Shown here one piece after another: positions 1 through 64,000 of a stretch of 64,000 nt of DNA. Both the position numbers and the translations under genes were made by a program. The notes below the pieces were generated by a model. That model was not told where the DNA came from, did no database searches, and saw only the letters and a program-made list of their open reading frames with translations. Source of the DNA: Fodinibius roseus (lineage in GTDB: Bacteria; Bacteroidota; Rhodothermia; Balneolales; Balneolaceae); assembly GCF_900129315.1 (NCBI RefSeq), contig NZ_FQUS01000003.1:1-64000 (forward strand), read 5' to 3'. Each line of letters opens with the position of its first letter. The stretch's first letter is position 1.

Positions 1-43
1 GGCCTCTGAAATTTTTGAACGCTTATAATATTTGTTATTCATT

Positions 44-82
44 GCATAGCAATATGTTACAAACTTTTATAACATGCTATGC
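44..82. promoter_or_regulatory. Inverted repeat upstream of cdaA
   Basis: The arms GCATAGC (44-50) and ATGTTA (54-59) pair with TAACAT (70-75) and GCTATGC (76-82). This gives 13 base pairs with a 3-nt bulge and a 10-nt loop. No T-run follows, so it is not an obvious intrinsic terminator. The first in-frame ATG of the cdaA frame (74) lies inside the right arm, which is one reason to prefer a later start. It could be an operator or an mRNA structure; its function is unknown. Confidence 0.45.
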
Positions 83-130
83 TTCATAAGACCCTTATTA
101 AAAGAATATTCAGTTAAACGAGGTACCTCC

Positions 131-949
131 TTGATACCCATTGGATTCTTAGAATTCGGACTTAAGGATTTTATTGAAGTCCTTATCATCACCATGGTAT
201 TATTCTACCTTTACCGGTGGATACGGGGGACCTTTGCCATTCAGGCCGCGGTGGGACTCGTTTTTATTATCATCATTAATGCGGCGGTCAGTGCACTGGG
301 GCTTAGTACCATTAATTTTATACTGCGCGGTATTCTGGATGTCGGGGTCCTGGCAGTGTTTATTATTTTTCAGCCCGAAATCCGAAAGCTTCTGTACCGG
401 TTGGGACAGAATACCAATCTCGACCGTTTTTTTGTTCGCTCAAATCCCGATACGGTTATTGACGAAGTCATTGATGCGGTACGCAGTATGTCGCGTTCCC
501 AAACCGGGGCCCTTATCGTGTTTGCCCGCTCCTCTTCGCTGCAGGATTTGGTGGATGTCGGTATAAAACTGGATGCCCGGGTGAATAGTGAACTGTTGCA
601 GACGATTTTTAAAAAGTCGACCCCCCTGCACGACGGTGCCGTCGTGATTCGAAATAACCGGATTGTAGCCGCCAGCTGTTATCTTCCCATATCGCAAAAT
701 CAAAATATATCATCGGTGTTTGGTACCCGTCACCGTGCTGCCGTGGGCATTACCGAGACTAATAATGTATTCGTAGTGGTGGTATCGGAAGAGACGGGGC
801 GTATTTCTATTGCACAGAATGGGTCGCTGACCAGCGGATTGACGATCCAGAAATTAAGGAGTGAGATGCAGGAAGCTCTGGGCGACCAGGATATAGATAA
901 AGATAATGTTGCCTTCTCTTCAGCCAAGTCGGAGCTGAATATAAATTAA
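131..949 (+). CDS. cdaA: Diadenylate cyclase CdaA (c-di-AMP synthase)
   Basis: CdaA makes the second messenger c-di-AMP from two ATP at the inner membrane. The protein has three predicted N-terminal membrane helices (roughly residues 12-80, counted from the TTG start), then a DisA_N/DAC domain. The two catalytic signatures of the family are visible: DGA in LHDGAVVI (about residues 168-170) and RHR in GTRHRAAVG (about 200-202). An in-frame ATG lies at 74, but it falls in a hairpin and would add a charged 19-residue leader ahead of the usual FLxxGxxD opening. The TTG at 131 has GAGG seven bases upstream and gives 272 aa, the normal family size. The stop overlaps the convergent patatin gene by three bases. 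Function is confident; the start is inferred. Confidence 0.9.
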   Translation: MIPIGFLEFGLKDFIEVLIITMVLFYLYRWIRGTFAIQAAVGLVFIIIINAAVSALGLSTINFILRGILDVGVLAVFIIFQPEIRKLLYRLGQNTNLDRFFVRSNPDTVIDEVIDAVRSMSRSQTGALIVFARSSSLQDLVDVGIKLDARVNSELLQTIFKKSTPLHDGAVVIRNNRIVAASCYLPISQNQNISSVFGTRHRAAVGITETNNVFVVVVSEETGRISIAQNGSLTSGLTIQKLRSEMQEALGDQDIDKDNVAFSSAKSELNIN

Positions 950-1893
950 AATGTTATTTCATTATTGGCACCCGAGCGCTTTAACACCTCCCTCGCACGC
1001 TGCTGTCCCCTGTCATACCGGTCTTGTAATACTCCTTCCCCAAAATCGAGTGAATCGCCAAGGATTTGAGTGGGAGCCACAATCGTGGCGTTAATATGCC
1101 TATAGAGCGTGTTGTCAGGTTTTTTGAGGGTGACCCCCTGCCGGCTGGCCTGCCCGACAAGGCGGTTGATTTGCACGAAACGCTGGATGTCTTCAATAAA
1201 AATCTCATCCAGCATCACATCAATAGACCTTTTGCCGATTTGCAGGATGTCATTCACTTCGGCTTCCTCCTGACGGCCGTCAAGAGGCTTCGTGGGGAGA
1301 ATGACAATTTCATCGGGATTATAGGGCAATACCTGGGCAATAGGGGAAATGTGACGGATTCCCCCGTCTACCAGCGTCTGATCATAAAAATCCACGGGCT
1401 CGAACTGGAACGGAATGGCAGAAGAAGCCAAAATACGCAGGATATCATCTTCATCGATCCGGTGTCCCTCCCGCCGGATCGTCGCGTTTACATAATGCCC
1501 GCTTTCAAGGGGCACGAAGCCAAAATGAAAAGGTATTCGAACTTCCTTGCCGAAAAGGTGGTTGGAGAGCAGTCGTTTCAGGGGAGTAAGGTTATTGAGT
1601 CCCCTCGGGGGATCTGCGATCCCTATTTTGTACAACACAAACTGCTTGATAACTTCTCCGAGCGAATGGCTGCGCAGGATATCTTCTTTTCTGATCGTCC
1701 TCCAGAGTTTTTGGAGTTCCGTAAACTGGCGGGTGGCTATCATTGCACCGTTCAATGCGCCCACGCTTACCCCGCTTACCACATCAAATTCATACCCCCG
1801 TTCGCAGAAAATATCAAGAACTCCGACTTGGAACGCCCCCTTGGCACCTCCGCCTGAGAGCACCAGCGCTATTTTCCTGTTTTGTTCAGCCAT
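946..1893 (-). CDS. Patatin-like phospholipase
   Basis: A 315-residue cytoplasmic-type patatin hydrolase. The oxyanion-hole loop GGGAKG is at residues 14-19, the nucleophile elbow GVSVG at 41-45 (Ser43), and the catalytic Asp in VDGG at 176, giving the family Ser-Asp dyad. There is no signal peptide and no C-terminal barrel domain, so it resembles the short RssA/YchK-like patatins rather than outer-membrane fused forms. It would hydrolyse acyl esters such as phospholipids; the substrate cannot be read from the sequence. It starts 12 bp downstream of the meaB stop, so it may be co-transcribed with the mutase genes. Its 3' end overlaps cdaA tail to tail. Confidence 0.85.
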   Translation of the reverse strand: MAEQNRKIALVLSGGGAKGAFQVGVLDIFCERGYEFDVVSGVSVGALNGAMIATRQFTELQKLWRTIRKEDILRSHSLGEVIKQFVLYKIGIADPPRGLNNLTPLKRLLSNHLFGKEVRIPFHFGFVPLESGHYVNATIRREGHRIDEDDILRILASSAIPFQFEPVDFYDQTLVDGGIRHISPIAQVLPYNPDEIVILPTKPLDGRQEEAEVNDILQIGKRSIDVMLDEIFIEDIQRFVQINRLVGQASRQGVTLKKPDNTLYRHINATIVAPTQILGDSLDFGEGVLQDRYDRGQQRAREVLKRSGANNEITF

Positions 1894-1905
1894 TGGAATA
1901 TATAG

Positions 1906-2991
1906 TCATTTAAAATAGGCATCTAATAACTGTTGAGCAGCCCGAAAGGAGCTTAGCTTTCCTTCCAGTACTTTCTGTTCAATAGTCGGTTGCCGTTGCT
2001 TAACTTCGGGATGCTGGAAAAAGTGCTCGTTGAGATGCGTTTCTATCGTATCGTACATCCAGTGCCGGGCCTGCCGGTTGCGCTTTATCTCAAAGTAGCC
2101 GTTCTCCCGGGTCAGTTTGATATACTCCCGGATGAGCTTCCATATATCGTCTATGCCTTCCCCGGTTTGCGCCGAGCAGGTTACGACGTTCGGTTTCCAG
2201 CCCGATGCCGCTTCCGGGTACAGGTGAAGAGCATTTTTGTATTCCCTCACGGCTTGCCGCACCGCTTTTCCCCCCGCCTCGTCAATTTTGTTAATTGCTA
2301 TGGCATCGGCCATCTCCATGATACCCCGCTTGATTCCCTGTAGCTCATCACCGGCTCCGGCCAGCATCAGCAGGAGGAAAAAGTCCACCATTGAATGGAC
2401 GGCCGTTTCAGACTGACCTACGCCGACCGTCTCAATAAAGATGGTATTGTAGCCGGCCGCCTCGCAAAGGTAGATGGTCTCGCGCGTTTTGCGGGCGACG
2501 CCGCCCAGCGATCCCCGGGTGGGAGAGGGACGGATATAGGCCCGGTCGCTGTTGGCCAGCGTTTCCATACGGGTTTTGTCACCGAGGATACTCCCTTTGC
2601 TGCGCGTACTGCTCGGGTCTATGGCCAGCACCGCCAGTCGATGTCCCTTCTTAATGATGCGATTGCCGAGGGTTTCAATAAAAGTGCTTTTACCCACGCC
2701 CGGTACGCCGGTGATACCGATACGAATGCTGTTCCCGCTGTCGGGCAGGCATTGGCCGATAATATCCTGTGCCAATGCACGATGCCCGGGCTTCGTGCTC
2801 TCAATGAGGGTAATCGCTCGGCTTAGCATAGCTCTGTTACCGTTTCGAATGCCTTTTACGTACTCGTTGGCGGACAGCGGTTCCTTTCTCCGGTTAAATT
2901 GTGTTCGGCTGTTCGGGTTGATGGAGGTCTTCCCGTTCGTACCGTCGCCGGCCGGGGAGGAAGAGTCGTTATGTTGGTCTGATTGTGACAC
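1906..2991 (-). CDS. meaB: Methylmalonyl-CoA mutase-associated GTPase MeaB
   Basis: A G3E-family GTPase (MeaB/ArgK, human MMAA) that gates cobalamin loading and protects or reactivates methylmalonyl-CoA mutase. The Walker A loop GVPGVGKST is at residues 95-103, the Mg-binding switch region reads ETVGVGQSE, and the base-specificity motif is NKID. The 361-residue length is normal apart from a polar N-terminal tail of about 40 residues rich in Ser, Asn and Asp. The start is a GTG. It lies 132 bp downstream of mutB on the same strand, which fits the usual mutase-chaperone neighbourhood and supports the assignment over the old arginine-kinase (ArgK) name. Confidence 0.93.
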   Translation of the reverse strand: MSQSDQHNDSSSPAGDGTNGKTSINPNSRTQFNRRKEPLSANEYVKGIRNGNRAMLSRAITLIESTKPGHRALAQDIIGQCLPDSGNSIRIGITGVPGVGKSTFIETLGNRIIKKGHRLAVLAIDPSSTRSKGSILGDKTRMETLANSDRAYIRPSPTRGSLGGVARKTRETIYLCEAAGYNTIFIETVGVGQSETAVHSMVDFFLLLMLAGAGDELQGIKRGIMEMADAIAINKIDEAGGKAVRQAVREYKNALHLYPEAASGWKPNVVTCSAQTGEGIDDIWKLIREYIKLTRENGYFEIKRNRQARHWMYDTIETHLNEHFFQHPEVKQRQPTIEQKVLEGKLSSFRAAQQLLDAYFK

Positions 2992-3123
2992 GGGACAAGT
3001 CTGTTCAAGTTATACCTAAAAGTTATATCGCATAGCACGGACCGGAAAACACAGGGGAGCGCCGGGAGGGGCTCTGTGCTTTCCCTGTGAAGCATGGTGA
3101 AACAGGTTGAAAAAAGGAGAATC

Positions 3124-5262
3124 TTACTTCCCCCCGCTTTCTATCAAAATTTCCAGAATCTGCCGGGCGGCTTTGGAAATGACAGTGCCGGGACCGAAAA
3201 TACCGACTACGCCTTTCTCATAGAGAAACTCATAATCCTGCTGGGGGATAACGCCCCCTACAATGACCATGATGTCGCTGCGTCCCCGTTTTTCAAGTTC
3301 ATCCATGACCTGGGGCACAAGTGTTTTGTGTCCCCCCGCCAGGCTGGATACTCCCAGAATATGCACGTCATTTTCAACCGCCTGACGTGCCGCCTCCTCC
3401 GGCGTCTGAAAGAGCGGACCGATATCCACATCAAAGCCTAAATCCGCAAAGCTGGTCGAGATGATCTTGGCCCCCCGGTCGTGGCCGTCCTGGCCCATCT
3501 TGGCAATCATTATACGGGGACGCCGTCCCTCCAGCTCGGCAAACCGGTCTGCCAGCTGCTGTGCCTTTTTAAAATTTTTATCGTCATCTATTTCTGAAGA
3601 GTACACGCCGGATATTGATCTTACAGTTGCTTTATAACGCCCGAACACTTTTTCCATCGCGTCAGAAATTTCACCCAGAGACGCGCGCTTCCGGGCAGCC
3701 GTTACCGCCGCATCGAGCAGGTTGCCGTCACCGGATTCCGCTACGTTTGTGATGCGGCGCAATGCCGATTGCACCTCCTCTTCATTGCGCTCCTCACGCA
3801 ATTGTTCAAGGCGTCTGAGCTGGGTGGTTCGGACTTTCGCGTTGTCTACCTCAAGAATATCAATCGGTTCTTCTTTGTCAAGGGTATATTTGTTTACCCC
3901 CACAATGGTATCTTTGGCTGAGTCAATACGCGCCTGCTTCCTGGCGGAGGCTTCTTCAATGCGCATTTTTGGGAGACCTGTTTCAATCGCTTTGGCCATG
4001 CCTCCCAGTTCCTCCACTTCCTCGATGAGCTCCCAGGCGCGTCGGGCAATACGATCCGTCAGGTATTCCACATAATAGGAGCCGGCCCAGGGGTCGACGG
4101 CCTTTGTGATTCCCGTTTCTTCCTGGAGATAAATCTGGGTGTTGCGCGCAATGCGGGCCGTGAAATCCGTGGGGAGCGCGATAGCCTCGTCCAGCGCATT
4201 GGTGTGCAGCGATTGGGTGTGTCCCAGCGCGGCGGCCATGGCTTCGATGGTCGTCCGTGCCACGTTATTATAGGGGTCCTGCTCGGTAAGACTCCACCCG
4301 GAGGTCTGGCAGTGGGTGCGCAGGGACATCGACTTGGGATCTTGCGGGTCAAACTGTTTGACCAGCTTGGCCCACAGCATACGTCCGGCGCGCATTTTGG
4401 CGATCTCCATAAAGTGGTTCATCCCGATAGCCCAGAAGAATGAGATACGGGGAGCAAACTCATCAATATCCAGCCCCGCTTCCAGCCCCGTGCGCAGGTA
4501 TTCGAGTCCGTCTGCCAGCGTATAGGCCAGCTCCAGGTCGCAGGTGGCGCCCGCCTCCTGCATATGATAGCCCGAGACCGAAATAGAGTTAAATCTGGGC
4601 ATATGCTCGGAGGTGTACTCGAAAATATCCCCGATAATCCGCATGGACGGTCCGGGGGGATATATATAGGTGTTGCGCACCATAAATTCTTTGAGAATAT
4701 CGTTTTGGATCGTCCCGCTGAGCTGTTCCCTGGCGACGCCCTGTTCTTCCGCCGTAACGATGTAAAAGGCCATAATGGGAATGACCGCCCCGTTCATCGT
4801 CATGGATACCGACATTTGATCCAGCGGGATCTGGTCGAACAATACCTTCATGTCAAGTAGGGAATCGATTGCAACGCCCGCTTTCCCCACATCGCCCGTT
4901 ACCCGTGAATGATCGGAATCGTAGCCGCGGTGCGTCGCCAGGTCAAAGGCCACGGAAAGGCCTTTTTGTCCCTGTGCCAGGTTTCGCCGGTAAAAAGCGT
5001 TGGATTCCTCGGCGGTCGAGAAGCCTGCGTATTGACGGATGGTCCAGGGACGAACGGCATACATCGTTGCATAGGGACCGCGAAGGAAAGGCGGGATACC
5101 GGCCGCATAGTCGAGATGTTCCAGCTCACCGATATCCGATGCATCGAACCGGCCCTTTACCGGGATCTGTTCCGGGGTCGCCCATGTCTCTCCGTTATCC
5201 CCGGTATCAGTATCAGGAGAAAAGACTGGGCTAAAATTGATGTCAGAAAAGTCCGGTCTCAT
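3124..5262 (-). CDS. mutB: Methylmalonyl-CoA mutase, large catalytic subunit
   Basis: The adenosylcobalamin-dependent catalytic subunit, interconverting (R)-methylmalonyl-CoA and succinyl-CoA in propionate and odd-chain or branched-chain catabolism. The 712 residues comprise an N-terminal TIM barrel (for example [18 protein letters not shown] and the [14 protein letters not shown] region) and a C-terminal B12-binding Rossmann domain. The cobalt-ligating DxHxxG signature is DGHDRG, with His at about residue 594. The length matches the large subunit of bacterial heterodimers. It follows mutA after 62 bp that hold an inverted repeat, so the two are almost certainly one transcript. Confidence 0.96.
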
Positions 5263-5281
5263 AGGTCAATGAAAAGTTACG

Positions 5282-5326
5282 AAATGAAAAATTAAAAATG
5301 GGCAATCTATAATTCATTTTTCATTT
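5282..5326. repeat. Inverted repeat in the mutA-mutB spacer
   Basis: AAATGAAAAAT (5282-5292) is the exact reverse complement of ATTTTTCATTT (5316-5326). The right arm reaches the first bases of the mutA stop codon (5325-5327). It may be a small hairpin adjusting mutA/mutB expression, or the scar of a small AT-rich element comparable to the one at the radC stop near 55.5 kb. There is no T-run typical of a terminator. Confidence 0.5.
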
Positions 5327-7370
5327 ACACATTGTTAATTATGTCGAGTTTTTGCTGGACCTCTTTCAGCGTTTCCAGCACGTTACACCCTGAATGGATG
5401 AAGAGATCCACGCCCGCCTTCCGGTAGGCTTCCACATCTTCTTCCGGGTAGCCGGCTACGGCGAGCAGGGGGAGATGGTCGGCTTCCCCAAGCTGTTTAC
5501 AGAGGGCCGGTACCAGCTGCCTGTACTCTTTATCGGAGCTGCATAAAACGGCGATGTCCGGTTGTTCACGGTTAACTGCTTCTGACGCTTTTGAAATTGT
5601 GTCGAAAGCGATCGGATCGTCAATATCGTACCCCGCGCAGCCGAAGAAGTTCTTGCTGAAGGCCGAGCGCACTTTGCGCATGTTCGGATCTCCGACCGGC
5701 AGGTTGAGTACTTTGGGCGTGGCGGGGTGGTTTTCCGTCGCCAGTCGCAGCTCTTCGAACACCCGGGCGCCGCGGTAGGGGTGCAATAACGCAACTTTTT
5801 TGTCCGAACCCGAACGAAGCATCGAGGCGACATCGCCCAGGGTCGCTCCCCGCTCCAAAAAAGCAGCAAGGTTGCCCACGGAAGGGGATTGTCCCGATGG
5901 CCAGTTTCGATCGGATTGTTCCAGCGTAAAAGTTTGTGCTGATCGGCCCGGTTCGTCCCCCCGCTTCTCATCCGGGTCGGGATACTGGTTGGTCCCCACA
6001 AAAACCCGTTTCCGGCGGGCAACAGCCCGGTCTTTTTCTTGTCGCGATGAGGCGATTGACGACTGCACAAATTCGCTTTCGATGGCGTTGTACATGCCTC
6101 CCCGTTGTTCTATGTCCTGGAACAGCCGCCATGCCTTGCGGGCCATTGTATGACTCAGCTGTTCAATATAATAGGAACCGGCGGCGGGATCCCGGACCTT
6201 TCCCAGGTGTGCTTCCTCACGCATGATGATTTGCGCATTGCGGGCCATGCGTCGGGAGAACCGACCTGGCTCCCGGAAGAGTTCGTCAAAGGGGTGGATG
6301 GTCAGGGCATCACATCCGGCCAGGGCGGCGGACATCCCCTCGGTGGTTGTACGCAGCAGGTTGGTATGGGGATCATAGACCGTCTTGTTCCAGCGCGACG
6401 TTTCTGCATGGATGTAGGCGGGAGACTGCCCCGGGTCGCCTTCAAAAGCCTTGAGCAGGTTGCCCCACAGCAATCGCAGGGCCCGGATTTTGGCTATTTC
6501 TAAAAAGTAAGAGGATCCTGTGGCAACATTAAAGTGCAGCATCCCGGCTATATCATCGGGAGAGTAGCCGTTGTCGGTGAGTATGGCCAGGTATTCAGCA
6601 GCCACTCCCACCGCAAAGCCGAGCTCCTGGATGATCGTTGCCCCGCAGTTGTGATAGATTCGGGTATCTATGGCCAGGGGACGCACGCCCGGCATATGCT
6701 CGTGAGTAAAGGAAGCCAGCGGTAAAATCCGGTCCCGGAGCTCCGGGCGGGAGGGAAGGGAGCCCCGCAGCAGTCCCCCGGCAAAGAGGTCGAATAAGAC
6801 GGAACCCTGCAGGTCCCGGGATGATGCCCCGAAATCGGATTTTTTCTGCCATAACCTGAGCATGCCCAGAAAAGCCGGGGAGAGGAGGCCCGCATCAAAA
6901 TGAACGGGCGTCCGGTCCAGCGGGACCTCATTAAACAGCCGCATAAAATCGGACGCTGTTTGCAGGGGTATCCCATACCCGCAGAACGGTTCATCCCCGG
7001 GGGCGGACCTCAGTTTTGAGGTGATGAACAGGGCCTCGGATCCTCCCCGGAGTGCTTTCCGTATACTCTTGTTCGCTTTTTCGATCGTGGTTGCGGCTAT
7101 CGACGAGCGTATCTCCCACCGGCCGGCCCCACTGGGTATCGGGATCGGCTGATCCCGTTTTTCCAGGTCCTCTCGCCGGTAAAAAGGCAGGGGATCAATA
7201 CCTTCACCGGTATGCCAGCGAAGCTTCTCGCGATAATCAGCTCCGTTGAGATCCGTTTTTATCTTTTCCTCCCACTCCCGGGTCGACACAGGGGGAAACT
7301 CATCGAATAGGCCGGGATAGTCTGTTGATTCGTTTGCCATAACGTTATGCTTGCTTTGAGAAGTATTCAA
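5325..7370 (-). CDS. mutA: Methylmalonyl-CoA mutase, small subunit
   Basis: The non-catalytic partner of MutB. The 681 residues have the mutase TIM barrel (REKLRWHTGEGIDPLPFYRR near the N terminus and KVRDPAAGSYYIEQLSHTMA later) and a C-terminal flavodoxin-like domain. The cobalamin-binding DxHxxG motif is absent from that domain, as expected for the MutA/alpha chain that cannot bind B12. It is the first gene of the mutA-mutB-meaB-patatin run. It is divergent from an acyl-CoA dehydrogenase, which fits a branched-chain amino acid or propionyl-CoA degradation theme. A homologue search should place it with two-subunit mutases rather than isobutyryl-CoA mutase. Confidence 0.93.
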   Translation of the reverse strand: MNTSQSKHNVMANESTDYPGLFDEFPPVSTREWEEKIKTDLNGADYREKLRWHTGEGIDPLPFYRREDLEKRDQPIPIPSGAGRWEIRSSIAATTIEKANKSIRKALRGGSEALFITSKLRSAPGDEPFCGYGIPLQTASDFMRLFNEVPLDRTPVHFDAGLLSPAFLGMLRLWQKKSDFGASSRDLQGSVLFDLFAGGLLRGSLPSRPELRDRILPLASFTHEHMPGVRPLAIDTRIYHNCGATIIQELGFAVGVAAEYLAILTDNGYSPDDIAGMLHFNVATGSSYFLEIAKIRALRLLWGNLLKAFEGDPGQSPAYIHAETSRWNKTVYDPHTNLLRTTTEGMSAALAGCDALTIHPFDELFREPGRFSRRMARNAQIIMREEAHLGKVRDPAAGSYYIEQLSHTMARKAWRLFQDIEQRGGMYNAIESEFVQSSIASSRQEKDRAVARRKRVFVGTNQYPDPDEKRGDEPGRSAQTFTLEQSDRNWPSGQSPSVGNLAAFLERGATLGDVASMLRSGSDKKVALLHPYRGARVFEELRLATENHPATPKVLNLPVGDPNMRKVRSAFSKNFFGCAGYDIDDPIAFDTISKASEAVNREQPDIAVLCSSDKEYRQLVPALCKQLGEADHLPLLAVAGYPEEDVEAYRKAGVDLFIHSGCNVLETLKEVQQKLDIINNV

Positions 7371-7706
7371 AATAATGAGCTTATGGTTACTTTACTAATG
7401 AAATGAATTGAGAAAAGCGTTGTCCCGTGTTGCTTATACCGTCTGACTGGTGCATGACCAAGGCTGTTGTGGAGTTAAAAAAGTCTGTATGCTGCGCCGC
7501 CTGTTGTGTGCTATGTTCTCATTTGAAAGGTCTGTTCAATGGAGCAGGATGCCCCGGCACTCATTGGTGATTTTAGCATTGCCGCAAACAAATTCCCGGC
7601 TGAGAGTAGCGGGCTGGCGGAAGGAAATAGAATCCAACTTTTTAAAATGGAATGCCTATATTTATCTACCAACATCCGAATCGTCTTAATATCAGGAAAA
7701 AGTCTT
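7371..7706. other. Divergent intergenic region, mutA / acyl-CoA dehydrogenase
   Basis: This 336-bp stretch separates two divergent catabolic genes and should hold both promoters. A short open frame crosses it and continues in frame into the dehydrogenase, but its codons do not resemble any acyl-CoA dehydrogenase N terminus. I see no strong palindrome or repeat. A TATATTTA box at 7657-7664 could be the -7 element for the rightward gene, at low confidence. Confidence 0.4.
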
Positions 7707-8870
7707 ATGAAACAAGCCATGGAAAGGACACCCGCATTAACTCAGCTTACAGAAGATGAAAAGATGCTTCAGGATGCTGCGAAAGATTTTGCCGAAAGCC
7801 AGATAAGGCCCAAAACACGGGCGATGGATGAGGACGCAGAATTGGATCCGGAGCTCGTACGGCAGTTTTTTGATATGGGACTTATGGGCATTGAAATTCC
7901 GGAAAAATACCGCGGCGGGGGTGGGACCTTCTTTATGTCCATCGTCGCTATAGAGCAAATTTCCCGGGTTGATGCATCCGTAGGTGTGTTTATGGATGTG
8001 CAGAACACGCTTGTTAACAATGCTTTCCTGAACTGGGCCAATGACGATATAAAGGAGCGGTATCTTCCTCAACTGGCTAATGACAAGGTGGGAGCCTACT
8101 GCCTGTCGGAGGCGGACTCGGGCAGTGATGCCTTTGCTCTCAAGACGACCGCCAGGGAAGAGGGGGATGAGTATGTGTTGAACGGATCAAAATTGTGGAT
8201 TACCAATGCCAAAGAGGCCGATATTTTCCTTGTTTTTGCAAACACCAATCCCGATGCGGGCTATAAAGGAATCACTGCGTTTATTGTTGAACGTGAATTT
8301 GAGGGATTTTCTGTATCCAAAAAGGAAGATAAACTGGGAATCCGCGCCAGCTCAACGTGTGAAATTTTGCTTGAGAATTGCCATGTGCCGAAGAAAAATA
8401 TATTAGGTGACGTCGGCAACGGCTATAAAGTGGCCATTGAAACCCTGAACGAGGGGCGGATTGGGATCGGGGCACAGATGGTGGGCATCGCACAGGGAGC
8501 ACTGGATGCGGCGCTGGGATATACCCAGGAGCGTAAGCAGTTCAAAAAAAAGATTTCCGATTTCCAGGGTGTTCGTTTTCAGCTGGCCAGGATGGCAACG
8601 GATATCGAGACGGCCCGCCTGCTGGTCTATAACTCGGCAAGACTCAAAGAGAATGGCGAGCGTTTTTTAAAAGAAGCCGCGATGGCGAAATATCATGCTT
8701 CCGAGGTGGCGGAAAATGTGAGTTCGCTTGCTGTTGATCTCTTCGGGGGATACGGCTACGTAAAGGAATATCCTGTTGAAAAGTATTACCGGGATGCCAA
8801 AATAGGCAAAATATACGAAGGGACCTCCAATATGCAGCTCAACACCATTTCGAAACTGCTGTTGAAATAG
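7707..8870 (+). CDS. Acyl-CoA dehydrogenase
   Basis: A 387-residue flavoprotein that introduces a 2,3-double bond into acyl-CoA substrates and passes electrons to ETF. Family landmarks include YCLSEADSGSDA, WITNA, NEGRIGIGAQMVGIAQGA and the C-terminal IYEGTSNMQ segment, whose Glu is the catalytic base position in short- and medium-chain enzymes. The frame is open 168 bp further upstream, but homology begins at TQLTEDEKMLQDAAKDFAE. The ATG at 7707 has AGGA nine bases upstream, so I start it there. The overall pattern resembles butyryl/short-branched-chain enzymes; the exact chain length is not determinable. Divergence from the methylmalonyl-CoA genes suggests a shared catabolic role. Confidence 0.92.
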   Translation: MKQAMERTPALTQLTEDEKMLQDAAKDFAESQIRPKTRAMDEDAELDPELVRQFFDMGLMGIEIPEKYRGGGGTFFMSIVAIEQISRVDASVGVFMDVQNTLVNNAFLNWANDDIKERYLPQLANDKVGAYCLSEADSGSDAFALKTTAREEGDEYVLNGSKLWITNAKEADIFLVFANTNPDAGYKGITAFIVEREFEGFSVSKKEDKLGIRASSTCEILLENCHVPKKNILGDVGNGYKVAIETLNEGRIGIGAQMVGIAQGALDAALGYTQERKQFKKKISDFQGVRFQLARMATDIETARLLVYNSARLKENGERFLKEAAMAKYHASEVAENVSSLAVDLFGGYGYVKEYPVEKYYRDAKIGKIYEGTSNMQLNTISKLLLK

Positions 8871-9376
8871 CGGGAAATGAGATGCTTCCTGTGAGCCGTG
8901 AGTCTCACGATTGTATTACGGACAGATGTTCTTCAGGGGGATAATATTTGGCTGCTTATACTTGCAGTAGTGCTTTTTGAGAGAAAAAAGGGGGTTCCGG
9001 ATAAAAAATACCAATTCATTTGGAATGATTTGCTTTAATATTTGTGTTGCATGTGAATGATATGGTACAACTGCATAGCAAACCACAGGTAGCCACTTAA
9101 CCCGTATTTTTTACATATAGCAGGTGGGAACTGCCACAAGCTTATTAACAGTACTGCGTTATTGTTTTCTGCTTACGTTAAGGCAAAACCTAAGGTTGCA
9201 CCCTGTAATAACAGCTATATTAAGCTGTGTGCTATGGTAAATTTCAAAATAATTACTGACTGGTTATGCATGCCTGGGGATCGCAGCGCACTTTTTTGTG
9301 GTTCGATATGCCCGCGATCAATGTTCCCGGTGAGAAATTCGGGGCACCCTTTCTAAATTAAAATAATACTTATCAC
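8871..9376. other. Non-coding stretch of 506 bp
   Basis: No coding frame here has a recognisable product; a 64-codon frame at 9162-9356 has no plausible start context and an unusual Cys-rich composition. I see no tRNA, strong hairpin or repeat. The AT-rich part around 9000-9060 may hold the promoter of the PAS gene. Confidence 0.4.
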
Positions 9377-10306
9377 ATGGTACCAGACGACATAAATAAG
9401 CTGAAGAACTTTTGTAAGGACGAACAATCCTTTCAGGATCTAAAAGAAATCGTGACGACCTTAACAGATGAAAAAGAAGAAGCGGAGCGTCGTCTTTCTC
9501 TTCTGGAATCAGCTACCAGTGAGGGGTATGAGTCCATTATGATCACCGAGCTCAACCTGGAGGAACCGGGTCCCCGGATCGTCTATGTCAACGATGGGTT
9601 TTGTGCAATGACAGGCTATGCAAAGGAAGAAGTGATCGGCAAGACGCCACGAATCCTGCAGGGGCCGAAAACCGATCGGGAGGTGTTGGAACGACTCAAA
9701 GAGCGCTTGACGAAGGGACGTTGTTTTTTTGGTCAGACGGTCAACTATCGCAAAGACGGCAGCGAATTTATTAATCAGTGGGACATCCACCCGCTGACGG
9801 ACGAGCAGGGCAATCCGACCCACTGGGTGTCGTACCAGCATGATATTACAAAGCGAAAACACGCCGAAAAGCAGTTTGTGGATACACAAATCGAGTTTGA
9901 TGAGCTCCGGGAGCAAACCCACTGCACCATGATCGATGTGGATGCGGAAGGTAATATTATTTCTGCCAATAATGCCTTTCTCTCACTGACCGGCTATGAG
10001 AATGAGGAACTCAAAAAACATAAAGTGTGGGAGATATTTCCCAATAAATATAAAAATTCGCTGAAAGAACGCTTTGACGAGGCGGAGGAAGCCACGCGTT
10101 TAAACGGGAAGGAATTTAAGGGCATTATTAAACATAAATCCGGTATTCCCATCCAGGTGAAAGGAGTATCGCGCCTGCTCACCCTTAAGGACCAACAGGT
10201 GATACGGGCGGAGATTCAGAATATTTCATTTCAGAAAAAGGTAATGGATACCCTGCAGAAACACCAGCGCACCTTTGGCAGGAACGTTAACAATGATGCG
10301 AAATGA
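9377..10306 (+). CDS. Tandem PAS-domain sensory protein without output domain
   Basis: A 309-residue soluble protein: a coiled-coil-like N terminus (residues about 8-50), PAS 1 (about 55-160) with the core IVYVNDGFCAMTGYAKEEVI and a PAC tail ending YQHDITKRKHAEK, then PAS 2 (about 175-290) with ANNAFLSLTGYENEEL. PAS 1 has GKTPRILQG where LOV photosensors have a flavin-adduct Cys (GxNCRFLQG). That Cys is missing, so it is LOV-like in sequence but should not form the photo-adduct. No histidine kinase, GGDEF, EAL or HTH domain follows, and it is not adjacent to a response regulator, so it may act by protein-protein contact. The signal sensed is unknown. Confidence 0.82.
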   Translation: MVPDDINKLKNFCKDEQSFQDLKEIVTTLTDEKEEAERRLSLLESATSEGYESIMITELNLEEPGPRIVYVNDGFCAMTGYAKEEVIGKTPRILQGPKTDREVLERLKERLTKGRCFFGQTVNYRKDGSEFINQWDIHPLTDEQGNPTHWVSYQHDITKRKHAEKQFVDTQIEFDELREQTHCTMIDVDAEGNIISANNAFLSLTGYENEELKKHKVWEIFPNKYKNSLKERFDEAEEATRLNGKEFKGIIKHKSGIPIQVKGVSRLLTLKDQQVIRAEIQNISFQKKVMDTLQKHQRTFGRNVNNDAK

Positions 10307-10497
10307 AAGGGCTCTCGCCTTCAGCTGCCCGAATGGTCCGGGATGATAGCGTTGAGATAACCCGCGTGATGAAATGAACTTCCCCGGGTATTCAGGAGCG
10401 TGAAATCCGGGTTAAAAGTTATCGACGGCCCCTTATATTCTCTCCATTTATTTGTATCTTGCAACTGCAACAGGGAATGTTTCTTTATCGAACTATT

Positions 10498-10941
10498 ATG
10501 GCCGATATCCAAGATATACAGCAGCAAATCATAGACGAGTTTAATGCCCTCAGTGACTGGACCGAGCGATATAAGCATATTATAAAGCAGGGCCGGGATC
10601 TCGAGCCGCTGGATGAAAAGCATAAAGTGGATGAAAACCTGGTAAGAGGCTGCCAGTCACAGGTATGGCTGCACACCCGGCTTGAGAACGGGAAAGTTAT
10701 TTTTGAGGCTGACAGCGACGCAGCAATTACCAAGGGACTGGTGGCGCTGATGGTACGTTTTTATTCCCATCAGACACCCGGCGATATTATATCCACGAAT
10801 CCCACCTTCATTAAAAAAATCGGTATGCAGGAGCATCTTTCCCCGACACGCTCCAATGGTTTGGCATCGATGGTCAAGCAGATGAAAATTTACGCGATGG
10901 CTTATAAAACCAAAATGGCTGAACAGCCGACGGATGCGTAA
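10498..10941 (+). CDS. sufE: SufE-family cysteine desulfurase acceptor
   Basis: SufE takes persulfide sulfur from the SufS cysteine desulfurase and hands it to the SUF scaffold for Fe-S cluster assembly. The acceptor Cys is in VRGCQSQVWL (Cys52 from the chosen start), followed by the family core FEADSDAAITKGLVAL. With the ATG at 10498 the protein is 147 aa and begins at the normal homology boundary (QDIQQQIIDEFNALSDW). An upstream in-frame ATG at 10459 would add 13 residues. The rest of the SUF operon is not in the window, so this is an isolated copy. A strong hairpin follows the stop. Confidence 0.9.
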   Translation: MADIQDIQQQIIDEFNALSDWTERYKHIIKQGRDLEPLDEKHKVDENLVRGCQSQVWLHTRLENGKVIFEADSDAAITKGLVALMVRFYSHQTPGDIISTNPTFIKKIGMQEHLSPTRSNGLASMVKQMKIYAMAYKTKMAEQPTDA

Positions 10942-10981
10942 ACGGGAACTGGAATCCGGAAAGCGAATATCCGTTTATAAA

Positions 10982-11010
10982 AAAAGCACCATTAATAGAA
11001 TGGTGCTTTT
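10982..11010. terminator. Bidirectional intrinsic terminator, sufE / csp
   Basis: AAAAGCACCATT (10982-10993) pairs perfectly with AATGGTGCTTTT (10999-11010) around a 5-nt loop, giving a 12-bp stem with A/T tracts on both sides. It sits between the convergent sufE and cold-shock genes and can serve both strands. Confidence 0.85.
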
Positions 11011-11034
11011 ATATTATAAATTATAACCTGCCTG

Positions 11035-11244
11035 TCAAACAGGTATCACCTCTTGTGCCTGAAGACCTTTTTCTCCTTCCGCAACAGTGAATTCGACTTC
11101 CTGGCCTTCTTCTAATTTTTTATAGCCTTCCATCTCAATTTCACTGTAGTGAACGAAGATATCTTCGCCTTCTTCTCGAGTAATGAATCCATAGCCTTTG
11201 CCGTTATGGAACCACTTTACCGTACCTACTTCGCGTTCTGCCAT
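11035..11244 (-). CDS. Cold-shock domain protein (CspA family)
   Basis: A 69-residue single cold-shock domain, an OB-fold RNA/ssDNA chaperone. RNP1 is KGYGFI and RNP2 is DIFVHYSEI. The frame is open 16 codons further upstream, but the ATG at 11244 has GGAG eight bases before it and gives the usual N terminus (MAEREVGTVKWF). The acidic composition fits a halotolerant cytoplasm. A 180-bp leader separates it from the upstream helicase gene; such leaders often mediate cold regulation, but no specific cold box was recognised. Confidence 0.93.
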   Translation of the reverse strand: MAEREVGTVKWFHNGKGYGFITREEGEDIFVHYSEIEMEGYKKLEEGQEVEFTVAEGEKGLQAQEVIPV

Positions 11245-11424
11245 TGTTAATTCTCCAAAAAATTTTACTTCTTGTGCTACTTTAATGTTCAAAACCCGCC
11301 TGCTAACGCAGTATTGGGCCCTTGAACACCTAAGTATAGTATATTTTTTTTGGATTACCTACCGTATTTTAATATGAGTGCTTTTTTTGGGTTTTTTCAT
11401 CCTTACAACCCGGATTCTCTTCCG

Positions 11425-14400
11425 CTAAAAGAGGTTAAGCTGATCACTTTCCAATCTGTTTGGTTCGCCTGGCGATGAGATTCCTTCCTTTCGCTTGTGC
11501 TTAATGTTGCCCGGTATTTCACCGATAAAACGGGACGGCTTCATGACCTGTTGCTCTCCGTAATAGCTGCGTTCGCCTGAGCAGGTTACTTGGAGTTTCT
11601 TTTTCGCCCGGGTCATGGCTACATAGAAAAGCCGACGCTCTTCATCAATATCAGTGTCAGCATCCTTGCGTATGAGGGGGGTGATTCCATCTTCGGCGGC
11701 GGCAATAAAAACGACCGGGAACTCCAATCCTTTGGCAGCATGAAAGGTGAGAAGATGAACGGCTTGTTTCTTCAGGCGTCCGGCGTCGGTATAGGGATTA
11801 AGCTGCAGCTGTTCCAGGAAATATTCGAGCTGTCCTTCTGCTTCCGCCGCAAGCTCCAATAGTGCTTCTTTTTTCAACTGCTGGGATTCTGTCAGCTGAT
11901 TATTATCGATAAAATGATCACAAATGTATGTTGCAGCCTCCGCAATCTCCTGTGACTTCGTACGCTCCGATACGGTCCTGTAGACGTTGCGCAAATCAGC
12001 CAGATCTTCCTGAAATGACCGGCCCAGAGAAGAGACGGGCTGACTCTGGCCGAACAGGGTACGGTGCTTTTCTTTCAGTGCCTGAAGCAGCGAGGTGACT
12101 TGTGGGGAGCTCCAACCATAACCATCCTTCAGCAGGGCACTGAGCAGTACCCGGTCTTCCGGATGTCGTACCAGCCGAAGCATATCCGCTACGATCGTAA
12201 ACGGGGGTTCGCTTAAGAAAGCAGTGCCGTCCCCAAAATGAACCGGTATCCCGGCCTTCAGGAATTTTTTAAAAAGCGCTTCTCCAATAGCATTGGTCCG
12301 AAATAACACGGCCATATCGCCAAAACCGTAGCTGTGGGCACTGTCGGTATGCCTGCCGGTCGTCAGGCTTTCAACACCGCCCACATACCGTTTGATTTCG
12401 CCGAGGATATAGTCGGCTTCCCGGAATGGGTTTTTGGCTTCAAAAATGGTAATGGGCGTTTTGGATTTGCTACGGGCTATGAGTTCGGTTTCCCGATGCT
12501 GCCTGTTGTTACGTATGAGGGAGGTTGCTGCCTTGAGGATACGGTCGGTTGAGCGGTAATTTTGACGGAGGACAACTTCTTTGGCCTTAAAATCGCCCGT
12601 GAAATCAAAAAAAAGAGAAACATCAGCTCCCCGGAAACCGTAGATGGCCTGGTCGGCATCCCCGATAGCCAACAGGTTCTGGCCTCGTCCCAACAGCTTG
12701 ACCAGCTCATATTGCAGGGGATTAATATCCTGGAACTCATCCACGGCCATGACCCTGCAGCGGCGTCGAAGCCCGGAAAGCCAGCAGCTGTCGTCCCGTA
12801 ACGTTTCGACGGTACGTCGAATGAGGTCAGAAATGTCCACGGCCCCCTGCTGCCAGAGATGTTCGCGGTACATTCGGATTTGGCTGCTATAGGACGATTC
12901 TCTCGTGTTTTCCAGCTCCAAAAAGGATCCTGTTTGCTCGTGGAGCGCCTTGCGGTCCGTCGTGGTTAATTCCGGGAAGATTATCTGAAGCATCACTTTC
13001 CGGTTTGAGGGATCATAGACCGTAGACAGGTGATCGAATTTTTCTCTAAGCCACTGCCAGCACAAGGCGTGGAAAGTGCCCAGGGATACCCGGCCGGCTT
13101 CCGGTCCCACCCGATGCCGGAGTCGCCGGCGTATTTCATCCGCTGCTTTATTGGTAAAGGTTACCGCGGTGATTTCTGAAGCGTCGAATTTTTTACGTTC
13201 TGTTTGTCGGGCCAGCCACTCGATCAGGGTATGGGTCTTGCCGGTACCGGGACCCGCTTTCACTAATACCGCCCCCCGGATGGCTTCCGCAACTAACTGC
13301 TGCCCGGCATTCAGGCCGGTTGCGCCGCTGCTTGGCTCCCGGTCTTGCTGCTGACAGGGGAAGTCCGGTTCAGCGGCCTTTTTCGCCGAATGATTGGCCG
13401 GTTTCCGCTCCGTAAAAAAGCCCAGCTGTCCCCGTATACGATCGATTTCTCCAGGCCCGAACACCCTGATGACGCCATAGACCCCATCGTATCCGGCCCG
13501 GGGTTGTACCTCATTCTGTCGAATGCGCTTTACGGCTTCCGCCAGTACCGGTCCGCTCTGCTGCCGGATATCGTCGATCGGCACGTCATGCAGCAGTGAA
13601 AACTCGTTGCCGAACGTTGAAATAATGCGCCGGTATTTTGTTTGTACGGTTTGGGTGTTCGCCCCTACATCCGCTATTTCACCCAGTACTTCCGGCAGCG
13701 GAATGATATACCGGTAACCGGCCGCCCCTTCGGGTTGGGCCGATTTCATTCGGTCGGCCAGGGCCTCAACGCGGTGAAGGACCCCGACCGTCAGGGGTTT
13801 GCCGCAATGGGGACAGCGGTTATGATGCCTGCGTGCTTCCCCGGGTGGCATGGATATATCGCATTTCCGGTGTCCGTCGTGATGGTATTTCCCCTCCTCG
13901 GGATAAAATTCGTAGGTACCCAAAAACCCCTCGCCTGTTTTGAAAGCCCTGAACATGGCGTCATAGCTGCGTTCGGTATCGAGCAGGTTGGCCTCTCGTC
14001 CCAGTTTGGACGGGGAATGGGCGTCGGAATTGGAGATGAGGGTAAAGCGGTCAAGGGCACTGAGCTTCCAGTTCATGGCCGGGTCGGAAGAAAGTCCCGT
14101 TTCAACGGCAAAAAGATGGTCGGTGAGATCCCGGAAGCAGGCGTCTATGCTATCGTAGCCGGCCTTGGAACCCAGGGTCGAGAACCAGGGCGTCCAGATA
14201 TGGGCGGGTACCAGGTGGGCCCGGTCGGAGGTATCAAGCACAACTTCCAGCAGGTCGCGGGAGGGAAGTCCGAGGATGGGTCGTCCGTCGGCCTCCAGGT
14301 TGCCTATGGATGAGAGCTTGTGGTTGATCCGCGCCACTGTCTCCAGGTCGGGAGCGTATACAAGGTTGTGATTCTTTCGAACCCGATCGCCGTGTTTATA

Positions 14401-14688
14401 AATGGAGCTGATTTCGGAGGTCAGACAAAATCGAACATCGATATCCCTGGTGCGGACGCCGGGAATCCCCGCATCGTCAGGCGGATCTTTCAGGATAAAG
14501 AAACCGTGTCCGTCGGGTTGCAGCTTCTCCTTCAGTTCGGCAAACCATTCCGGATGCGTAAAATCGCCCGTCCCCACCACATTGATACCTTTTATTTTGG
14601 CCCACTGGTAGAGCGATTCGAGGTTTAGGTCTTTACTTGTTGCCCGGGAGTAACAGGAGTGAACATGAAGATCTGAAATGTACGGCAT
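11425..14688 (-). CDS. EndoQ-like PHP nuclease fused to UvrD/Rep helicase
   Basis: A 1087-residue two-module repair protein. Residues 1-430 match the PHP family that includes endonuclease Q (TIGR00375 type): metal ligands in DLHVHS (His8, His10), GTGDFTH (Asp42, His45) and SNSDAH (Asp222, His224), plus the zinc-knuckle cysteines C276 and CPHC (292-295). Residues about 455-1087 are an SF1A helicase: Walker A AGPGTGKT (478-485), DEFQD, GDADQAIYGFRGAD, QNYRST, TFHAAKGLEFPVVF and YVAMTRAKK. EndoQ cuts 5' of deaminated bases (hypoxanthine, uracil, xanthine) and abasic sites; the helicase could open DNA at the nick. The frame extends to a TTG at 14760, but the PHP family begins at MPYISDLHVHS, so 14688 is chosen. 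The role is inferred from the parts. Confidence 0.88.
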   Translation of the reverse strand: MPYISDLHVHSCYSRATSKDLNLESLYQWAKIKGINVVGTGDFTHPEWFAELKEKLQPDGHGFFILKDPPDDAGIPGVRTRDIDVRFCLTSEISSIYKHGDRVRKNHNLVYAPDLETVARINHKLSSIGNLEADGRPILGLPSRDLLEVVLDTSDRAHLVPAHIWTPWFSTLGSKAGYDSIDACFRDLTDHLFAVETGLSSDPAMNWKLSALDRFTLISNSDAHSPSKLGREANLLDTERSYDAMFRAFKTGEGFLGTYEFYPEEGKYHHDGHRKCDISMPPGEARRHHNRCPHCGKPLTVGVLHRVEALADRMKSAQPEGAAGYRYIIPLPEVLGEIADVGANTQTVQTKYRRIISTFGNEFSLLHDVPIDDIRQQSGPVLAEAVKRIRQNEVQPRAGYDGVYGVIRVFGPGEIDRIRGQLGFFTERKPANHSAKKAAEPDFPCQQQDREPSSGATGLNAGQQLVAEAIRGAVLVKAGPGTGKTHTLIEWLARQTERKKFDASEITAVTFTNKAADEIRRRLRHRVGPEAGRVSLGTFHALCWQWLREKFDHLSTVYDPSNRKVMLQIIFPELTTTDRKALHEQTGSFLELENTRESSYSSQIRMYREHLWQQGAVDISDLIRRTVETLRDDSCWLSGLRRRCRVMAVDEFQDINPLQYELVKLLGRGQNLLAIGDADQAIYGFRGADVSLFFDFTGDFKAKEVVLRQNYRSTDRILKAATSLIRNNRQHRETELIARSKSKTPITIFEAKNPFREADYILGEIKRYVGGVESLTTGRHTDSAHSYGFGDMAVLFRTNAIGEALFKKFLKAGIPVHFGDGTAFLSEPPFTIVADMLRLVRHPEDRVLLSALLKDGYGWSSPQVTSLLQALKEKHRTLFGQSQPVSSLGRSFQEDLADLRNVYRTVSERTKSQEIAEAATYICDHFIDNNQLTESQQLKKEALLELAAEAEGQLEYFLEQLQLNPYTDAGRLKKQAVHLLTFHAAKGLEFPVVFIAAAEDGITPLIRKDADTDIDEERRLFYVAMTRAKKKLQVTCSGERSYYGEQQVMKPSRFIGEIPGNIKHKRKEGISSPGEPNRLESDQLNLF

Positions 14689-14900
14689 GCCGGTCGGGAG
14701 TGGAAGCTGAGAGTTCAGTGTCCAGTGAATGAAGATCTTAAATGAAGCTATAAAATACAACCTCCGATAACCGGTAACACTGATTTGAGCGGAAATATAT
14801 GAGTTGATTGTTGGTTATTTAGCTCAAAAACTTGTTTGTTATACGGACAGAAAGGAATTAGGGCCATACCCATGTCAACACCTATTAAAATAAGCAGAGA

Positions 14901-17123
14901 TTGAATACGATAACGGCATATCCGGGGACAACATTGGGAGTTTGCTTTTTGCTTTGTTTGCCGTTGCTGTTACCTGCCCAGGATGTCCCCGGACGCAAGC
15001 AGCTCGAAGCCTATCAGCTTGCGCCCGGCGAGGAATTGCTGTTTGACGGTAAAGTGGACGAACATTTTTGGGATAATGTTAAACCCGCTGCCGGATTTCG
15101 TCAACAGGAGCCGAATGAGGGAGCCGCAGCATCGGAACGCACAGAAGTTCGCATTGCCTATGATGAGAATTATCTTTACTTGGGGGTAATGCTTTATGAC
15201 CGCGACCCGTCGGGTATTAAGGCCAACCAGAAACGGCGGGATGTGCGGATTGTTGCTGATGAGCGTTTTACCTGGATATTCGACACCTACAATGATCAGC
15301 GGAGTGCTTATTTTATGGAAATCAATCCCAACGGACTCCGAACCGACGGACTCATCAGCACGGGACAGGGCATTAGCATTAATCTCAACTGGGATGGTAT
15401 CTGGGATGCCCGTACTGTTATCGGTGACTTCGGATGGTCGGCCGAGATCAAAATTCCGTTCAGAACACTGAACTTTGATATGGAAAGCGATCGCTGGGGA
15501 ACGAATTTTATGAGGGTCATCCGCCGGAAAAGCGAAACGGTGCTGTGGTCCGGCTACCGCCGGAACCAGGGGATCGAACGTCCGCAGGATGCCGGACTGC
15601 TTACCGGTCTTACCGGCATGTCGCAGGGACTGGGACTTGAGGTCGTGCCTTTTGGAGTGCTCAACGGTTCTGAGCAGCGGCGAGAAGCAGGCGATGATAC
15701 CAAGGCTGACATGGATGGGGGACTTGATGTCAATTACAGCATTACCCCCAGCCTTAAGGCATCGCTGACCTTCAATACCGATTTTGCTGAAGCAGAAGTC
15801 GACCAGCGGCAGGTAAATTTAACTCGTTTTCCCCTGCAGTTTCCCGAACAGCGCGACTTTTTCCTGGAGGGAGCAAATATTTACGAATTTGCTCCCGCAA
15901 GTGGAGTAAATCCCTATTTCAGCCGGAGGATCGGCTTGCGTGATGGTGCGCCGGTCACGATTACCTATGGGGCTCGCCTTCTGGGAAATGCCGGGGGTTA
16001 CAACCTGGCGCTGCTGCACGTACGCACCGGCGAAAAGGATGAGGTGCAGCCCGAACATTTTTCGGTGGCGCGTGTTAAACGAAACATAGGTTCTGAAAGT
16101 ACGGCCGGATTAATCTATACCCGTCGATCTGCACGCGATGCCATAGATGACAGGCCGGCACTGCAGGAGCAGTATACGCTGGGGGGGGATCTGGAGCTCG
16201 GGACCTCTCGTTTCATGGGAAGCGACAACCTGCAGTTTCAGGCTTTCTTCGTATTTCATAATTCGCCTTTTGTCTCCGATGATACCACGGGTGTATGGGA
16301 CCGTTCTTCGCGGGGATTTCGTCTTAATTTCCCCAATCAGCCCTGGTCCGCTCATGTTTCTTACCGTGAGTTCGGCGATGCATTTGATCCTGCCGTGGGA
16401 TTTACTCCACGCAATGCATTTCGCCGCCTGCAGCCGACGATTGAGTACACCCCGCAATTCTCCGGCAGCGATATCATCCGGCAGGTGGGGTGGGGTATTC
16501 GGTTTGAGCATTTGACCGATCTCGATTTCGACTTGCTGACGCAATACCTCACCTTTACGCTGTTTGACATAGCGTTGGTGAGCGACGATCAGATCTCCTT
16601 AAGCATCACCAGAAATTACGAGCGCCTCGAGCAGCCTTTTGATATCAAAAGAGATGGTTCTGTTATTGTACCCGTTGATGAATATGTGAACTGGCTGGCC
16701 AGCGTTGAAATGGAGACCGCCTCGTATCGGAAAATATCGGTTGACGCACGTTTTGAGGGAGGCGGCTTTTGGTCCGGCAGCCAGATAGAATACGGCATGG
16801 GGATTACCCTGCGCCCCCTCCCCGGTATTGAACTGTCTCCCGAATATATCCGAACGGATGTGAACGTTGAAGAAAAGTTCTCAACCGATCTGGTACGGTT
16901 TGAAGCAAATCTCGATTTCACGACCTCCCTGTTTTTGACGACAAATATTCAATTTGATAATCTCAGCGATTTGCTGGCGGTAAACAACCGGCTGCGATGG
17001 ATAATCACCCCGGGTTCTGACCTGTATTTGGTCTACAAGCATAATTGGAGAGACGGCAGGGCCGGATTTCGAACGACGCAGCGCTCGGGTGCTTTAAAAG
17101 TGAGCTACACGCACCGGTTTTGA
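14901..17123 (+). CDS. DUF5916 outer-membrane protein with CBM9-like domain
   Basis: A 740-residue exported protein. A hydrophobic signal (LGVCFLLCLPLLLPAQ) is followed by a carbohydrate-binding family 9-like beta-sandwich (about residues 35-210, with LLFDGKVDEHFW and WSAEIKIPFRTL). The C-terminal two-thirds (DUF5916) contains alternating beta-strands ending in SGALKVSYTHRF, a typical barrel end with terminal Phe. Family members occur widely in Bacteroidota and relatives, and their substrate is unknown; sugar-derivative binding or an outer-membrane channel is a reasonable guess. It starts with TTG at 14901 after a weak purine stretch. It is divergent from the nuclease-helicase gene and precedes the Gfo/Idh-LacI-SusCD region. 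Confidence 0.85.
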   Translation: MNTITAYPGTTLGVCFLLCLPLLLPAQDVPGRKQLEAYQLAPGEELLFDGKVDEHFWDNVKPAAGFRQQEPNEGAAASERTEVRIAYDENYLYLGVMLYDRDPSGIKANQKRRDVRIVADERFTWIFDTYNDQRSAYFMEINPNGLRTDGLISTGQGISINLNWDGIWDARTVIGDFGWSAEIKIPFRTLNFDMESDRWGTNFMRVIRRKSETVLWSGYRRNQGIERPQDAGLLTGLTGMSQGLGLEVVPFGVLNGSEQRREAGDDTKADMDGGLDVNYSITPSLKASLTFNTDFAEAEVDQRQVNLTRFPLQFPEQRDFFLEGANIYEFAPASGVNPYFSRRIGLRDGAPVTITYGARLLGNAGGYNLALLHVRTGEKDEVQPEHFSVARVKRNIGSESTAGLIYTRRSARDAIDDRPALQEQYTLGGDLELGTSRFMGSDNLQFQAFFVFHNSPFVSDDTTGVWDRSSRGFRLNFPNQPWSAHVSYREFGDAFDPAVGFTPRNAFRRLQPTIEYTPQFSGSDIIRQVGWGIRFEHLTDLDFDLLTQYLTFTLFDIALVSDDQISLSITRNYERLEQPFDIKRDGSVIVPVDEYVNWLASVEMETASYRKISVDARFEGGGFWSGSQIEYGMGITLRPLPGIELSPEYIRTDVNVEEKFSTDLVRFEANLDFTTSLFLTTNIQFDNLSDLLAVNNRLRWIITPGSDLYLVYKHNWRDGRAGFRTTQRSGALKVSYTHRF

Positions 17124-17207
17124 ATATATGATACCTGTTTTATAAAAATTCAATTGATCGGATAGGCAGATAACAACGTGTCAGCTTGTCTATGAGAGCC
17201 TGTTGAG

Positions 17208-17225
17208 GCCGGATCGGCTTTTTTT
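17208..17225 (+). terminator. Weak intrinsic terminator after DUF5916 gene
   Basis: GCCG-GAT-CGGC (17208-17218) is followed directly by seven T. The stem is only 4 bp, with possible longer pairing to upstream AGCC, so the call rests mainly on the T-run and the position about 85 bp after the stop. Confidence 0.5.
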
Positions 17226-17313
17226 CAGTCCCCCAAGGGCAAGCGGTCGCAGGTCGTAAGGAAGCTGTTATTCTGAAAAATTGTCTTTTTCATTTTTTCA
17301 TGTTATATATAAA

Positions 17314-17325
17314 GTAACCGGTTAA
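17314..17325. promoter_or_regulatory. Putative LacI-family operator (copy 1)
   Basis: GTAACCGGTTAA contains the perfect 10-bp palindrome TAACCGGTTA with the central CG typical of LacI/GalR operators. The same 12-mer occurs in the opposite orientation at 24609-24620, 62 bp before susC. A LacI-type gene lies between them (19264). Operator identity is inferred from this arrangement. Confidence 0.6.
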
Positions 17326-17693
17326 ATAGAGAAGTCTTTAAGAATTTTTTGCACGCATGTTTAATATTTATAAGGATAAGACAGCAAATTAATTTAAAAT
17401 TCGTGCAAATTTATTTAGGCCGAAGTTTAAGTTGGGGAATTAATGAAAGCAAGTGAAACCGGCTGCAGTCTCTAAGAACAGGTCAAAGGTTGGATGATTT
17501 CGAACACGTGCGGTAACTGATAAACTGGTTTAACCCGTCTTCAGCAGCAGATGCAACCAGTAACACGGGATGTGAAGGGGGCGGATGGTCTCGTTTCAAT
17601 GAAGCATAGCCGTAACATTTGACATACTGAAACAAATAACTTGAGGTAGCTTAACATAACATATCTCGCTAATTAAAAAATAAGGGTAAGTTT

Positions 17694-19118
17694 ATGACAC
17701 GGAAAAAAATAACACGCAAGGATTTTCTGAAGAGTACGACGGGCGCCTTTGCCGGCGGTATGCTGGCCCGGCCGATGGGAGCGTTTGAGGGAGCCCGCAA
17801 GAAAGCCCAGACCCGAAAGATCGTCCTGGTGGGCACCGGTATCCGGGGGATCACCTTCTGGGGACGGACGGTGCGGGAGCGGTACGGCGACATCACGGAA
17901 TTTGTGGGGCTTTGCGACATCAATCCGGGCCGGCTGGAGTATGGCAAAGAGTATATCGGGGCCGATTGTCCGACCTTCACCGATTTTGACGAGATGATGG
18001 ATACCACTGATCCGGACATGCTGATCGTGACCACTGTGGATGCGACTCACCACCAGTTTATTATTGAGGGACTCAACCGCGGTATTGACGTGTTGACGGA
18101 GAAGCCGATGACCACCGATGAGCATAAGTGTCAGGCGATCCTGGACGCCGAAAAGGCCTCTCAGGGAGAACTGATTGTGGGCTTCAACTATCGGTATAGC
18201 CCCCATCACACCAAACTCAAGGAGATGCTGGTCAACCGGCGCGTGGGGAAGATCACGTCTGTGGACTTCCACTGGTATCTGAATACCTATCACGGGGCTT
18301 CCTACTTTCGGCGCTGGCACGGCATCACCGCCAGCGGGGGTACGCTGCTGGTCCACAAGGCCACCCACCACTTCGATCTGCTGAACTGGTGGCTCGACTC
18401 CGACCCGGTGGAAGTCTACGCCGAGGGAGCCCTGGAGCATTACGGCAGCAATCACCCGTTCCGGGGCAACAAATGCCGGACCTGTCCCCATAAGGACAAG
18501 TGCGACTTTTACTGGGATATCACCCAGAACGATACCTATATGGACCTGTACGTAGCAAACGAGGAGCATGACGGCTACATACGGGATAACTGCCTGTGGC
18601 GCCACGAGATTGACATCTACGATAAAATGTCGGTGCAGGTAAAATATGCCAACGATGTACAGGTGACATACTCACTGACGACCTACTCGCCTTATGAAGG
18701 GATGAAGATCGCCTTTAACGGCTTTGACGGACGCATTGACGCCTGGCACGGGATCCCGTGGCGCGAGGATGAGAAAATAAGTCAGGCCGAGCTCCACGAG
18801 CAGGAGATGTCTCAGGAGGAGCGCGAGGAAGCGGCCGACTATGAAGAAATTATGGTGATGGATAACTTTAGCAGCCAGTACGAGCATATCAAAGTGCGCC
18901 AGGAGAGTGGCGGCCACGGCGGCGGCGACGTGCGGCTGCAGGACCAGATCTTCCGGAACCCGGATATGGATGATCCGCTGAAGCATGCGGCGGGTAAACG
19001 GGATGGAGCGATGTCGATCCTGGTGGGCATTGCCGCCCGCAAGAGCATCGAGTCGGGCGAGCCGGTTCGCATCGAAGACCTGACCTCCCTCACCCCGCAT
19101 CCCACAAGGGGCGCGTAG
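17694..19118 (+). CDS. Exported Gfo/Idh/MocA-family oxidoreductase
   Basis: A 474-residue NAD(P)-dependent sugar-type dehydrogenase. The N terminus (RKDFLKSTTGAFAGGMLA) resembles a Tat signal with RK instead of RR. The Rossmann fold starts with VLVGTGIRGITFWG, and the family EKP motif is TEKPMTTDE. An active-site helix is seen in KATHHFDLLNWW. A Cys cluster, CRTCPHKDKC, is inserted in the C-terminal domain and may bind metal. Exported relatives include GH109 glycosidases that use tightly bound NAD, so oxidoreductase and glycoside-cleaving roles both remain possible. The gene is visibly more GC-rich than its neighbours. It sits between a candidate operator and the LacI gene, suggesting the sugar-utilisation context. 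Confidence 0.88.
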   Translation: MTRKKITRKDFLKSTTGAFAGGMLARPMGAFEGARKKAQTRKIVLVGTGIRGITFWGRTVRERYGDITEFVGLCDINPGRLEYGKEYIGADCPTFTDFDEMMDTTDPDMLIVTTVDATHHQFIIEGLNRGIDVLTEKPMTTDEHKCQAILDAEKASQGELIVGFNYRYSPHHTKLKEMLVNRRVGKITSVDFHWYLNTYHGASYFRRWHGITASGGTLLVHKATHHFDLLNWWLDSDPVEVYAEGALEHYGSNHPFRGNKCRTCPHKDKCDFYWDITQNDTYMDLYVANEEHDGYIRDNCLWRHEIDIYDKMSVQVKYANDVQVTYSLTTYSPYEGMKIAFNGFDGRIDAWHGIPWREDEKISQAELHEQEMSQEEREEAADYEEIMVMDNFSSQYEHIKVRQESGGHGGGDVRLQDQIFRNPDMDDPLKHAAGKRDGAMSILVGIAARKSIESGEPVRIEDLTSLTPHPTRGA

Positions 19119-19198
19119 GAAGGGACGAATCATGATTTCTGTCTGTTATTTAATATTTAAATAATGCAGGTGATCCGCCTGCCCAGGTCGGAAACAGA

Positions 19199-19206
19199 AA
19201 ACGTTT
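19199..19206. promoter_or_regulatory. AAACGTTT palindrome before the lacI-type gene
   Basis: An 8-bp palindrome with a central CG lies 57 bp before the start of the LacI-family gene. It could be an autoregulatory site, but it differs from the TAACCGGTTA sites and may be chance. Confidence 0.25.
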
Positions 19207-19263
19207 GTGGAAAAAAGTTGAATTGCTACCCCGATTGCCCGGCCCCGGGGTAGTTTCATCCAA

Positions 19264-20277
19264 ATGACGATAATGAAAAATGTACGATTAAAAGACATTG
19301 CAAAACGGCTGGACCTTACAAAGGTCAGTGTTTCGAAAGCACTGAGAGATCACTCGGATATTTCAGAAGAAACCAAAAAAAGGGTGAAGGAAATGGCCCA
19401 AAAGATGGGATATCGACCCAATTTGGTGGCCCGTTCCCTTACCTCCAAAAAATCACAAACCGTCGGTGTTATTGTACCCAAGATTGCCCATTCCTTTTTT
19501 TCTTCGGTCATTGAGGGGATTTATCAGGCGGCCCTCGAAAGTGAGTATGAAGTGATTCTTGGCGTCTCCATGGAGGACGATAAGCTGGAACGCAAGCATA
19601 TCGAATCAATGCTTGATATGAGAGTGGAGGGCCTGTTGATTTCTGTCTCTGAAAAAACAGGCAGTGTCGAAAATTTTGATCTCGTCAAAGGCATGGACAC
19701 TCAGCTGGTCTTTTTTGACAGGGGTTTTACGGGGTCGGATTATACCTATCTCAAAGTGGAAGACCGGGGGGGAGCCCGTAAGGGAGTACGCCATATGACA
19801 GAACAGGGATACGAGAAAATTGCACATCTGTCGGGCTACCTGAGTGTGGAAATCGGAAAAGACCGGCGTCTTGGCTATGAGGAAGCCATGTCCGCAGCGG
19901 GACTGGAGGTTGACCGCAACGCTATCGTTGAAGCGGGATTCAGTGAAGATGATGGCTATAAAGGATTTGCAAAACTAATGGAGCAGTACGGTAAACCGGA
20001 AGCCGTGTTCTGTGCGACCTACCCGGTGGGATTGGGAGCGCTTCAATACATGAAAGACCACGATATGGATCCCGCTGAAATAGCTATTCTTGCGTTCGGA
20101 AGCAGTGAGTTTAATCAATACCTTGCTCATCCATTCATCTGTATTGACCAGTCTACGTTTGAAATGGGATACAGCGCTTTTGAACGATTGATTATGGAGA
20201 TAGAATCGGAAGATGGGGTACCCCCGGAACTTATCTCCCTGCAAACCAGGATTCTGAATAAGGAAGATATGGTATAG
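19264..20277 (+). CDS. LacI/GalR-family transcriptional regulator
   Basis: A 337-residue regulator with an N-terminal HTH (VRLKDIAKRLDLTKVSVSKALRDH region, residues about 5-30), hinge helix (RPNLVARSLTSKKSQTVGVI) and a periplasmic-binding-protein-like sensor domain (residues about 65-330). The order of genes suggests it controls the surrounding uptake genes in response to a sugar or sugar acid. A second ATG at 19273 gives MKNVRLKDIA and is equally possible. The shared TAACCGGTTA palindromes near 17.3 and 24.6 kb are its most likely targets. The effector cannot be told from sequence. Confidence 0.93.
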   Translation: MTIMKNVRLKDIAKRLDLTKVSVSKALRDHSDISEETKKRVKEMAQKMGYRPNLVARSLTSKKSQTVGVIVPKIAHSFFSSVIEGIYQAALESEYEVILGVSMEDDKLERKHIESMLDMRVEGLLISVSEKTGSVENFDLVKGMDTQLVFFDRGFTGSDYTYLKVEDRGGARKGVRHMTEQGYEKIAHLSGYLSVEIGKDRRLGYEEAMSAAGLEVDRNAIVEAGFSEDDGYKGFAKLMEQYGKPEAVFCATYPVGLGALQYMKDHDMDPAEIAILAFGSSEFNQYLAHPFICIDQSTFEMGYSAFERLIMEIESEDGVPPELISLQTRILNKEDMV

Positions 20278-20279
20278 AA

Positions 20280-20421
20280 GACTTATGCAAAACCGTTATC
20301 TCGCCCGATCACTATATTTTGCGATTTTAACATCCTCACAGGTAGTCTGCATATACCCTGCGGTTTTAAAATCGCCCGGGAGTTGGTACTGAACAATCCT
20401 TCCCCGGTTTTTGAAAAGCTT
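20280..20421 (+). repeat. Dispersed palindromic element, copy 1
   Basis: The left end CTTATGCAAAACCG (20282-20295) is inverted relative to the right end CCCCGGTTTTTGAAAAGC (20402-20419). The inner arms GCGATTTTAA and TTAAAATCGC form a 10-bp stem. It matches copies near 31.3, 38.1, 44.0 (opposite strand) and 56.3 kb in ends, order and stem positions, though the primary sequence has diverged. It lies between the LacI gene and the ASPIC lipoprotein gene. No coding capacity. Confidence 0.75.
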
Positions 20422-20495
20422 CGTATTGGGAGTAACAGGAGGATCGGGCACCTGCTTACATGATGATTGTTGGGCGGATACATAATTTTTGAATA

Positions 20496-23400
20496 ATGAA
20501 GAGCAAGAGACTACAATTTATTCTCCACAGGCGGGCCGTCAGATTTTGTTGCAGGGCCGGTATCTGTATTCTTTTTCTCCTGTCAGCCGGCTGTAGTTCT
20601 TCCCCCGAACTCGAATGGCATGAGGAGCGGGGCTATCGATGGTCTGCCATTCCCTCCGGTTCTCCGGATCACTATGGTTTCGAATTACAGTCCCCCTCTC
20701 AGACAGGTATTGCCTTCAATAATACGATGACCGAGGAGGAGCTGGCCGAGAACCGCCATTATTTGAACGGCTCCGGAGTAGCGGCCGGTGATATTGACGG
20801 GGACGGGCTTGTCGATCTGTATTTTGCCGGTTTGAAAGAGGCTAACAAGCTGTATAAAAATATGGGAGGGATGCAGTTTAAGGATATTACGGATAAAGCC
20901 GGCGTGGCTCACAGCGACCATTATTCGACAGGAACCGTTTTCGCGGATGTCAACGGGGACGACCATCCCGACCTCCTGGTGAGCTCCATATACCGGGATA
21001 ATGCGCTGTATATGAATGACGGGATGGGTACGTTTGAGCTGTTCGAAGGCAGCGGGCTGGGAGCAGGAGAGGGCAGCAGCACCATGACACTGGCCGATAT
21101 TGACGGGGACCGGGACCTGGATCTGTATATGGCAAAGTACAAGGAAAAATCGGTCAAGGATATTTACTCCACAGAAGAGCTTTCCTGGGATAATATCTTA
21201 AATGAACCCTATAATAAACAGCAACAGACGGGGCCCTTTACCCTTGTCCCCCCTTTTGACGAGCATTACCGGATTTTTATGACGGAGGATAATCGTCTGG
21301 CCGGTCTGGCCGAAACGGGCAAAGAGGATGTTTTATATCTCAATCAGGATGGCGCTTTTAAAAAGGTATCGAATACGGATGAGCGGTTCCTTGATGAGCA
21401 GGGGGACCCGCACGGGCTGCCCCCTGACTGGGGATTGACCGCAAAATTCCAGGATCTGAACGGGGATGGAAAACCCGACCTGTATACCTGCAACGATTTT
21501 TTCACCAAAGACCGGATATGGATGAACCGGGGCGGGGGGACATTCAGGCTGATAGAAAAATGGGCCATTCGAAACCTGAGCTTTGCGTGTATGGGCGTCG
21601 ACTTTGCAGATATCAACCGAGATGGCGAGCTGGATATATTTACCGCCGAAATGCTCAGTCCAGAGCACAAGGAGCGGCTGCGCCAGGTAGGCTCCGACGA
21701 CCCCAATCCCGATCAATTCAGGAAAACGACCGCTCGTCCCACCAATAACCGGAACTCGCTGTATCTCAAACGAGAAGATCTTACCTATGCAGAGATAGCA
21801 TACCTGGGCGGTGTGGAGGGGACGGGTTGGTCGTGGGATGCCACTTTTATGGATATCGACCTGGATGGGTATGAAGATCTTCTCGTGAATAACGGGTATA
21901 TGTATCATATCCTGGATATGGATGCACAGGTGAGCATGATGCGCAAGGAGAGAAATATGGATGAACATTTTACGGAGTTTATCCGAGGGGCTCCCTCCCT
22001 GGAACTGCGAAACCGGATCTTTATGAATAACGGTGATTTGACATTCCGGGAGGAAGGTTCGGATCTGGGGTTTGAGCAGGCCGATATTTCACATGGCATG
22101 GCCGTGGCTGATCTGAATAATGATGGAGCAATGGACCTGGCCGTCAACCGTATGAACAAAAAGGCCGCCGTTTATGAAAATATGAGCGAAGCTCCCCGTA
22201 TTGCCGTCCGGTTAATCGGGAAACCGCCGAATACACAGGCCATAGGAGCAAAAATTGAACTGCGCGGGGGACCGGTTAACCAGCGGAAAGAGCTGGTGTC
22301 CGGCGGAGATTATCTGTCCGGCTCCGAGCCCATGGTCGTATTTGCAGCCGATCCGGAAAACAGCGATCACCGGCTGGTCATCTCCTGGCCCGATGGTTCG
22401 AAAAGCCGGGTAGATAGTATCCCGGCCAATCGCATATATGAAATTGAGGAAGAGCAGATCCCGAAAAGGCCGGGGGAGGCCAATGAGTCCGGGCGATCCG
22501 CAAGCCCTGTTTTTAACGATGTCTCCGGCAGGATTGATCATCGCCACCGGGAAAGTACGTTTGATGACTTTCAGTTTCAGCCGTTGCTTCCCATACGGCT
22601 TAGTCAGCTGGGACCCGGCCTTTCCTGGATTGATTTCGACCGGGACGGGGACGATGATCTGTTCATTGCATCCGCGGCAGGGCGTTCCCCGGGCGTATAC
22701 GAAAATCGGGGTGATGGCTCCTTCCGTCCCACACGCCTGTCTCTGATCAGCCGTCCCGCCCCGGGGGATCAAACCACCATTCTCGGCTGGGAGGACAGCA
22801 GGGGCACGAACATCGTGACGGGTAATGCCAATTATGAACAGGGAGATATACGATTTCCCTCGGCTTACCAATACAGGATGAACGGACCGGATAATATAGA
22901 GGCTGATTCCCTGCCCGGCAACATCTCCACAACGGGTCCGATGGCTGCTTCCGATTATGACGGTGACGGGGATATTGATCTTTTTGCAGGGGGACGATTT
23001 GTTCCGGGTCACTACCCGATGGATGCACCCTCGAGATTGCTTAAAAACGAACAGGGCTCTTTTGTACCTGATAACGTCAATTCGAAAATACTGCAGCGGG
23101 CGGGACTGGTGACGGGCGGCGTGTTCACGGATTTCGACCGGGATGGAGATCGGGATCTGGTGCTGAGCCGGGCCTGGGATTCCATACTCCTGTTGGAAAA
23201 TGACGGCGGCGCGTTTGAGGATGTATCCGAAGAGTATGGCCTTTCCAGCCTCAAGGGTTGGTGGAACGGCATTGCCAGCGGGGATTTCAACAATGACGGC
23301 TATCCCGATCTTGTAGTCACCAACCGGGGTCGTAACAGCCCATACCAGCTGGAAATGAATAAGCCGATCCGGATGTATCACGAGGACTTTAACCGGGACA

Positions 23401-24257
23401 GCAGAGTAGAAATTATTGAGACCTATGCCAATCCCGATGGAAAATATGTGCCCAGGAGGCGGTTGTATCACTATGGCTCGGTCCCCGCCATTGTCAATCA
23501 GATGCGAAGTCACAGGCAGTTCGCCAATACTACGCTGGAGGAACTTTTTGGCAGCAGGCTTGCCGATATCTCGTACAAGGAAATCAATGCCCTGGAGCAT
23601 ATGGTACTGATAAACACCGGGGACGGTTTTAAACCCCGTCCCCTGCCGGTGGAATCGCAGTTCAGCGCCGCCCTTCACGCCGGTGTTGCAGACCTGGATA
23701 ATGATGGCAATGAGGATATATTTCTGAGTCAAAACTTTTTTGCAGTGCCAAGGCAGGTTCCGCGGCAGGATGCCGGGCGCGGCTTGTGGCTACGGGGAAA
23801 TGGAGACGGAGATTTTACGGTTCTGAGGGGCAGCCGGTCGGGGATAAAGATCTACGGGGAACAGCGCGGGGCGGGATTCAGCGATTTTAACGGTGACGGA
23901 AAAGTCGATTTGGCTGTTTCTCAAAACAATTTCGAAACCAAACTCTATGTCAATCAGACCGAGCGGCGAGGCTATCGCATTACTTTGGAGGGGCCGCCGG
24001 AAAACAAAGATGCGATCGGTTCGGCTATCCGGTTGATCTACGGGGGAGGGCAGTCGGAGGCACCGCTGCGAGAGGTGCAGGCCGGGAGCGGCTACTGGTC
24101 ACAAAATAGCTTTACCCAGGTGCTGGGTGCAGAAGCAGAGGTGGAACAGATAGAGGTTGTCTGGTTCGACGGGCGTCGCCAGACCATAGAAACGACAGAA
24201 GGCAAAAAAGACTATGTCATATCCCATCCCGATGTAAGTGAAAAGTATGCGCAATAG
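20496..24257 (+). CDS. Giant VCBS/FG-GAP lipoprotein with ASPIC/UnbV domains
   Basis: A 1253-residue CRTAC1-like surface protein. The lipobox LSAGC follows a basic, hydrophobic signal, so it should be a lipoprotein. It has two similar halves. The first (residues about 70-650) has Ca-binding FG-GAP/VCBS blades such as DIDGDGLVDLYFAG and DLNGDGKPDLYTCN, then an ASPIC/UnbV segment (IGAKIELRGG, VISWPDGSKSRVDSI). The second half (about 670-1245) repeats this and ends with IGSAIRLIYGGGQ and VVWFDGRRQTIET. Such proteins commonly accompany SusC/SusD systems and probably form beta-propellers for substrate or surface binding. No catalytic residues can be assigned. It lies 424 bp upstream of susC. Confidence 0.87.
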   Translation: MKSKRLQFILHRRAVRFCCRAGICILFLLSAGCSSSPELEWHEERGYRWSAIPSGSPDHYGFELQSPSQTGIAFNNTMTEEELAENRHYLNGSGVAAGDIDGDGLVDLYFAGLKEANKLYKNMGGMQFKDITDKAGVAHSDHYSTGTVFADVNGDDHPDLLVSSIYRDNALYMNDGMGTFELFEGSGLGAGEGSSTMTLADIDGDRDLDLYMAKYKEKSVKDIYSTEELSWDNILNEPYNKQQQTGPFTLVPPFDEHYRIFMTEDNRLAGLAETGKEDVLYLNQDGAFKKVSNTDERFLDEQGDPHGLPPDWGLTAKFQDLNGDGKPDLYTCNDFFTKDRIWMNRGGGTFRLIEKWAIRNLSFACMGVDFADINRDGELDIFTAEMLSPEHKERLRQVGSDDPNPDQFRKTTARPTNNRNSLYLKREDLTYAEIAYLGGVEGTGWSWDATFMDIDLDGYEDLLVNNGYMYHILDMDAQVSMMRKERNMDEHFTEFIRGAPSLELRNRIFMNNGDLTFREEGSDLGFEQADISHGMAVADLNNDGAMDLAVNRMNKKAAVYENMSEAPRIAVRLIGKPPNTQAIGAKIELRGGPVNQRKELVSGGDYLSGSEPMVVFAADPENSDHRLVISWPDGSKSRVDSIPANRIYEIEEEQIPKRPGEANESGRSASPVFNDVSGRIDHRHRESTFDDFQFQPLLPIRLSQLGPGLSWIDFDRDGDDDLFIASAAGRSPGVYENRGDGSFRPTRLSLISRPAPGDQTTILGWEDSRGTNIVTGNANYEQGDIRFPSAYQYRMNGPDNIEADSLPGNISTTGPMAASDYDGDGDIDLFAGGRFVPGHYPMDAPSRLLKNEQGSFVPDNVNSKILQRAGLVTGGVFTDFDRDGDRDLVLSRAWDSILLLENDGGAFEDVSEEYGLSSLKGWWNGIASGDFNNDGYPDLVVTNRGRNSPYQLEMNKPIRMYHEDFNRDSRVEIIETYANPDGKYVPRRRLYHYGSVPAIVNQMRSHRQFANTTLEELFGSRLADISYKEINALEHMVLINTGDGFKPRPLPVESQFSAALHAGVADLDNDGNEDIFLSQNFFAVPRQVPRQDAGRGLWLRGNGDGDFTVLRGSRSGIKIYGEQRGAGFSDFNGDGKVDLAVSQNNFETKLYVNQTERRGYRITLEGPPENKDAIGSAIRLIYGGGQSEAPLREVQAGSGYWSQNSFTQVLGAEAEVEQIEVVWFDGRRQTIETTEGKKDYVISHPDVSEKYAQ

Positions 24258-24278
24258 AGGGTTGGGTATTTATTTAGC

Positions 24279-24294
24279 CGGTGAGGAGTCACCG
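24279..24294. terminator. Hairpin after the ASPIC lipoprotein gene
   Basis: CGGTGA-GGAG-TCACCG is a perfect 6-bp stem with a 4-nt loop, 22 bp after the stop. The following bases (TGGTTATTTAT) are T-rich but not a clean T-run, so termination is plausible but not certain. Confidence 0.4.
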
Positions 24295-24486
24295 TGGTTA
24301 TTTATACTTATCTACTCCTTCCTGAATACTATGTTAAAAAAACGGTCGGGCAAAACACTTGTTTTCTTCACGTGGGGTGCAAAATATGTGCTGTTAGTCA
24401 ACAGCTTGGGTTGAAGATATCAATACCGTTCTCGGTGTATTGTTATTGCATTATAAAAACAATTTACGAAAACCGGTACAAATTAA

Positions 24487-24507
24487 TTTGCAAATTGTTT
24501 GCAAATT
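24487..24507. repeat. Direct repeat TTTGCAAATT x2
   Basis: Two 10-bp copies (24487-24496, 24498-24507) are separated by one base. Each contains the palindrome TTTGCAAA, and the spacing of 11 bp places them on the same face of the helix. A protein-binding site upstream of the susC promoter is a reasonable guess. Confidence 0.5.
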
Positions 24508-24608
24508 AGATTAAGATTTTTTAATTAGAGAGAGAATTGTAATTATAACACTTAAGGGAAGTGAATTAAATAAAGTTTTAGCAGGGGATTTTTTTTTAAT
24601 CGGTTTAC

Positions 24609-24620
24609 TTAACCGGTTAC
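24609..24620. promoter_or_regulatory. Putative LacI-family operator (copy 2)
   Basis: TTAACCGGTTAC is the exact reverse complement of the 12-mer at 17314-17325, with the same TAACCGGTTA core (24610-24619). It ends 61 bp before the susC start, a position suited to repression of susCD transcription. Confidence 0.62.
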
Positions 24621-24681
24621 ATAAAACGTTGTGTGGTAATAATATGGGGATAATGACAACTTTAACTAAGGTGATACAACT

Positions 24682-27675
24682 ATGGGAAAGACGATTCGAA
24701 CTACACTTTTGATGTTTGTTTTTCTGGTGGGTACCCTTCTGTGTACTGCCGGACCGGCCTGGGCACAACAAGTGACGGGAACCGTAACGGATGAAGAGAC
24801 AGGCGAGCCGATACCAGGGGCCAATATTTATATTTCCGAGCTGCAAACGGGAGCGGCAACCGACGCGGAAGGCAATTATGAAATATCCGTAGAGCCGGGT
24901 ACCTATTCTCTTACCGCCTCATATGTGGGGTATGAAGAATATGAGACCACTTTTTCTATTTCCGAAGGTGAAACTATGACGCTGGATATCGTATTGAGCC
25001 AGCGTGTTCAAATTGGTGAGGAATTAGTTGTGGTCGGCTATGGAACCCAGGAACGGGGCGATGTTACGGGTTCCGTATCCTCCGTCTCTGCAGAGGAACT
25101 GAATGAAGTATCCATTACCTCTATTGACCAGGGGCTGCAGGGACGAACGGCCGGAGTAACCGTCACGCAAAGCGGGACAAAACCGGGTTCGGACGCCGAA
25201 GTACGCATTCGGGGCAATCGCTCCATTAATGCCAGCAATGAACCGCTGTATGTCATAGACGGGGTGCCGATATCGGGGGGACTCCGGGATATAAATCCGG
25301 CCAGTATTCAGTCGATCGAGGTGTTGAAAGATGCTTCTGCCACGGCGATATACGGCGCCAGGGGTTCCAACGGGGTCGTTATCGTAACAACCAGCCGGGG
25401 CTATGACGGTGAATTGTCGGTGACGTACAACGGGTCCGTGGGCTTTTCTAAAGCGTTGGACAAGGTGGACCGCATGAACGGGGAAGAGTATGCGGAACTC
25501 AACCGGGAGGCCCACCGGGCGGCCGGGGAGTATACCGACGACTCCCAGTTCCTGGAGCCGGGGGAGCTGGAGAAGTTAAACAACGGGGAGTGGGTGGATT
25601 ACCAGGAGATGATTCTTGAGACCGGCGTCAGGCACAATCATAACCTGGGGATATCCGGCGGAAATGAAAATACGAGATTTCATGTCTCTTTTGGGGCCTT
25701 GCAGGAGCAGGGTATCCTTGCCCCCGAGGATTTTAGCCGTTACAATATTCAAATTAATGTGGATATGGATGTTACGGATAAACTTACCATAGGTACGACG
25801 ACCCTGGGAAGTTATAGCGTCAGAAACGGGGGGGACCGCAACTTTTACAGCGAAGCCGTTGACAATAGTCCCCTCGGATCTCCCTTCGATGAAGAGGGAA
25901 ACTTAGTCTTTCAGCCTATTAATGACGGCCAGCGCTCGAACCCGCTTATTGAGGTGCTTCCCGATACCTATGTGGATGAAGAGAAGCGGCAGCGGCTTTT
26001 GAGTAATGTTTTTGCCGAATACGACCTGCTCGACAACCTGAACTTTCGAATGAATTTTGCTCCCGATATCCGGTATGAACGGGACAGCGATTTTCAGGCT
26101 TCCCGCTCCCGCGCCCAATTTTTGGGTCCCTCTGCCGCACAAAAAGCCAATAATTTTACTTTCGAGTATACGTGGGAAAATATTATTACCTACGAAGAGA
26201 CCCTGGCGGAAGATCATAACATTGAGTTAACCGGTCTTTTCAGCATACAGGAATTTCAGACCGAATCGGATAGTATGGAGGTTCGAGGCATCCCCATTCA
26301 GGATATGCAGCATCATAATTTCGGGGCTGCCCAGGAAATTTTAGGTTCGGATACCCGCTTTGAAAAATGGAATCTGTTGTCAACCATGCTGCGAGCTAAC
26401 TATAACTATGACGACCGTTACTTGTTGACCGCGACGGGACGGGTGGATGGTTCCTCGCGCTTTGGAGATAATCACAAGTACGGGGTATTTCCCTCGATGG
26501 CTCTTTCCTGGAATATCGCCAATGAAGATTTTTTCAACAGTGAGGGATTCCTGAATGATCTCAGCTTGCGCGTCAGCTGGGGACAAACCGGTCAGACGGG
26601 CATTACTCCCTACCAGACGCTGGCTCTGTTGGACCGCACCACCTATAATTACGGGAGTGATCTGGCCTACGGGTACCAGCCTTCTCAAATCTCGAATCCC
26701 GATCTCAAGTGGGAAACCACGGCCACCACCAATATTGGGCTAAATTTCGGGATACTTGATTCTCGTATCACCGGTAGTGTGGATGTATATCAGCAAAACA
26801 CCAGCGATCTGTTGCTGCGTCGCCAGTTGCCGCCCACCAGCGGTTATGAAAGCATATTGGAAAATGTGGGCTCGACCCGCAATACGGGTATCGAAGTATC
26901 GCTTTCCACCGTAAATGTTCAGTCCTCGAGCGGGGACGGCTTTCAGTGGACTACCGACCTGAACTTTGCTTCCAACAAAGAGGAAATTGTGGAGCTCTAC
27001 GGTGGGGATGAAGATGATATCGGTAATGAGTGGTTTATTGGCGAACCGATCGATGTATTTTATGACTACGACCAGGTGGGAGTCTGGCAATCGGACGAGG
27101 AAGAGCTGGCCGCTCAGTATAATCAAATTCCCGGTGAAATTCGTGTTAAGGATGTAGACGGAGATGAACAAATAAATGCGAGTGATCGCGTGATTATCGG
27201 TCAGGAAATGCCCAAGTTTACCGGGGGAATGACCAACCGGTTCAGCTATAAGGGAGTGGATTTTTCTTTTTTCCTATACGCGAGTTTGGGTAATACAATC
27301 AACAGCGGCATCCACAATACGGCCCTGGTGGGGCGATATAACGAGCATGATGTGAACTACTGGACGCCCGACAATCCCGCAAACAGGCATCCCCGGCCGA
27401 CCATAAACAGGGAATTTCCTATTTATAACGATGCGCGCCTCTTTTTTGACGGTAGCTTTGTCAAGGTTCGAAACGTACAGCTGGGGTATAATTTCCCCCT
27501 AAATATTGTACAGAACGTGCTGGGAGCCCAGTCGCTCCGTATCTATGCCAGTGCGGATCAGCCGTTTATCTTTTCCTCCTACGTGCAGGATTACGGCGGC
27601 ATCGACCCGGAAAATCCCGGGACGGGCACCCCCGCGCGCTGGCAAATGAATTTTGGCATCAACTTAACATTTTAA
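24682..27675 (+). CDS. SusC/RagA-type TonB-dependent outer-membrane transporter
   Basis: A 997-residue TonB-linked barrel for import of oligomers bound by the SusD partner. A signal peptide (cleavage near AWA-QQ) is followed by the carboxypeptidase-regulatory-like domain (TGTVTDEETGEPIPGANIYI; about residues 30-110), the plug (VGYGTQERGDVTGSVSSV; IRGNRSINASNEPLYVIDG; ATAIYGARGSNGVVIVTT) and a barrel ending in MNFGINLTF. No extra N-terminal STN or anti-sigma-contact domain is seen, so sigma/anti-sigma control is unlikely and the LacI protein is the better candidate regulator. It lies 17 bp before susD. Confidence 0.95.
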   Translation: MGKTIRTTLLMFVFLVGTLLCTAGPAWAQQVTGTVTDEETGEPIPGANIYISELQTGAATDAEGNYEISVEPGTYSLTASYVGYEEYETTFSISEGETMTLDIVLSQRVQIGEELVVVGYGTQERGDVTGSVSSVSAEELNEVSITSIDQGLQGRTAGVTVTQSGTKPGSDAEVRIRGNRSINASNEPLYVIDGVPISGGLRDINPASIQSIEVLKDASATAIYGARGSNGVVIVTTSRGYDGELSVTYNGSVGFSKALDKVDRMNGEEYAELNREAHRAAGEYTDDSQFLEPGELEKLNNGEWVDYQEMILETGVRHNHNLGISGGNENTRFHVSFGALQEQGILAPEDFSRYNIQINVDMDVTDKLTIGTTTLGSYSVRNGGDRNFYSEAVDNSPLGSPFDEEGNLVFQPINDGQRSNPLIEVLPDTYVDEEKRQRLLSNVFAEYDLLDNLNFRMNFAPDIRYERDSDFQASRSRAQFLGPSAAQKANNFTFEYTWENIITYEETLAEDHNIELTGLFSIQEFQTESDSMEVRGIPIQDMQHHNFGAAQEILGSDTRFEKWNLLSTMLRANYNYDDRYLLTATGRVDGSSRFGDNHKYGVFPSMALSWNIANEDFFNSEGFLNDLSLRVSWGQTGQTGITPYQTLALLDRTTYNYGSDLAYGYQPSQISNPDLKWETTATTNIGLNFGILDSRITGSVDVYQQNTSDLLLRRQLPPTSGYESILENVGSTRNTGIEVSLSTVNVQSSSGDGFQWTTDLNFASNKEEIVELYGGDEDDIGNEWFIGEPIDVFYDYDQVGVWQSDEEELAAQYNQIPGEIRVKDVDGDEQINASDRVIIGQEMPKFTGGMTNRFSYKGVDFSFFLYASLGNTINSGIHNTALVGRYNEHDVNYWTPDNPANRHPRPTINREFPIYNDARLFFDGSFVKVRNVQLGYNFPLNIVQNVLGAQSLRIYASADQPFIFSSYVQDYGGIDPENPGTGTPARWQMNFGINLTF

Positions 27676-27692
27676 CACAACCGGATGACATT

Positions 27693-29375
27693 ATGTATAA
27701 GTATTTTAGAATAATCACTTTGGTAATGATAGCTGGGTTGTTTGTTTCATGCTCTGACTTCCTGCAGGAGGAGGTGCATACCCAGGTAAGCGACACGCGC
27801 TATAATACACCGGACGGCTTCAATGAAGCGGTGAATGCGGCTTATTACCCCCTGCGGAGTTTTTACGGTACCGAACAGGGACTGACGGCCACGGTCTTCG
27901 GGACCGACACCTATCGCGAAGGCGCTGACGGCGATTTTAAGTATATGAATCGCTACAGCAACGAGCTCGATGCTTTCGATGATATCAGCGATTGGATATG
28001 GCAAAACATGTATGAGGGAATCAATATTACCAATACCGTCATTGCACGGGCCGGGGCCGGGGTCGAAGGGGTAAGCCAGGAAGAGGCGACCCGGCGATCT
28101 GCCGAGGCCCGGTTTCTGCGTGGCCACTATTACTTTATTTTGGTACAGCTGTTCGGTCCGGTCCATCTGACCACCGAGGAAACAGAGGGGGTGGAGCTCG
28201 AGGCTTCCCGGGCACCCGTCGGTCAGGTATATGACCAGATCATTTCAGACCTGGAATTTGCCATTGCCAACCTGCCCGTCGAGGCGGAACAGTACGGGAG
28301 AGCTACAAAACCCGCTTCCGAACATTTGCTGGCCCGCGTTTATTTAACCCGGGCCACCTCTGATGCGGCCGGATCGGATGATTATCAACAGGCGGCCAAC
28401 CTGGCGGAGACGGTGATCAACGATTATAGCTTTGAACTGCTGGAGGATTTCGCCGATGTCCATGCCGTCGGCAACGAGCGAAACGCGGAAGTGATTTGGG
28501 CGGTACAGTTTTCTGACAATCCGCTGGCCAATGAGTCGGCGGATGACAAGAACGGGAATTCATCTCATCTCTATTTTAACTTTCCGTATGACCAGGAGCC
28601 CGGCTTATTTCGAACAGTGGAATTCGGAAGGCCTTTTCGCCGGTTCCGTCCCACCCAGTTTACCACCCAGGAGATGTTTAACCTGGATGACCGGGAGGTC
28701 GATTCGCGATATAAGAAATCCTTTAAGGATGCTTTCCGGGTTATCGATCCCGGTACGTATGAAATAGATGGCGTCCAAAAGGATCTTGCTGAAGGTGATA
28801 CCGCGATCTGGTTCCCGGGATACAATATGCCGTTGGCCGAACAGCAGGAAAAAGATATGCAGGTTATTACCCCGGAAGAGTATAATTCTATTAATTTTCC
28901 TCCGCTTTGGAAGCATATGGATCCCAATCGCGCCGGCGTGAATGTCACGGCGGGATCGCGGGACTGGCTTGCTTTTCGTCTTGCCGAAACCCACCTGATC
29001 GCGGCTGAAGCCTATTTCTATATGGAAGGGCCGACCTCTGTTAATGCGATCGATCATTTGAATGCCGTTAGAGTGCGGGCCGCATGGCCGGGGGAAGAGG
29101 CGACAGTTACCGCCCGAACGCCCCAGGCGCTTACAAGCGAAGGAATCGACTTTATCCTGGATGAGCGGGGCCGGGAGCTGCTGGGGGAAGGGTTCCGCTG
29201 GTTTGACCTGGTGCGTACCGATAAGCTCCTGGAACGGGCGAAGGCACACAATCCCGATGTTGTAGCACCGCTGGGTAATTTGCAGGAGTTCCATAAGCTA
29301 CGGCCGATCCCCCAGGCCCAGATCGACCGTACGGAGGGCGGCAGCGATGCCTTCCCGCAAAATCCGGGATACTGA
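27693..29375 (+). CDS. SusD/RagB-family nutrient-binding lipoprotein
   Basis: A 560-residue surface lipoprotein that lids the SusC barrel and binds the incoming substrate. The signal ends in a lipobox (GLFVSCSDFLQEE). TPR-like helices follow, including EARFLRGHYYFILVQLFGPV, where the RaxxY-type segment is characteristic of the family, and the C terminus has ILDERGRELLGEGFRWFDLVR and the usual PIPQAQID ending. It forms an operon with susC. Substrate cannot be predicted; no glycoside hydrolase, sulfatase or peptidase lies next to the pair. Confidence 0.95.
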   Translation: MYKYFRIITLVMIAGLFVSCSDFLQEEVHTQVSDTRYNTPDGFNEAVNAAYYPLRSFYGTEQGLTATVFGTDTYREGADGDFKYMNRYSNELDAFDDISDWIWQNMYEGINITNTVIARAGAGVEGVSQEEATRRSAEARFLRGHYYFILVQLFGPVHLTTEETEGVELEASRAPVGQVYDQIISDLEFAIANLPVEAEQYGRATKPASEHLLARVYLTRATSDAAGSDDYQQAANLAETVINDYSFELLEDFADVHAVGNERNAEVIWAVQFSDNPLANESADDKNGNSSHLYFNFPYDQEPGLFRTVEFGRPFRRFRPTQFTTQEMFNLDDREVDSRYKKSFKDAFRVIDPGTYEIDGVQKDLAEGDTAIWFPGYNMPLAEQQEKDMQVITPEEYNSINFPPLWKHMDPNRAGVNVTAGSRDWLAFRLAETHLIAAEAYFYMEGPTSVNAIDHLNAVRVRAAWPGEEATVTARTPQALTSEGIDFILDERGRELLGEGFRWFDLVRTDKLLERAKAHNPDVVAPLGNLQEFHKLRPIPQAQIDRTEGGSDAFPQNPGY

Positions 29376-29687
29376 TACCAACAAAGGGTAGTATAATATA
29401 ACAAACCTGCTGGCTGGCTTTAAAAGGCCGGCCGGTTTGGTTTTATAGAGAATACTATTTTTAGTAAGCAGTGTATCAGCTACCGGAGATTGCTGGTTTT
29501 AATTCCACGTCAAGAGGATATTTTTAAATTGGTATATTTCGGATCTTTATGGTTTGAAACTTGTTGCCTGTTATTTGTGGGCTTCCAAATCCCACAAAAC
29601 ATTTGCCGTTTCGCAATATAAACGATATCCTCTTAGCCTCTGTTTATGACAGTGAACGTGAAGTAATTCCAAATAAAATAGATACCA
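29376..29687. other. Intergenic region after susD
   Basis: A terminator hairpin lies at 29403-29445. Further on is a pair of distant inverted 10-mers, AAGAGGATAT (29512-29521) and ATATCCTCTT (29625-29634), enclosing a second hairpin TTTGTGGG/CCCACAAA (29574-29581 with 29591-29598). The 123-bp nested structure could be a small element or a leader for the next gene. No coding frame. Confidence 0.4.
29403..29445 (+). terminator. Intrinsic terminator after susD
   Basis: AAACC..TGGCTGGC pairs with GCCGGCC..GGTTTGG across a TTTAAAAG loop. It is an imperfect GC-rich stem followed by TTTTA, 27 bp after the susD stop. Confidence 0.7.
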
Positions 29688-30059
29688 ATGAAATTAGTTG
29701 ATCCCTCCGGTAACGAGGTCACAAGTAAAGAGAATAAAGACGCCAAAGAGCTGGAACAGCAGATGTCCAAAAAGATCGAAGCACTGCTTGAGCCGGTCAT
29801 GAATAAGGTGAAATTGTCCGGCGCGCAAATTCCACAACAGCAGCTCATGCAACTCAGCTCAGCGGCACAGCAGATGCTGTTTAACCGCATGATCTATAAT
29901 TTGCTGCAAAAGATCGGTATTGAAGATATCGACGAAGTGCTTACGGAGGACGATGTTGAAGAGCTCTCCACCTCCCTGAAAAACCAGGTGAAGATGGTGG
30001 ACAGCAACGATATGAAAGAGCAAATGCAGCAGATGCAGCAGCCGGATACGGAAAGTTAA
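29688..30059 (+). CDS. Small conserved-looking helical protein, function unknown
   Basis: A 123-residue acidic protein with no signal peptide or membrane segment. It is rich in Gln, Glu, Lys, Leu and Met and should be largely alpha-helical; the central segment (LMQLSSAAQQMLFNRMIYNLLQKIG) could form a helical bundle, and the C-terminal tail is Gln/Met-rich (KEQMQQMQQPDTES). I do not recognise a family. The start at 29688 gives MKLVDPSGNE with no clear ribosome-binding site. It converges with queA across a hairpin. Codon use looks like that of the neighbouring genes, so I take it as real. Confidence 0.65.
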   Translation: MKLVDPSGNEVTSKENKDAKELEQQMSKKIEALLEPVMNKVKLSGAQIPQQQLMQLSSAAQQMLFNRMIYNLLQKIGIEDIDEVLTEDDVEELSTSLKNQVKMVDSNDMKEQMQQMQQPDTES

Positions 30060-30136
30060 GTGAGGTCCGTTTCGGGCTGGTTGAGGCTGAAATTCAGAAA
30101 GTTGAGCAGATATAGATCCGCAAGGGGTCAGGTATT

Positions 30137-30158
30137 GGTAAGGCTTCGCGGCCTTGCC
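30137..30158. terminator. Hairpin between the small protein gene and queA
   Basis: GGTAAGGC (30137-30144) pairs with GCCTTGCC (30151-30158), including one G-T wobble, around a TTCGCG loop. A CTCTTTTG stretch follows a few bases later. It lies between convergent genes, so a shared terminator is likely. Confidence 0.45.
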
Positions 30159-30259
30159 GGGGCTCTTTTGTGGCATCCTGGGGACAGGAGCTTTTAAAAG
30201 GGGATAACGTGGATTGTCCGATGCTCATTTGGCCTTGGTGATCGGCTCTCAGAGCGGAA

Positions 30260-31261
30260 TCACAAGATCAGCATGGCGTCCCCAAAGGAGTAGAAGCGAT
30301 ACTGTTCGTCTATGGCATGCTGGTAGATATGTCTCATTTCCTCAAAGCCGGTGAAAGCGGCCACCAGCATCAGCAGAGTACTTTTGGGCAGGTGAAAGTT
30401 AGTGATGAGGGCATCGACGGCCTTAAAGCTGTAACCCGGACGAATGAAGATATCGGTGTCCATAGCGGTCGGGGTAAACCGATCGTTTTGTTGGAGGCAT
30501 GTTTCCAAAACCCGCACGCTGGTGGTGCCGACGGCCGTAAGATGATCGGCCTGGTTCAGCTGCCGGGCGGTTTTGGGGGTGAGCCTGAACCATTCGGAGT
30601 GCATGGTATGTTCTTCAATAGTCTCCGTTTTGACCGGTGCGAAGGTCCCCAGTCCCACATGAAGGGTAACTTCGGCCTTTAATATCCCTGAATCCTGGAT
30701 TTCGGAGAGCAGCTCATCCGTAAAATGAAGTCCCGCCGTAGGCGCGGCCTTGCTTCCCGAATCGCGGGCATACACGGTTTGATACTCTTCCGACAGCGAT
30801 TCGTCTTGCTCGATATAAGGGGGAAAAGGGGTGTATTTATAGTGATCATAGACCTCCTCATTGAGAGGCGGGCGAAGCCGCAGCGTACGGATGCCTTCCT
30901 TATCGATATCCACGACCGTAGCGGAAATCCTGTCGGTAAGCGAAAGCGTCCGCCCCTTTTGGAATTTTTTGCCGGGACGCACGAGCGCGCGAACCGTCGT
31001 GTCATTGGCGGCATCCAGAATGAAAATCTCTTTTTTCCCGTCCTCGAACAGCAGGCGACATTTTTCAACCTTGCTGTTATTGAGCACAAGCGTGGTATCC
31101 CCCGGCAGGTAATTCCGAAGATTGTAAAAAACAGCATCTGTGATGGTTCCCGTGCTTCGGTCATAGACCAGCAAGCGGGCATGATCACGCGGCTGAGCCG
31201 GCTGCTGGGCAATCAGTTTCTCCGGGAGATCATAATCAAAATCCGAAAGCGTATAATTCAT
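30260..31261 (-). CDS. queA: tRNA preQ1-34 S-adenosylmethionine ribosyltransferase-isomerase
   Basis: QueA transfers and isomerises the ribosyl part of SAM onto 7-aminomethyl-7-deazaguanine in tRNA, giving epoxyqueuosine. The 333 residues show the full family signature: SDFDYDLPEKLIAQQPAQPRD at the N terminus, NNSKV, GLHFT in the catalytic region (TAGLHFTDELL), HVGLGTF, HSEW, GTTSVRVLE, LITNFHLPKSTLLMLVAAF and YSFGDAMLI at the end. No other queuosine gene is adjacent. The gene ends against a convergent small gene. A copy of the dispersed palindromic element lies just upstream of the start (31285-31456). Confidence 0.96.
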   Translation of the reverse strand: MNYTLSDFDYDLPEKLIAQQPAQPRDHARLLVYDRSTGTITDAVFYNLRNYLPGDTTLVLNNSKVEKCRLLFEDGKKEIFILDAANDTTVRALVRPGKKFQKGRTLSLTDRISATVVDIDKEGIRTLRLRPPLNEEVYDHYKYTPFPPYIEQDESLSEEYQTVYARDSGSKAAPTAGLHFTDELLSEIQDSGILKAEVTLHVGLGTFAPVKTETIEEHTMHSEWFRLTPKTARQLNQADHLTAVGTTSVRVLETCLQQNDRFTPTAMDTDIFIRPGYSFKAVDALITNFHLPKSTLLMLVAAFTGFEEMRHIYQHAIDEQYRFYSFGDAMLIL

Positions 31262-31284
31262 AGTACAAATTGTGGATATATAGA

Positions 31285-31456
31285 GCTTTTACAAAAGCGT
31301 TCTTTTGGCCAATCTCTGCATTTTAGCGAATGTAACATCCATTTTTCCTTCGCCTCCTTCACGACCAAATTTCCCGGTGACTAATCCGGGTTATTGTGTT
31401 GCAGTCTTTGATTCGCTGAGGGATGGATATCGACCAGAATCCCTGGTTTTAAAGCC
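31285..31456 (+). repeat. Dispersed palindromic element, copy 2 (enlarged)
   Basis: The left end GCTTTTACAAAAGCG (31285-31299) is inverted to CCCTGGTTTTAAAGCC (31441-31456). The inner stem AGCGAAT pairs with ATTCGCT. Compared with the other copies, about 30-40 bp of extra sequence lies between the inner arms. It is in the 431-bp gap between queA and dinB (31262-31692); the rest of that gap shows nothing recognisable. Confidence 0.7.
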
Positions 31457-31692
31457 CTCAGATGATAAACAGGGAAATGGTCTCTGCGGTGGAAGGTAAG
31501 CACAGAATGGCACAGAGGAAACCTTTGATTGGAAGATAAACGGGCAATCTGTGTCAGCTTGAGCACCACGCCGGGGACCGGTTACCGCCGGGGTGAGCGC
31601 TTCCTATTAGAAACACACGCTGTTTATCGGCACGGTGATCATGTTTTTAATAGCAGTCTTCTTCGGATGATATGTGACTCAATATTCAACAC

Positions 31693-32781
31693 TTACGACT
31701 CAAAAGGAATCTCCAGCTGTTTGTAATGTCCTTTTTCGCTTAGGTTTAAGTTCGAGAGGGTGATGCCCAGGAGCCGCACCCTGCGATTACCCGTCTCCGT
31801 CTCCTCAAGCAGCTGAATGACAGTCCGGGCAATGTCGTCCGCTTTGTCAATATAGTGGTTGAAGGAAGTGCTGCGTGTGACGGTTTCAAAATCGGCGTAG
31901 CGCACCTTGAGGGTTACCGTCTTGCCTGCCGCCTGTTTGTCCTGCATGCTTTCGGCTACTTTGCCGGCCAGTTCAGTGAGAAAGTTGTGAATCCAGTTGA
32001 GGTCGTCGATATCTTCCGAAAAGGTGCGTTCTTTGCCAATGGACTTGCGAATACGATCTGTTTTCACCTCCCGGTGGTCGATACCGCGAACAATACGATA
32101 ATAATGGCGCCCGACTTTCCCGAACTTTTCAATCAGATCAAGTTCCGACCATTCTCTCAAATCTTTGCCGGTATAAATGCCCAGGGAATGCATCTTTGAC
32201 TTGGTTGCATCCCCTACGCCATGAAACGTCCCGATCTTGAGTTCGGCTAAAAAGTCTTCTGCCTCTTCAGGTAATATGACCGAAAGTCCGTCGGGTTTTT
32301 CAAGGTCGGAAGCTATTTTGGCAAGAAATTTATTATGTCCCACGCCGGCAGATGCGGTGAGGCCGGTCTCTTTTTTGATTCGCTCCCGGATCTTCCGGGC
32401 AATAAGGGTAGCCGAAGGCAATCCGATATGATTTTCAGTGACGTCAAGGTAGGCTTCATCGAGCGACAGAGGTTCTACCAGGTCGGTATATTCAAAAAAA
32501 ATATCCCGTATTTGGGTGGAAATTTTTCGATATACCTCGAAACGAGGTTTTACGAACACGGCGTGGGGACACAGCCGTATCGCCTGGGCGGCGGGCATCG
32601 CGGAATGAACCCCGAATTTGCGCACCTCGTAGCTTGCTGCGGCTACTACCCCGCGACCTTCGGGAGAGCCTCCCACGACCAGCGGTTTCCCGCGATACTC
32701 CGGAAAATCGCGCTGCTCTACGGAAGCATAGAACGCATCCATGTCGATATGGATGATTTTACGGATTGAGTCTTCGCTCAT
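31693..32781 (-). CDS. dinB: DNA polymerase IV (Y-family)
   Basis: A 362-residue error-prone translesion polymerase. Motif I IIHIDMDAFYASVEQRD carries the first metal-binding Asp pair, and the second acidic motif is SLDEAYLDVTEN. The thumb HhH region (GIGTFHGVGDATKSKMHSLGI-like) and little-finger domain follow. The C terminus lacks the canonical beta-clamp QLVLGL peptide and instead ends YKQLEIPFES, which may be a variant clamp motif. No LexA or other SOS site was recognised upstream. Confidence 0.95.
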   Translation of the reverse strand: MSEDSIRKIIHIDMDAFYASVEQRDFPEYRGKPLVVGGSPEGRGVVAAASYEVRKFGVHSAMPAAQAIRLCPHAVFVKPRFEVYRKISTQIRDIFFEYTDLVEPLSLDEAYLDVTENHIGLPSATLIARKIRERIKKETGLTASAGVGHNKFLAKIASDLEKPDGLSVILPEEAEDFLAELKIGTFHGVGDATKSKMHSLGIYTGKDLREWSELDLIEKFGKVGRHYYRIVRGIDHREVKTDRIRKSIGKERTFSEDIDDLNWIHNFLTELAGKVAESMQDKQAAGKTVTLKVRYADFETVTRSTSFNHYIDKADDIARTVIQLLEETETGNRRVRLLGITLSNLNLSEKGHYKQLEIPFES

Positions 32782-32949
32782 AATATTTTAGTGCTAAAGA
32801 GTAATTGATGTCGCGTTCATTCCTATTTTAGCTTCGGGTCATTTATCCACCACTTGCCATGGAAGATCTGAATATTAGGATTCCAAAATCACCAAAAAAA
32901 AGTTATTTTCCGTCTCTGTAAATTTTAATGATAAAACAATATAAGTTAA

Positions 32950-33210
32950 ATGGAAGTTTTAGATGGAACCACCATTTTTTGGCTGTTTGCGCTCGGTTTG
33001 CTCGTAGGAGGCGCGGTAAAATTAGTAATGTGGAATACAACGGTGAACCTGGTATCAAATCTTGTTGCGGGGGTAATGGGTTCGGTTGTGGTGGGAGGAC
33101 TCACGGCAGCGCTTCAGTTGCCCGGGGGATTGCTTTTTGCATTTGTAGGCAGCCTTTCTATTCTTTTTATCCTGAATGTCTTTCATATGGAGAGCCAAAA
33201 GGCACACTGA
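32950..33210 (+). CDS. Small three-helix membrane protein (paralogue A)
   Basis: An 86-residue integral membrane protein with three hydrophobic segments (about residues 8-27, 34-56 and 58-78), rich in Gly, Val and Leu. The pattern resembles GlsB/YeaQ/YmgE-type or related small membrane proteins, but I cannot assign a family with confidence. It is followed after 78 bp by a clear paralogue, the shared opening being FWxxAxGLxxG and the shared last helix LFxxNxF. Function unknown; membrane stress response is a guess. Confidence 0.68.
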   Translation: MEVLDGTTIFWLFALGLLVGGAVKLVMWNTTVNLVSNLVAGVMGSVVVGGLTAALQLPGGLLFAFVGSLSILFILNVFHMESQKAH

Positions 33211-33288
33211 CAGGGGAATATCGGGGAACCCTGAAGCACAATATTACATTTAAAAAGACAGGTGTAATCTTAAAAAAGGGATAACCGT

Positions 33289-33540
33289 ATGGTACCTTCG
33301 TTTGGTGCACAACTGTTTTGGATGATTGCGATAGGCTTAATACTGGGCTATGCCAGCTACTTCGTTTTCATAAAGTACAGCATTCGCCTCGGCTTAAGTA
33401 TCTCCCTGGGCACCCTTGGAGCCGTACTCATTGGGGGTATCGCCTACTATTTTGCCTTTGACCTGCCCTTGATGTATTCGATTTTAGGAGCCGTTACGTT
33501 CCTGTTTATAGCAAATGCTTTTCTTTCACAGGAAGGATAG
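33289..33540 (+). CDS. Small three-helix membrane protein (paralogue B)
   Basis: An 83-residue membrane protein aligned end to end with its upstream neighbour: FWMIAIGLILG against FWLFALGLLVG, GAVLIGGI against GSVVVGGL, and VTFLFIANAF against LSILFILNVF. The two probably arose by tandem duplication and may form hetero-oligomers. A strong hairpin terminator follows at 33647-33680. No family name is assigned. Confidence 0.68.
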   Translation: MVPSFGAQLFWMIAIGLILGYASYFVFIKYSIRLGLSISLGTLGAVLIGGIAYYFAFDLPLMYSILGAVTFLFIANAFLSQEG

Positions 33541-33869
33541 GTACGGCTAAAGAGTTATTGAACAATTTTTAAATTTTTTGGAATTCATGTTGGCATCTTA
33601 CCACAATTTTTTTAAGATTACTTTCAGGGATTGTGATGAGGTGTACAAAAAGGACTCCGGCATATGTTGGAGTCCTTTTTATTTTTCGTCTATTCACTTC
33701 CTGTACCTTACAGCCTCCACCGCATGGGAAAACAATGGCAATATGCCGGGCATCTCCGGGTTGTATTCTCAATTATAGCGTTGAATGATTATTGAAACTC
33801 TCTTAGCTTTTGTAAAGCGATGTCATTCCTCGTTTATTTATAAAAAAACTGAAAAAAACGGAGGCTTTT
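33541..33869. other. Non-coding gap after the small membrane pair
   Basis: Apart from the terminator hairpin at 33647-33680, I see nothing specific in these 329 bp. Short frames overlapping the hairpin on both strands are spurious. Confidence 0.4.
33647..33680. terminator. Intrinsic terminator
   Basis: AAAAAGGACTCC (33647-33658) pairs perfectly with GGAGTCCTTTTT (33669-33680), loop 10 nt, with a further T-rich tail. It probably ends the small membrane protein transcript. Confidence 0.85.
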
Positions 33870-34388
33870 ATGTCATCATCGGTCTATTCACTCTGGTTAC
33901 AGCCAAGCGGAGATATTGCTTATCGCCTGCAGGAACGTATTAATAAAATGAGCAAGCAATACGGTACGCCCTCCTTTGCCCCGCATATAACGCTGCTGGG
34001 CGGTTTGAAGTCCTCGGAGACAGAACTTGTTTCTCTGACGGACACCCTGGTATCATCCCTGTCTCCCTTTGACGTTACGCTGACAAAAGCCGGCTATAGC
34101 GATGAATTTTATCAGTCGCTTTTTTTGCACGTGGAGAAAAACAGCATGCTCGAAGAGGTGCGAAACCGAGTCTGCAAACTTTTTGATGTGCGTGATCCCG
34201 ACGGTTATCGCCCCCACCTCAGTTTGTTATATGGAGATCTGTCCCAGGAGGAAAAGGAGCGGATCCTGAATATCACTGGCAGAGAGTTTTATATTCGGTT
34301 TCCGGTTAAAAGTATTGTGCTTATGCAAACCGAAGGTCCCCCGCAGCAGTGGGAAAAAATAGATACTGCTGTTTTTAAACTGCAATAA
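33870..34388 (+). CDS. 2H phosphoesterase (cyclic phosphodiesterase/LigT-like)
   Basis: A 172-residue member of the 2H superfamily. The two catalytic HxT/S motifs are PHITLLGG (near residue 40) and PHLSLLYG (near residue 115). Length and spacing fit the cyclic-phosphodiesterase (CPDase) branch, which opens 2',3'-cyclic or ADP-ribose 1'',2''-cyclic phosphates, rather than the longer ThpR 2'-5' RNA ligases. The substrate in this organism is unknown. It stands alone, 106 bp before the glutamate dehydrogenase gene. Confidence 0.82.
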   Translation: MSSSVYSLWLQPSGDIAYRLQERINKMSKQYGTPSFAPHITLLGGLKSSETELVSLTDTLVSSLSPFDVTLTKAGYSDEFYQSLFLHVEKNSMLEEVRNRVCKLFDVRDPDGYRPHLSLLYGDLSQEEKERILNITGREFYIRFPVKSIVLMQTEGPPQQWEKIDTAVFKLQ

Positions 34389-34494
34389 TGGCAGGCTATT
34401 GGAGTTGATACTCTTTTGTATTATGCCGATTCTCATTTACGTTACAGGATAATCAATTGACAACCTAATTCAACCATCAAAAGGGCTGTTCAAT

Positions 34495-35898
34495 ATGTCT
34501 GAATACAAGTTTTTTAAACAGGTTAATCATGCTTTTGACGCTGCTGCCAAGTATACTCGTTTTAAAAAGGGTCTTTTGGATCAAATTAAGATTTGCAATA
34601 ACGTTTATCATATAACCTTTCCGCTGGAACGTGACGACGGAACCATTGAGGTGATACACGGATGGCGGGTTGAGCACAGCCATCATAAACTTCCGACCAA
34701 GGGTGGCATCCGGTTTAGTATGACGGTTAATGAAGATGAAACCATGGCCCTCGCCGCACTCATGACCTATAAATGTGCCGTAGTGGATGTGCCTTTCGGG
34801 GGCGCAAAAGGAGGCATAAAAATTGATCGGACGAATTACTCCGCCGGTGAGATTGAACGGATTACACGCCGCTACGCCTACGAACTTATAAAAAAGGGCT
34901 TTTTGGGCCCCGGATCAGATGTTCCGGCCCCGGATTACGGGACGGGAGCCCCCGAAATGGGATGGATATTGGATACGTACCGGCAATTGAAATCGGATAT
35001 CAATGCCGAAGCCTGCGTGACCGGAAAGCCCATTCCCCAGGGCGGGGTTCGGGGTCGGACGGAAGCAACCGGCCGGGGCGTTTTTTTTGGAGTTCGTGAA
35101 GCCTGCAGAAAGCCGGAGGACATGAACAAGCTGGGGTTGCAACCGGGTCTTGAAGACAAAACCTTCATCATTCAGGGGTTGGGCAATGTGGGGTATCACA
35201 CCGCAAAGTATATGAGCGAGGGGGGAGCCAGGCTGGTGGGCGTTGCAGAAATTGAAGGCTCTGTATATGACCCGAACGGTATTGACCTGGAAAAACTTGT
35301 TGAATACAGGGAGGAAACGGGTTCGATTCTTGGCTTTGGCGCTACCAAAGAACTTGCGAGTAACACAGCAGTGCTGGAAGCCGAATGTGATATTCTGATA
35401 CCGGCCGCACTCGAAAATCAGATTAATGATGACAACGCCTCTCAAATTAAAGCTAAGATTCTGGCCGAAGCCGCCAATGGTCCCACTACCGCAAGTGCCC
35501 ATCAAACACTTAAAGAGAAAGGGGTTCTTATTATTCCCGATAATTACCTGAACGCCGGTGGCGTGACGGTCTCTTATTTTGAATGGTTAAAAAATCTCTC
35601 ACATGTTCGTTTCGGACGTATGGAAAAACGGTTTGAAGAGGGTAGCTATCGGAAGATCCTAAATGTTATCGAAAGCGGTTTGGACCGAACATTTACCGAA
35701 GAAGAGATGAAGGAACTGGCACGCGGGGCCGATGAATACGACCTGGTAGATTCGGGACTTGAGGAAACCATGATTAATTCATATGACCAGCTTAATGAGC
35801 TTCGCAAAAAGCATGATATCGATTTGCGGACGGCCGCCTTTCTTAATGCTATTGAAAAAGTGGGCGTGATGTATGAACAGATGGGTATTTTCCCCTGA
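34495..35898 (+). CDS. gdhA: Glu/Leu/Phe/Val-family dehydrogenase (glutamate dehydrogenase)
   Basis: A 467-residue amino acid dehydrogenase, most likely catalysing glutamate + NAD(P) to 2-oxoglutarate + ammonia. The substrate-binding Lys lies in KGGIRFS and the catalytic Lys in TYKCAVVDVPFGGAKGGI. The Rossmann domain has the dinucleotide loop QGLGNVGYHTAKYMSEGG, and NYLNAGGVTVSYFEW is family-specific. The size is slightly above the hexameric 410-450 range because of the C-terminal helices. Cofactor choice cannot be decided. A strong terminator follows. Confidence 0.93.
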   Translation: MSEYKFFKQVNHAFDAAAKYTRFKKGLLDQIKICNNVYHITFPLERDDGTIEVIHGWRVEHSHHKLPTKGGIRFSMTVNEDETMALAALMTYKCAVVDVPFGGAKGGIKIDRTNYSAGEIERITRRYAYELIKKGFLGPGSDVPAPDYGTGAPEMGWILDTYRQLKSDINAEACVTGKPIPQGGVRGRTEATGRGVFFGVREACRKPEDMNKLGLQPGLEDKTFIIQGLGNVGYHTAKYMSEGGARLVGVAEIEGSVYDPNGIDLEKLVEYREETGSILGFGATKELASNTAVLEAECDILIPAALENQINDDNASQIKAKILAEAANGPTTASAHQTLKEKGVLIIPDNYLNAGGVTVSYFEWLKNLSHVRFGRMEKRFEEGSYRKILNVIESGLDRTFTEEEMKELARGADEYDLVDSGLEETMINSYDQLNELRKKHDIDLRTAAFLNAIEKVGVMYEQMGIFP

Positions 35899-35910
35899 TA
35901 TGCCAAGAAA

Positions 35911-35945
35911 CAGAAAAGCCCCGACGCCAGGTCGGGGCTTTTCTG
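35911..35945 (+). terminator. Strong intrinsic terminator after gdhA
   Basis: CAGAAAAGCCCCGAC (35911-35925) and GTCGGGGCTTTTCTG (35931-35945) form a perfect 15-bp stem with loop GCCAG, 12 bp after the stop. The A-rich left arm and T-rich right arm would work in either direction. Confidence 0.93.
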
Positions 35946-36153
35946 TTATAACTGCAACTATGCAGCGATACGCAGGTAACTGAGAGTAATCGCAGAGTAT
36001 TAATGTATAACCTGCGTATGTAGTAGATGTTACGAAAACCAATGAAAAGAGTTGCAAAATAAAGGGAATAAATTTTGTTTTTAATCATGATACTGGAATA
36101 TTTGTATTCAGGTGTCGAGCGGCATATTTTTTCTTATAATCAACTATAATTGA

Positions 36154-38022
36154 ATGGAGCTTGGAATGGAAAAAAGGCTGACTACAGAGCATATCAAACA
36201 ATGGAATGAAGGGGTATATCATAAAGCATTTACCATTTTAGGAGCTCATGTAACGGATGGTGGCACCTTTTTTGCCGTTTGGGCGCCCCACGCTCATTCC
36301 GTAAGTGTGGTCGGAGAGTTTAACAACTGGGATGGGCGTGAAAATCCCATGAAAAAAGAAGACGCAACGGGCATCTGGACAACCCATGTATCGGGCGTTG
36401 AGAAGTGGGACCTCTATAAATTTGAGCTTAAAACGGCTGAAGATGCACCACCTTTTCTGAAGTCCGACCCCTATGCAAGAGTTGCGGAAGTGCGTCCCAA
36501 AACAGCCTCGCTGGTATACGATTCGGAGGAATTTGACTGGGAAGATGACACCTGGCTTGCAAGCCGCGGAGAACAACAGTCGTTTCGGAAACCGATCTCC
36601 ATTTATGAGGTATATCTGGCTTCCTGGAAGCGAAAAGGGCCGGATAACAATGAATACCTCGGTTATCGGGAGCTGGCCCATGAGCTGGTTCCCTATGTTA
36701 GAGAGTGCGGCTTTACCCATGTCGAGTTAATGCCGATCGCCGAGCATCCCTATGATCCATCCTGGGGCTACCAGATTACCGGCTATTATGCCCCGACCAG
36801 CAGATTCGGTGACCCTGACGATCTGAAGTATTTTATCAACGAATGTCATAAAGCGGGCATTGGTGTGATCATGGACTGGGTGCCCGGCCACTTTCCCAAA
36901 GATGAACAGGGATTACAGATGTTTGACGGGACCCCTTTATATGAATATGCGGATCCCAGGAAACGCGAGCAAAAAGAGTGGGGAACCTATATTTTTGACT
37001 ATGGCAAGCCGGGGGTTCGTAATTTTTTATTATCGAATGCCCACTACTGGTGCGAAAAGTTTCATATTGACGGTCTTCGGGTTGATGCGGTGGCCTCCAT
37101 GTTGTACCTGGACTATTCCAAAAAAGATGGCGAATGGACTCCCAACAAGTATGGGGGCAATGAGCATTTGGAGGCGATTGATTTCCTCAAGGACTTTAAT
37201 ACGATTATTCATCGTGAATTCCCGGGTATTTTGACGATGGCAGAGGAGTCAACCTCGTGGGAAGGGGTCACAAAGCCGGTACATCACGGGGGGTTGGGGT
37301 TTGATTATAAGTGGAACATGGGGTGGATGAATGATACGCTGAGTTATATTAAGAAGGAGCCGGCCCAGCGGCACGAGGATCCCGACAAGATCACCTTTCC
37401 CATGATGTACAATTATTCCGAAAACTTTTTACTGCCTTTTTCGCACGATGAGGTGGTGCACCTCAAAGATCCCATGGTCTGGAAAAGTTCGGGCAATGAA
37501 CAACAACAGTTTGCGAACCTGCGGCTGCTGTACACCTATTTTTTCAGTCACCCCGGGAAAAAACTGCTGTTTATGGGGAATGAATTTGCGGAAACCTCAG
37601 AATGGTCTGAAGGGTACGCCCTACACTGGCATTTATTGGATCACAACCGCCACAGGGGAATAAAAAGGATGGTCAGCGACCTTAATCGATTCTATCAGCA
37701 GGAAAAGTCGCTGCATGAAATAGACCGGGAAAACGAAGGTTTTGAGTGGATTGAATTGGGACGCGAAACTCCCTGTTTGTTCGCTTTCTTGCGCAAAGCC
37801 CGTGATCCCTCCGATCATATCCTATGTATTTTGAATTTTGCTGATTATTCCATGGATAATTACCATTTGAGTCCTTTCGACGGGGTACAGTATGAACTCG
37901 TCTTTAACAGTGATTCGGAGTATTACGGGGGACAAAATCGCGGGTCTCATTACGGAGAGATGGGTAAGCAGCATGTTTCCGTTCCCCCCTTTACCGGATT
38001 ACTGCTGAAACCAGCCGACTAA
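36154..38022 (+). CDS. glgB: 1,4-alpha-glucan branching enzyme
   Basis: A 622-residue GH13 enzyme adding alpha-1,6 branches to glycogen. It has an N-terminal CBM48 (TFFAVWAPHAHSVSVVGEFN, about residues 35-120), the catalytic barrel (HVELMPIAEHPYDPSWGYQ; nucleophile Asp in GLRVDAVASM; acid/base Glu in MAEESTSW; FSHDEVVH) and a C-terminal beta domain. It lacks the extra N1 module of the 730-residue E. coli type. A second ATG at 36166 has GGAG six bases before it and may be the true start. A partial glycogen synthase-like gene lies 1.2 kb downstream, suggesting linked glycogen metabolism. Confidence 0.95.
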   Translation: MELGMEKRLTTEHIKQWNEGVYHKAFTILGAHVTDGGTFFAVWAPHAHSVSVVGEFNNWDGRENPMKKEDATGIWTTHVSGVEKWDLYKFELKTAEDAPPFLKSDPYARVAEVRPKTASLVYDSEEFDWEDDTWLASRGEQQSFRKPISIYEVYLASWKRKGPDNNEYLGYRELAHELVPYVRECGFTHVELMPIAEHPYDPSWGYQITGYYAPTSRFGDPDDLKYFINECHKAGIGVIMDWVPGHFPKDEQGLQMFDGTPLYEYADPRKREQKEWGTYIFDYGKPGVRNFLLSNAHYWCEKFHIDGLRVDAVASMLYLDYSKKDGEWTPNKYGGNEHLEAIDFLKDFNTIIHREFPGILTMAEESTSWEGVTKPVHHGGLGFDYKWNMGWMNDTLSYIKKEPAQRHEDPDKITFPMMYNYSENFLLPFSHDEVVHLKDPMVWKSSGNEQQQFANLRLLYTYFFSHPGKKLLFMGNEFAETSEWSEGYALHWHLLDHNRHRGIKRMVSDLNRFYQQEKSLHEIDRENEGFEWIELGRETPCLFAFLRKARDPSDHILCILNFADYSMDNYHLSPFDGVQYELVFNSDSEYYGGQNRGSHYGEMGKQHVSVPPFTGLLLKPAD

Positions 38023-38132
38023 CCCGAGTTTTTCCCGGAGTTCGGGTAACCTGGGATGGATTCCGGATGGGGCAGAGGAATAAGTGTTATGATAGAATCA
38101 TGGTCTGCATAACTGCAATGGATGGTGAGAAA

Positions 38133-38263
38133 GCTTTGCAAAACGGTCTTTTTTCTCACTCTCTTCGTTATCGGGATTTTGAAATCCTCACATATACGCA
38201 ATATGCTGCGGTATAACATCCCTTTGGCTCTGGTCCTGATCAAAAATCCTTGTTTTGCAAAGC
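38133..38263 (+). repeat. Dispersed palindromic element, copy 3
   Basis: The left end GCTTTGCAAAACGG (38133-38146) and right end TTGTTTTGCAAAGC (38250-38263) are inverted copies of GCTTTGCAAAAC. The inner stem begins GGGAT and closes with ATCCC. It lies in the 329-bp gap between glgB and the ComA-like gene (38023-38351); the rest of that gap shows nothing recognisable. Confidence 0.75.
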
Positions 38264-38351
38264 CTTCTTTGAATAAGATTGGGTTTCATTTTATTAACAA
38301 GCTGCATTTTAGTATATTTGTTCGTTTAATTTGTCAAAATTGTAATGTTCA

Positions 38352-39170
38352 ATGGCTTTCAAGCTCAATCATCTTCCCAGTCGTACTGAAAAACCCCGAG
38401 AAAAAGGAATGACACTCATCCTGGATAAAGGGTTGAGTGTCCGTCAAGTCGAAGATTTTTGTGCATCGTGTTCCAACTATATCGATATTGTAAAGTTGGG
38501 ATGGGGAACCAGCTATGTTACACAAAACCTTGAGGATAAGCTTGCGGTTTATGCTGATGCCGAAATACCGGTGTATTTCGGGGGGACCTTATTCGAAGCT
38601 TATGTGCTGCGCGATCAGCTGGATGCCTATATGAAGCTGCTCGATCGGTTTGATATCGGGCATGCCGAAGTTTCCAACGGGACGATCTGGCTGTCTGATC
38701 AGCGTAAGATCGAAATCATACAGCTTATGAGTAAGCATTTTACGATTTTGTCAGAAATAGGAAGCAAAAATCCGAATGATATTATCCCTCCCTATAAATG
38801 GGTAAAAATGATTGAGCGCGAACTCGAGGCAGGGGCCTGGAAAGTGATATGTGAGGCCAGAGAAAGTGGAACCGTTGGCGTTTTTCGACCCAATGGTGAA
38901 GTGCGGTCCGGTCTCATTGACGAAATAGCTGATCAGGTGCCTGTGGAGAACCTAATCTTTGAAGCTCCCCAAAAAGAGCAGCAGGTTTGGTTTATTCGCA
39001 AGTTTGGGAGTAATGTAAACCTGGGCAATGTTCAGCCATCAGAAGTTATTCCGGTGGAAACACTGCGGCTGGGGCTTAGAGGCGACACGCTTTTCGACTT
39101 TTATTCGCTCGATGATGATGATATGAACCAGCTTTACCCCGACCACGGGGATACGAAGTCGAAAGATTAA
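38352..39170 (+). CDS. ComA-like phosphosulfolactate synthase
   Basis: A 272-residue TIM-barrel protein of the ComA family (PF02679). The archaeal enzyme joins phosphoenolpyruvate and sulfite to (R)-phosphosulfolactate, the first step to coenzyme M. Family landmarks are IDIVKLGWGTSYV, VYFGGTLFEAYV, EVSNGTIWLS, SEIGSK and VICEARESG, in order. A coenzyme M pathway is not expected here. Candidate roles are sulfolactate production or supply of C3-sulfonate for capnine-type sulfonolipids, which occur in some Bacteroidota and in Salinibacter. No cysteate synthase or acyltransferase is adjacent, so this is inference. It is followed by the GT5-only gene after 37 bp. Confidence 0.85.
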   Translation: MAFKLNHLPSRTEKPREKGMTLILDKGLSVRQVEDFCASCSNYIDIVKLGWGTSYVTQNLEDKLAVYADAEIPVYFGGTLFEAYVLRDQLDAYMKLLDRFDIGHAEVSNGTIWLSDQRKIEIIQLMSKHFTILSEIGSKNPNDIIPPYKWVKMIERELEAGAWKVICEARESGTVGVFRPNGEVRSGLIDEIADQVPVENLIFEAPQKEQQVWFIRKFGSNVNLGNVQPSEVIPVETLRLGLRGDTLFDFYSLDDDDMNQLYPDHGDTKSKD

Positions 39171-39207
39171 ATCAATGAAATACCAACGAAGTTATTCCGA
39201 ATAATAT

Positions 39208-40026
39208 ATGAAAGTTCTATACGCTGCAGCCGAGATATCTCCTTTTGCCCGAATGACGCATACAGCTGATCTTCTGCGTTTTTTGCCGGCCTCATTACAA
39301 GACAAAGGATACGAAATACGTATCCTGTTACCCAAATACGGTACGATTAACGATCGCAGAAATCGTTTGCATGAGGTGATTCGTCTCTCCGGTATTGAAG
39401 TCGAAGTGGGGGACAAAATAGAAAGCATGCGCATCAAGGTGGCAAGTATACCGAACGCCAAGCTCCAGGTATACTTTCTGGATAACGATACCTATTTCAA
39501 CCGGAAGGCTATGTTTATGAATCCCGATAATGGGGAGCACTACGAGGATAATGATGAGCGAATTGTCTTTTATAGCAAGGGTGTGCTCGAGACGGTTATC
39601 AAACTGGGATGGAAGCCCGATATCATTCACTGTCACGATTGGCCGGCCGGACTTATCCCGCTGCTGGTCAAAGAAAAATATAATGACTTGGATCTTTTTA
39701 AGGATACCCAGCTTATTTATAACATCCATCATCCTGAAAACAATGGTGTATTCAATAAAAAACTGCTTAACCTTGTTGGATTACCGGATTCTTTGAATCA
39801 GGACAATCTTATAGAGGGTGATAACGTTGACTTACGCACCCTCGGTTTAAAATATAGTGACCATGTTGTGACCGGGAACCATCTGACGGGTCAGCTGGAT
39901 GATCTTTTCGGTGAACTCAATATTTCACCAAAGAAGATTCAGGGCTCACCGGAAGACGTCTCCGATAAGTTCGCACGGTACTATGATGAGATTGCTGGAA
40001 CTGAGGAAGAAACGGAAGAATCCTAA
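39208..40026 (+). CDS. GT5-type glycogen/starch synthase N-terminal domain protein
   Basis: A 272-residue protein that covers only the N-terminal Rossmann domain of glycogen synthase (MKVLYAAAEISPFARMTHTADLLRF-like opening with the HCHDWPAGLIPLLV motif). The C-terminal glycosyltransferase domain with the nucleotide-sugar-binding residues is missing; an acidic tail (EIAGTEEETEES) replaces it. Similar short proteins next to DUF4270 genes are known in Bacteroidota, so this is likely a family feature and not a recent truncation. Full synthase activity is doubtful without a partner; a structural or regulatory role is possible. It lies 35 bp before the DUF4270 gene. Confidence 0.78.
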   Translation: MKVLYAAAEISPFARMTHTADLLRFLPASLQDKGYEIRILLPKYGTINDRRNRLHEVIRLSGIEVEVGDKIESMRIKVASIPNAKLQVYFLDNDTYFNRKAMFMNPDNGEHYEDNDERIVFYSKGVLETVIKLGWKPDIIHCHDWPAGLIPLLVKEKYNDLDLFKDTQLIYNIHHPENNGVFNKKLLNLVGLPDSLNQDNLIEGDNVDLRTLGLKYSDHVVTGNHLTGQLDDLFGELNISPKKIQGSPEDVSDKFARYYDEIAGTEEETEES

Positions 40027-40061
40027 TATAATTTTTGAGAAGTATTTTGTTGCAGAACATA

Positions 40062-41264
40062 ATGAGCAGCACCCTTCAAAATGCAAATGCGTTTTGCTTA
40101 CTATTGGTCTTGGGAATAGCAGTAGTAATCTCCAGCTGCGAAAATCCCGGATCTGTTGGCAGCGGACTAAGTGAATCAGGCGCTGATGTTGAAATCGTGC
40201 GAGATACGATTGGTGCTATAGACACGCTCGGATTCAATTCCTATTCGGGAAGTTATGCCTATTTTTCAGCAGGAGCCTATAATGATCCTCTCTTTGGAGA
40301 GCTGACGGCCACCGGATTCGTGAGGCCCTCTCTGCCTGCCGCCGGCGACAGCCTTGAGGAGGATGCCACAATGAAGATGCGTATTCTTTTCGATTCGCAG
40401 AATGTCTATGGAGACACACTGGCGGATCAGTCATTTGAGGTATATAGAATCGAGGAATACTGGAGAGGCAGAGCCCATAAGTTAAAGAATGAGCTGCAGC
40501 TTGACCGAAGTCAGGCGGTAGCCTCGTTTACCGTTGCGACCGGAGACTCTATGGATGTGACGCTGGACCCGGCATGGGTTAGCGAATACTACCGGGCCTA
40601 CGCAGAGTCGGAGGACGCCGATGCTGATTCACTCTATCAAAACGAAGTATACGGGCTGGCACTTGTACCTTCGGGCAGTAATAAGATCATTCCCCTTGAC
40701 GCACAGTCAACCCGGTTTGTTATCGAGAACCCCGAAACCGATACGTTTGAAGTCTCAAACGGGCAGTGGTCGTATCATATGAGCAGAGATAATGAGCCGG
40801 ATCATCCGGAAGGGTCGGTAGCTGCTTATAATATGCTGGAAAACATACTGAGCTTTCGGCTTGACCTTTCTGGTATTGATATTAACGGTCCCAGCATCTC
40901 CAGGGCCGAGCTTATCTTTTACCAGGATAATGCTATAATGGAACAATCTATTTCAGGGTCGGTAAAACGTCCACAACCGCAGTCGGCTCAGCTGCATTTT
41001 GTAAATCCCGAACAGACCCCGGATAACCTGATAGCAGGGAATCCCGCAGCGAACGGTACCTATTCGGAAGAGGACCACGCTTTTCATTTCAATGTGACTT
41101 CATTGTTGCAAAACGGACTGATTAACGGTTTCCCGGAGAACAGAACCTTTTACTTTATGTTACCCAATGACGGATCAGTTAAGGCAAGCCTTCTTTCCGT
41201 CGATCCGGCCAGCGAAACGGCCCCGAAACTTGTAATCACTTATTTAAAAAACAGCACTGAGTAA
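40062..41264 (+). CDS. DUF4270 family lipoprotein
   Basis: A 400-residue exported lipoprotein. The signal LLLVLGIAVVISSC ends in a lipobox with Cys near residue 25, followed by ENPGSVGSGLSE. The rest is beta-rich, with the typical family pattern DTLGFNSYSGSYAYFSAGAYNDPLFGELTATG. An upstream TTG at 40035 is possible, but the ATG at 40062 gives a normal signal peptide. It is followed by 2 bp and then an outer-membrane protein, so the three genes through 43971 look co-transcribed. DUF4270 function is unknown. Confidence 0.8.
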   Translation: MSSTLQNANAFCLLLVLGIAVVISSCENPGSVGSGLSESGADVEIVRDTIGAIDTLGFNSYSGSYAYFSAGAYNDPLFGELTATGFVRPSLPAAGDSLEEDATMKMRILFDSQNVYGDTLADQSFEVYRIEEYWRGRAHKLKNELQLDRSQAVASFTVATGDSMDVTLDPAWVSEYYRAYAESEDADADSLYQNEVYGLALVPSGSNKIIPLDAQSTRFVIENPETDTFEVSNGQWSYHMSRDNEPDHPEGSVAAYNMLENILSFRLDLSGIDINGPSISRAELIFYQDNAIMEQSISGSVKRPQPQSAQLHFVNPEQTPDNLIAGNPAANGTYSEEDHAFHFNVTSLLQNGLINGFPENRTFYFMLPNDGSVKASLLSVDPASETAPKLVITYLKNSTE

Positions 41265-41266
41265 CG

Positions 41267-42583
41267 TTGAAAAAATTTGTATTCATAACGCTAATTTTTT
41301 GTTTTACCAGTACTGCGGCCGTAGCTCAAACGCAGGATGAGCAGGCTAACAGCGGATCTGTATATTCCAAACTGGGCATTGGTTATCCTGTAGGTATGTC
41401 GAATACCTCGGCCCGGTCGCTGGGATTAACGGGCGTGTCATATAATGAAACCTATGTGGCCGGACTGACGAACCCTGCGCACTGGGGACACACTGTTTTC
41501 GGGTTGGGGGCCGGGAGCGTCGGTATTAACTCTTATAATGCCAGTGAAGCCTCTGCGGAGGCAAGAAATGTTCATTTTGGCATCCATCAGTTCCAGCTGC
41601 AGCTGCCCATTATACGAGGCAAGTTTGGCATATCGGCTTCTTTTAGTCCCGTTACTCAGTCGAACTTTCGTAATTACCAGGAAGATGTTATGGATACCGG
41701 TACCGGTGCGGCACAGGATACGCTGCTCTATGGTATTGAAAACCGGGGCAGTGGGGGAGCGAACCGGGCGGAGTTAGGGTTTGGTTGGCGTATAACCCCC
41801 CATATTTCGGTCGGATATGCCGCTTCCGTTGTTTTTGTCTCGCTTGATGATCGCTATACCGGTGTTTTTGGCAATAGGAATTACCAGACGGTCGGATATA
41901 CGCTCGAAACCAGCGGTTCAGGCTTTGGAAACCGTTTTGGCACGTATATTCGCATACCAGAGCTATTGGGTTCTGAAGATCAGCTGGGTATAGGAGCAAG
42001 TGTAAACTTGCCGGTTTCCATTGATGCGCAGCGAAAGCAAACGGCCGATCTCGGGTCAAGTTCTATCTCAACAGAGGACGGCGAAAACCTGGGCGACGGA
42101 ACAATCACCCTGCCGATGACTATAAATGCAGGACTCAGTTATCATCCCAACAGATTGACAATGTTCGCTACAGAAGCTAAATATGAGAAATGGTCAAACT
42201 TTGATAACGATTTCAAACCCTCGGAAGGGTCTCTTTTTACCGATCGCTATAAATATGGTTTGGGATTCCAATATTTTCCTTACATTACAGGATCAAATAA
42301 GTTTTTATCAAAGTTTAAGTATCGTTTGGGAGTATCATACGATACCGGCCATCTGAAAATCCAGGGAGAGAAGATCAATACCCTGAAATTTTCATTCGGG
42401 TTAGGCATCCTGTCACCGCAGTTCCTGTCCCCGCGGTCAAATTCTAATTCAACCATCGATTTAAGTTTTGAATACGGGCTTCGGGGCACGCAAAGCATGA
42501 ATTTGGTTGAAGAGCAGATATGGGGCGTGCGGTTGTCCCTGAATTTAGCGGAACTCATGTTTTTCCGGCCAAAATTACAATAG
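41267..42583 (+). CDS. Putative outer-membrane beta-barrel protein
   Basis: A 438-residue protein with a signal peptide (KKFVFITLIFCFTSTAAVAQ) and many alternating amphipathic strands, ending in Leu-Asn-Leu-Ala-rich strands (WGVRLSLNLAELMFF). The pattern SKLGIGYPVGMSNTSARSLGLTG resembles Bacteroidota outer-membrane transport-like proteins of the FadL/OMPP1 or type IX-associated sort. The start is TTG at 41267, two bases after the upstream stop. Substrate unknown. Confidence 0.72.
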   Translation: MKKFVFITLIFCFTSTAAVAQTQDEQANSGSVYSKLGIGYPVGMSNTSARSLGLTGVSYNETYVAGLTNPAHWGHTVFGLGAGSVGINSYNASEASAEARNVHFGIHQFQLQLPIIRGKFGISASFSPVTQSNFRNYQEDVMDTGTGAAQDTLLYGIENRGSGGANRAELGFGWRITPHISVGYAASVVFVSLDDRYTGVFGNRNYQTVGYTLETSGSGFGNRFGTYIRIPELLGSEDQLGIGASVNLPVSIDAQRKQTADLGSSSISTEDGENLGDGTITLPMTINAGLSYHPNRLTMFATEAKYEKWSNFDNDFKPSEGSLFTDRYKYGLGFQYFPYITGSNKFLSKFKYRLGVSYDTGHLKIQGEKINTLKFSFGLGILSPQFLSPRSNSNSTIDLSFEYGLRGTQSMNLVEEQIWGVRLSLNLAELMFFRPKLQ

Positions 42584-42645
42584 ATAAAATAAATGACCCG
42601 AAAATAAGTTTATAATATGAACCATAGATTAAAAAACTGAGAATT

Positions 42646-43971
42646 ATGAAAAAGCTACTCCTCTTATTACCGGCTTTTATTTTATTCAGCAGTAGCTGGA
42701 CAATGGCACAATCCTCACAAGAGCCGCCGAGCGGAATGAGCGAGATCCAGGCCTATTCCATTTTTTATGAAAATTATAAGAATGAATCGTATGAGCAGGC
42801 CCTGCAGTTCGGGCGCTGGATATTGAAAGGGATGCCGGAAACGATTGAAGGATATCCGAAATTTGACCTGAAAAGGAATTTACGCCGCCTTATCAACGTG
42901 TATTCCAATCTCGGAGAGAATGCCCAGGACCCGTCATTAGCCGAAGCCTATACCGATACCGCTTTAACGATCTTTGATAAGGTTTATGAAAAGTATGGTG
43001 ATGATCTCGATGTCTATGATTGGGCGCTGCGACAAGGTCGTTTTTATGAGAGCCATGCCGATTATATCGATGATGCCGCAACGAAGGCCGCTGCCGAGTA
43101 TAAAAAGGCGTTTGATTTAAAGCCCGAAGAGTTTACCAAAATGGGCGACGGCTACTACGTGCAATCCATGTTGCGCAATCTGATTTCACAGGATAAAAAG
43201 GAAGAAGCCCTGGCCATCATCGAGGAAGCAGAACCTTATGCCCCCGAAAAGCTGAAGGAGTACTTCAGCAGTGCGCGTAATGAGCTGTTTGATACTCCCA
43301 AGGAGCGCATCGCATTCCTGAAAGGAGAACTGGAAGATGATCCGGAGAATGAAGAATTGCTGACCCAGCTGCAGGATATCTATGAACAGCAGGATATGGT
43401 TTCCGAATTACAGGCTATCAATAAAAAACTGTATGAAATTAACCCGAACTATGAAAACAGCCTGGCCTTGGCAGAAAGTGCGCAAAGTGACGCCAATTAC
43501 AGCGAAGCGATCGAATATTTCAAGGAAGCGCTCGACAAGGCGGAAAAATCCGATCAAAAAGCGGCTATTGCGTTGAACATTTCCAGTGCGTATCTGAACA
43601 GTGAACAGCTGCCGCAGGCCCGGGAATACGCCCGCATCGCGGCAGATCACGACAGCGACTGGGGGAAACCGTATATCAATATTGCCGACGCCTACGCGCA
43701 GGCCGTTAGTAACTGTACGAGTAACCGGAAACTTGAAGTGGAAGACCGGGTGGTTTACTGGGTGGTTCTCGATTACCTCAACAGGGCGAAAAGCATTGAC
43801 AGTTCTGTCAGCAGTGAAGCCAATAACAAGATTAATTCGTATGCTGCGGTAACGCCCACAACCGAGCAACAGTTTTTTAAAAATTGGGAAGAGGGCCAGC
43901 AGTTAAATGTTGACGGATCATTGAATTCATGCTATGGATGGATTAATGAAACGACCACGGTTCGCCGATAG
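42646..43971 (+). CDS. Periplasmic TPR-repeat protein
   Basis: A 441-residue secreted protein with a signal peptide (KKLLLLLPAFILFSSSWTMA-QS) and several tetratricopeptide-like helix pairs, for example IFYENYKNESYEQALQFGRW and SAQSDANYSEAIEYFKEALD. The C-terminal 90 residues have two Cys (SNCTSNR and NSCYGW) that could form a disulfide. It follows the DUF4270 lipoprotein and the barrel protein, so a shared cell-envelope role is likely. Such TPR proteins accompany outer-membrane assembly or gliding/secretion complexes in relatives; the partner is unknown. Confidence 0.78.
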   Translation: MKKLLLLLPAFILFSSSWTMAQSSQEPPSGMSEIQAYSIFYENYKNESYEQALQFGRWILKGMPETIEGYPKFDLKRNLRRLINVYSNLGENAQDPSLAEAYTDTALTIFDKVYEKYGDDLDVYDWALRQGRFYESHADYIDDAATKAAAEYKKAFDLKPEEFTKMGDGYYVQSMLRNLISQDKKEEALAIIEEAEPYAPEKLKEYFSSARNELFDTPKERIAFLKGELEDDPENEELLTQLQDIYEQQDMVSELQAINKKLYEINPNYENSLALAESAQSDANYSEAIEYFKEALDKAEKSDQKAAIALNISSAYLNSEQLPQAREYARIAADHDSDWGKPYINIADAYAQAVSNCTSNRKLEVEDRVVYWVVLDYLNRAKSIDSSVSSEANNKINSYAAVTPTTEQQFFKNWEEGQQLNVDGSLNSCYGWINETTTVRR

Positions 43972-43981
43972 ACTTTATGAG

Positions 43982-44114
43982 ACCTTTGTAAACCAGGGGT
44001 TTTGTTTAATGCCAAAGACTGAGCGATTTCAAAACCGCTGTGTATAGATGATACATGAGGATTTTGAAATCGCGACAATGTAGCCATCGGGCAAAACAAC
44101 GATTTTGCAAAGGT
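43982..44114 (-). repeat. Dispersed palindromic element, copy 4 (inverted)
   Basis: Read on the minus strand, the ends are ACCTTTGCAAAATCG and CCAGGGGTTTTG..., with CCTGGTTTACAAAGGT closing the other side. The inner arms GCGATTTCAAAA (44023-44034) and TTTTGAAATCGC (44062-44073) form a perfect 12-bp stem, and TGTAT/ATACA (44041-44045, 44051-44055) an innermost stem. It fills most of the 300-bp gap before rho (43972-44271); beyond it, AT-rich DNA probably holds the rho promoter. Confidence 0.78.
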
Positions 44115-44271
44115 TTCTTTAAATATCGGTCAAACCTTTTTATATTTAAATACTTTGACTACTAAAACAGGGCATCGTAAACGGTTGCCCTGTTTATATC
44201 TCCTACCAGTTTTTGTACACATAAATCTAACAATTTTTATCTCTGCATTCCCGTAAGCGATTTTTTGCCTT

Positions 44272-45504
44272 ATGGGAATATTAGATATTAAGCTAAAACC
44301 ACCGGATGTAATGGGACGTTCAAGAAATAATAAAAACCGCGGCAGTAACAAGAAAAAAAACACTTTTGTACCCCGGTTTCATGATAACCGACAGGTAGAG
44401 GTAGCGGGCGAATACCGCGGCGTTGTGGAAATTAATGCCAAAGGCTATGGCTTTGCCCGTGAAATGGATCACGAATTCAGTTATGAGCCCGATGATCCTT
44501 TTCTGAAGCCGGATGAAGTGAAACGACATTACCTGCGCCCGGGCCTGGTCATTGAGGGAGAATATGAGGAAGACAACCACGGGAACCGTCATATTTATTC
44601 TATTGATAAAATAAACGGGCGCGATCCAATCGAGTGGCAACGGGCCACCCGTTTTGAACTGCAGACGCCTATTATGCCGATCGAATACCTTAAACTGGGC
44701 CAGGAGCCTGATAATATTGAAATGAGGGTGCTGGATCTGGTTGCGCCGGTCGGAAAGGGCCAGCGTGCGCTGATCGTAGCTCCGCCGCGGACAGGCAAGA
44801 CGGTATTGCTGAAAAAAATTGCCGAATCCGCCACCACGCATTACCCGGATATCACCACCGGGGTTCTGCTGGTGGATGAGCGACCGGAAGAGGTGACCGA
44901 CTTCTTGCGAACCACCGATGCCGAAGTATTTGCCTCTTCGAACGATAAGTCGACGGAGAGCCATATACGGATAACGGAACTGGCACTCGGTTATGTCAAG
45001 CGAAAAGCAGAAATGGGAGAAGATGCCGTTTTGTTAATTGATTCTATTACCCGGCTGGGCCGGGCGTATAACAATGCACAGGAGAGCAGCGGTCGAACCC
45101 TCTCCGGGGGACTCGATATCCGGGCGCTCGAAATTCCCAAGAAGATTTTCGGATCCGCCCGTAAAATTGAGGGAGGAGGGTCACTAACCATTGTAGCTAC
45201 CTGCCTGGTAGAAACCAATTCCCGCATGGACGATCTTATATTCGAGGAATTCAAAGGCACCGGTAATATGGAACTGGTACTTGACCGCGAGCTGGCAAAT
45301 GATCGCATCTTTCCCGCTATTAATATCAGTGCGTCCGGTACGAGGAATGAGGATAAATTTATCGATGATATTGAAGAGCGAAATATGGTGCGTCGCTACC
45401 TGCTTAAAAAGTCGCCAAAGGAGTCAATGCAAAGCTTGCTAAAGGTGTTGAAGAATACCGAAAGCAACGAGGAGTTGCTTAACCAGATCGCCGCTATGGT
45501 TTAA
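44272..45504 (+). CDS. rho: Transcription termination factor Rho (compact form)
   Basis: An RNA-dependent hexameric helicase that ends transcription. The 410 residues start with a basic tail (RSRNNKNRGSNKKKN) in place of the usual N-terminal helix bundle, then a cold-shock-like RNA-binding domain (GVVEINAKGYGFAREM, about residues 45-115). The ATPase core has Walker A APPRTGKT (170-177), LVDERPEEVTDF, LLIDSITRLGRAYN and the R-loop EFKGTGNMEL. Some usually invariant positions differ (GGLDIRALEIPKKIF where most Rho have GGVDANALxxPK). It is shorter than the long-insert Rho of many Bacteroidota. The start at 44272 fits the normal Rho opening poorly, so a later ATG at 44311 is possible. Confidence 0.9.
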   Translation: MGILDIKLKPPDVMGRSRNNKNRGSNKKKNTFVPRFHDNRQVEVAGEYRGVVEINAKGYGFAREMDHEFSYEPDDPFLKPDEVKRHYLRPGLVIEGEYEEDNHGNRHIYSIDKINGRDPIEWQRATRFELQTPIMPIEYLKLGQEPDNIEMRVLDLVAPVGKGQRALIVAPPRTGKTVLLKKIAESATTHYPDITTGVLLVDERPEEVTDFLRTTDAEVFASSNDKSTESHIRITELALGYVKRKAEMGEDAVLLIDSITRLGRAYNNAQESSGRTLSGGLDIRALEIPKKIFGSARKIEGGGSLTIVATCLVETNSRMDDLIFEEFKGTGNMELVLDRELANDRIFPAINISASGTRNEDKFIDDIEERNMVRRYLLKKSPKESMQSLLKVLKNTESNEELLNQIAAMV

Positions 45505-45529
45505 GTCCCAATCATTGAGGAGATCAGCA

Positions 45530-46270
45530 TTGATTACTGAAGTCGTCGTGTACAATATTGAATCGGCATTAAACGCCCAGCGCGGAGGAGCCGACCGTGT
45601 TGAACTCTGTGATAACCCCGGGGGCGGCGGAACGACCCCTTCTTCGGGGACGATAGCCGTGGTGCGTGAAGTCCTGGATATCTCCCTGTTCGTGATGATT
45701 CGTCCCCGCGAAGGCGATTTTTGCTACTCCGACCTTGAGTTTGAGGCTATGAAGGGCGATATCGCGCGAGCTAAAGAGCTGGGAGCGGACGGGGTGGTGT
45801 TCGGCATTCTCTCCCCGGACGGGACCATGGACCGGGAGCGCAACCGGGAGCTTATTGCCCTCGCCCGCCCGTTGAAAGTAACTGCCCACCGTGCTTTTGA
45901 TATGACAAGGAACCCGACAGAAGCGTTGGAGAGCTGTATTGAGGTGGGATTTGACCGCATACTCACATCCGGTCAGCAAGAGGATGCGCAACAGGGTATT
46001 CCTCTTATCAGCACGCTCGTGCAACAGGCGAATGATCGGATTGCTATTATGGCGGGATGTGGAGTGCATGAAGGTACAGTAGAAGAAATTATAAAAAAAA
46101 CGGGGGTTAATGAGATTCATCTTTCCGCCGAAACAACACGTCCCAGCCGTATGCGGTATCGAAATGGACAGATATCCGGGATGGGATCTACCGCGGGCAG
46201 GGAATATCTTATCGATACGGCCAGTGCCTCAAGAGTGAAGGAGATTCGTAACAGGGGTTCAAGGGTTTAG
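45530..46270 (+). CDS. cutC: CutC-family protein
   Basis: A 246-residue TIM-barrel protein of the CutC family. Landmarks are GGADRVELCDNPGGGGTTPSSG, VMIRPREGDFCYS, KELGADGVVFGIL, THRAFDMT-like TAHRAFDM, ILTSGQQ and NEIHLSA. CutC was named for copper tolerance, though later work questions a direct copper role. The start is taken as TTG at 45530 because GAGGAG lies seven bases before it; an upstream in-frame TTG at 45515 overlaps that site. It lies 25 bp after rho and may be co-transcribed. Confidence 0.9.
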   Translation: MITEVVVYNIESALNAQRGGADRVELCDNPGGGGTTPSSGTIAVVREVLDISLFVMIRPREGDFCYSDLEFEAMKGDIARAKELGADGVVFGILSPDGTMDRERNRELIALARPLKVTAHRAFDMTRNPTEALESCIEVGFDRILTSGQQEDAQQGIPLISTLVQQANDRIAIMAGCGVHEGTVEEIIKKTGVNEIHLSAETTRPSRMRYRNGQISGMGSTAGREYLIDTASASRVKEIRNRGSRV

Positions 46271-46418
46271 GAACCTGCCGCACTTAGTAATATTTACTGC
46301 GAGTACGTTGAGTTTGGCCGGATTCCGATTTTTTTTTGCCACCCTGAAAGAGATCTGAAAATTGTTGTACTTCCGGTCCATGCAAGGAAACCGGCAGGCA
46401 TACTGTATGGAGAAGTAC

Positions 46419-46748
46419 CTAATAAACAGGCAGTGAGTTATCAATATCTTTTGCCCACTGGTTAATACCGCCCTTCAGATTTTTGACATGGGCAAATCCT
46501 TCTTTTTCCAACAGTTTGCACGCCTGGGCGCTTCGTGAACCGCTGCGACACAGGCACACGATCTCCTGGTCTTTTTTATCGGCAATTTCCTCCAGTCGTT
46601 CCCTCAATTTACCTACAGGAATGAGAGTGGAATGGTCGTAGGCAATGTTTGACTGATACTGCTCAAAAGGTTCGCGAACGTCCAGCAGAAAGACATTTTT
46701 ATCGTTATCGATCTTCTTTTTTAACTCTTGTACGGTTATTTCTTTCAT
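46419..46748 (-). CDS. Rhodanese-like single-domain protein
   Basis: A 109-residue sulfurtransferase domain. The active-site loop CLCRSGSRSAQAC places the catalytic Cys in CRSGSR. The N terminus MKEITVQELKKKID and the ending GGINQWAKDIDNSLPVY are typical of single-domain GlpE/PspE-like proteins. No signal peptide, so it is cytoplasmic. It converges with cutC; its natural donor and acceptor are unknown. Confidence 0.92.
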   Translation of the reverse strand: MKEITVQELKKKIDNDKNVFLLDVREPFEQYQSNIAYDHSTLIPVGKLRERLEEIADKKDQEIVCLCRSGSRSAQACKLLEKEGFAHVKNLKGGINQWAKDIDNSLPVY

Positions 46749-46906
46749 TTTTATAAAAGAGATTTTAGTTTTTATCGATATTGATTAATATTCCCCGTTT
46801 TCTAAAGTCCTCCTTAAAACAATATCCGGCATTTCTTCCGCTTATTCTAAGCAGTCATACAGGTCCACAAAGACTCAAGATGCGATATTGTTTTTTATGG
46901 ACTTTT

Positions 46907-47662
46907 TCAGGAGTCATAGCGATCCAGGCGAAATTGACTACCCAGGTATAGCCGGCGGGCCTCTTCATCATCGGCCAGCTGATCGGCCGATCCTTCTTTC
47001 AGAATTTTTCCTTCAAACATAAGATAAGCCCGGTCGGTGATAGCAAGGGTCTCGTGCACGTTATGGTCGGTAATAAAGATTCCGATATTGCGGTGCCTGA
47101 GCTCAGCAACGATTTGCTGGATATCTTCCACGGCTATAGGATCGACCCCTGCAAACGGTTCATCCAGTAAAATAAAATTGGGATCGGTTACGAGGGCACG
47201 CGCAATTTCAGTTCGCCTTCGCTCCCCTCCGGAGAGGCTATATCCTTTACTGTCCACTACTTTTTGAAGGCCGAACTCTTCAACAAGTTGGTCCGTACGA
47301 TTCTGGATCTCCCGGCTGGATAGCTCAAAAAACTGTAGAATGCTTTCCAGGTTTTCCCGCACCGTCAGATTGCGAAATACGCTGGCTTCCTGGGAAAGAT
47401 ATCCGATGCCAAGCCGCGCCCGCTTGTACATGGGCATACCCGTCAGATCGCGGTCATCCAGAAAAATCCTTCCGCTGTTGGGGGTAACAAGTCCTACAAA
47501 CATGTAAAAGGTAGTCGTCTTTCCGGCGCCGTTGGGGCCCAGTAACCCCACAATTTCGCCCTGAGTGACCTTAATGGATACATCTGAAACAACCGTACGT
47601 CGCTTATAACGTTTCGTGAGTCCTTTGCTATAGAGCGTTTTGTTACCGGATTGTTCCGCCAT
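46907..47662 (-). CDS. lptB: LPS export ABC transporter ATP-binding protein
   Basis: LptB powers extraction of lipopolysaccharide from the inner membrane through LptFGC. The 251 residues have Walker [11 protein letters not shown]-loop [17 protein letters not shown], signature [15 protein letters not shown], Walker [14 protein letters not shown] and H-loop TDHNVHE, which matches LptB closely. The partner genes lptF/G/C/A are not in the window. It starts 16 bp after purQ and is the last gene of the miaA-purS-clpS-purQ-lptB run. Confidence 0.95.
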
Positions 47663-47678
47663 GAGAAGACATTAATGC

Positions 47679-48380
47679 TTAAACTGCAGCAAGTTCGTGC
47701 AATGCGGATTCAAAAATTCGCTTTCCATCGTCCGAACCAAGGATGCTTTCCACAGCGCGTTCGGGATGCGGCATCATGCCCAGAACGTTGCGTTTTTGAT
47801 TACAGATGCCGGCGATATGATCGATCGAACCGTTGATATTGGCTTCCCGGGTCGTTTCTCCTTCCCTGTTGCAATAGCGGAAGACAATCTGATTGTTATC
47901 CTGCAGTTTTTTTAGCTGATCGCTGTCAGTTACGTAATTTCCCTCGCCGTGGGCAACGGGCAGCTGCAAAACTTCCCCCGGTTCTATCGTTCGGGTGAAC
48001 AGGGTATCGGAGGTTTCGCAGCGGAGGTATGACTGTTTGCAGATAAACCGAAGTTGTTCATTGTGGAGCATCGCTCCCGGTAATAATCCCGCCTCCAATA
48101 AAATTTGAAAGCCGTTGCAAACCCCTAAAACGGGTCCCCCTTTTTGTGCGAATTCAGTAACCGACTGCATAATGGGTGAAAAGCGTGCGATGGCTCCCGA
48201 CCGGAGATAATCTCCATATGAAAACCCACCGGGCACCAACAGAAAGTCGATATCCGAGAGATCGGTATCTTTATGCCATATAAATTGTGCATTGGCATTC
48301 ATCACATGCGCCAGGGCATGATAGGCATCATGGTCGCAGTTTGAGCCGGGGAAAACAATTACTCCAAAGTTAGCAGACAC
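47679..48380 (-). CDS. purQ: FGAM synthase glutaminase subunit PurQ
   Basis: PurQ supplies ammonia to PurL for formylglycinamidine ribonucleotide synthesis in purine biosynthesis. The 233 residues form a class I glutamine amidotransferase domain: [11 protein letters not shown] at the start, [12 protein letters not shown], the nucleophile Cys88 in [15 protein letters not shown], and the closing His-Glu pair in GMMPHPERA. With a separate PurS upstream, the organism uses the three-part PurSQL enzyme. Confidence 0.97.
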
Positions 48381-48385
48381 AGGTA

Positions 48386-48718
48386 TTATCCTTTTATTTC
48401 GGTGACAAGTTGAATTTCTTTGAGTACGCCGTTTACTTCGAAACAGTCTTCAAAACTGCCTTCGAAGACTTCGGCTTTGCCCTCATTGTGTACTTTATAG
48501 GTTAATTCTTCGGCATGAGACTGACTGCATCCCAATGCTTTTTTTAGCTGTCCGATGACTTCCTCGAACGTATGGACGTCATCATCGTAGAGAATAACTC
48601 TCCAGGGCGTCTTCTCATGTTCATCTTCCTGTTCCTCTTCAAGAACATCGACGTCGATTTCGGGTGCTTCCTGTTTGCCAGGTTCAGATCCCCAAACATT
48701 AGCAAGCGGATCATTCAT
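48386..48718 (-). CDS. clpS: ClpS-like Clp protease adaptor
   Basis: A 110-residue protein whose C-terminal 75 residues match ClpS, which delivers N-degron substrates to ClpAP or ClpCP. The core [20 protein letters not shown] has the family acidic pair, and [17 protein letters not shown] aligns with the later helix. The N-terminal 35 residues are acidic and disordered. The frame extends to 48838, but that part overlaps purS; the ATG at 48718 gives a normal protein. It sits between purS and purQ, an unusual position for a protease adaptor. Confidence 0.88.
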
Positions 48719-48728
48719 AGCAACAAAG

Positions 48729-48977
48729 TTAATTTTCGTGAACCGTAATCTCAAAATCTTCCATAACCTCGTTGGCCAGCAGTTTGGTACAGGCCGTTTC
48801 GGCGATATCAAAAGCCGCATCTTTGCTGTCGGCGTCAATATTCAGCTCAATGAGCTTACCGATGCGTACACTTTCAATATCGGATAAGCCTAAATTGGTC
48901 AGTGCGTGATGTGCTGCTTTTCCCTGAGGGTCTAATATGGATTTGCGTAGTGTTACGTTGACAGTAGCCTTATACAT
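48729..48977 (-). CDS. purS: FGAM synthase subunit PurS
   Basis: An 82-residue small subunit that bridges PurQ and PurL in the FGAM synthase complex. Signature features are VTLRKSILDPQGKAAHHAL, the GLSDIESVRIGK turn and the C-terminal CTKLLANEVMEDFEI. Its 3' end lies 10 bp before clpS, and it starts 37 bp after miaA on the same strand. Confidence 0.95.
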   Translation of the reverse strand: MYKATVNVTLRKSILDPQGKAAHHALTNLGLSDIESVRIGKLIELNIDADSKDAAFDIAETACTKLLANEVMEDFEITVHEN

Positions 48978-49014
48978 CGGTATAAAAATTGTGCAAGTTT
49001 AAATGAGGGTAAAG

Positions 49015-49944
49015 TTAATCTTTATTTAGCTTAGCTGCTACCTGTTTACCGATAAAATTCCGTGCCTCTTCAGGCGAGGTATCATCAAGATCAATCCAGT
49101 GAATGAAATTCCACCGCCGGAACCACGAAAGCTGTCGCTTGGCGTAGCGGCGGGTTTTGGTCTTGATGTTGTTAACCATTTGCTTGTAGCTAATATTGCC
49201 TTCGAGGTAATGGATAGCCTGCTTGTATCCCACCGTATTAAGTCCGGGGTCTTTAAGGGTATAGCCGCGGTTCAGGATCGATTCAACCTCTTCCAGCAAT
49301 CCCTGTGCAAACATCTGCTCCACACGGCTGTTGATCCGATCATAGAGCACCTGCCGATTGCGATGCAGGCCAAAAACGATCATATCGTCCGGCACCGTAA
49401 TAGAGTTGTCATTTGAATGGAAGGAACTAAAGGGCCGGCCTGTCTGCATCCATACGTCGAGGGCGCGAACAATACGTTGCGTATTCATCCCGTCCATTTT
49501 TTCCGTGTAGTCGGGATCTACCTCCCGAAGTTTTTTGAACAGCGGTTCAATGCCTTCTTCCTCTATTTGTGTTTCCAGCCGGACAATATTGGATTCATCC
49601 GCCTCTGGCACATCATCAAGCGGCTGGATCGTACACTGCACATGCAATGTGCTGCCGCCTGTGTATAAAATATTTTTTTTGCGATGTTCAATATCCTGCT
49701 GCCAGCTGCGGGCCCGCTCTTCGTAGTTTGCTACGTTGTCCTTGACTCCCGGATCAATGATCGAGAGATTATAATGCGGTACATCACCCTGCTCATTCTC
49801 TGTAGGGGTAGCCGTACCGATATTCAGGTATTTGTAGCACTGGCGGGAATCCACAGAAATTATTTCTGCACAAAAATCCCGTGCTAAATCCACTGAAAGG
49901 GCCGTTTTACCGACGGCGGTGGGACCAGTAAGTAATATGCGCAC
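49015..49944 (-). CDS. miaA: tRNA dimethylallyltransferase
   Basis: MiaA isopentenylates A37 of tRNAs reading UNN codons. The 309 residues have the P-loop GPTAVGKTAL at residues 7-16, DSRQCYKYLNIGTAT (catalytic Asp), VPHYNLSIIDP and GGSTLHVQ, and the C-terminal YAKRQLSWFRRW that is a family hallmark. It is the first gene of the run leading to lptB. Confidence 0.96.
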   Translation of the reverse strand: MRILLTGPTAVGKTALSVDLARDFCAEIISVDSRQCYKYLNIGTATPTENEQGDVPHYNLSIIDPGVKDNVANYEERARSWQQDIEHRKKNILYTGGSTLHVQCTIQPLDDVPEADESNIVRLETQIEEEGIEPLFKKLREVDPDYTEKMDGMNTQRIVRALDVWMQTGRPFSSFHSNDNSITVPDDMIVFGLHRNRQVLYDRINSRVEQMFAQGLLEEVESILNRGYTLKDPGLNTVGYKQAIHYLEGNISYKQMVNNIKTKTRRYAKRQLSWFRRWNFIHWIDLDDTSPEEARNFIGKQVAAKLNKD

Positions 49945-50212
49945 AAAATAGAATTTAATTCAAAGGTCACTCAAATAGTTCGATGATCAGTTCATTCATA
50001 AAGATAAGAAAAAAGATCTTTGTTTGGGAATGGCATTTCCTTGAAGCGTGCGGCAGAAAAGTTGAAGCGTGCGCAGTAGAAAAGGGAACTATTTTCGATG
50101 GATAAAGGGCGGTTAATTTGGTTGCTAAGAGAGCGAGGATTTATTAGTATACGGTACTTATTCTGCGGACTGTTTTTAGGTCTGATAAACGCTCAGCTAA
50201 ATATTATTATTT

Positions 50213-51331
50213 ATGAGATTCAACTTATCAAGTAGCAAATTAGTTAATGCACTTTCCGCCGTTTCGGGGGCTGTACCTAATAAAGCTACGCTTCCCATCC
50301 TGGAAACTATTCTGTTTACGAGTGAGGATGGCCAGCTGCGGCTTACAGCTACCGATCTGGAGATTTCGATCATTGAATATATGGACGCTGATATTGAGGA
50401 AGGGGGGGCGGTTGCTATTCCCGCACGCCGGTTAACGGAAACGCTGCGTCAGCTGCCGGATATTCCGGTTGCGTTTGAAGTTGACGAAAAATTCAATGTG
50501 AAATTCCGCACAGACAAGGGCACGTATAAACTGGTAGGGGAAGACCCGGACGAGTTTCCCGAAGTTCCGAATCTTGATGAGGGACATCTGCTCGAGACAA
50601 CAAAAGACGATATCCTCAAAGCTATTAATAAGACGCTGTTTGCCGTTTCCAATGATGACTTGCGTCCCGCCATGATGGGTGTTTTTTTTGATATCGGTCC
50701 CGAAGAAAGCAAATTTGTCGCTACCGACGGACACCGGTTGGTGCGTTATATAAAGCAGGACCTGACCAGCGAGCAGGAAATCAATTTTATCGTGCCCGAA
50801 AAGGCCTTGAGTCTTGTTCAAAAAGCGCTGCACGGCGAGGAGTGCCTGCTTACCATTACGGAAGATCATGCGCGTTTCAAGAGCGGGAATACCATTGTCA
50901 TTACACGACTGATCAATGAGCAGTACCCCAATTATGATTCTGTTATTCCGCGGGAAAATGACAAAACGCTGATTATCAACAAAGAGCAGATGCTGGCTAC
51001 GGTAAAGCGTGTAGCTATTTTTTCGAGTTCAACGACCCGACAAATCCGGCTGCAGTTACAACCCGATAAGCTAACGATCAGGGCTGAAGATATTGATATG
51101 AGCAGCGAAGCAAAGGAAACCATCTCCTGCGACTATGATAATGAAGAGGAGATGGAGATCGGTTTTAACGCAAAATATCTGGCCGATGTGTTGGGGAATG
51201 TCGACGATGAGGAAGTGTATTTTGAGTTTTCCACACCCAATAGAGCTGGAATCGTAAAGCCTTCCGAAGAAGATGAAAACGAGCAGATGCTCATGCTTGT
51301 GATGCCGGTGATGTTGAACACCTATGCGTAA
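50213..51331 (+). CDS. dnaN: DNA polymerase III sliding clamp (beta subunit)
   Basis: A 372-residue processivity clamp with three repeated domains. It begins MRFNLSSSKLVNALSAVSGAV and ends with MLMLVMPVMLN, which carries the hydrophobic end of the peptide-binding pocket; FVATDGHRLVRY lies in the middle. dnaA and recF are not next to it, so it is not in the classical origin cluster. No DnaA boxes were recognised in the 268 bp upstream. Its stop overlaps the following gene by 8 bp. Confidence 0.96.
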   Translation: MRFNLSSSKLVNALSAVSGAVPNKATLPILETILFTSEDGQLRLTATDLEISIIEYMDADIEEGGAVAIPARRLTETLRQLPDIPVAFEVDEKFNVKFRTDKGTYKLVGEDPDEFPEVPNLDEGHLLETTKDDILKAINKTLFAVSNDDLRPAMMGVFFDIGPEESKFVATDGHRLVRYIKQDLTSEQEINFIVPEKALSLVQKALHGEECLLTITEDHARFKSGNTIVITRLINEQYPNYDSVIPRENDKTLIINKEQMLATVKRVAIFSSSTTRQIRLQLQPDKLTIRAEDIDMSSEAKETISCDYDNEEEMEIGFNAKYLADVLGNVDDEEVYFEFSTPNRAGIVKPSEEDENEQMLMLVMPVMLNTYA

Positions 51332-52112
51332 TGTCATTACTCTTACAACCGATTTCGGGTTACGGGATTACTATGTAAGCGCCATGAAAGCGGTGATGCT
51401 CGGCATCGCACCGGAAGCCCGCCTGATAGATGTTTCTCATGATATTCCTTCCCAGGATATTATGGCGGGTTCATGGGTGTTGAAAAACTCTGCTATGCTT
51501 TTCCCTTCCAAAACGGTGCATACGGTGGTCGTAGATCCCGGGGTAGGTACCGAACGTCATCCCATCGCCCTGCAGGTTGAAGATCAATATTTTGTGGGAC
51601 CCGATAACGGCATTTTTTCCCTGTTGACGTCCGACCGCGACTACAGTGCTGTATGTCTTACCAGGCAGCAGTACTTGCGGGACAGCCCCTCCAGCACGTT
51701 TCACGGCCGCGATATCTTTGCCCCGGCGGCCGCCCATTTAAGCCGGGGCGTGCCGCTGGGAGAGCTCGGAGAACCCCTGGATGAACTGGTCAGCTATCGA
51801 TGGATGCAGCCTATCGCCGACAAAGACGGGGTGCAGGGCACAGTGATCCATATTGATAAGTTTGGCAATCTGATTACCAATATACCGCAGGTTCTTATTA
51901 AAGAGGTGGTAGAAGGCAAGGAGGTAAAGATTTATATCGGTAATGTTATTCTGAATGATATTTCAAACACTTTTGGGTCGGTAGCTGAAGGAGAGCCGGT
52001 GGCCTATATCGGCAGTGCGGGCATGCTCGAGATCGGCATAAACAAGGGAGATGCCGAGGAAATGCTGGGCGTTCAAAAGGGAGCCCAGATATCACTGGTT
52101 CTGCAAAAGTAA
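51324..52112 (+). CDS. SAM hydroxide adenosyltransferase (DUF62)
   Basis: A 262-residue member of the DUF62/fluorinase superfamily. Hallmarks are TLTTDFGLRDYYVSAMKAV, IDVSHDIP, VVDPGVGTERHPIA, GPDNGIF and HGRDIFAPAAAHLS. Characterised prokaryotic DUF62 enzymes hydrolyse S-adenosylmethionine to adenosine and methionine rather than halogenating it. It lacks the extra loop of true fluorinases as far as can be judged by eye. Overlapping with dnaN by 8 bp suggests translational coupling. Confidence 0.9.
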   Translation: MRNVITLTTDFGLRDYYVSAMKAVMLGIAPEARLIDVSHDIPSQDIMAGSWVLKNSAMLFPSKTVHTVVVDPGVGTERHPIALQVEDQYFVGPDNGIFSLLTSDRDYSAVCLTRQQYLRDSPSSTFHGRDIFAPAAAHLSRGVPLGELGEPLDELVSYRWMQPIADKDGVQGTVIHIDKFGNLITNIPQVLIKEVVEGKEVKIYIGNVILNDISNTFGSVAEGEPVAYIGSAGMLEIGINKGDAEEMLGVQKGAQISLVLQK

Positions 52113-52228
52113 GATCTAACCTGGATTTCTCACAAGTATTTTGTTGAATATATCGTACCTCGCTTTTCGATAATGAGTTAAAGCAATAATTGGGCCCTTG
52201 AAAAATGACAGGGTGTTTTTTTCTGCGA

Positions 52229-52342
52229 AATTTCTCCATCAGCTGCGTTGAAGCTAAAATGGTTTGCTCAACGTATCCAGATACGTTCCCGCCACTATTC
52301 GTCCTTCGCCTTGCTGAGGAAAAAATTTCTTGGTGAGAAATT
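52229..52342. repeat. Nested palindromic unit
   Basis: AATTTCTC (52229-52236) is inverted to GAGAAATT (52335-52342), TCAGC (52239-52243) to GCTGA (52313-52317), and ACGTATC/GATACGT (52271-52277, 52280-52286) is a 7-bp central stem. The 114-bp unit lies in the 375-bp gap between the DUF62 gene and a methyltransferase (52113-52487). It resembles REP-like palindromes in layout. It is a different sequence family from the five-copy element. A weak CCCTTG/CAGGG hairpin with seven T (52195-52222) just before it may terminate the dnaN transcript. Confidence 0.6.
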
Positions 52343-52487
52343 CAGGCTAATATCTATTGTAACTCTTGATATGAAATCAACGTATCACAAAACAGTTCAA
52401 TGAATTGTCAGTATTATGCTGAATACCAACAGGGTCGCTGCTTTCCGCTCATGATCCTGAAGGCCTTTGGGATAACCGAACCCGTTT

Positions 52488-53300
52488 ATGCCTATGTCTC
52501 TTGAAATTCGATCTCCAAAATATGAACGTGCTGCGATTACGATCCCCTCGGAGGCAGCTATCCTGCAAAAAGGATTCAACGGCACGGTTTGTTCCAATAA
52601 GGGCGATGAATATACGATCCGCAATAATATTATCGATCTGCTGGGTGACAAAGCAATGGATATGTCGTGGGCCCAGAGTTCGAACCACTGGAAAGTAACA
52701 GCCGCCCTCTACGAAGATATTTGGCGCAAGCGATCGCTTTCTATTTTAAGCGGCGAAGAATTTCCCATCCGGAAAGAACAGGAGCTCCTTAATCGCTGGC
52801 TCGATCCCCGGCCAGCCTTCTGGTATATGGATATCGGTTGTTCAACAGCGCTCTACGGGCGCCTGCTGAAGAAAGCGGAGCCCGGATGCGAGGTGGTATC
52901 GCTCGACTTTTCCGTGCAAATGCTGGAGGAGGCGCGGCTAAAGTCGGAAGCGGAAGAAGCGAACCAATACCTGGTACGGGCAGATGCGCGTTCACTGCCC
53001 TTCTTTAGTGCCACTTTTGACGGACTGACGATGGGGGGCACGTTTAATGAACTGACGGATCCCGCCAGGGTTTTGTATGAGGCACGGCGTGTTATAAAAA
53101 AGGAGGGTGTTTTTTTCATGATGCACCTGGTCAAGGCCGATGCCTGGTACCTGCGGCTGCTGCAGGAGTCGACCGAGTTCAGCGGCATTAAATTTTGGGC
53201 CATTGAAGAAAGCAATGAACTTTTTGCGCAGACCGGTTTTAAGGTCGCCGATCAGTTCTGCAAGGGGATTGTTTGTTTTACAAAACTTCTGCCGGCCTGA
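52488..53300 (+). CDS. Class I SAM-dependent methyltransferase
   Basis: A 270-residue protein. Motif I is WYMDIGCSTALYGRLL (around residue 112-125), followed by EVVSLDFSVQMLEEA (motif II acidic end), RADARSLPFFSATFDGL, and the post-motif MGGTFNELTDPARVLYEARRVIKKEGVFFM. This is a Methyltransf_11-type Rossmann domain. The N-terminal 100 residues contain a Cys and a short beta region and may be a substrate-recognition part. Target unknown; a small molecule such as a quinone is as likely as any. A second ATG lies at 52494. Confidence 0.84.
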   Translation: MPMSLEIRSPKYERAAITIPSEAAILQKGFNGTVCSNKGDEYTIRNNIIDLLGDKAMDMSWAQSSNHWKVTAALYEDIWRKRSLSILSGEEFPIRKEQELLNRWLDPRPAFWYMDIGCSTALYGRLLKKAEPGCEVVSLDFSVQMLEEARLKSEAEEANQYLVRADARSLPFFSATFDGLTMGGTFNELTDPARVLYEARRVIKKEGVFFMMHLVKADAWYLRLLQESTEFSGIKFWAIEESNELFAQTGFKVADQFCKGIVCFTKLLPA

Positions 53301-53421
53301 TCGGTATTGAAGGCGTATTTCCCGGCGGGGAAGCCCCTGCTCGTCGCGAGATATGCAAAAAGATCGGGAAGTAAAAAATAGTAGCAGATGGTAAGTTTTA
53401 ACCAGAAGGTGAACTGATAAC

Positions 53422-55056
53422 CTACATCTGTTCCGGGGCGCTGATCCCCAATATCGTCAGTCCGTTGGCCAGGACCCGGGCGGTGGCCTCTGCCAGTACG
53501 GTTCGCGCCTGGACCAGCTGCTCCTTTTCGCCAAGAATGCGGCAGTCGTGGTAAAAGGAGGTAAAATGCGAGGCCAGGTCATCCAGGTAGTTGATCATTC
53601 GATGCGGTTCGCGGCTTTCGGCGGCGCTTTGAATCATCTCAGGAAAGCGAATGATGCTTTTGATAAGTTTTTTTTCAGATTCGTGAGTCAGCCGCTCCAG
53701 CTCGGGAGCATCTTCAAAGGCGTACTCCTGCTCTACTTTTCTCAGGATACTGTGGATACGGGCGTGAGCGTATTGCAGGTAAAAAACTGGATTCTTTTCG
53801 CCCTCCGCCTTGGCTTCGGCAACGTCGAATTCCAGATGCGTGTTGGGTGCCCGCATCAAAAAGAAGAAACGGGTGATATCCGGGCCCACCTCATCCATCA
53901 GCTCATCAAGAGTAATAAAATTGGCCTTCCGTGTACTCATCTTGAACGGCTTGCCCTCCTTGACAATAGTGACGAACTGGTAGACAATCACATCCACCCT
54001 GGAACGATCGTATCCCAGAGCTTCGATACCGGAAAGTACATCGGGATAGGTATCAATGTGATCGGCGCCAAAGACGTCGATACACTGATTGTAGCCCCGG
54101 TCGAGCTTATTGGCATGGTAGGCAATGTCGGGGAGGCGATAGGTTGGCTCCCCGCTGCTTTTGATAAGCACAGTGTCTTTATCTTTGCCAAAACGGGTGG
54201 TTCGAAACCAGGTGGCCCCGTCTTTGTCGTATGCCAAATCTTGTTTACGGAAAGTTTCAATGACCTTCTCGATGGATCCGTCATCGTAGACTTCCTGCTC
54301 GTTGAAGAACGAATCCATTCTAATGTTCATTCGCTGCAGCGTAGCCTGGATCTCTTCAAAGATGAGCTGTTCGGCTTTCTCCTTAAAGGCGGTCGTATCA
54401 TCGACGTTGAGAAGGCTCTCGCCGTGTTCTTCTACTAACGAACGGGCGATTTCGCTGATATATTCGCCTTCATAACCATCCTCCGGCAGCGCTGCTTCCC
54501 GCCCCAGTTCCTGCAGGTAGCGCGCCCGTACACTCTGTCCCAGTATACGCATTTGACGGCCGGCATTGTTGAAATAGTATTCGCGATCAACCTCGGCGCC
54601 GGTCCACTCCAGCAACCGTGCAACCGTGTCGCCCAACACGGCATTGCGTCCATGTCCGACGGTCAGGGGGCCGGTGGGATTGGCGCTGACAAACTCAATA
54701 AGAATACGATTGCCGCTGAGCGTGGCGGTCTTTCCGAAATCCCGGCCTTGCTTTAAAACATGTTGAAGCTCATCGTAAAGGTAGTCTTCGGCATAGCGGA
54801 AGTTGATAAAACCGGGACCCGCAATTTCTACAGCTTTAATCTTTTTGGGATCATACTCCAGTTTTTGCACAATTTCTTCTGCAATGCTTCGGGGATTCGT
54901 TTTGAGTACACTGGACAGATTGAGGGCAATATTCGAGGCTGAATCCCCGTGACCGGGCTGGTTCGGTTTTTCTATCTGGATATCGGGAAGTTCCTCTTCA
55001 GAAAGGTCGAACTGTTTCAGAGCGGATCTTAAAATGGAGCGTAGGTAGTCTTTCAT
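53422..55056 (-). CDS. argS: Arginyl-tRNA synthetase
   Basis: A 544-residue class I synthetase. The signature HIGH-like motif is SANPTGPLTVGHGRN, and the KMSK-like motif is KMSTRKANF. The N-terminal additional domain (residues 1-100) and the C-terminal DALR anticodon-binding domain (ending RVLANGLTILGISAPEQM) are present. Essential housekeeping gene; the small mobile four-helix gene lies just upstream. Confidence 0.97.
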   Translation of the reverse strand: MKDYLRSILRSALKQFDLSEEELPDIQIEKPNQPGHGDSASNIALNLSSVLKTNPRSIAEEIVQKLEYDPKKIKAVEIAGPGFINFRYAEDYLYDELQHVLKQGRDFGKTATLSGNRILIEFVSANPTGPLTVGHGRNAVLGDTVARLLEWTGAEVDREYYFNNAGRQMRILGQSVRARYLQELGREAALPEDGYEGEYISEIARSLVEEHGESLLNVDDTTAFKEKAEQLIFEEIQATLQRMNIRMDSFFNEQEVYDDGSIEKVIETFRKQDLAYDKDGATWFRTTRFGKDKDTVLIKSSGEPTYRLPDIAYHANKLDRGYNQCIDVFGADHIDTYPDVLSGIEALGYDRSRVDVIVYQFVTIVKEGKPFKMSTRKANFITLDELMDEVGPDITRFFFLMRAPNTHLEFDVAEAKAEGEKNPVFYLQYAHARIHSILRKVEQEYAFEDAPELERLTHESEKKLIKSIIRFPEMIQSAAESREPHRMINYLDDLASHFTSFYHDCRILGEKEQLVQARTVLAEATARVLANGLTILGISAPEQM

Positions 55057-55103
55057 GTAGATTGTTTACTGTCTTTAAATTCAGGCGTCAATATAAGCAG
55101 TAG

Positions 55104-55494
55104 AATTAGGAATTGAGAATTAGGAAATAGGATTTTTTGAGCGTTTTTATAATAGAGCCAATAATTTTTAAAATTTCATTACAATCGGATAGCAATGATG
55201 CAGCTAAGTGAGAATTTAGAAATCCTGTATCCCGTAATAAACGCAACCAGTAATGAGTTTCGCGCCCTTCTTTATAAGCAATTGATAATTTTGATTTAAA
55301 ATCGTTTTTGGACTCTGCTCCTACGGCTTCCTCTGCATTAGCACCAATAGAGGTTCCACTTTTTAAAATCTGGTTAGATAAAATATATTCTTGGTGTTCT
55401 TTAGCCAGTGATTGATGGAGTTGCACAATTCTTACGGCAAAAGCATATGTTTTCTCCAATATGATATTTCGCTTTTCATTCTTAATTCCTAATT
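55104..55494. mobile_element. Four-helix-bundle (IVS-protein) element with 17-bp inverted ends
   Basis: The left end AATTAGGAATTGAGAAT (55104-55120) and right end ATTCTTAATTCCTAATT (55478-55494) are inverted repeats with one mismatch in 17. The left end encodes the last codons and stop of the internal gene (its stop at 55106). The right end supplies the last Asn codon and TAG stop of radC (55489-55491). The element carries no transposase, so movement would need an enzyme from elsewhere. Family knowledge: TIGR02436 genes occur as intervening sequences in 23S rRNA genes and as scattered short genes. Confidence 0.75.
55106..55459 (-). CDS. Four helix bundle protein (23S rRNA intervening-sequence protein family)
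   Basis: A 117-residue protein of the TIGR02436/S23 ribosomal-protein-like family, which folds as a four-helix bundle forming pentamers. Family landmarks are FAVRIVQLHQ, ILKSGTSIGANAEEAVGAESKNDFKSKLSIAYKEGRETHYWLRLL and the short helical tail. The first canonical start is TTG at 55459, but the family N terminus (about KNEKRNIILEK) is encoded just upstream in the same frame with no ATG, so start selection is unusual. The gene fills the mobile unit between argS and radC. Role unknown; it is not required for radC or argS by any visible logic. Confidence 0.9.
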   Translation of the reverse strand: MEKTYAFAVRIVQLHQSLAKEHQEYILSNQILKSGTSIGANAEEAVGAESKNDFKSKLSIAYKEGRETHYWLRLLRDTGFLNSHLAASLLSDCNEILKIIGSIIKTLKKSYFLILNS

Positions 55495-56208
55495 AAGTAG
55501 TCCTTTTGCGCGGAAGCTGGTATAGCTGTCGCCGGCGACAATGAGATGGTCGTCCACGGGGATGCCGAGCAGTTTTCCAGATTTGGCGATGCGATTCGTG
55601 AGCTGAATATCTGCTTTCGATTCTTTATTCTGTCCACTGGGATGATTGTGCAGCAGTAGTATACTGTTGGCCTCATTCATTACGGCCTGGCGCATAACTT
55701 CGGCGGGATCTACAATGGTAGCCGTTGCACCCCCGGAGCTGATCTTTTTATAGCCCGTTACAATCTTGGCATTGTTCAGGAATGCGACCAGAAATACCTC
55801 TTTGGTAAGATCTCGGAGTTTGGGCCCGAAATAGGCAATGGCATCCTCCGGTGATGTTATTTGGACCTGTTCGCCCAGCCGGGCAACCTGGATGCGACGT
55901 GAGAGCTCAAATACCGCTTCCAGCGTGAGGGACTTTACGTTGCCCATCCCGGGGATGATCTTCAGATCCTGCCAGTCTTTGCGGGCCAGGTAGCGGATCC
56001 CGTCAAAGTGATCGAGGAGGGCTTTGGCCATCTGAATGACATTCATCTTTTGGCTGCCGGTACGCAAAAGAATGGCAAGCAGTTCGGCATCCGACAAACT
56101 CTCGCTGCCGTAGTTCATCAGTTTTTCGCGCGGTTGTTCATCGGGATTCATCTCCTTGACGGTTCTCCTGAAGAATTCGCTGGATTCAAACTGTTCTCTG
56201 TCAGACAT
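55489..56208 (-). CDS. radC: RadC/JAB-domain protein
   Basis: A 239-residue protein with an N-terminal HhH-like domain (GMGNVKSLTLEAVFEL) and a C-terminal JAMM/MPN+ domain. The metal signature HNHPSG is at 187-192 with the later Asp at 200. The historic DNA-repair role is doubtful; JAMM enzymes are peptidases or similar hydrolases. The ATG at 56208 has AGGAAG eight bases upstream and is preferred to the longer frame from 56247. The last sense codon and stop are built from the inverted end of the adjacent mobile element. Confidence 0.93.
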   Translation of the reverse strand: MSDREQFESSEFFRRTVKEMNPDEQPREKLMNYGSESLSDAELLAILLRTGSQKMNVIQMAKALLDHFDGIRYLARKDWQDLKIIPGMGNVKSLTLEAVFELSRRIQVARLGEQVQITSPEDAIAYFGPKLRDLTKEVFLVAFLNNAKIVTGYKKISSGGATATIVDPAEVMRQAVMNEANSILLLHNHPSGQNKESKADIQLTNRIAKSGKLLGIPVDDHLIVAGDSYTSFRAKGLLN

Positions 56209-56252
56209 AATAATTCTTCCTGTTATATTAATGTTTATATATTCCATAGAGG

Positions 56253-56395
56253 GCTTTGCAAAGCCGTTCTTTTGTCCGATCTCTGCATTTTCGCAAGCTC
56301 AAAACTCTTATCATATGCCTTTATATGCTTTGGCTTTGAATTTGCTCAGGCTTTGACATTGATCAAGAGTCCTGGTTTTTCCCTGGTTTTTCAAC
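56253..56395 (+). repeat. Dispersed palindromic element, copy 5
   Basis: The left end GGCTTTGCAAAGCCG (56252-56266) is inverted to a degenerate right end CCTGGTTTTTCAACGCCC. The right-end segment CCTGGTTTTT is duplicated (56371-56380, 56382-56391). The inner arms GCAAGCTCAAA and TTTGAATTTGC pair at 9 of 11 positions plus a G-T wobble. It lies just upstream of radC. Confidence 0.72.
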
Positions 56396-56741
56396 GCCCC
56401 CTGGTTATAGGGTCGTTATTCGTTCATTGCAAGGTGGTTATTGGAAAGGTTGACAAGCAAGACATCTGTTAAAGATGAACAGGCGCCTCCCAAATAGCAG
56501 ATACCCGGTAGTTAATATCCTTGCTCATAAATTCAGCCGGGGCTGTAATACGAAACACAGCTTTCTTTAAATGATTATATCATCAATCTATTTAGTAAGA
56601 GCCCCATAAGGACCAATCCTTACAAAAAATTTTGCCAATGGTATGAAAGGCACTACCTGCGCCGCAGCGGCCGGCCGTAAAGGGAGGAAGAGTAAGAAGT
56701 TGAACGGGCGAGTGGAAATGCACCGGCCACCGGTCAAACGC
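56396..56741. other. Non-coding gap downstream of the DnaQ-like gene
   Basis: No convincing gene, hairpin or repeat was found in this stretch. A basic 117-codon frame (56643-56996) overlaps the minus-strand nuclease gene and looks spurious. Confidence 0.4.
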
Positions 56742-57422
56742 TCAGGACAGCAGGCTTCCCAGGGTGGTAATACCTCTTTTTTCTGCTATTTTCAACAGCT
56801 TAAGAAAGAGCTGTGCCGTAAGGAAAGCGTCTCCGGCAGCGGTATGCCTGTCGTCGAGGGGAATATGATATCGCCGGCACAGCGCATCCAGCTGGTAATC
56901 TTTTTTGTTAATCAGCGAGTAGTCTGTGTGCTTTCCCAGCTCCAGGCGCACCGCCAGGTCATAGGTATCCAGCCGGTGATTACGTATTTTTTTTAGCCCG
57001 AAAGGCCGGGCTGCCTTTTCGAGCATAGCTATATCGAACCCTATATTATGACCTACAAGCACGGCATGGCCAATGTCACCCAAGAAAAGCTTCACAAAAC
57101 TGCGGAGAGACAACGTATCTTTTGCGTTGATAATCTCATGAACCTTGATGGCTTCTTTTGTGCTCTCTTTTTTGGGATGGAGATATAGCTGCCGGGCCCT
57201 GTTTACCTTGATCGCATAGCTTCGGATGGCGACACTGCCATAGGATACAATATAATCCCGCTTAACCTCCAGTCCAGTCGTTTCTGTATCGAGAGCTACA
57301 AAAGAACACCGTGATACAGGCTCATCGCTATCGGCTTTTTTATTCTCAAAACGCCGAATATAATCGACGACAAAAGAGGATTGCCGAGCTTTCTGTCCGG
57401 TTAAAAAATTGAACCAGTCCAT
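56742..57422 (-). CDS. DnaQ-like 3'-5' exonuclease
   Basis: A 226-residue DEDDh nuclease. Exo I is VALDTETTGL, Exo II is AVLVGHNIGFD and Exo III is HTAAGDAFLTAQL with the characteristic His. Unlike polymerase III epsilon, it has an N-terminal leader of about 40 residues (MDWFNFLTGQKARQS). It starts one base before the end of the DUF294 gene on the same strand, so they form an operon. In several proteobacteria the same pair travels with acetate permease genes; here no permease is adjacent. Confidence 0.9.
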   Translation of the reverse strand: MDWFNFLTGQKARQSSFVVDYIRRFENKKADSDEPVSRCSFVALDTETTGLEVKRDYIVSYGSVAIRSYAIKVNRARQLYLHPKKESTKEAIKVHEIINAKDTLSLRSFVKLFLGDIGHAVLVGHNIGFDIAMLEKAARPFGLKKIRNHRLDTYDLAVRLELGKHTDYSLINKKDYQLDALCRRYHIPLDDRHTAAGDAFLTAQLFLKLLKIAEKRGITTLGSLLS

Positions 57423-57423
57423 A

Positions 57424-59370
57424 TCACATGCCTAAAAGGTCAAGCTGAAATCGTACCCGGATGATCTTTTGAATTTCATTGATCGGGTAAAACGCATTTT
57501 TCAGCAGTTGTCGTTCTATTTTTCCCAACGAATCGGGATCTATATAGCGGCCTGAACTATCGGCGCGCAAACCTTCAAGCGTCCTGAAACGCATAAAAAT
57601 ATCATAAGCTCGTGCAGCTTCGGTAAATAATTCAGCGTGGCCGGGCTCTATTTCGGCTAACTTTTCAAATCGTTTCCGCGTATTGGTAAGATCAGCGATA
57701 CCATGACTGAGTATTAACAGCCGGGCGGCGTCTACGAGGGGCATCATTGCCCTGAGCTTAATATCAAATTTATCTTTTTGGTTACCGGACTTTTCCACCA
57801 GCAAATTTCTGAAAAAGCCGAGCGGAGGTGAATTCAGGAGGGCATTGCCGGCAAAAAAGTTCAGAAAAAGTTCATGTCGGTCAATGAGATCATGAACATG
57901 ACGGGACAGCTCTTCTGCCAGGGTGCTGTGACCATAAACAGGCCGGAAGTCAAAAAAGATAGCCGCATGCAGGAGGGCCTTTTTATCCGGTGTTGTGATC
58001 CATTCTTTAAAATATTTTTTCCAGGCGGACAGCGGCTGGCACCACCGGGGATTGCTGGCCATCATCTTCGCGGGACACGGTTTGAAGCCACATGAAACCA
58101 ACAGGTCAATCACTTCTTTTGCCAGCGCCTGGAAGTATTCGTCCGCTTGTTCTTTTTGGTCATCGGCTACGTCTTCATATACAAGGGCGTTGTCCAGATC
58201 AGTTCGCAATAGCTGCTCCTCCCTCCCCTCGCTTCCCAGCGATAAAAAACAACATTCGGTATCCCGGATATCCGGGTAACCGGGGTCGATCCTGGACCGG
58301 GCCAGTTCCACGGCTTTTTGGATAATGATATCGTTGATTTCTGAGATAATACCGGTGACAAAGCTCATGGATACTTCATTTTCCAAATAGTAGGTTAACA
58401 AATGGTCGGCCTGGTCCCTCAGCCGTCTCAGTTCCTCTATGCTTTTGGAATTGATCAACGTGTTGATAATGACGGCCGGGCTGTTTCCCTGGGACAGCAA
58501 AAGATCATGATCCGAGATAATGCCGGTTATGCTACTCTGATCGGTACCGTCTTCGGTTAAAACGAGATGATGCACCCTGTTCCTGATCATGGCCAGATAA
58601 AGTGTTGCAAAGTCGTCCTCTTTTGTCATTGTAAGGACCGGACTGCTCATGATCTCGGAGACCGGGACCCCGGGCGATTGGCTTGCAGCGACCACCTTGT
58701 TTCGTAAATCCTTATCCGTAACGATGCCCCGGGGAAATCCTTTTTTGTCAACAACCACGATGGAGCCAACATTGGCCCGGCTCATCTGCCCGGCTGCATC
58801 CTCCGCGGTTTCGTGCTCCAAACAACTGACAACATCTGATGAGTAGGTGATATCCGATTGACCCGAGAAGATTGTTAATCCGGTGTCTTCTATATCCTCC
58901 TGAAATCGGGTCGAGGTAAACTCGGCCTGGGAAAGATCCGTTTTGACAACAATTTGTCCCGATGCAAATCCCGCCGCAAAATACTGGCTGACCCTGTTAT
59001 TTTCGCTTAGCACTTTGTCAAATATCTCCACGGGGATCGCATATACAAGGCTGTCTTCACGGGCCAGGGCATCCAAAACGTAGGATCTTCTTCCCAGCAG
59101 GGAACGTACCCCGAAAACATCTCCTTCATCACAATATTCGACCGGAATTTGTTTTCCCTGTTGATCTTCGGTGAGTGCGACGGCTCCCTCCTTGACCACG
59201 AAGAAATATTTTTTGGCCGAATCGCCCGCATGAAAAAGGTATTCCTCTTTGGCGTAATACCTCAGTTCAACTTTTGATGCCACGGATTCCAACAGGCTCT
59301 CGGATAGAAAGCTGAACGGGGGGTATTTTTTCAAAAATTCCTTGACTCTATTGACAATTACATTCGCCAT
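57424..59370 (-). CDS. cNMP-binding/CBS/DUF294 nucleotidyltransferase-like protein
   Basis: A 648-residue four-part regulator: a cyclic-nucleotide-binding-like domain (residues about 10-130; CDEGDVFGVRSLLG), two CBS domains (about 170-300; LVVVDKKGFPRGIVTDKDLRN, GIISDHDLLL), a DUF294/GlnD-type nucleotidyltransferase domain with SLGSEGREEQLLRTDLDNALVYED (about 375-400) and a DUF294 C-terminal helical domain. GlnD-like members transfer nucleotides to proteins; substrate here unknown. Cotranscribed with the DnaQ-like gene. Confidence 0.88.
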   Translation of the reverse strand: MANVIVNRVKEFLKKYPPFSFLSESLLESVASKVELRYYAKEEYLFHAGDSAKKYFFVVKEGAVALTEDQQGKQIPVEYCDEGDVFGVRSLLGRRSYVLDALAREDSLVYAIPVEIFDKVLSENNRVSQYFAAGFASGQIVVKTDLSQAEFTSTRFQEDIEDTGLTIFSGQSDITYSSDVVSCLEHETAEDAAGQMSRANVGSIVVVDKKGFPRGIVTDKDLRNKVVAASQSPGVPVSEIMSSPVLTMTKEDDFATLYLAMIRNRVHHLVLTEDGTDQSSITGIISDHDLLLSQGNSPAVIINTLINSKSIEELRRLRDQADHLLTYYLENEVSMSFVTGIISEINDIIIQKAVELARSRIDPGYPDIRDTECCFLSLGSEGREEQLLRTDLDNALVYEDVADDQKEQADEYFQALAKEVIDLLVSCGFKPCPAKMMASNPRWCQPLSAWKKYFKEWITTPDKKALLHAAIFFDFRPVYGHSTLAEELSRHVHDLIDRHELFLNFFAGNALLNSPPLGFFRNLLVEKSGNQKDKFDIKLRAMMPLVDAARLLILSHGIADLTNTRKRFEKLAEIEPGHAELFTEAARAYDIFMRFRTLEGLRADSSGRYIDPDSLGKIERQLLKNAFYPINEIQKIIRVRFQLDLLGM

Positions 59371-59452
59371 GACGGATAAGAATTATGATAAGATAAAAGT
59401 GTACCTGTATTGATATACGGTGGTTAGTGCCGGCGAGAACTATGGGAGTTTC

Positions 59453-60640
59453 TCACTCTTCATCCGGTCCGCCCATCAGGGGTTCATTCATTGCCCGTAT
59501 GCTGGCATTGGGCAGGCCTTCGGGATAATTTTTTTTACAGATATTCAGGACCTTGATAACCATGGCAAGATGCAGTTGTTTGGAATCTTCATAAAATTCC
59601 TGCGCCTCGCTACTCAGCTTTGGTTTGCCGTGCAGCGGCTTGTCGCTTACACAGAGCAGCGTAGCATTGGGTATACGATAGCGATAGCCGTTGGTGGCGA
59701 CAGTAGCTGATTCCATATCCACCGCGATACTTCGACTCATATGGATTTGTTCGACCGTGCGCCGTTTCATGAATTCCCAATTGCGGTTGGCGGTCGTAAA
59801 GATCGTGCCCATCCGGTGGTTGCGGCCGTAGGAATCAAGGACCTCTTTCAGGTAGACATTCAGCAAATAATTCGGTGTAATCGGAATATTGAGGGGCAGT
59901 ATCTCGTCCAGCACGCCGTCGTTCCGCATAAAGCCGGTAGCAAGCACAAAGTCGCCGATATCCTGGTGGTTGCGCAGCCCCCCGCAGTGGCCGACCATGA
60001 TCATGGCATCGGGACGTAGTACGGCTACATGGTCGGTGACGGTTTTGGCATTGGCCGGACCCACGCCGATGTTAACCAAAGATATACCTTTGTTATCAGC
60101 TAATTTGTGATGGTAGGCAGGCATCTGAACCCCGCTGCGGCGGGGCTTGGCACAGCCGGGAAATTTGTCCTGGAAAACCTGGACATGCATGTCGTAATTG
60201 GTAAACAAAATATAGCGCTGGAAGTCCTCGGGCCTGGTGCCGGTGTAATGTTCCAGTCGGTTAAGCGATATCTCAATGCGCTCGGGACTGAACAAAAAGA
60301 GTTTCTTCTGAGTAATATCCCAGTCATCCTCATCGGTATTGTCCAGTAACGCAGGATCATTCATCGACAGCCGGTCGCGTGAGGGGATGATACTGATTTC
60401 GGCTCCCTTTTGCGCCAGCTTCTTAAGCTCACGCAGCAGGTACCATCGATAGGATTTCGGGCGCGCTATTTCTCCCGTGATAACAGGATTATGTTTGGAC
60501 CACGATCGTTTGACCAGTACATTCGGGTATTCACCATTCTCATAAATCGATTCCATGATATCGCAAGCCTTTTCAACCTGGTCGTTGATTTCCGATTCTG
60601 AATGGGTATCTTCGGATTGGAATTTAAATCGGTCAGTCAT
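59453..60640 (-). CDS. amn: AMP nucleosidase
   Basis: The enzyme hydrolyses AMP to adenine and ribose 5-phosphate. At 395 residues it is shorter than the 484-residue E. coli protein, mainly in the N-terminal regulatory part. The C-terminal nucleoside-phosphorylase fold has VNIGVGPANAKTVTDHVAVLRPDAMIMVGHCGGLR and the base-binding VDMESATVATNGY. It is divergent from the NUDIX gene with only 14 bp between start codons, so the two promoters must lie in the opposite genes. Confidence 0.93.
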   Translation of the reverse strand: MTDRFKFQSEDTHSESEINDQVEKACDIMESIYENGEYPNVLVKRSWSKHNPVITGEIARPKSYRWYLLRELKKLAQKGAEISIIPSRDRLSMNDPALLDNTDEDDWDITQKKLFLFSPERIEISLNRLEHYTGTRPEDFQRYILFTNYDMHVQVFQDKFPGCAKPRRSGVQMPAYHHKLADNKGISLVNIGVGPANAKTVTDHVAVLRPDAMIMVGHCGGLRNHQDIGDFVLATGFMRNDGVLDEILPLNIPITPNYLLNVYLKEVLDSYGRNHRMGTIFTTANRNWEFMKRRTVEQIHMSRSIAVDMESATVATNGYRYRIPNATLLCVSDKPLHGKPKLSSEAQEFYEDSKQLHLAMVIKVLNICKKNYPEGLPNASIRAMNEPLMGGPDEE

Positions 60641-60654
60641 AAATATTGAGCTTT

Positions 60655-61224
60655 ATGAATAAAAAGTCGTTTCAGTTTACGATCGAGCCCTGGTCGGTAG
60701 CATATGAAAATAAGGAATATCAGACACCAATATTCAATCTTTTGCAACGGAAAATGATATTGGAGACGGAGGAGGAGCAAAATGAGGGTGATTTTTATGT
60801 TCTGCAGGCGCCCGAATGGGTTAATGTGATGCCGGTTACTCCGAATCGAGAAGTTGTTTTGGTAGAGCAGTATCGGTATGGCATAGAACAACCTACCCTT
60901 GAAATTCCGGGCGGTGTGGTGGACCCGGGAGAGCATCCGGATGATACGGCTGCACGTGAGCTCCTGGAGGAGACCGGCTACCGGTCGGACCGCTGGAGCA
61001 GCCTGGGGAAGGTGAGTTCAAATCCCGCCATGATGGATAATTTTACCCATCTCTACCTGGCGACCGAATGCGAATACGAGCAGGCGCAACGACCCGACGA
61101 GCATGAACGCATACACGTCCATTTGATGCCGTTAGACTCTTTTCTGGAGTATGTAGCGGAGGGAACCATCCATCACAGTATTGTGGTGGCTGCCGTAGCG
61201 AAGTATTTGCTAAAGGAGAGGTGA
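60655..61224 (+). CDS. NUDIX hydrolase (ADP-ribose pyrophosphatase-like)
   Basis: A 189-residue protein with the NUDIX box GGVVDPGEHPDDTAARELLEETGY. The N-terminal strand region and APEWVNVMPVTPNREVVLVEQYRYG fit the ADP-ribose/GDP-mannose pyrophosphatase group, which would split ADP-ribose to AMP and ribose 5-phosphate. The AMP would then be a substrate of the divergent AMP nucleosidase. The start is taken as ATG 60655; a TTG at 60646 adds three residues. Substrate not proven. Confidence 0.88.
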   Translation: MNKKSFQFTIEPWSVAYENKEYQTPIFNLLQRKMILETEEEQNEGDFYVLQAPEWVNVMPVTPNREVVLVEQYRYGIEQPTLEIPGGVVDPGEHPDDTAARELLEETGYRSDRWSSLGKVSSNPAMMDNFTHLYLATECEYEQAQRPDEHERIHVHLMPLDSFLEYVAEGTIHHSIVVAAVAKYLLKER

Positions 61225-61474
61225 GACATGAGGCTAAGAGGGTAAGGAAAGGCAAAAAGGGAAGAGGACCTTGTTTTCTCTTCTCGTTTTTTTGTCCGGA
61301 GTCCTTCATCCAATCTTCAAGTTGGAGTCTTACCTTCGATCATCCAAAGATTTATTGCAGTGTCTGGGTAATCACGTTATTATACAACGACGGGAACGAA
61401 TGGCACTGCGCGCACAAATGAAGTATGCCAGTGAACTTCTTTTTGATTTGGTAATTATTAAACAAGCGTCACTT

Positions 61475-61948
61475 ATGATTGAAACAGGCACGAAAATAGC
61501 CACTGATTTTTCGCTCGACATCGTCAGGGATGGCGAAGAACAAACCGTAACGTTTTCCGAATTGCTGGATCGTCCCACTATAGTTTCTGTATATATGCGG
61601 AACAATACCTCGGGATGTGATAAACAGAATAAAAGCCTGGCTGAAGAAGCCGATTGGTTCGATGAGCGGGGATATAACCTGGTCGCTGTCAGCAAAGACA
61701 GTTGCGGGTCGCATAAAAACTATGCGGAAAAACTGGGCATCAACTATGTGCTGGCGTCCGACCCGGAGTATAAATTTGCCGAGGCTACCGATTCGATCGT
61801 TGAAAAAAATATGTTTGGTAATACGTATGAAGCACCCACGCGCTCGGCTTATCTTATTGATACCGACGCCACTGTTCAGGGCATCATAAAAAAAGTAAAT
61901 ACTAAAGATCATGCCTCAGAGTTAAAGGATATGATCCAAAATTTGTAG
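61475..61948 (+). CDS. Peroxiredoxin (AhpC/TSA, BCP-like)
   Basis: A 157-residue thioredoxin-fold peroxidase-type protein. The motif MRNNTSGCDKQN puts the probable peroxidatic Cys at 48, but the usual TPGCT is changed to TSGCD. A second Cys at 77 (SKDSCGSH) could resolve it. The frame extends 68 codons upstream, but the family begins near MIETGTKIATDFSL, so the ATG at 61475 is chosen. It ends 12 bp before topA. Confidence 0.8.
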   Translation: MIETGTKIATDFSLDIVRDGEEQTVTFSELLDRPTIVSVYMRNNTSGCDKQNKSLAEEADWFDERGYNLVAVSKDSCGSHKNYAEKLGINYVLASDPEYKFAEATDSIVEKNMFGNTYEAPTRSAYLIDTDATVQGIIKKVNTKDHASELKDMIQNL

Positions 61949-61960
61949 AACACAAAGTAT

Positions 61961-64000
61961 ATGAAGTCTCTTGTAATTGTAGAGTCCCCCACAAAAATTA
62001 AAACGCTCCAAAAGTATCTGCCGAAAGATTACGTTATCGATTCATCGATGGGACATATCCGTGATCTGCCGGCCAATGCCAAAGAGGTGCCCAAAAGATT
62101 CAAGGGCGAGGACTGGGCCAACCTGGGTGTAAATACCGATGATGATTTTGATCCCCTGTATGTGATCCCGTCCAGCAAGAAGAAGGTGGTCAGGCGGTTG
62201 AAAAAAGCGCTGAAGGAGGCGGACGAGCTTATCCTGGCGACGGATGAAGACCGCGAAGGGGAAGCGATATCATGGCATTTGACGGAGATACTGGAACCCA
62301 AGGTGCCGGTCAAGCGAATGGTGTTCCGGGAGATTACGAAAGAAGCAATTCAGGAGGCCTTGAATCATTTTCGTGATATCGATATTAACCTGGTGAATGC
62401 GCAGGAGGCCCGTCGCATTATCGACCGCCTGGCCGGCTATACCATTTCGCCGCTGCTCTGGAAAAAAATTGCCCCCGGACTTTCGGCGGGACGCGTGCAG
62501 TCGGTGGCTGTTCGTTTTCTGGTGGAGCGCGAGCGAGAGCGCATGAAATTCCGCACGGCCCGATACTGGGACTTAAAAGCAACGCTTCACAAGGTGGATG
62601 ATGAGTCGGCTTTTGAAGCCGACCTGACGCACCTGGATGGCAAACGCCTGGCATCGGGAAAGGATTTTGACGAAAATACCGGGAAGCTGAAGAAACCGAA
62701 GAAAGTCGTACTGCTGGATGATAAGTCGGCTTCCGAGCTGCGCGACAACCTGGTGGATGCCGAATGGAAGGTTTCGGAAGTCAAGAAAAATCGAAAGAAA
62801 CGCAATCCTTCTCCTGCTTTTATCACCTCTACGCTTCAGCAGGAAGCCAACCGCAAACTTAATTTCTCGGCCAAGCAGACCATGGGTGTCGCCCAGAAGC
62901 TGTATGAGAATGGTTATATAACCTATATGCGTACCGACTCGGCGCGGCTGTCGGGACAGGCTATCAACGCGGCCCGAAGTGCGGTAAAAGAGGAATACGG
63001 CGATGAATATCTTTTTGAGCGGGTCCGTAATTACGGTGGAAGCTCAAAAGGAGCGCAGGAAGCCCACGAGGCCATACGTCCCGCCGGAAGCAGCTTCCGG
63101 AAACCGGAAGCTGCAGGTTTGCGCGGAGCCCAGTTCAAACTGTATGACCTGATCTGGAAGCGAACCATTGCCACCCAGATGGCCCGGGCCGAACTGGAAT
63201 TTACAAACGTTACAATCGAGGCCAAAGCGAATGGCAGGGTGGCCGAATTCAAAACAAGCGGCAAGAAAATTATTTTCCCGGGTTTTTTCCGGGCGTATGT
63301 GGAGGGGAGTGACGATCCCGATGCGGCGCTTGAAAATCAGGAGCGATTCCTTCCCGGCTTGAACGAGGGCGAAGAGGTGGAAGAGGAGGGTATAGAGCCT
63401 ATTTCTCACGAAACCAAGCCGCCGGCGCGATTTACGGAGGCGACACTGGTGAAAGAACTGGAAAAACGCGGTGTCGGTCGTCCCAGCACCTATGCCTCAA
63501 TTATCAGTACCGTTCAGAACCGAGGGTATGTGGAGGCCGATGGGAAGACGCTTGTTCCTACCTTTACGGCTTTTGCTGTTACGGAACTGCTGGAAAAGAA
63601 TCTCCACGACCTTGTGGACAGTGATTTTACTTCGGAGATGGAAGCTAAACTGGATGAAATCGCCCGTGGAAAGCTGGACATTAATGATTATTTAAGCACG
63701 TACTATAAAGGGGAGGAGGGACTTAAAGCGAAGGTCGATGAGCAGGAGGATAAGATAGACCCCAAAGAAGCGCGGCACCTTGATCTGCCCCTGCCGGATC
63801 TGAACGGTATAAAGGTATTTGTAGGACGGTATGGACCGTACCTGAAAAAGGAGACGAATGGCGAGGAACTGACAACTTCGATTCCTGACAGCTGGAAACC
63901 CAGCGACATCACGGTGGAAAAACTGGAAGAACTGGTTAAGGCGGAAGAAGAAGGTCCCAAGTCGATTGGCAATCACCCGGATACGGGGGAGCCCATCTTC
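61961..64000 (+). CDS. topA: DNA topoisomerase I (truncated by window end)
   Basis: The type IA enzyme that relaxes negative supercoils. The frame runs 680 codons to the window edge without a stop. The N-terminal Toprim domain (KSLVIVESPTKIKTL, then LATDEDREGEAISWH) is complete. The active Tyr is residue 322 in GYITYMRTDS, close to Tyr319 of E. coli. The GRPSTYASIISTVQNRGYV region is present, and a topo_C repeat (KVFVGRYGPYLKK) begins near the end. The remaining C-terminal repeats or zinc ribbons lie outside the window. Confidence 0.97.
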   Translation, partial: MKSLVIVESPTKIKTLQKYLPKDYVIDSSMGHIRDLPANAKEVPKRFKGEDWANLGVNTDDDFDPLYVIPSSKKKVVRRLKKALKEADELILATDEDREGEAISWHLTEILEPKVPVKRMVFREITKEAIQEALNHFRDIDINLVNAQEARRIIDRLAGYTISPLLWKKIAPGLSAGRVQSVAVRFLVERERERMKFRTARYWDLKATLHKVDDESAFEADLTHLDGKRLASGKDFDENTGKLKKPKKVVLLDDKSASELRDNLVDAEWKVSEVKKNRKKRNPSPAFITSTLQQEANRKLNFSAKQTMGVAQKLYENGYITYMRTDSARLSGQAINAARSAVKEEYGDEYLFERVRNYGGSSKGAQEAHEAIRPAGSSFRKPEAAGLRGAQFKLYDLIWKRTIATQMARAELEFTNVTIEAKANGRVAEFKTSGKKIIFPGFFRAYVEGSDDPDAALENQERFLPGLNEGEEVEEEGIEPISHETKPPARFTEATLVKELEKRGVGRPSTYASIISTVQNRGYVEADGKTLVPTFTAFAVTELLEKNLHDLVDSDFTSEMEAKLDEIARGKLDINDYLSTYYKGEEGLKAKVDEQEDKIDPKEARHLDLPLPDLNGIKVFVGRYGPYLKKETNGEELTTSIPDSWKPSDITVEKLEELVKAEEEGPKSIGNHPDTGEPIF

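Follow-up and report, generated by a model that had tools for sequence, protein, structure and literature searches.

A putative mobile cassette of a four-helix-bundle gene and inverted heptamer arrays at the radC–argS junction of Fodinibius roseus

The window analysed here, the first 64,000 nt of contig NZ_FQUS01000003.1 of Fodinibius roseus, holds between radC and argS a small element with inverted terminal repeats. This element is probably one copy of a class of mobile cassettes of ~0.4–0.55 kb, which would be the gene-end counterpart of the intervening sequences (IVS) of 23S rRNA genes and would be moved by their own four-helix-bundle (4HB) protein. The class is widespread and apparently unnamed; a cassette would consist of one 4HB gene flanked by inverted arrays, each family having a private repeat unit of 7 nt (sometimes 8 nt). 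Sequence comparison documents the dispersal of these elements, the movement of gene and arms as a unit, filled and empty sites, a seat at stop codons, homogenisation of the two arms and the existence of gene-less derivatives. Among open-licence papers, none was found that links 4HB genes with heptamer arrays in general.

The element between radC and argS

The features of the locus, whose gene order on the minus strand is radC, 4HB gene, argS, are the following.

53422–55056, minus strand: argS, the host gene downstream of the 4HB gene and co-directional with it; this synteny is also found in relatives
55103–55132, plus (inward-reading) strand: argS-side terminal array, GAATTAG GAATTGA GAATTAG GAAATAG GA
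55106–55459, minus strand: 4HB gene (four-helix bundle, TIGR02436/PF05635 by profile matches), with a TTG start and an N-terminus that is probably disturbed
55474–55494, minus strand: radC-side terminal array, reading AATTAGG AATTAAG AATGAAA from 55494 to 55474
55489–56247, minus strand: radC, the host gene upstream of the 4HB gene, with its 3' end inside the radC-side array
56594–56625, minus strand: TTGTAAGG-N18-CTTACT motif 5' of radC, a putative promoter or operator

A preliminary description had reported a 17-bp inverted repeat with one mismatch around the 4HB gene, and this was borne out: the arms at 55104–55120 and 55478–55494 are 17 nt each, complementary at 16 of 17 positions and 357 nt apart. 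The coordinates also agree with its statement that the repeats encode the ends of both proteins, as the Asn codon (55494–55492) and TAG stop (55491–55489) of radC lie within the radC-side arm, and the 3' end of the 4HB ORF with its TAA stop is encoded by the complement of the argS-side array. Each arm is part of a longer heptamer array of the GAATTAG type, and the ends are not the single fixed 17-bp sequence that had been supposed; every family has its own, fast-changing heptamer array.

The protein matches TIGR02436 with 104.3 bits (cut-off 24) and PF05635 with 88.2 bits (cut-off 33.8), its nearest solved structure is 2rld (E=1.9e-26), and it has no recognised catalytic domain. No in-frame ATG is present where the start is expected, and by-eye comparison with congeners indicates that the N-terminus was seemingly shifted by a one-base change; this copy may use the TTG start or be lightly decayed. 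It is the only PF05635 gene in the 5.1-Mb genome (G000). The same genome carries four more RadC-like genes (C21, C36, C54 and C16), mostly consisting of the C-terminal domain.

In relatives, 4HB genes occupy the radC–argS junction in G002, G003, G004, G006, G008, G011, G013, G016, G017 and others; the radC-site copies are decayed in G006, G007 and G011, and only gene-less remnants are left in G001 and G005. In G009 and G010 the radC stop site is taken instead by a gene for a GxxExxY (PDDEXK_3) protein, which is bounded by a different inverted repeat, AACGCAGATGACACGG... (L059 and L056). An apparent right-end remnant of a GxxExxY cassette also adjoins the 4HB element of G003. The 4HB proteins of 13 radC sites, drawn from several genera, group in a single clade (support 0.84), so that the element is old at this site. 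Within the genus, the 4HB subtypes are discordant with the RadC+ArgS tree, which suggests that the locus was exchanged or the element re-inserted; the arms vary among species, yet they match within the elements of G003, G016, G017, G008 and G004. Comparison of the junctions had been proposed beforehand as a check; the fresh insertion at radC that had been envisaged does not fit the single clade across genera, the decay, the deletion remnants and the replacement.

Shared architecture and gene-less arrays

The main sample comprised 131 4HB loci from relatives, with ORFs called mechanically; these loci are phylogenetically non-independent, 227 pairs having common flanks. A second sample of 79 loci was drawn from Bacteroidota, Balneolota, Ignavibacteriae, Acidobacteria, Sulfurovum and Halanaerobacter. 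In the 131 loci the best left–right inverted match had a median score of 30, compared with 17 in mismatched left/right pairs, and the autocorrelation of the arms over shuffles reached z=42 at lag 7 and z=19 at lag 8, with at least one arm beyond the 99th percentile of shuffles in 84 elements; the several phyla of the second sample gave z=47 at lag 7. More than 60 distinct heptamers were found. At unrelated sites, the arms match in at least 90% of pairs whose proteins are at least 70% identical, and in ~1–2% of pairs below 50% identity. Between 50 and 70% identity, left and right arms of one element are more similar (~32) than right arms of different elements (17–23), indicating that the arms are homogenised. 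As RNA, the arms can pair in a hairpin (z=-4.4); folding of the whole element gave no added stability over shuffles (z +1.6). The protein has a median dN/dS of 0.07 and is hence under purifying selection. On Planktothrix plasmids (L182, L183) a 4HB gene has a helicase/drmD gene on one side and an MmeI-like gene on the other, in a DISARM region.

The window heptamer also occurs away from the gene; a search for the ends with and without it had been proposed as a check. In G000 about eight sites carry the array, all but one lacking the gene and two of them forming inverted pairs with a short loop, and a reversed control pattern gave no matches. Across 12 genomes of the genus there were 13 array matches in G000, 24 in G004 and 0–10 in the others; the two genomes with the best-preserved type-A gene are those with the most window-heptamer arrays (1/66). 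Among 12 array sites fetched from G004 and G003, the array edge lay no more than 14 nt from a stop codon in six, and the array at L390 spans exactly the gap from the stop of one gene to the ATG of the next. Two loci of G004 (L384, L386) are nested: the outer inverted pair is of GAATTAG, and heptamers of another family lie within it.

Heptamer arrays have been described in other bacteria. In Xanthomonas and Nostoc the GGGAATC and GGGGA(C/T)T arrays are mostly intergenic, often in inverted pairs, abut or overlap coding-strand stop codons and are rare between divergent genes (PMC4692102), and the 7-nt TAACTGA arrays of Beggiatoaceae are mostly intergenic (PMC4679880). Both were described as simple, G-quadruplex or regulatory repeats, with no link to 4HB genes or mobile elements there (PMC4692102, PMC4679880). 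Such plentiful arrays, treated as simple repeats, could mean that the heptamers are products of slippage piling up in intergenic DNA, around a 4HB gene that is only incidentally placed between inverted copies, and the numbers and types of heptamers do vary among the Planktothrix strains of L182 and L183. This reading is very improbable: inverted pairing far exceeds that of the mismatched controls, the arrays covary with the protein lineage, and AG is found in 103 of 136 consensus heptamers where 72 are expected.

Mobility and seating behind stop codons

Filled and empty sites were recognised across the genus, all of these comparisons, junctions included, being between species: intervals of 565, 632 and 531 nt with the element correspond to 70–98, 178–219 and 91 nt without it, and at one of the three sites other congeners carry gene-less arrays or a native gene. 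The 3' end of cysQ hosts two families, one of them sister to elements located between cysD and cysN (gene names assigned by reading translations). The median distance from the arm edge is 3 nt where a stop codon faces it (n=100) and 31 nt where a start does (n=84; p=1e-7), and of 97 elements just 2 are flanked by divergent genes. This agrees with the earlier idea that the cassettes are dispersed and have definite ends, which abut or overlap the stop codons of host genes. The stop codon keeps the register of the heptamers (identity at +7 of 0.47, against 0.27 in the control), and TAG accounts for 41% as opposed to 23% (p=0.008). Insertions would survive mainly behind stop codons because an array supplies triplets resembling stops, in register with its unit, and leaves the start signals of the next gene intact; selection against hitting start signals may be part of the seating bias. 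A stricter rule, by which the array brings stops in all frames, fails for families such as AGCTATC and AGAATTC.

The seat after stop codons inside operons, the vertical persistence of the radC–argS 4HB gene across genera, the arm hairpin predicted for RNA and the strong purifying selection are what one would also expect if gene and arms formed a non-mobile host module, an intercistronic hairpin for RNA processing or regulation selected in operons. We regard this as unlikely, given that empty sites exist, different families occupy one site, gene and arms move together between unrelated sites, gene-less copies occur, and decay or loss of the element leaves the neighbours undamaged. Movement of the cassettes may be mostly horizontal or rare, and their spread is mainly between genomes, since the nearest relatives of a 4HB copy are almost always in another genome. 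No recent transposition was seen, only 1 of 317 within-genome pairs exceeding 80% identity; in a search of plasmids and phages no match reached 60% identity with the window protein, and the few inspected included no pair with and without the element.

Mode of movement and relation to other small elements

The 4HB protein would read its own array and move the cassette, most likely in the form of folded single-stranded DNA and in cells that take up or recombine DNA, and it would likewise act on cognate gene-less arrays. The preliminary description had proposed mobilisation in trans. A reverse transcriptase would be one candidate, as the 4HB protein resembles Avd of diversity-generating retroelements, a homologous four-helix-bundle fold matched weakly and below the cut-off (21.9 bits, cut-off 80); a Y1/RAYT transposase would be another, as Y1_Tnp occurs in 29 of the 41 genomes that have PF05635 and in 1 of the 18 that do not, a correlation in which phylogeny and the overall load of mobile elements are confounding factors. 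Either enzyme seems an improbable driver. Reverse-transcriptase matches are absent from genomes with 5–13 4HB copies, such as G002, G014, G017, G027, G028 and G032, and Y1 matches are absent from the equally 4HB-rich G002, G007, G009 and G017, so that neither finds support as a requirement for movement; moreover, the private arrays speak against one common enzyme. The existing evidence favours action of the element's own protein on its cognate arrays, those without a gene included.

Among known elements, the closest likeness is to the 23S rRNA IVS, that of Coxiella having the same protein family, a length of ~430 nt and terminal inverted repeats that form a stem (PMC4990558). Three tandem heptamers (GACAGAT) ahead of the ORF have been noted for that one element (PMC4990558). 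The window element has the S23p/4HB ORF inside terminal inverted repeats that characterises an IVS, but it lies between radC and argS instead of in a 23S rRNA gene. Whereas an IVS sits in an rRNA helix and is excised by RNase III, the cassettes described here occupy the 3' ends of protein genes, have private arrays in many families and leave gene-less derivatives. With RAYT genes and their REP/REPIN sequences they share a small gene, private terminal repeats and non-autonomous derivatives, but RAYT proteins are Y1 HUH enzymes, their ends are palindromic and REP-like with no 7-nt period, and G000 has no Y1_Tnp match. The Y1_Tnp genes of Balneolaceae (L217–L235) mostly have the palindromic REP-like ends typical of RAYT, different for each gene. 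No reverse transcriptase adjoins the window element, as one would in a diversity-generating retroelement, and the sole match in G000 is on another contig. Nor does the element hold the DDE or other transposase of an insertion sequence, the 4HB gene being its only gene. The GxxExxY cassettes, found at the radC site of two congeners, similarly have a single small gene and private inverted arrays, but their protein is an unrelated one with a nuclease fold and their units measure ~9–12 nt.

A further motif, GTAAGG-N18-CTTAC, lies 5' of 44 of the 131 4HB genes (at most one mismatch), with a spacer almost always of 18; being near-palindromic, it gives near-matches on the reverse strand too. Outside Balneolota it is scarce (4 of 79 loci). 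Exact copies in G000, G003, G004 and G010 (L347–L380) precede comEC, a ComEA-like gene, comM, recA, recN and radC, as well as Y1 transposases, GIY-YIG and GxxExxY genes, a tyrosine recombinase and one 4HB gene; the motif is also found with some GxxExxY cassettes and some RAYT-type genes of this genus. This gene set constitutes an apparent regulon, whose content suggests a response to DNA uptake or DNA damage. The window 4HB gene has no motif of its own and follows radC, which carries one; lying in the same direction, it would share the putative promoter of radC. The motif is ~350 nt from the radC start in the window (56248–56593) and ~30 nt in G003 and G004, possibly owing to an insertion between promoter and gene in the window genome.

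More tentatively, the 4HB, GxxExxY, GIY-YIG and Y1 cassettes might be a guild that uses the promoter of a transformation or recombination regulon and moves as folded single-stranded DNA during DNA uptake. A solved 4HB homologue, the S23p-type Xcc0516 of Xanthomonas campestris, is a ring-shaped pentamer; in such a guild, a ring of this kind might read one 7-nt unit per subunit, with the private heptamer as an identity tag. The cassette reading would explain together the nature of the 23S rRNA intervening sequences, the scatter of PF05635 genes and the heptamers at stop codons of unrelated bacteria, and would tie very small mobile elements, in a testable manner, to the DNA-uptake or recombination regulon.
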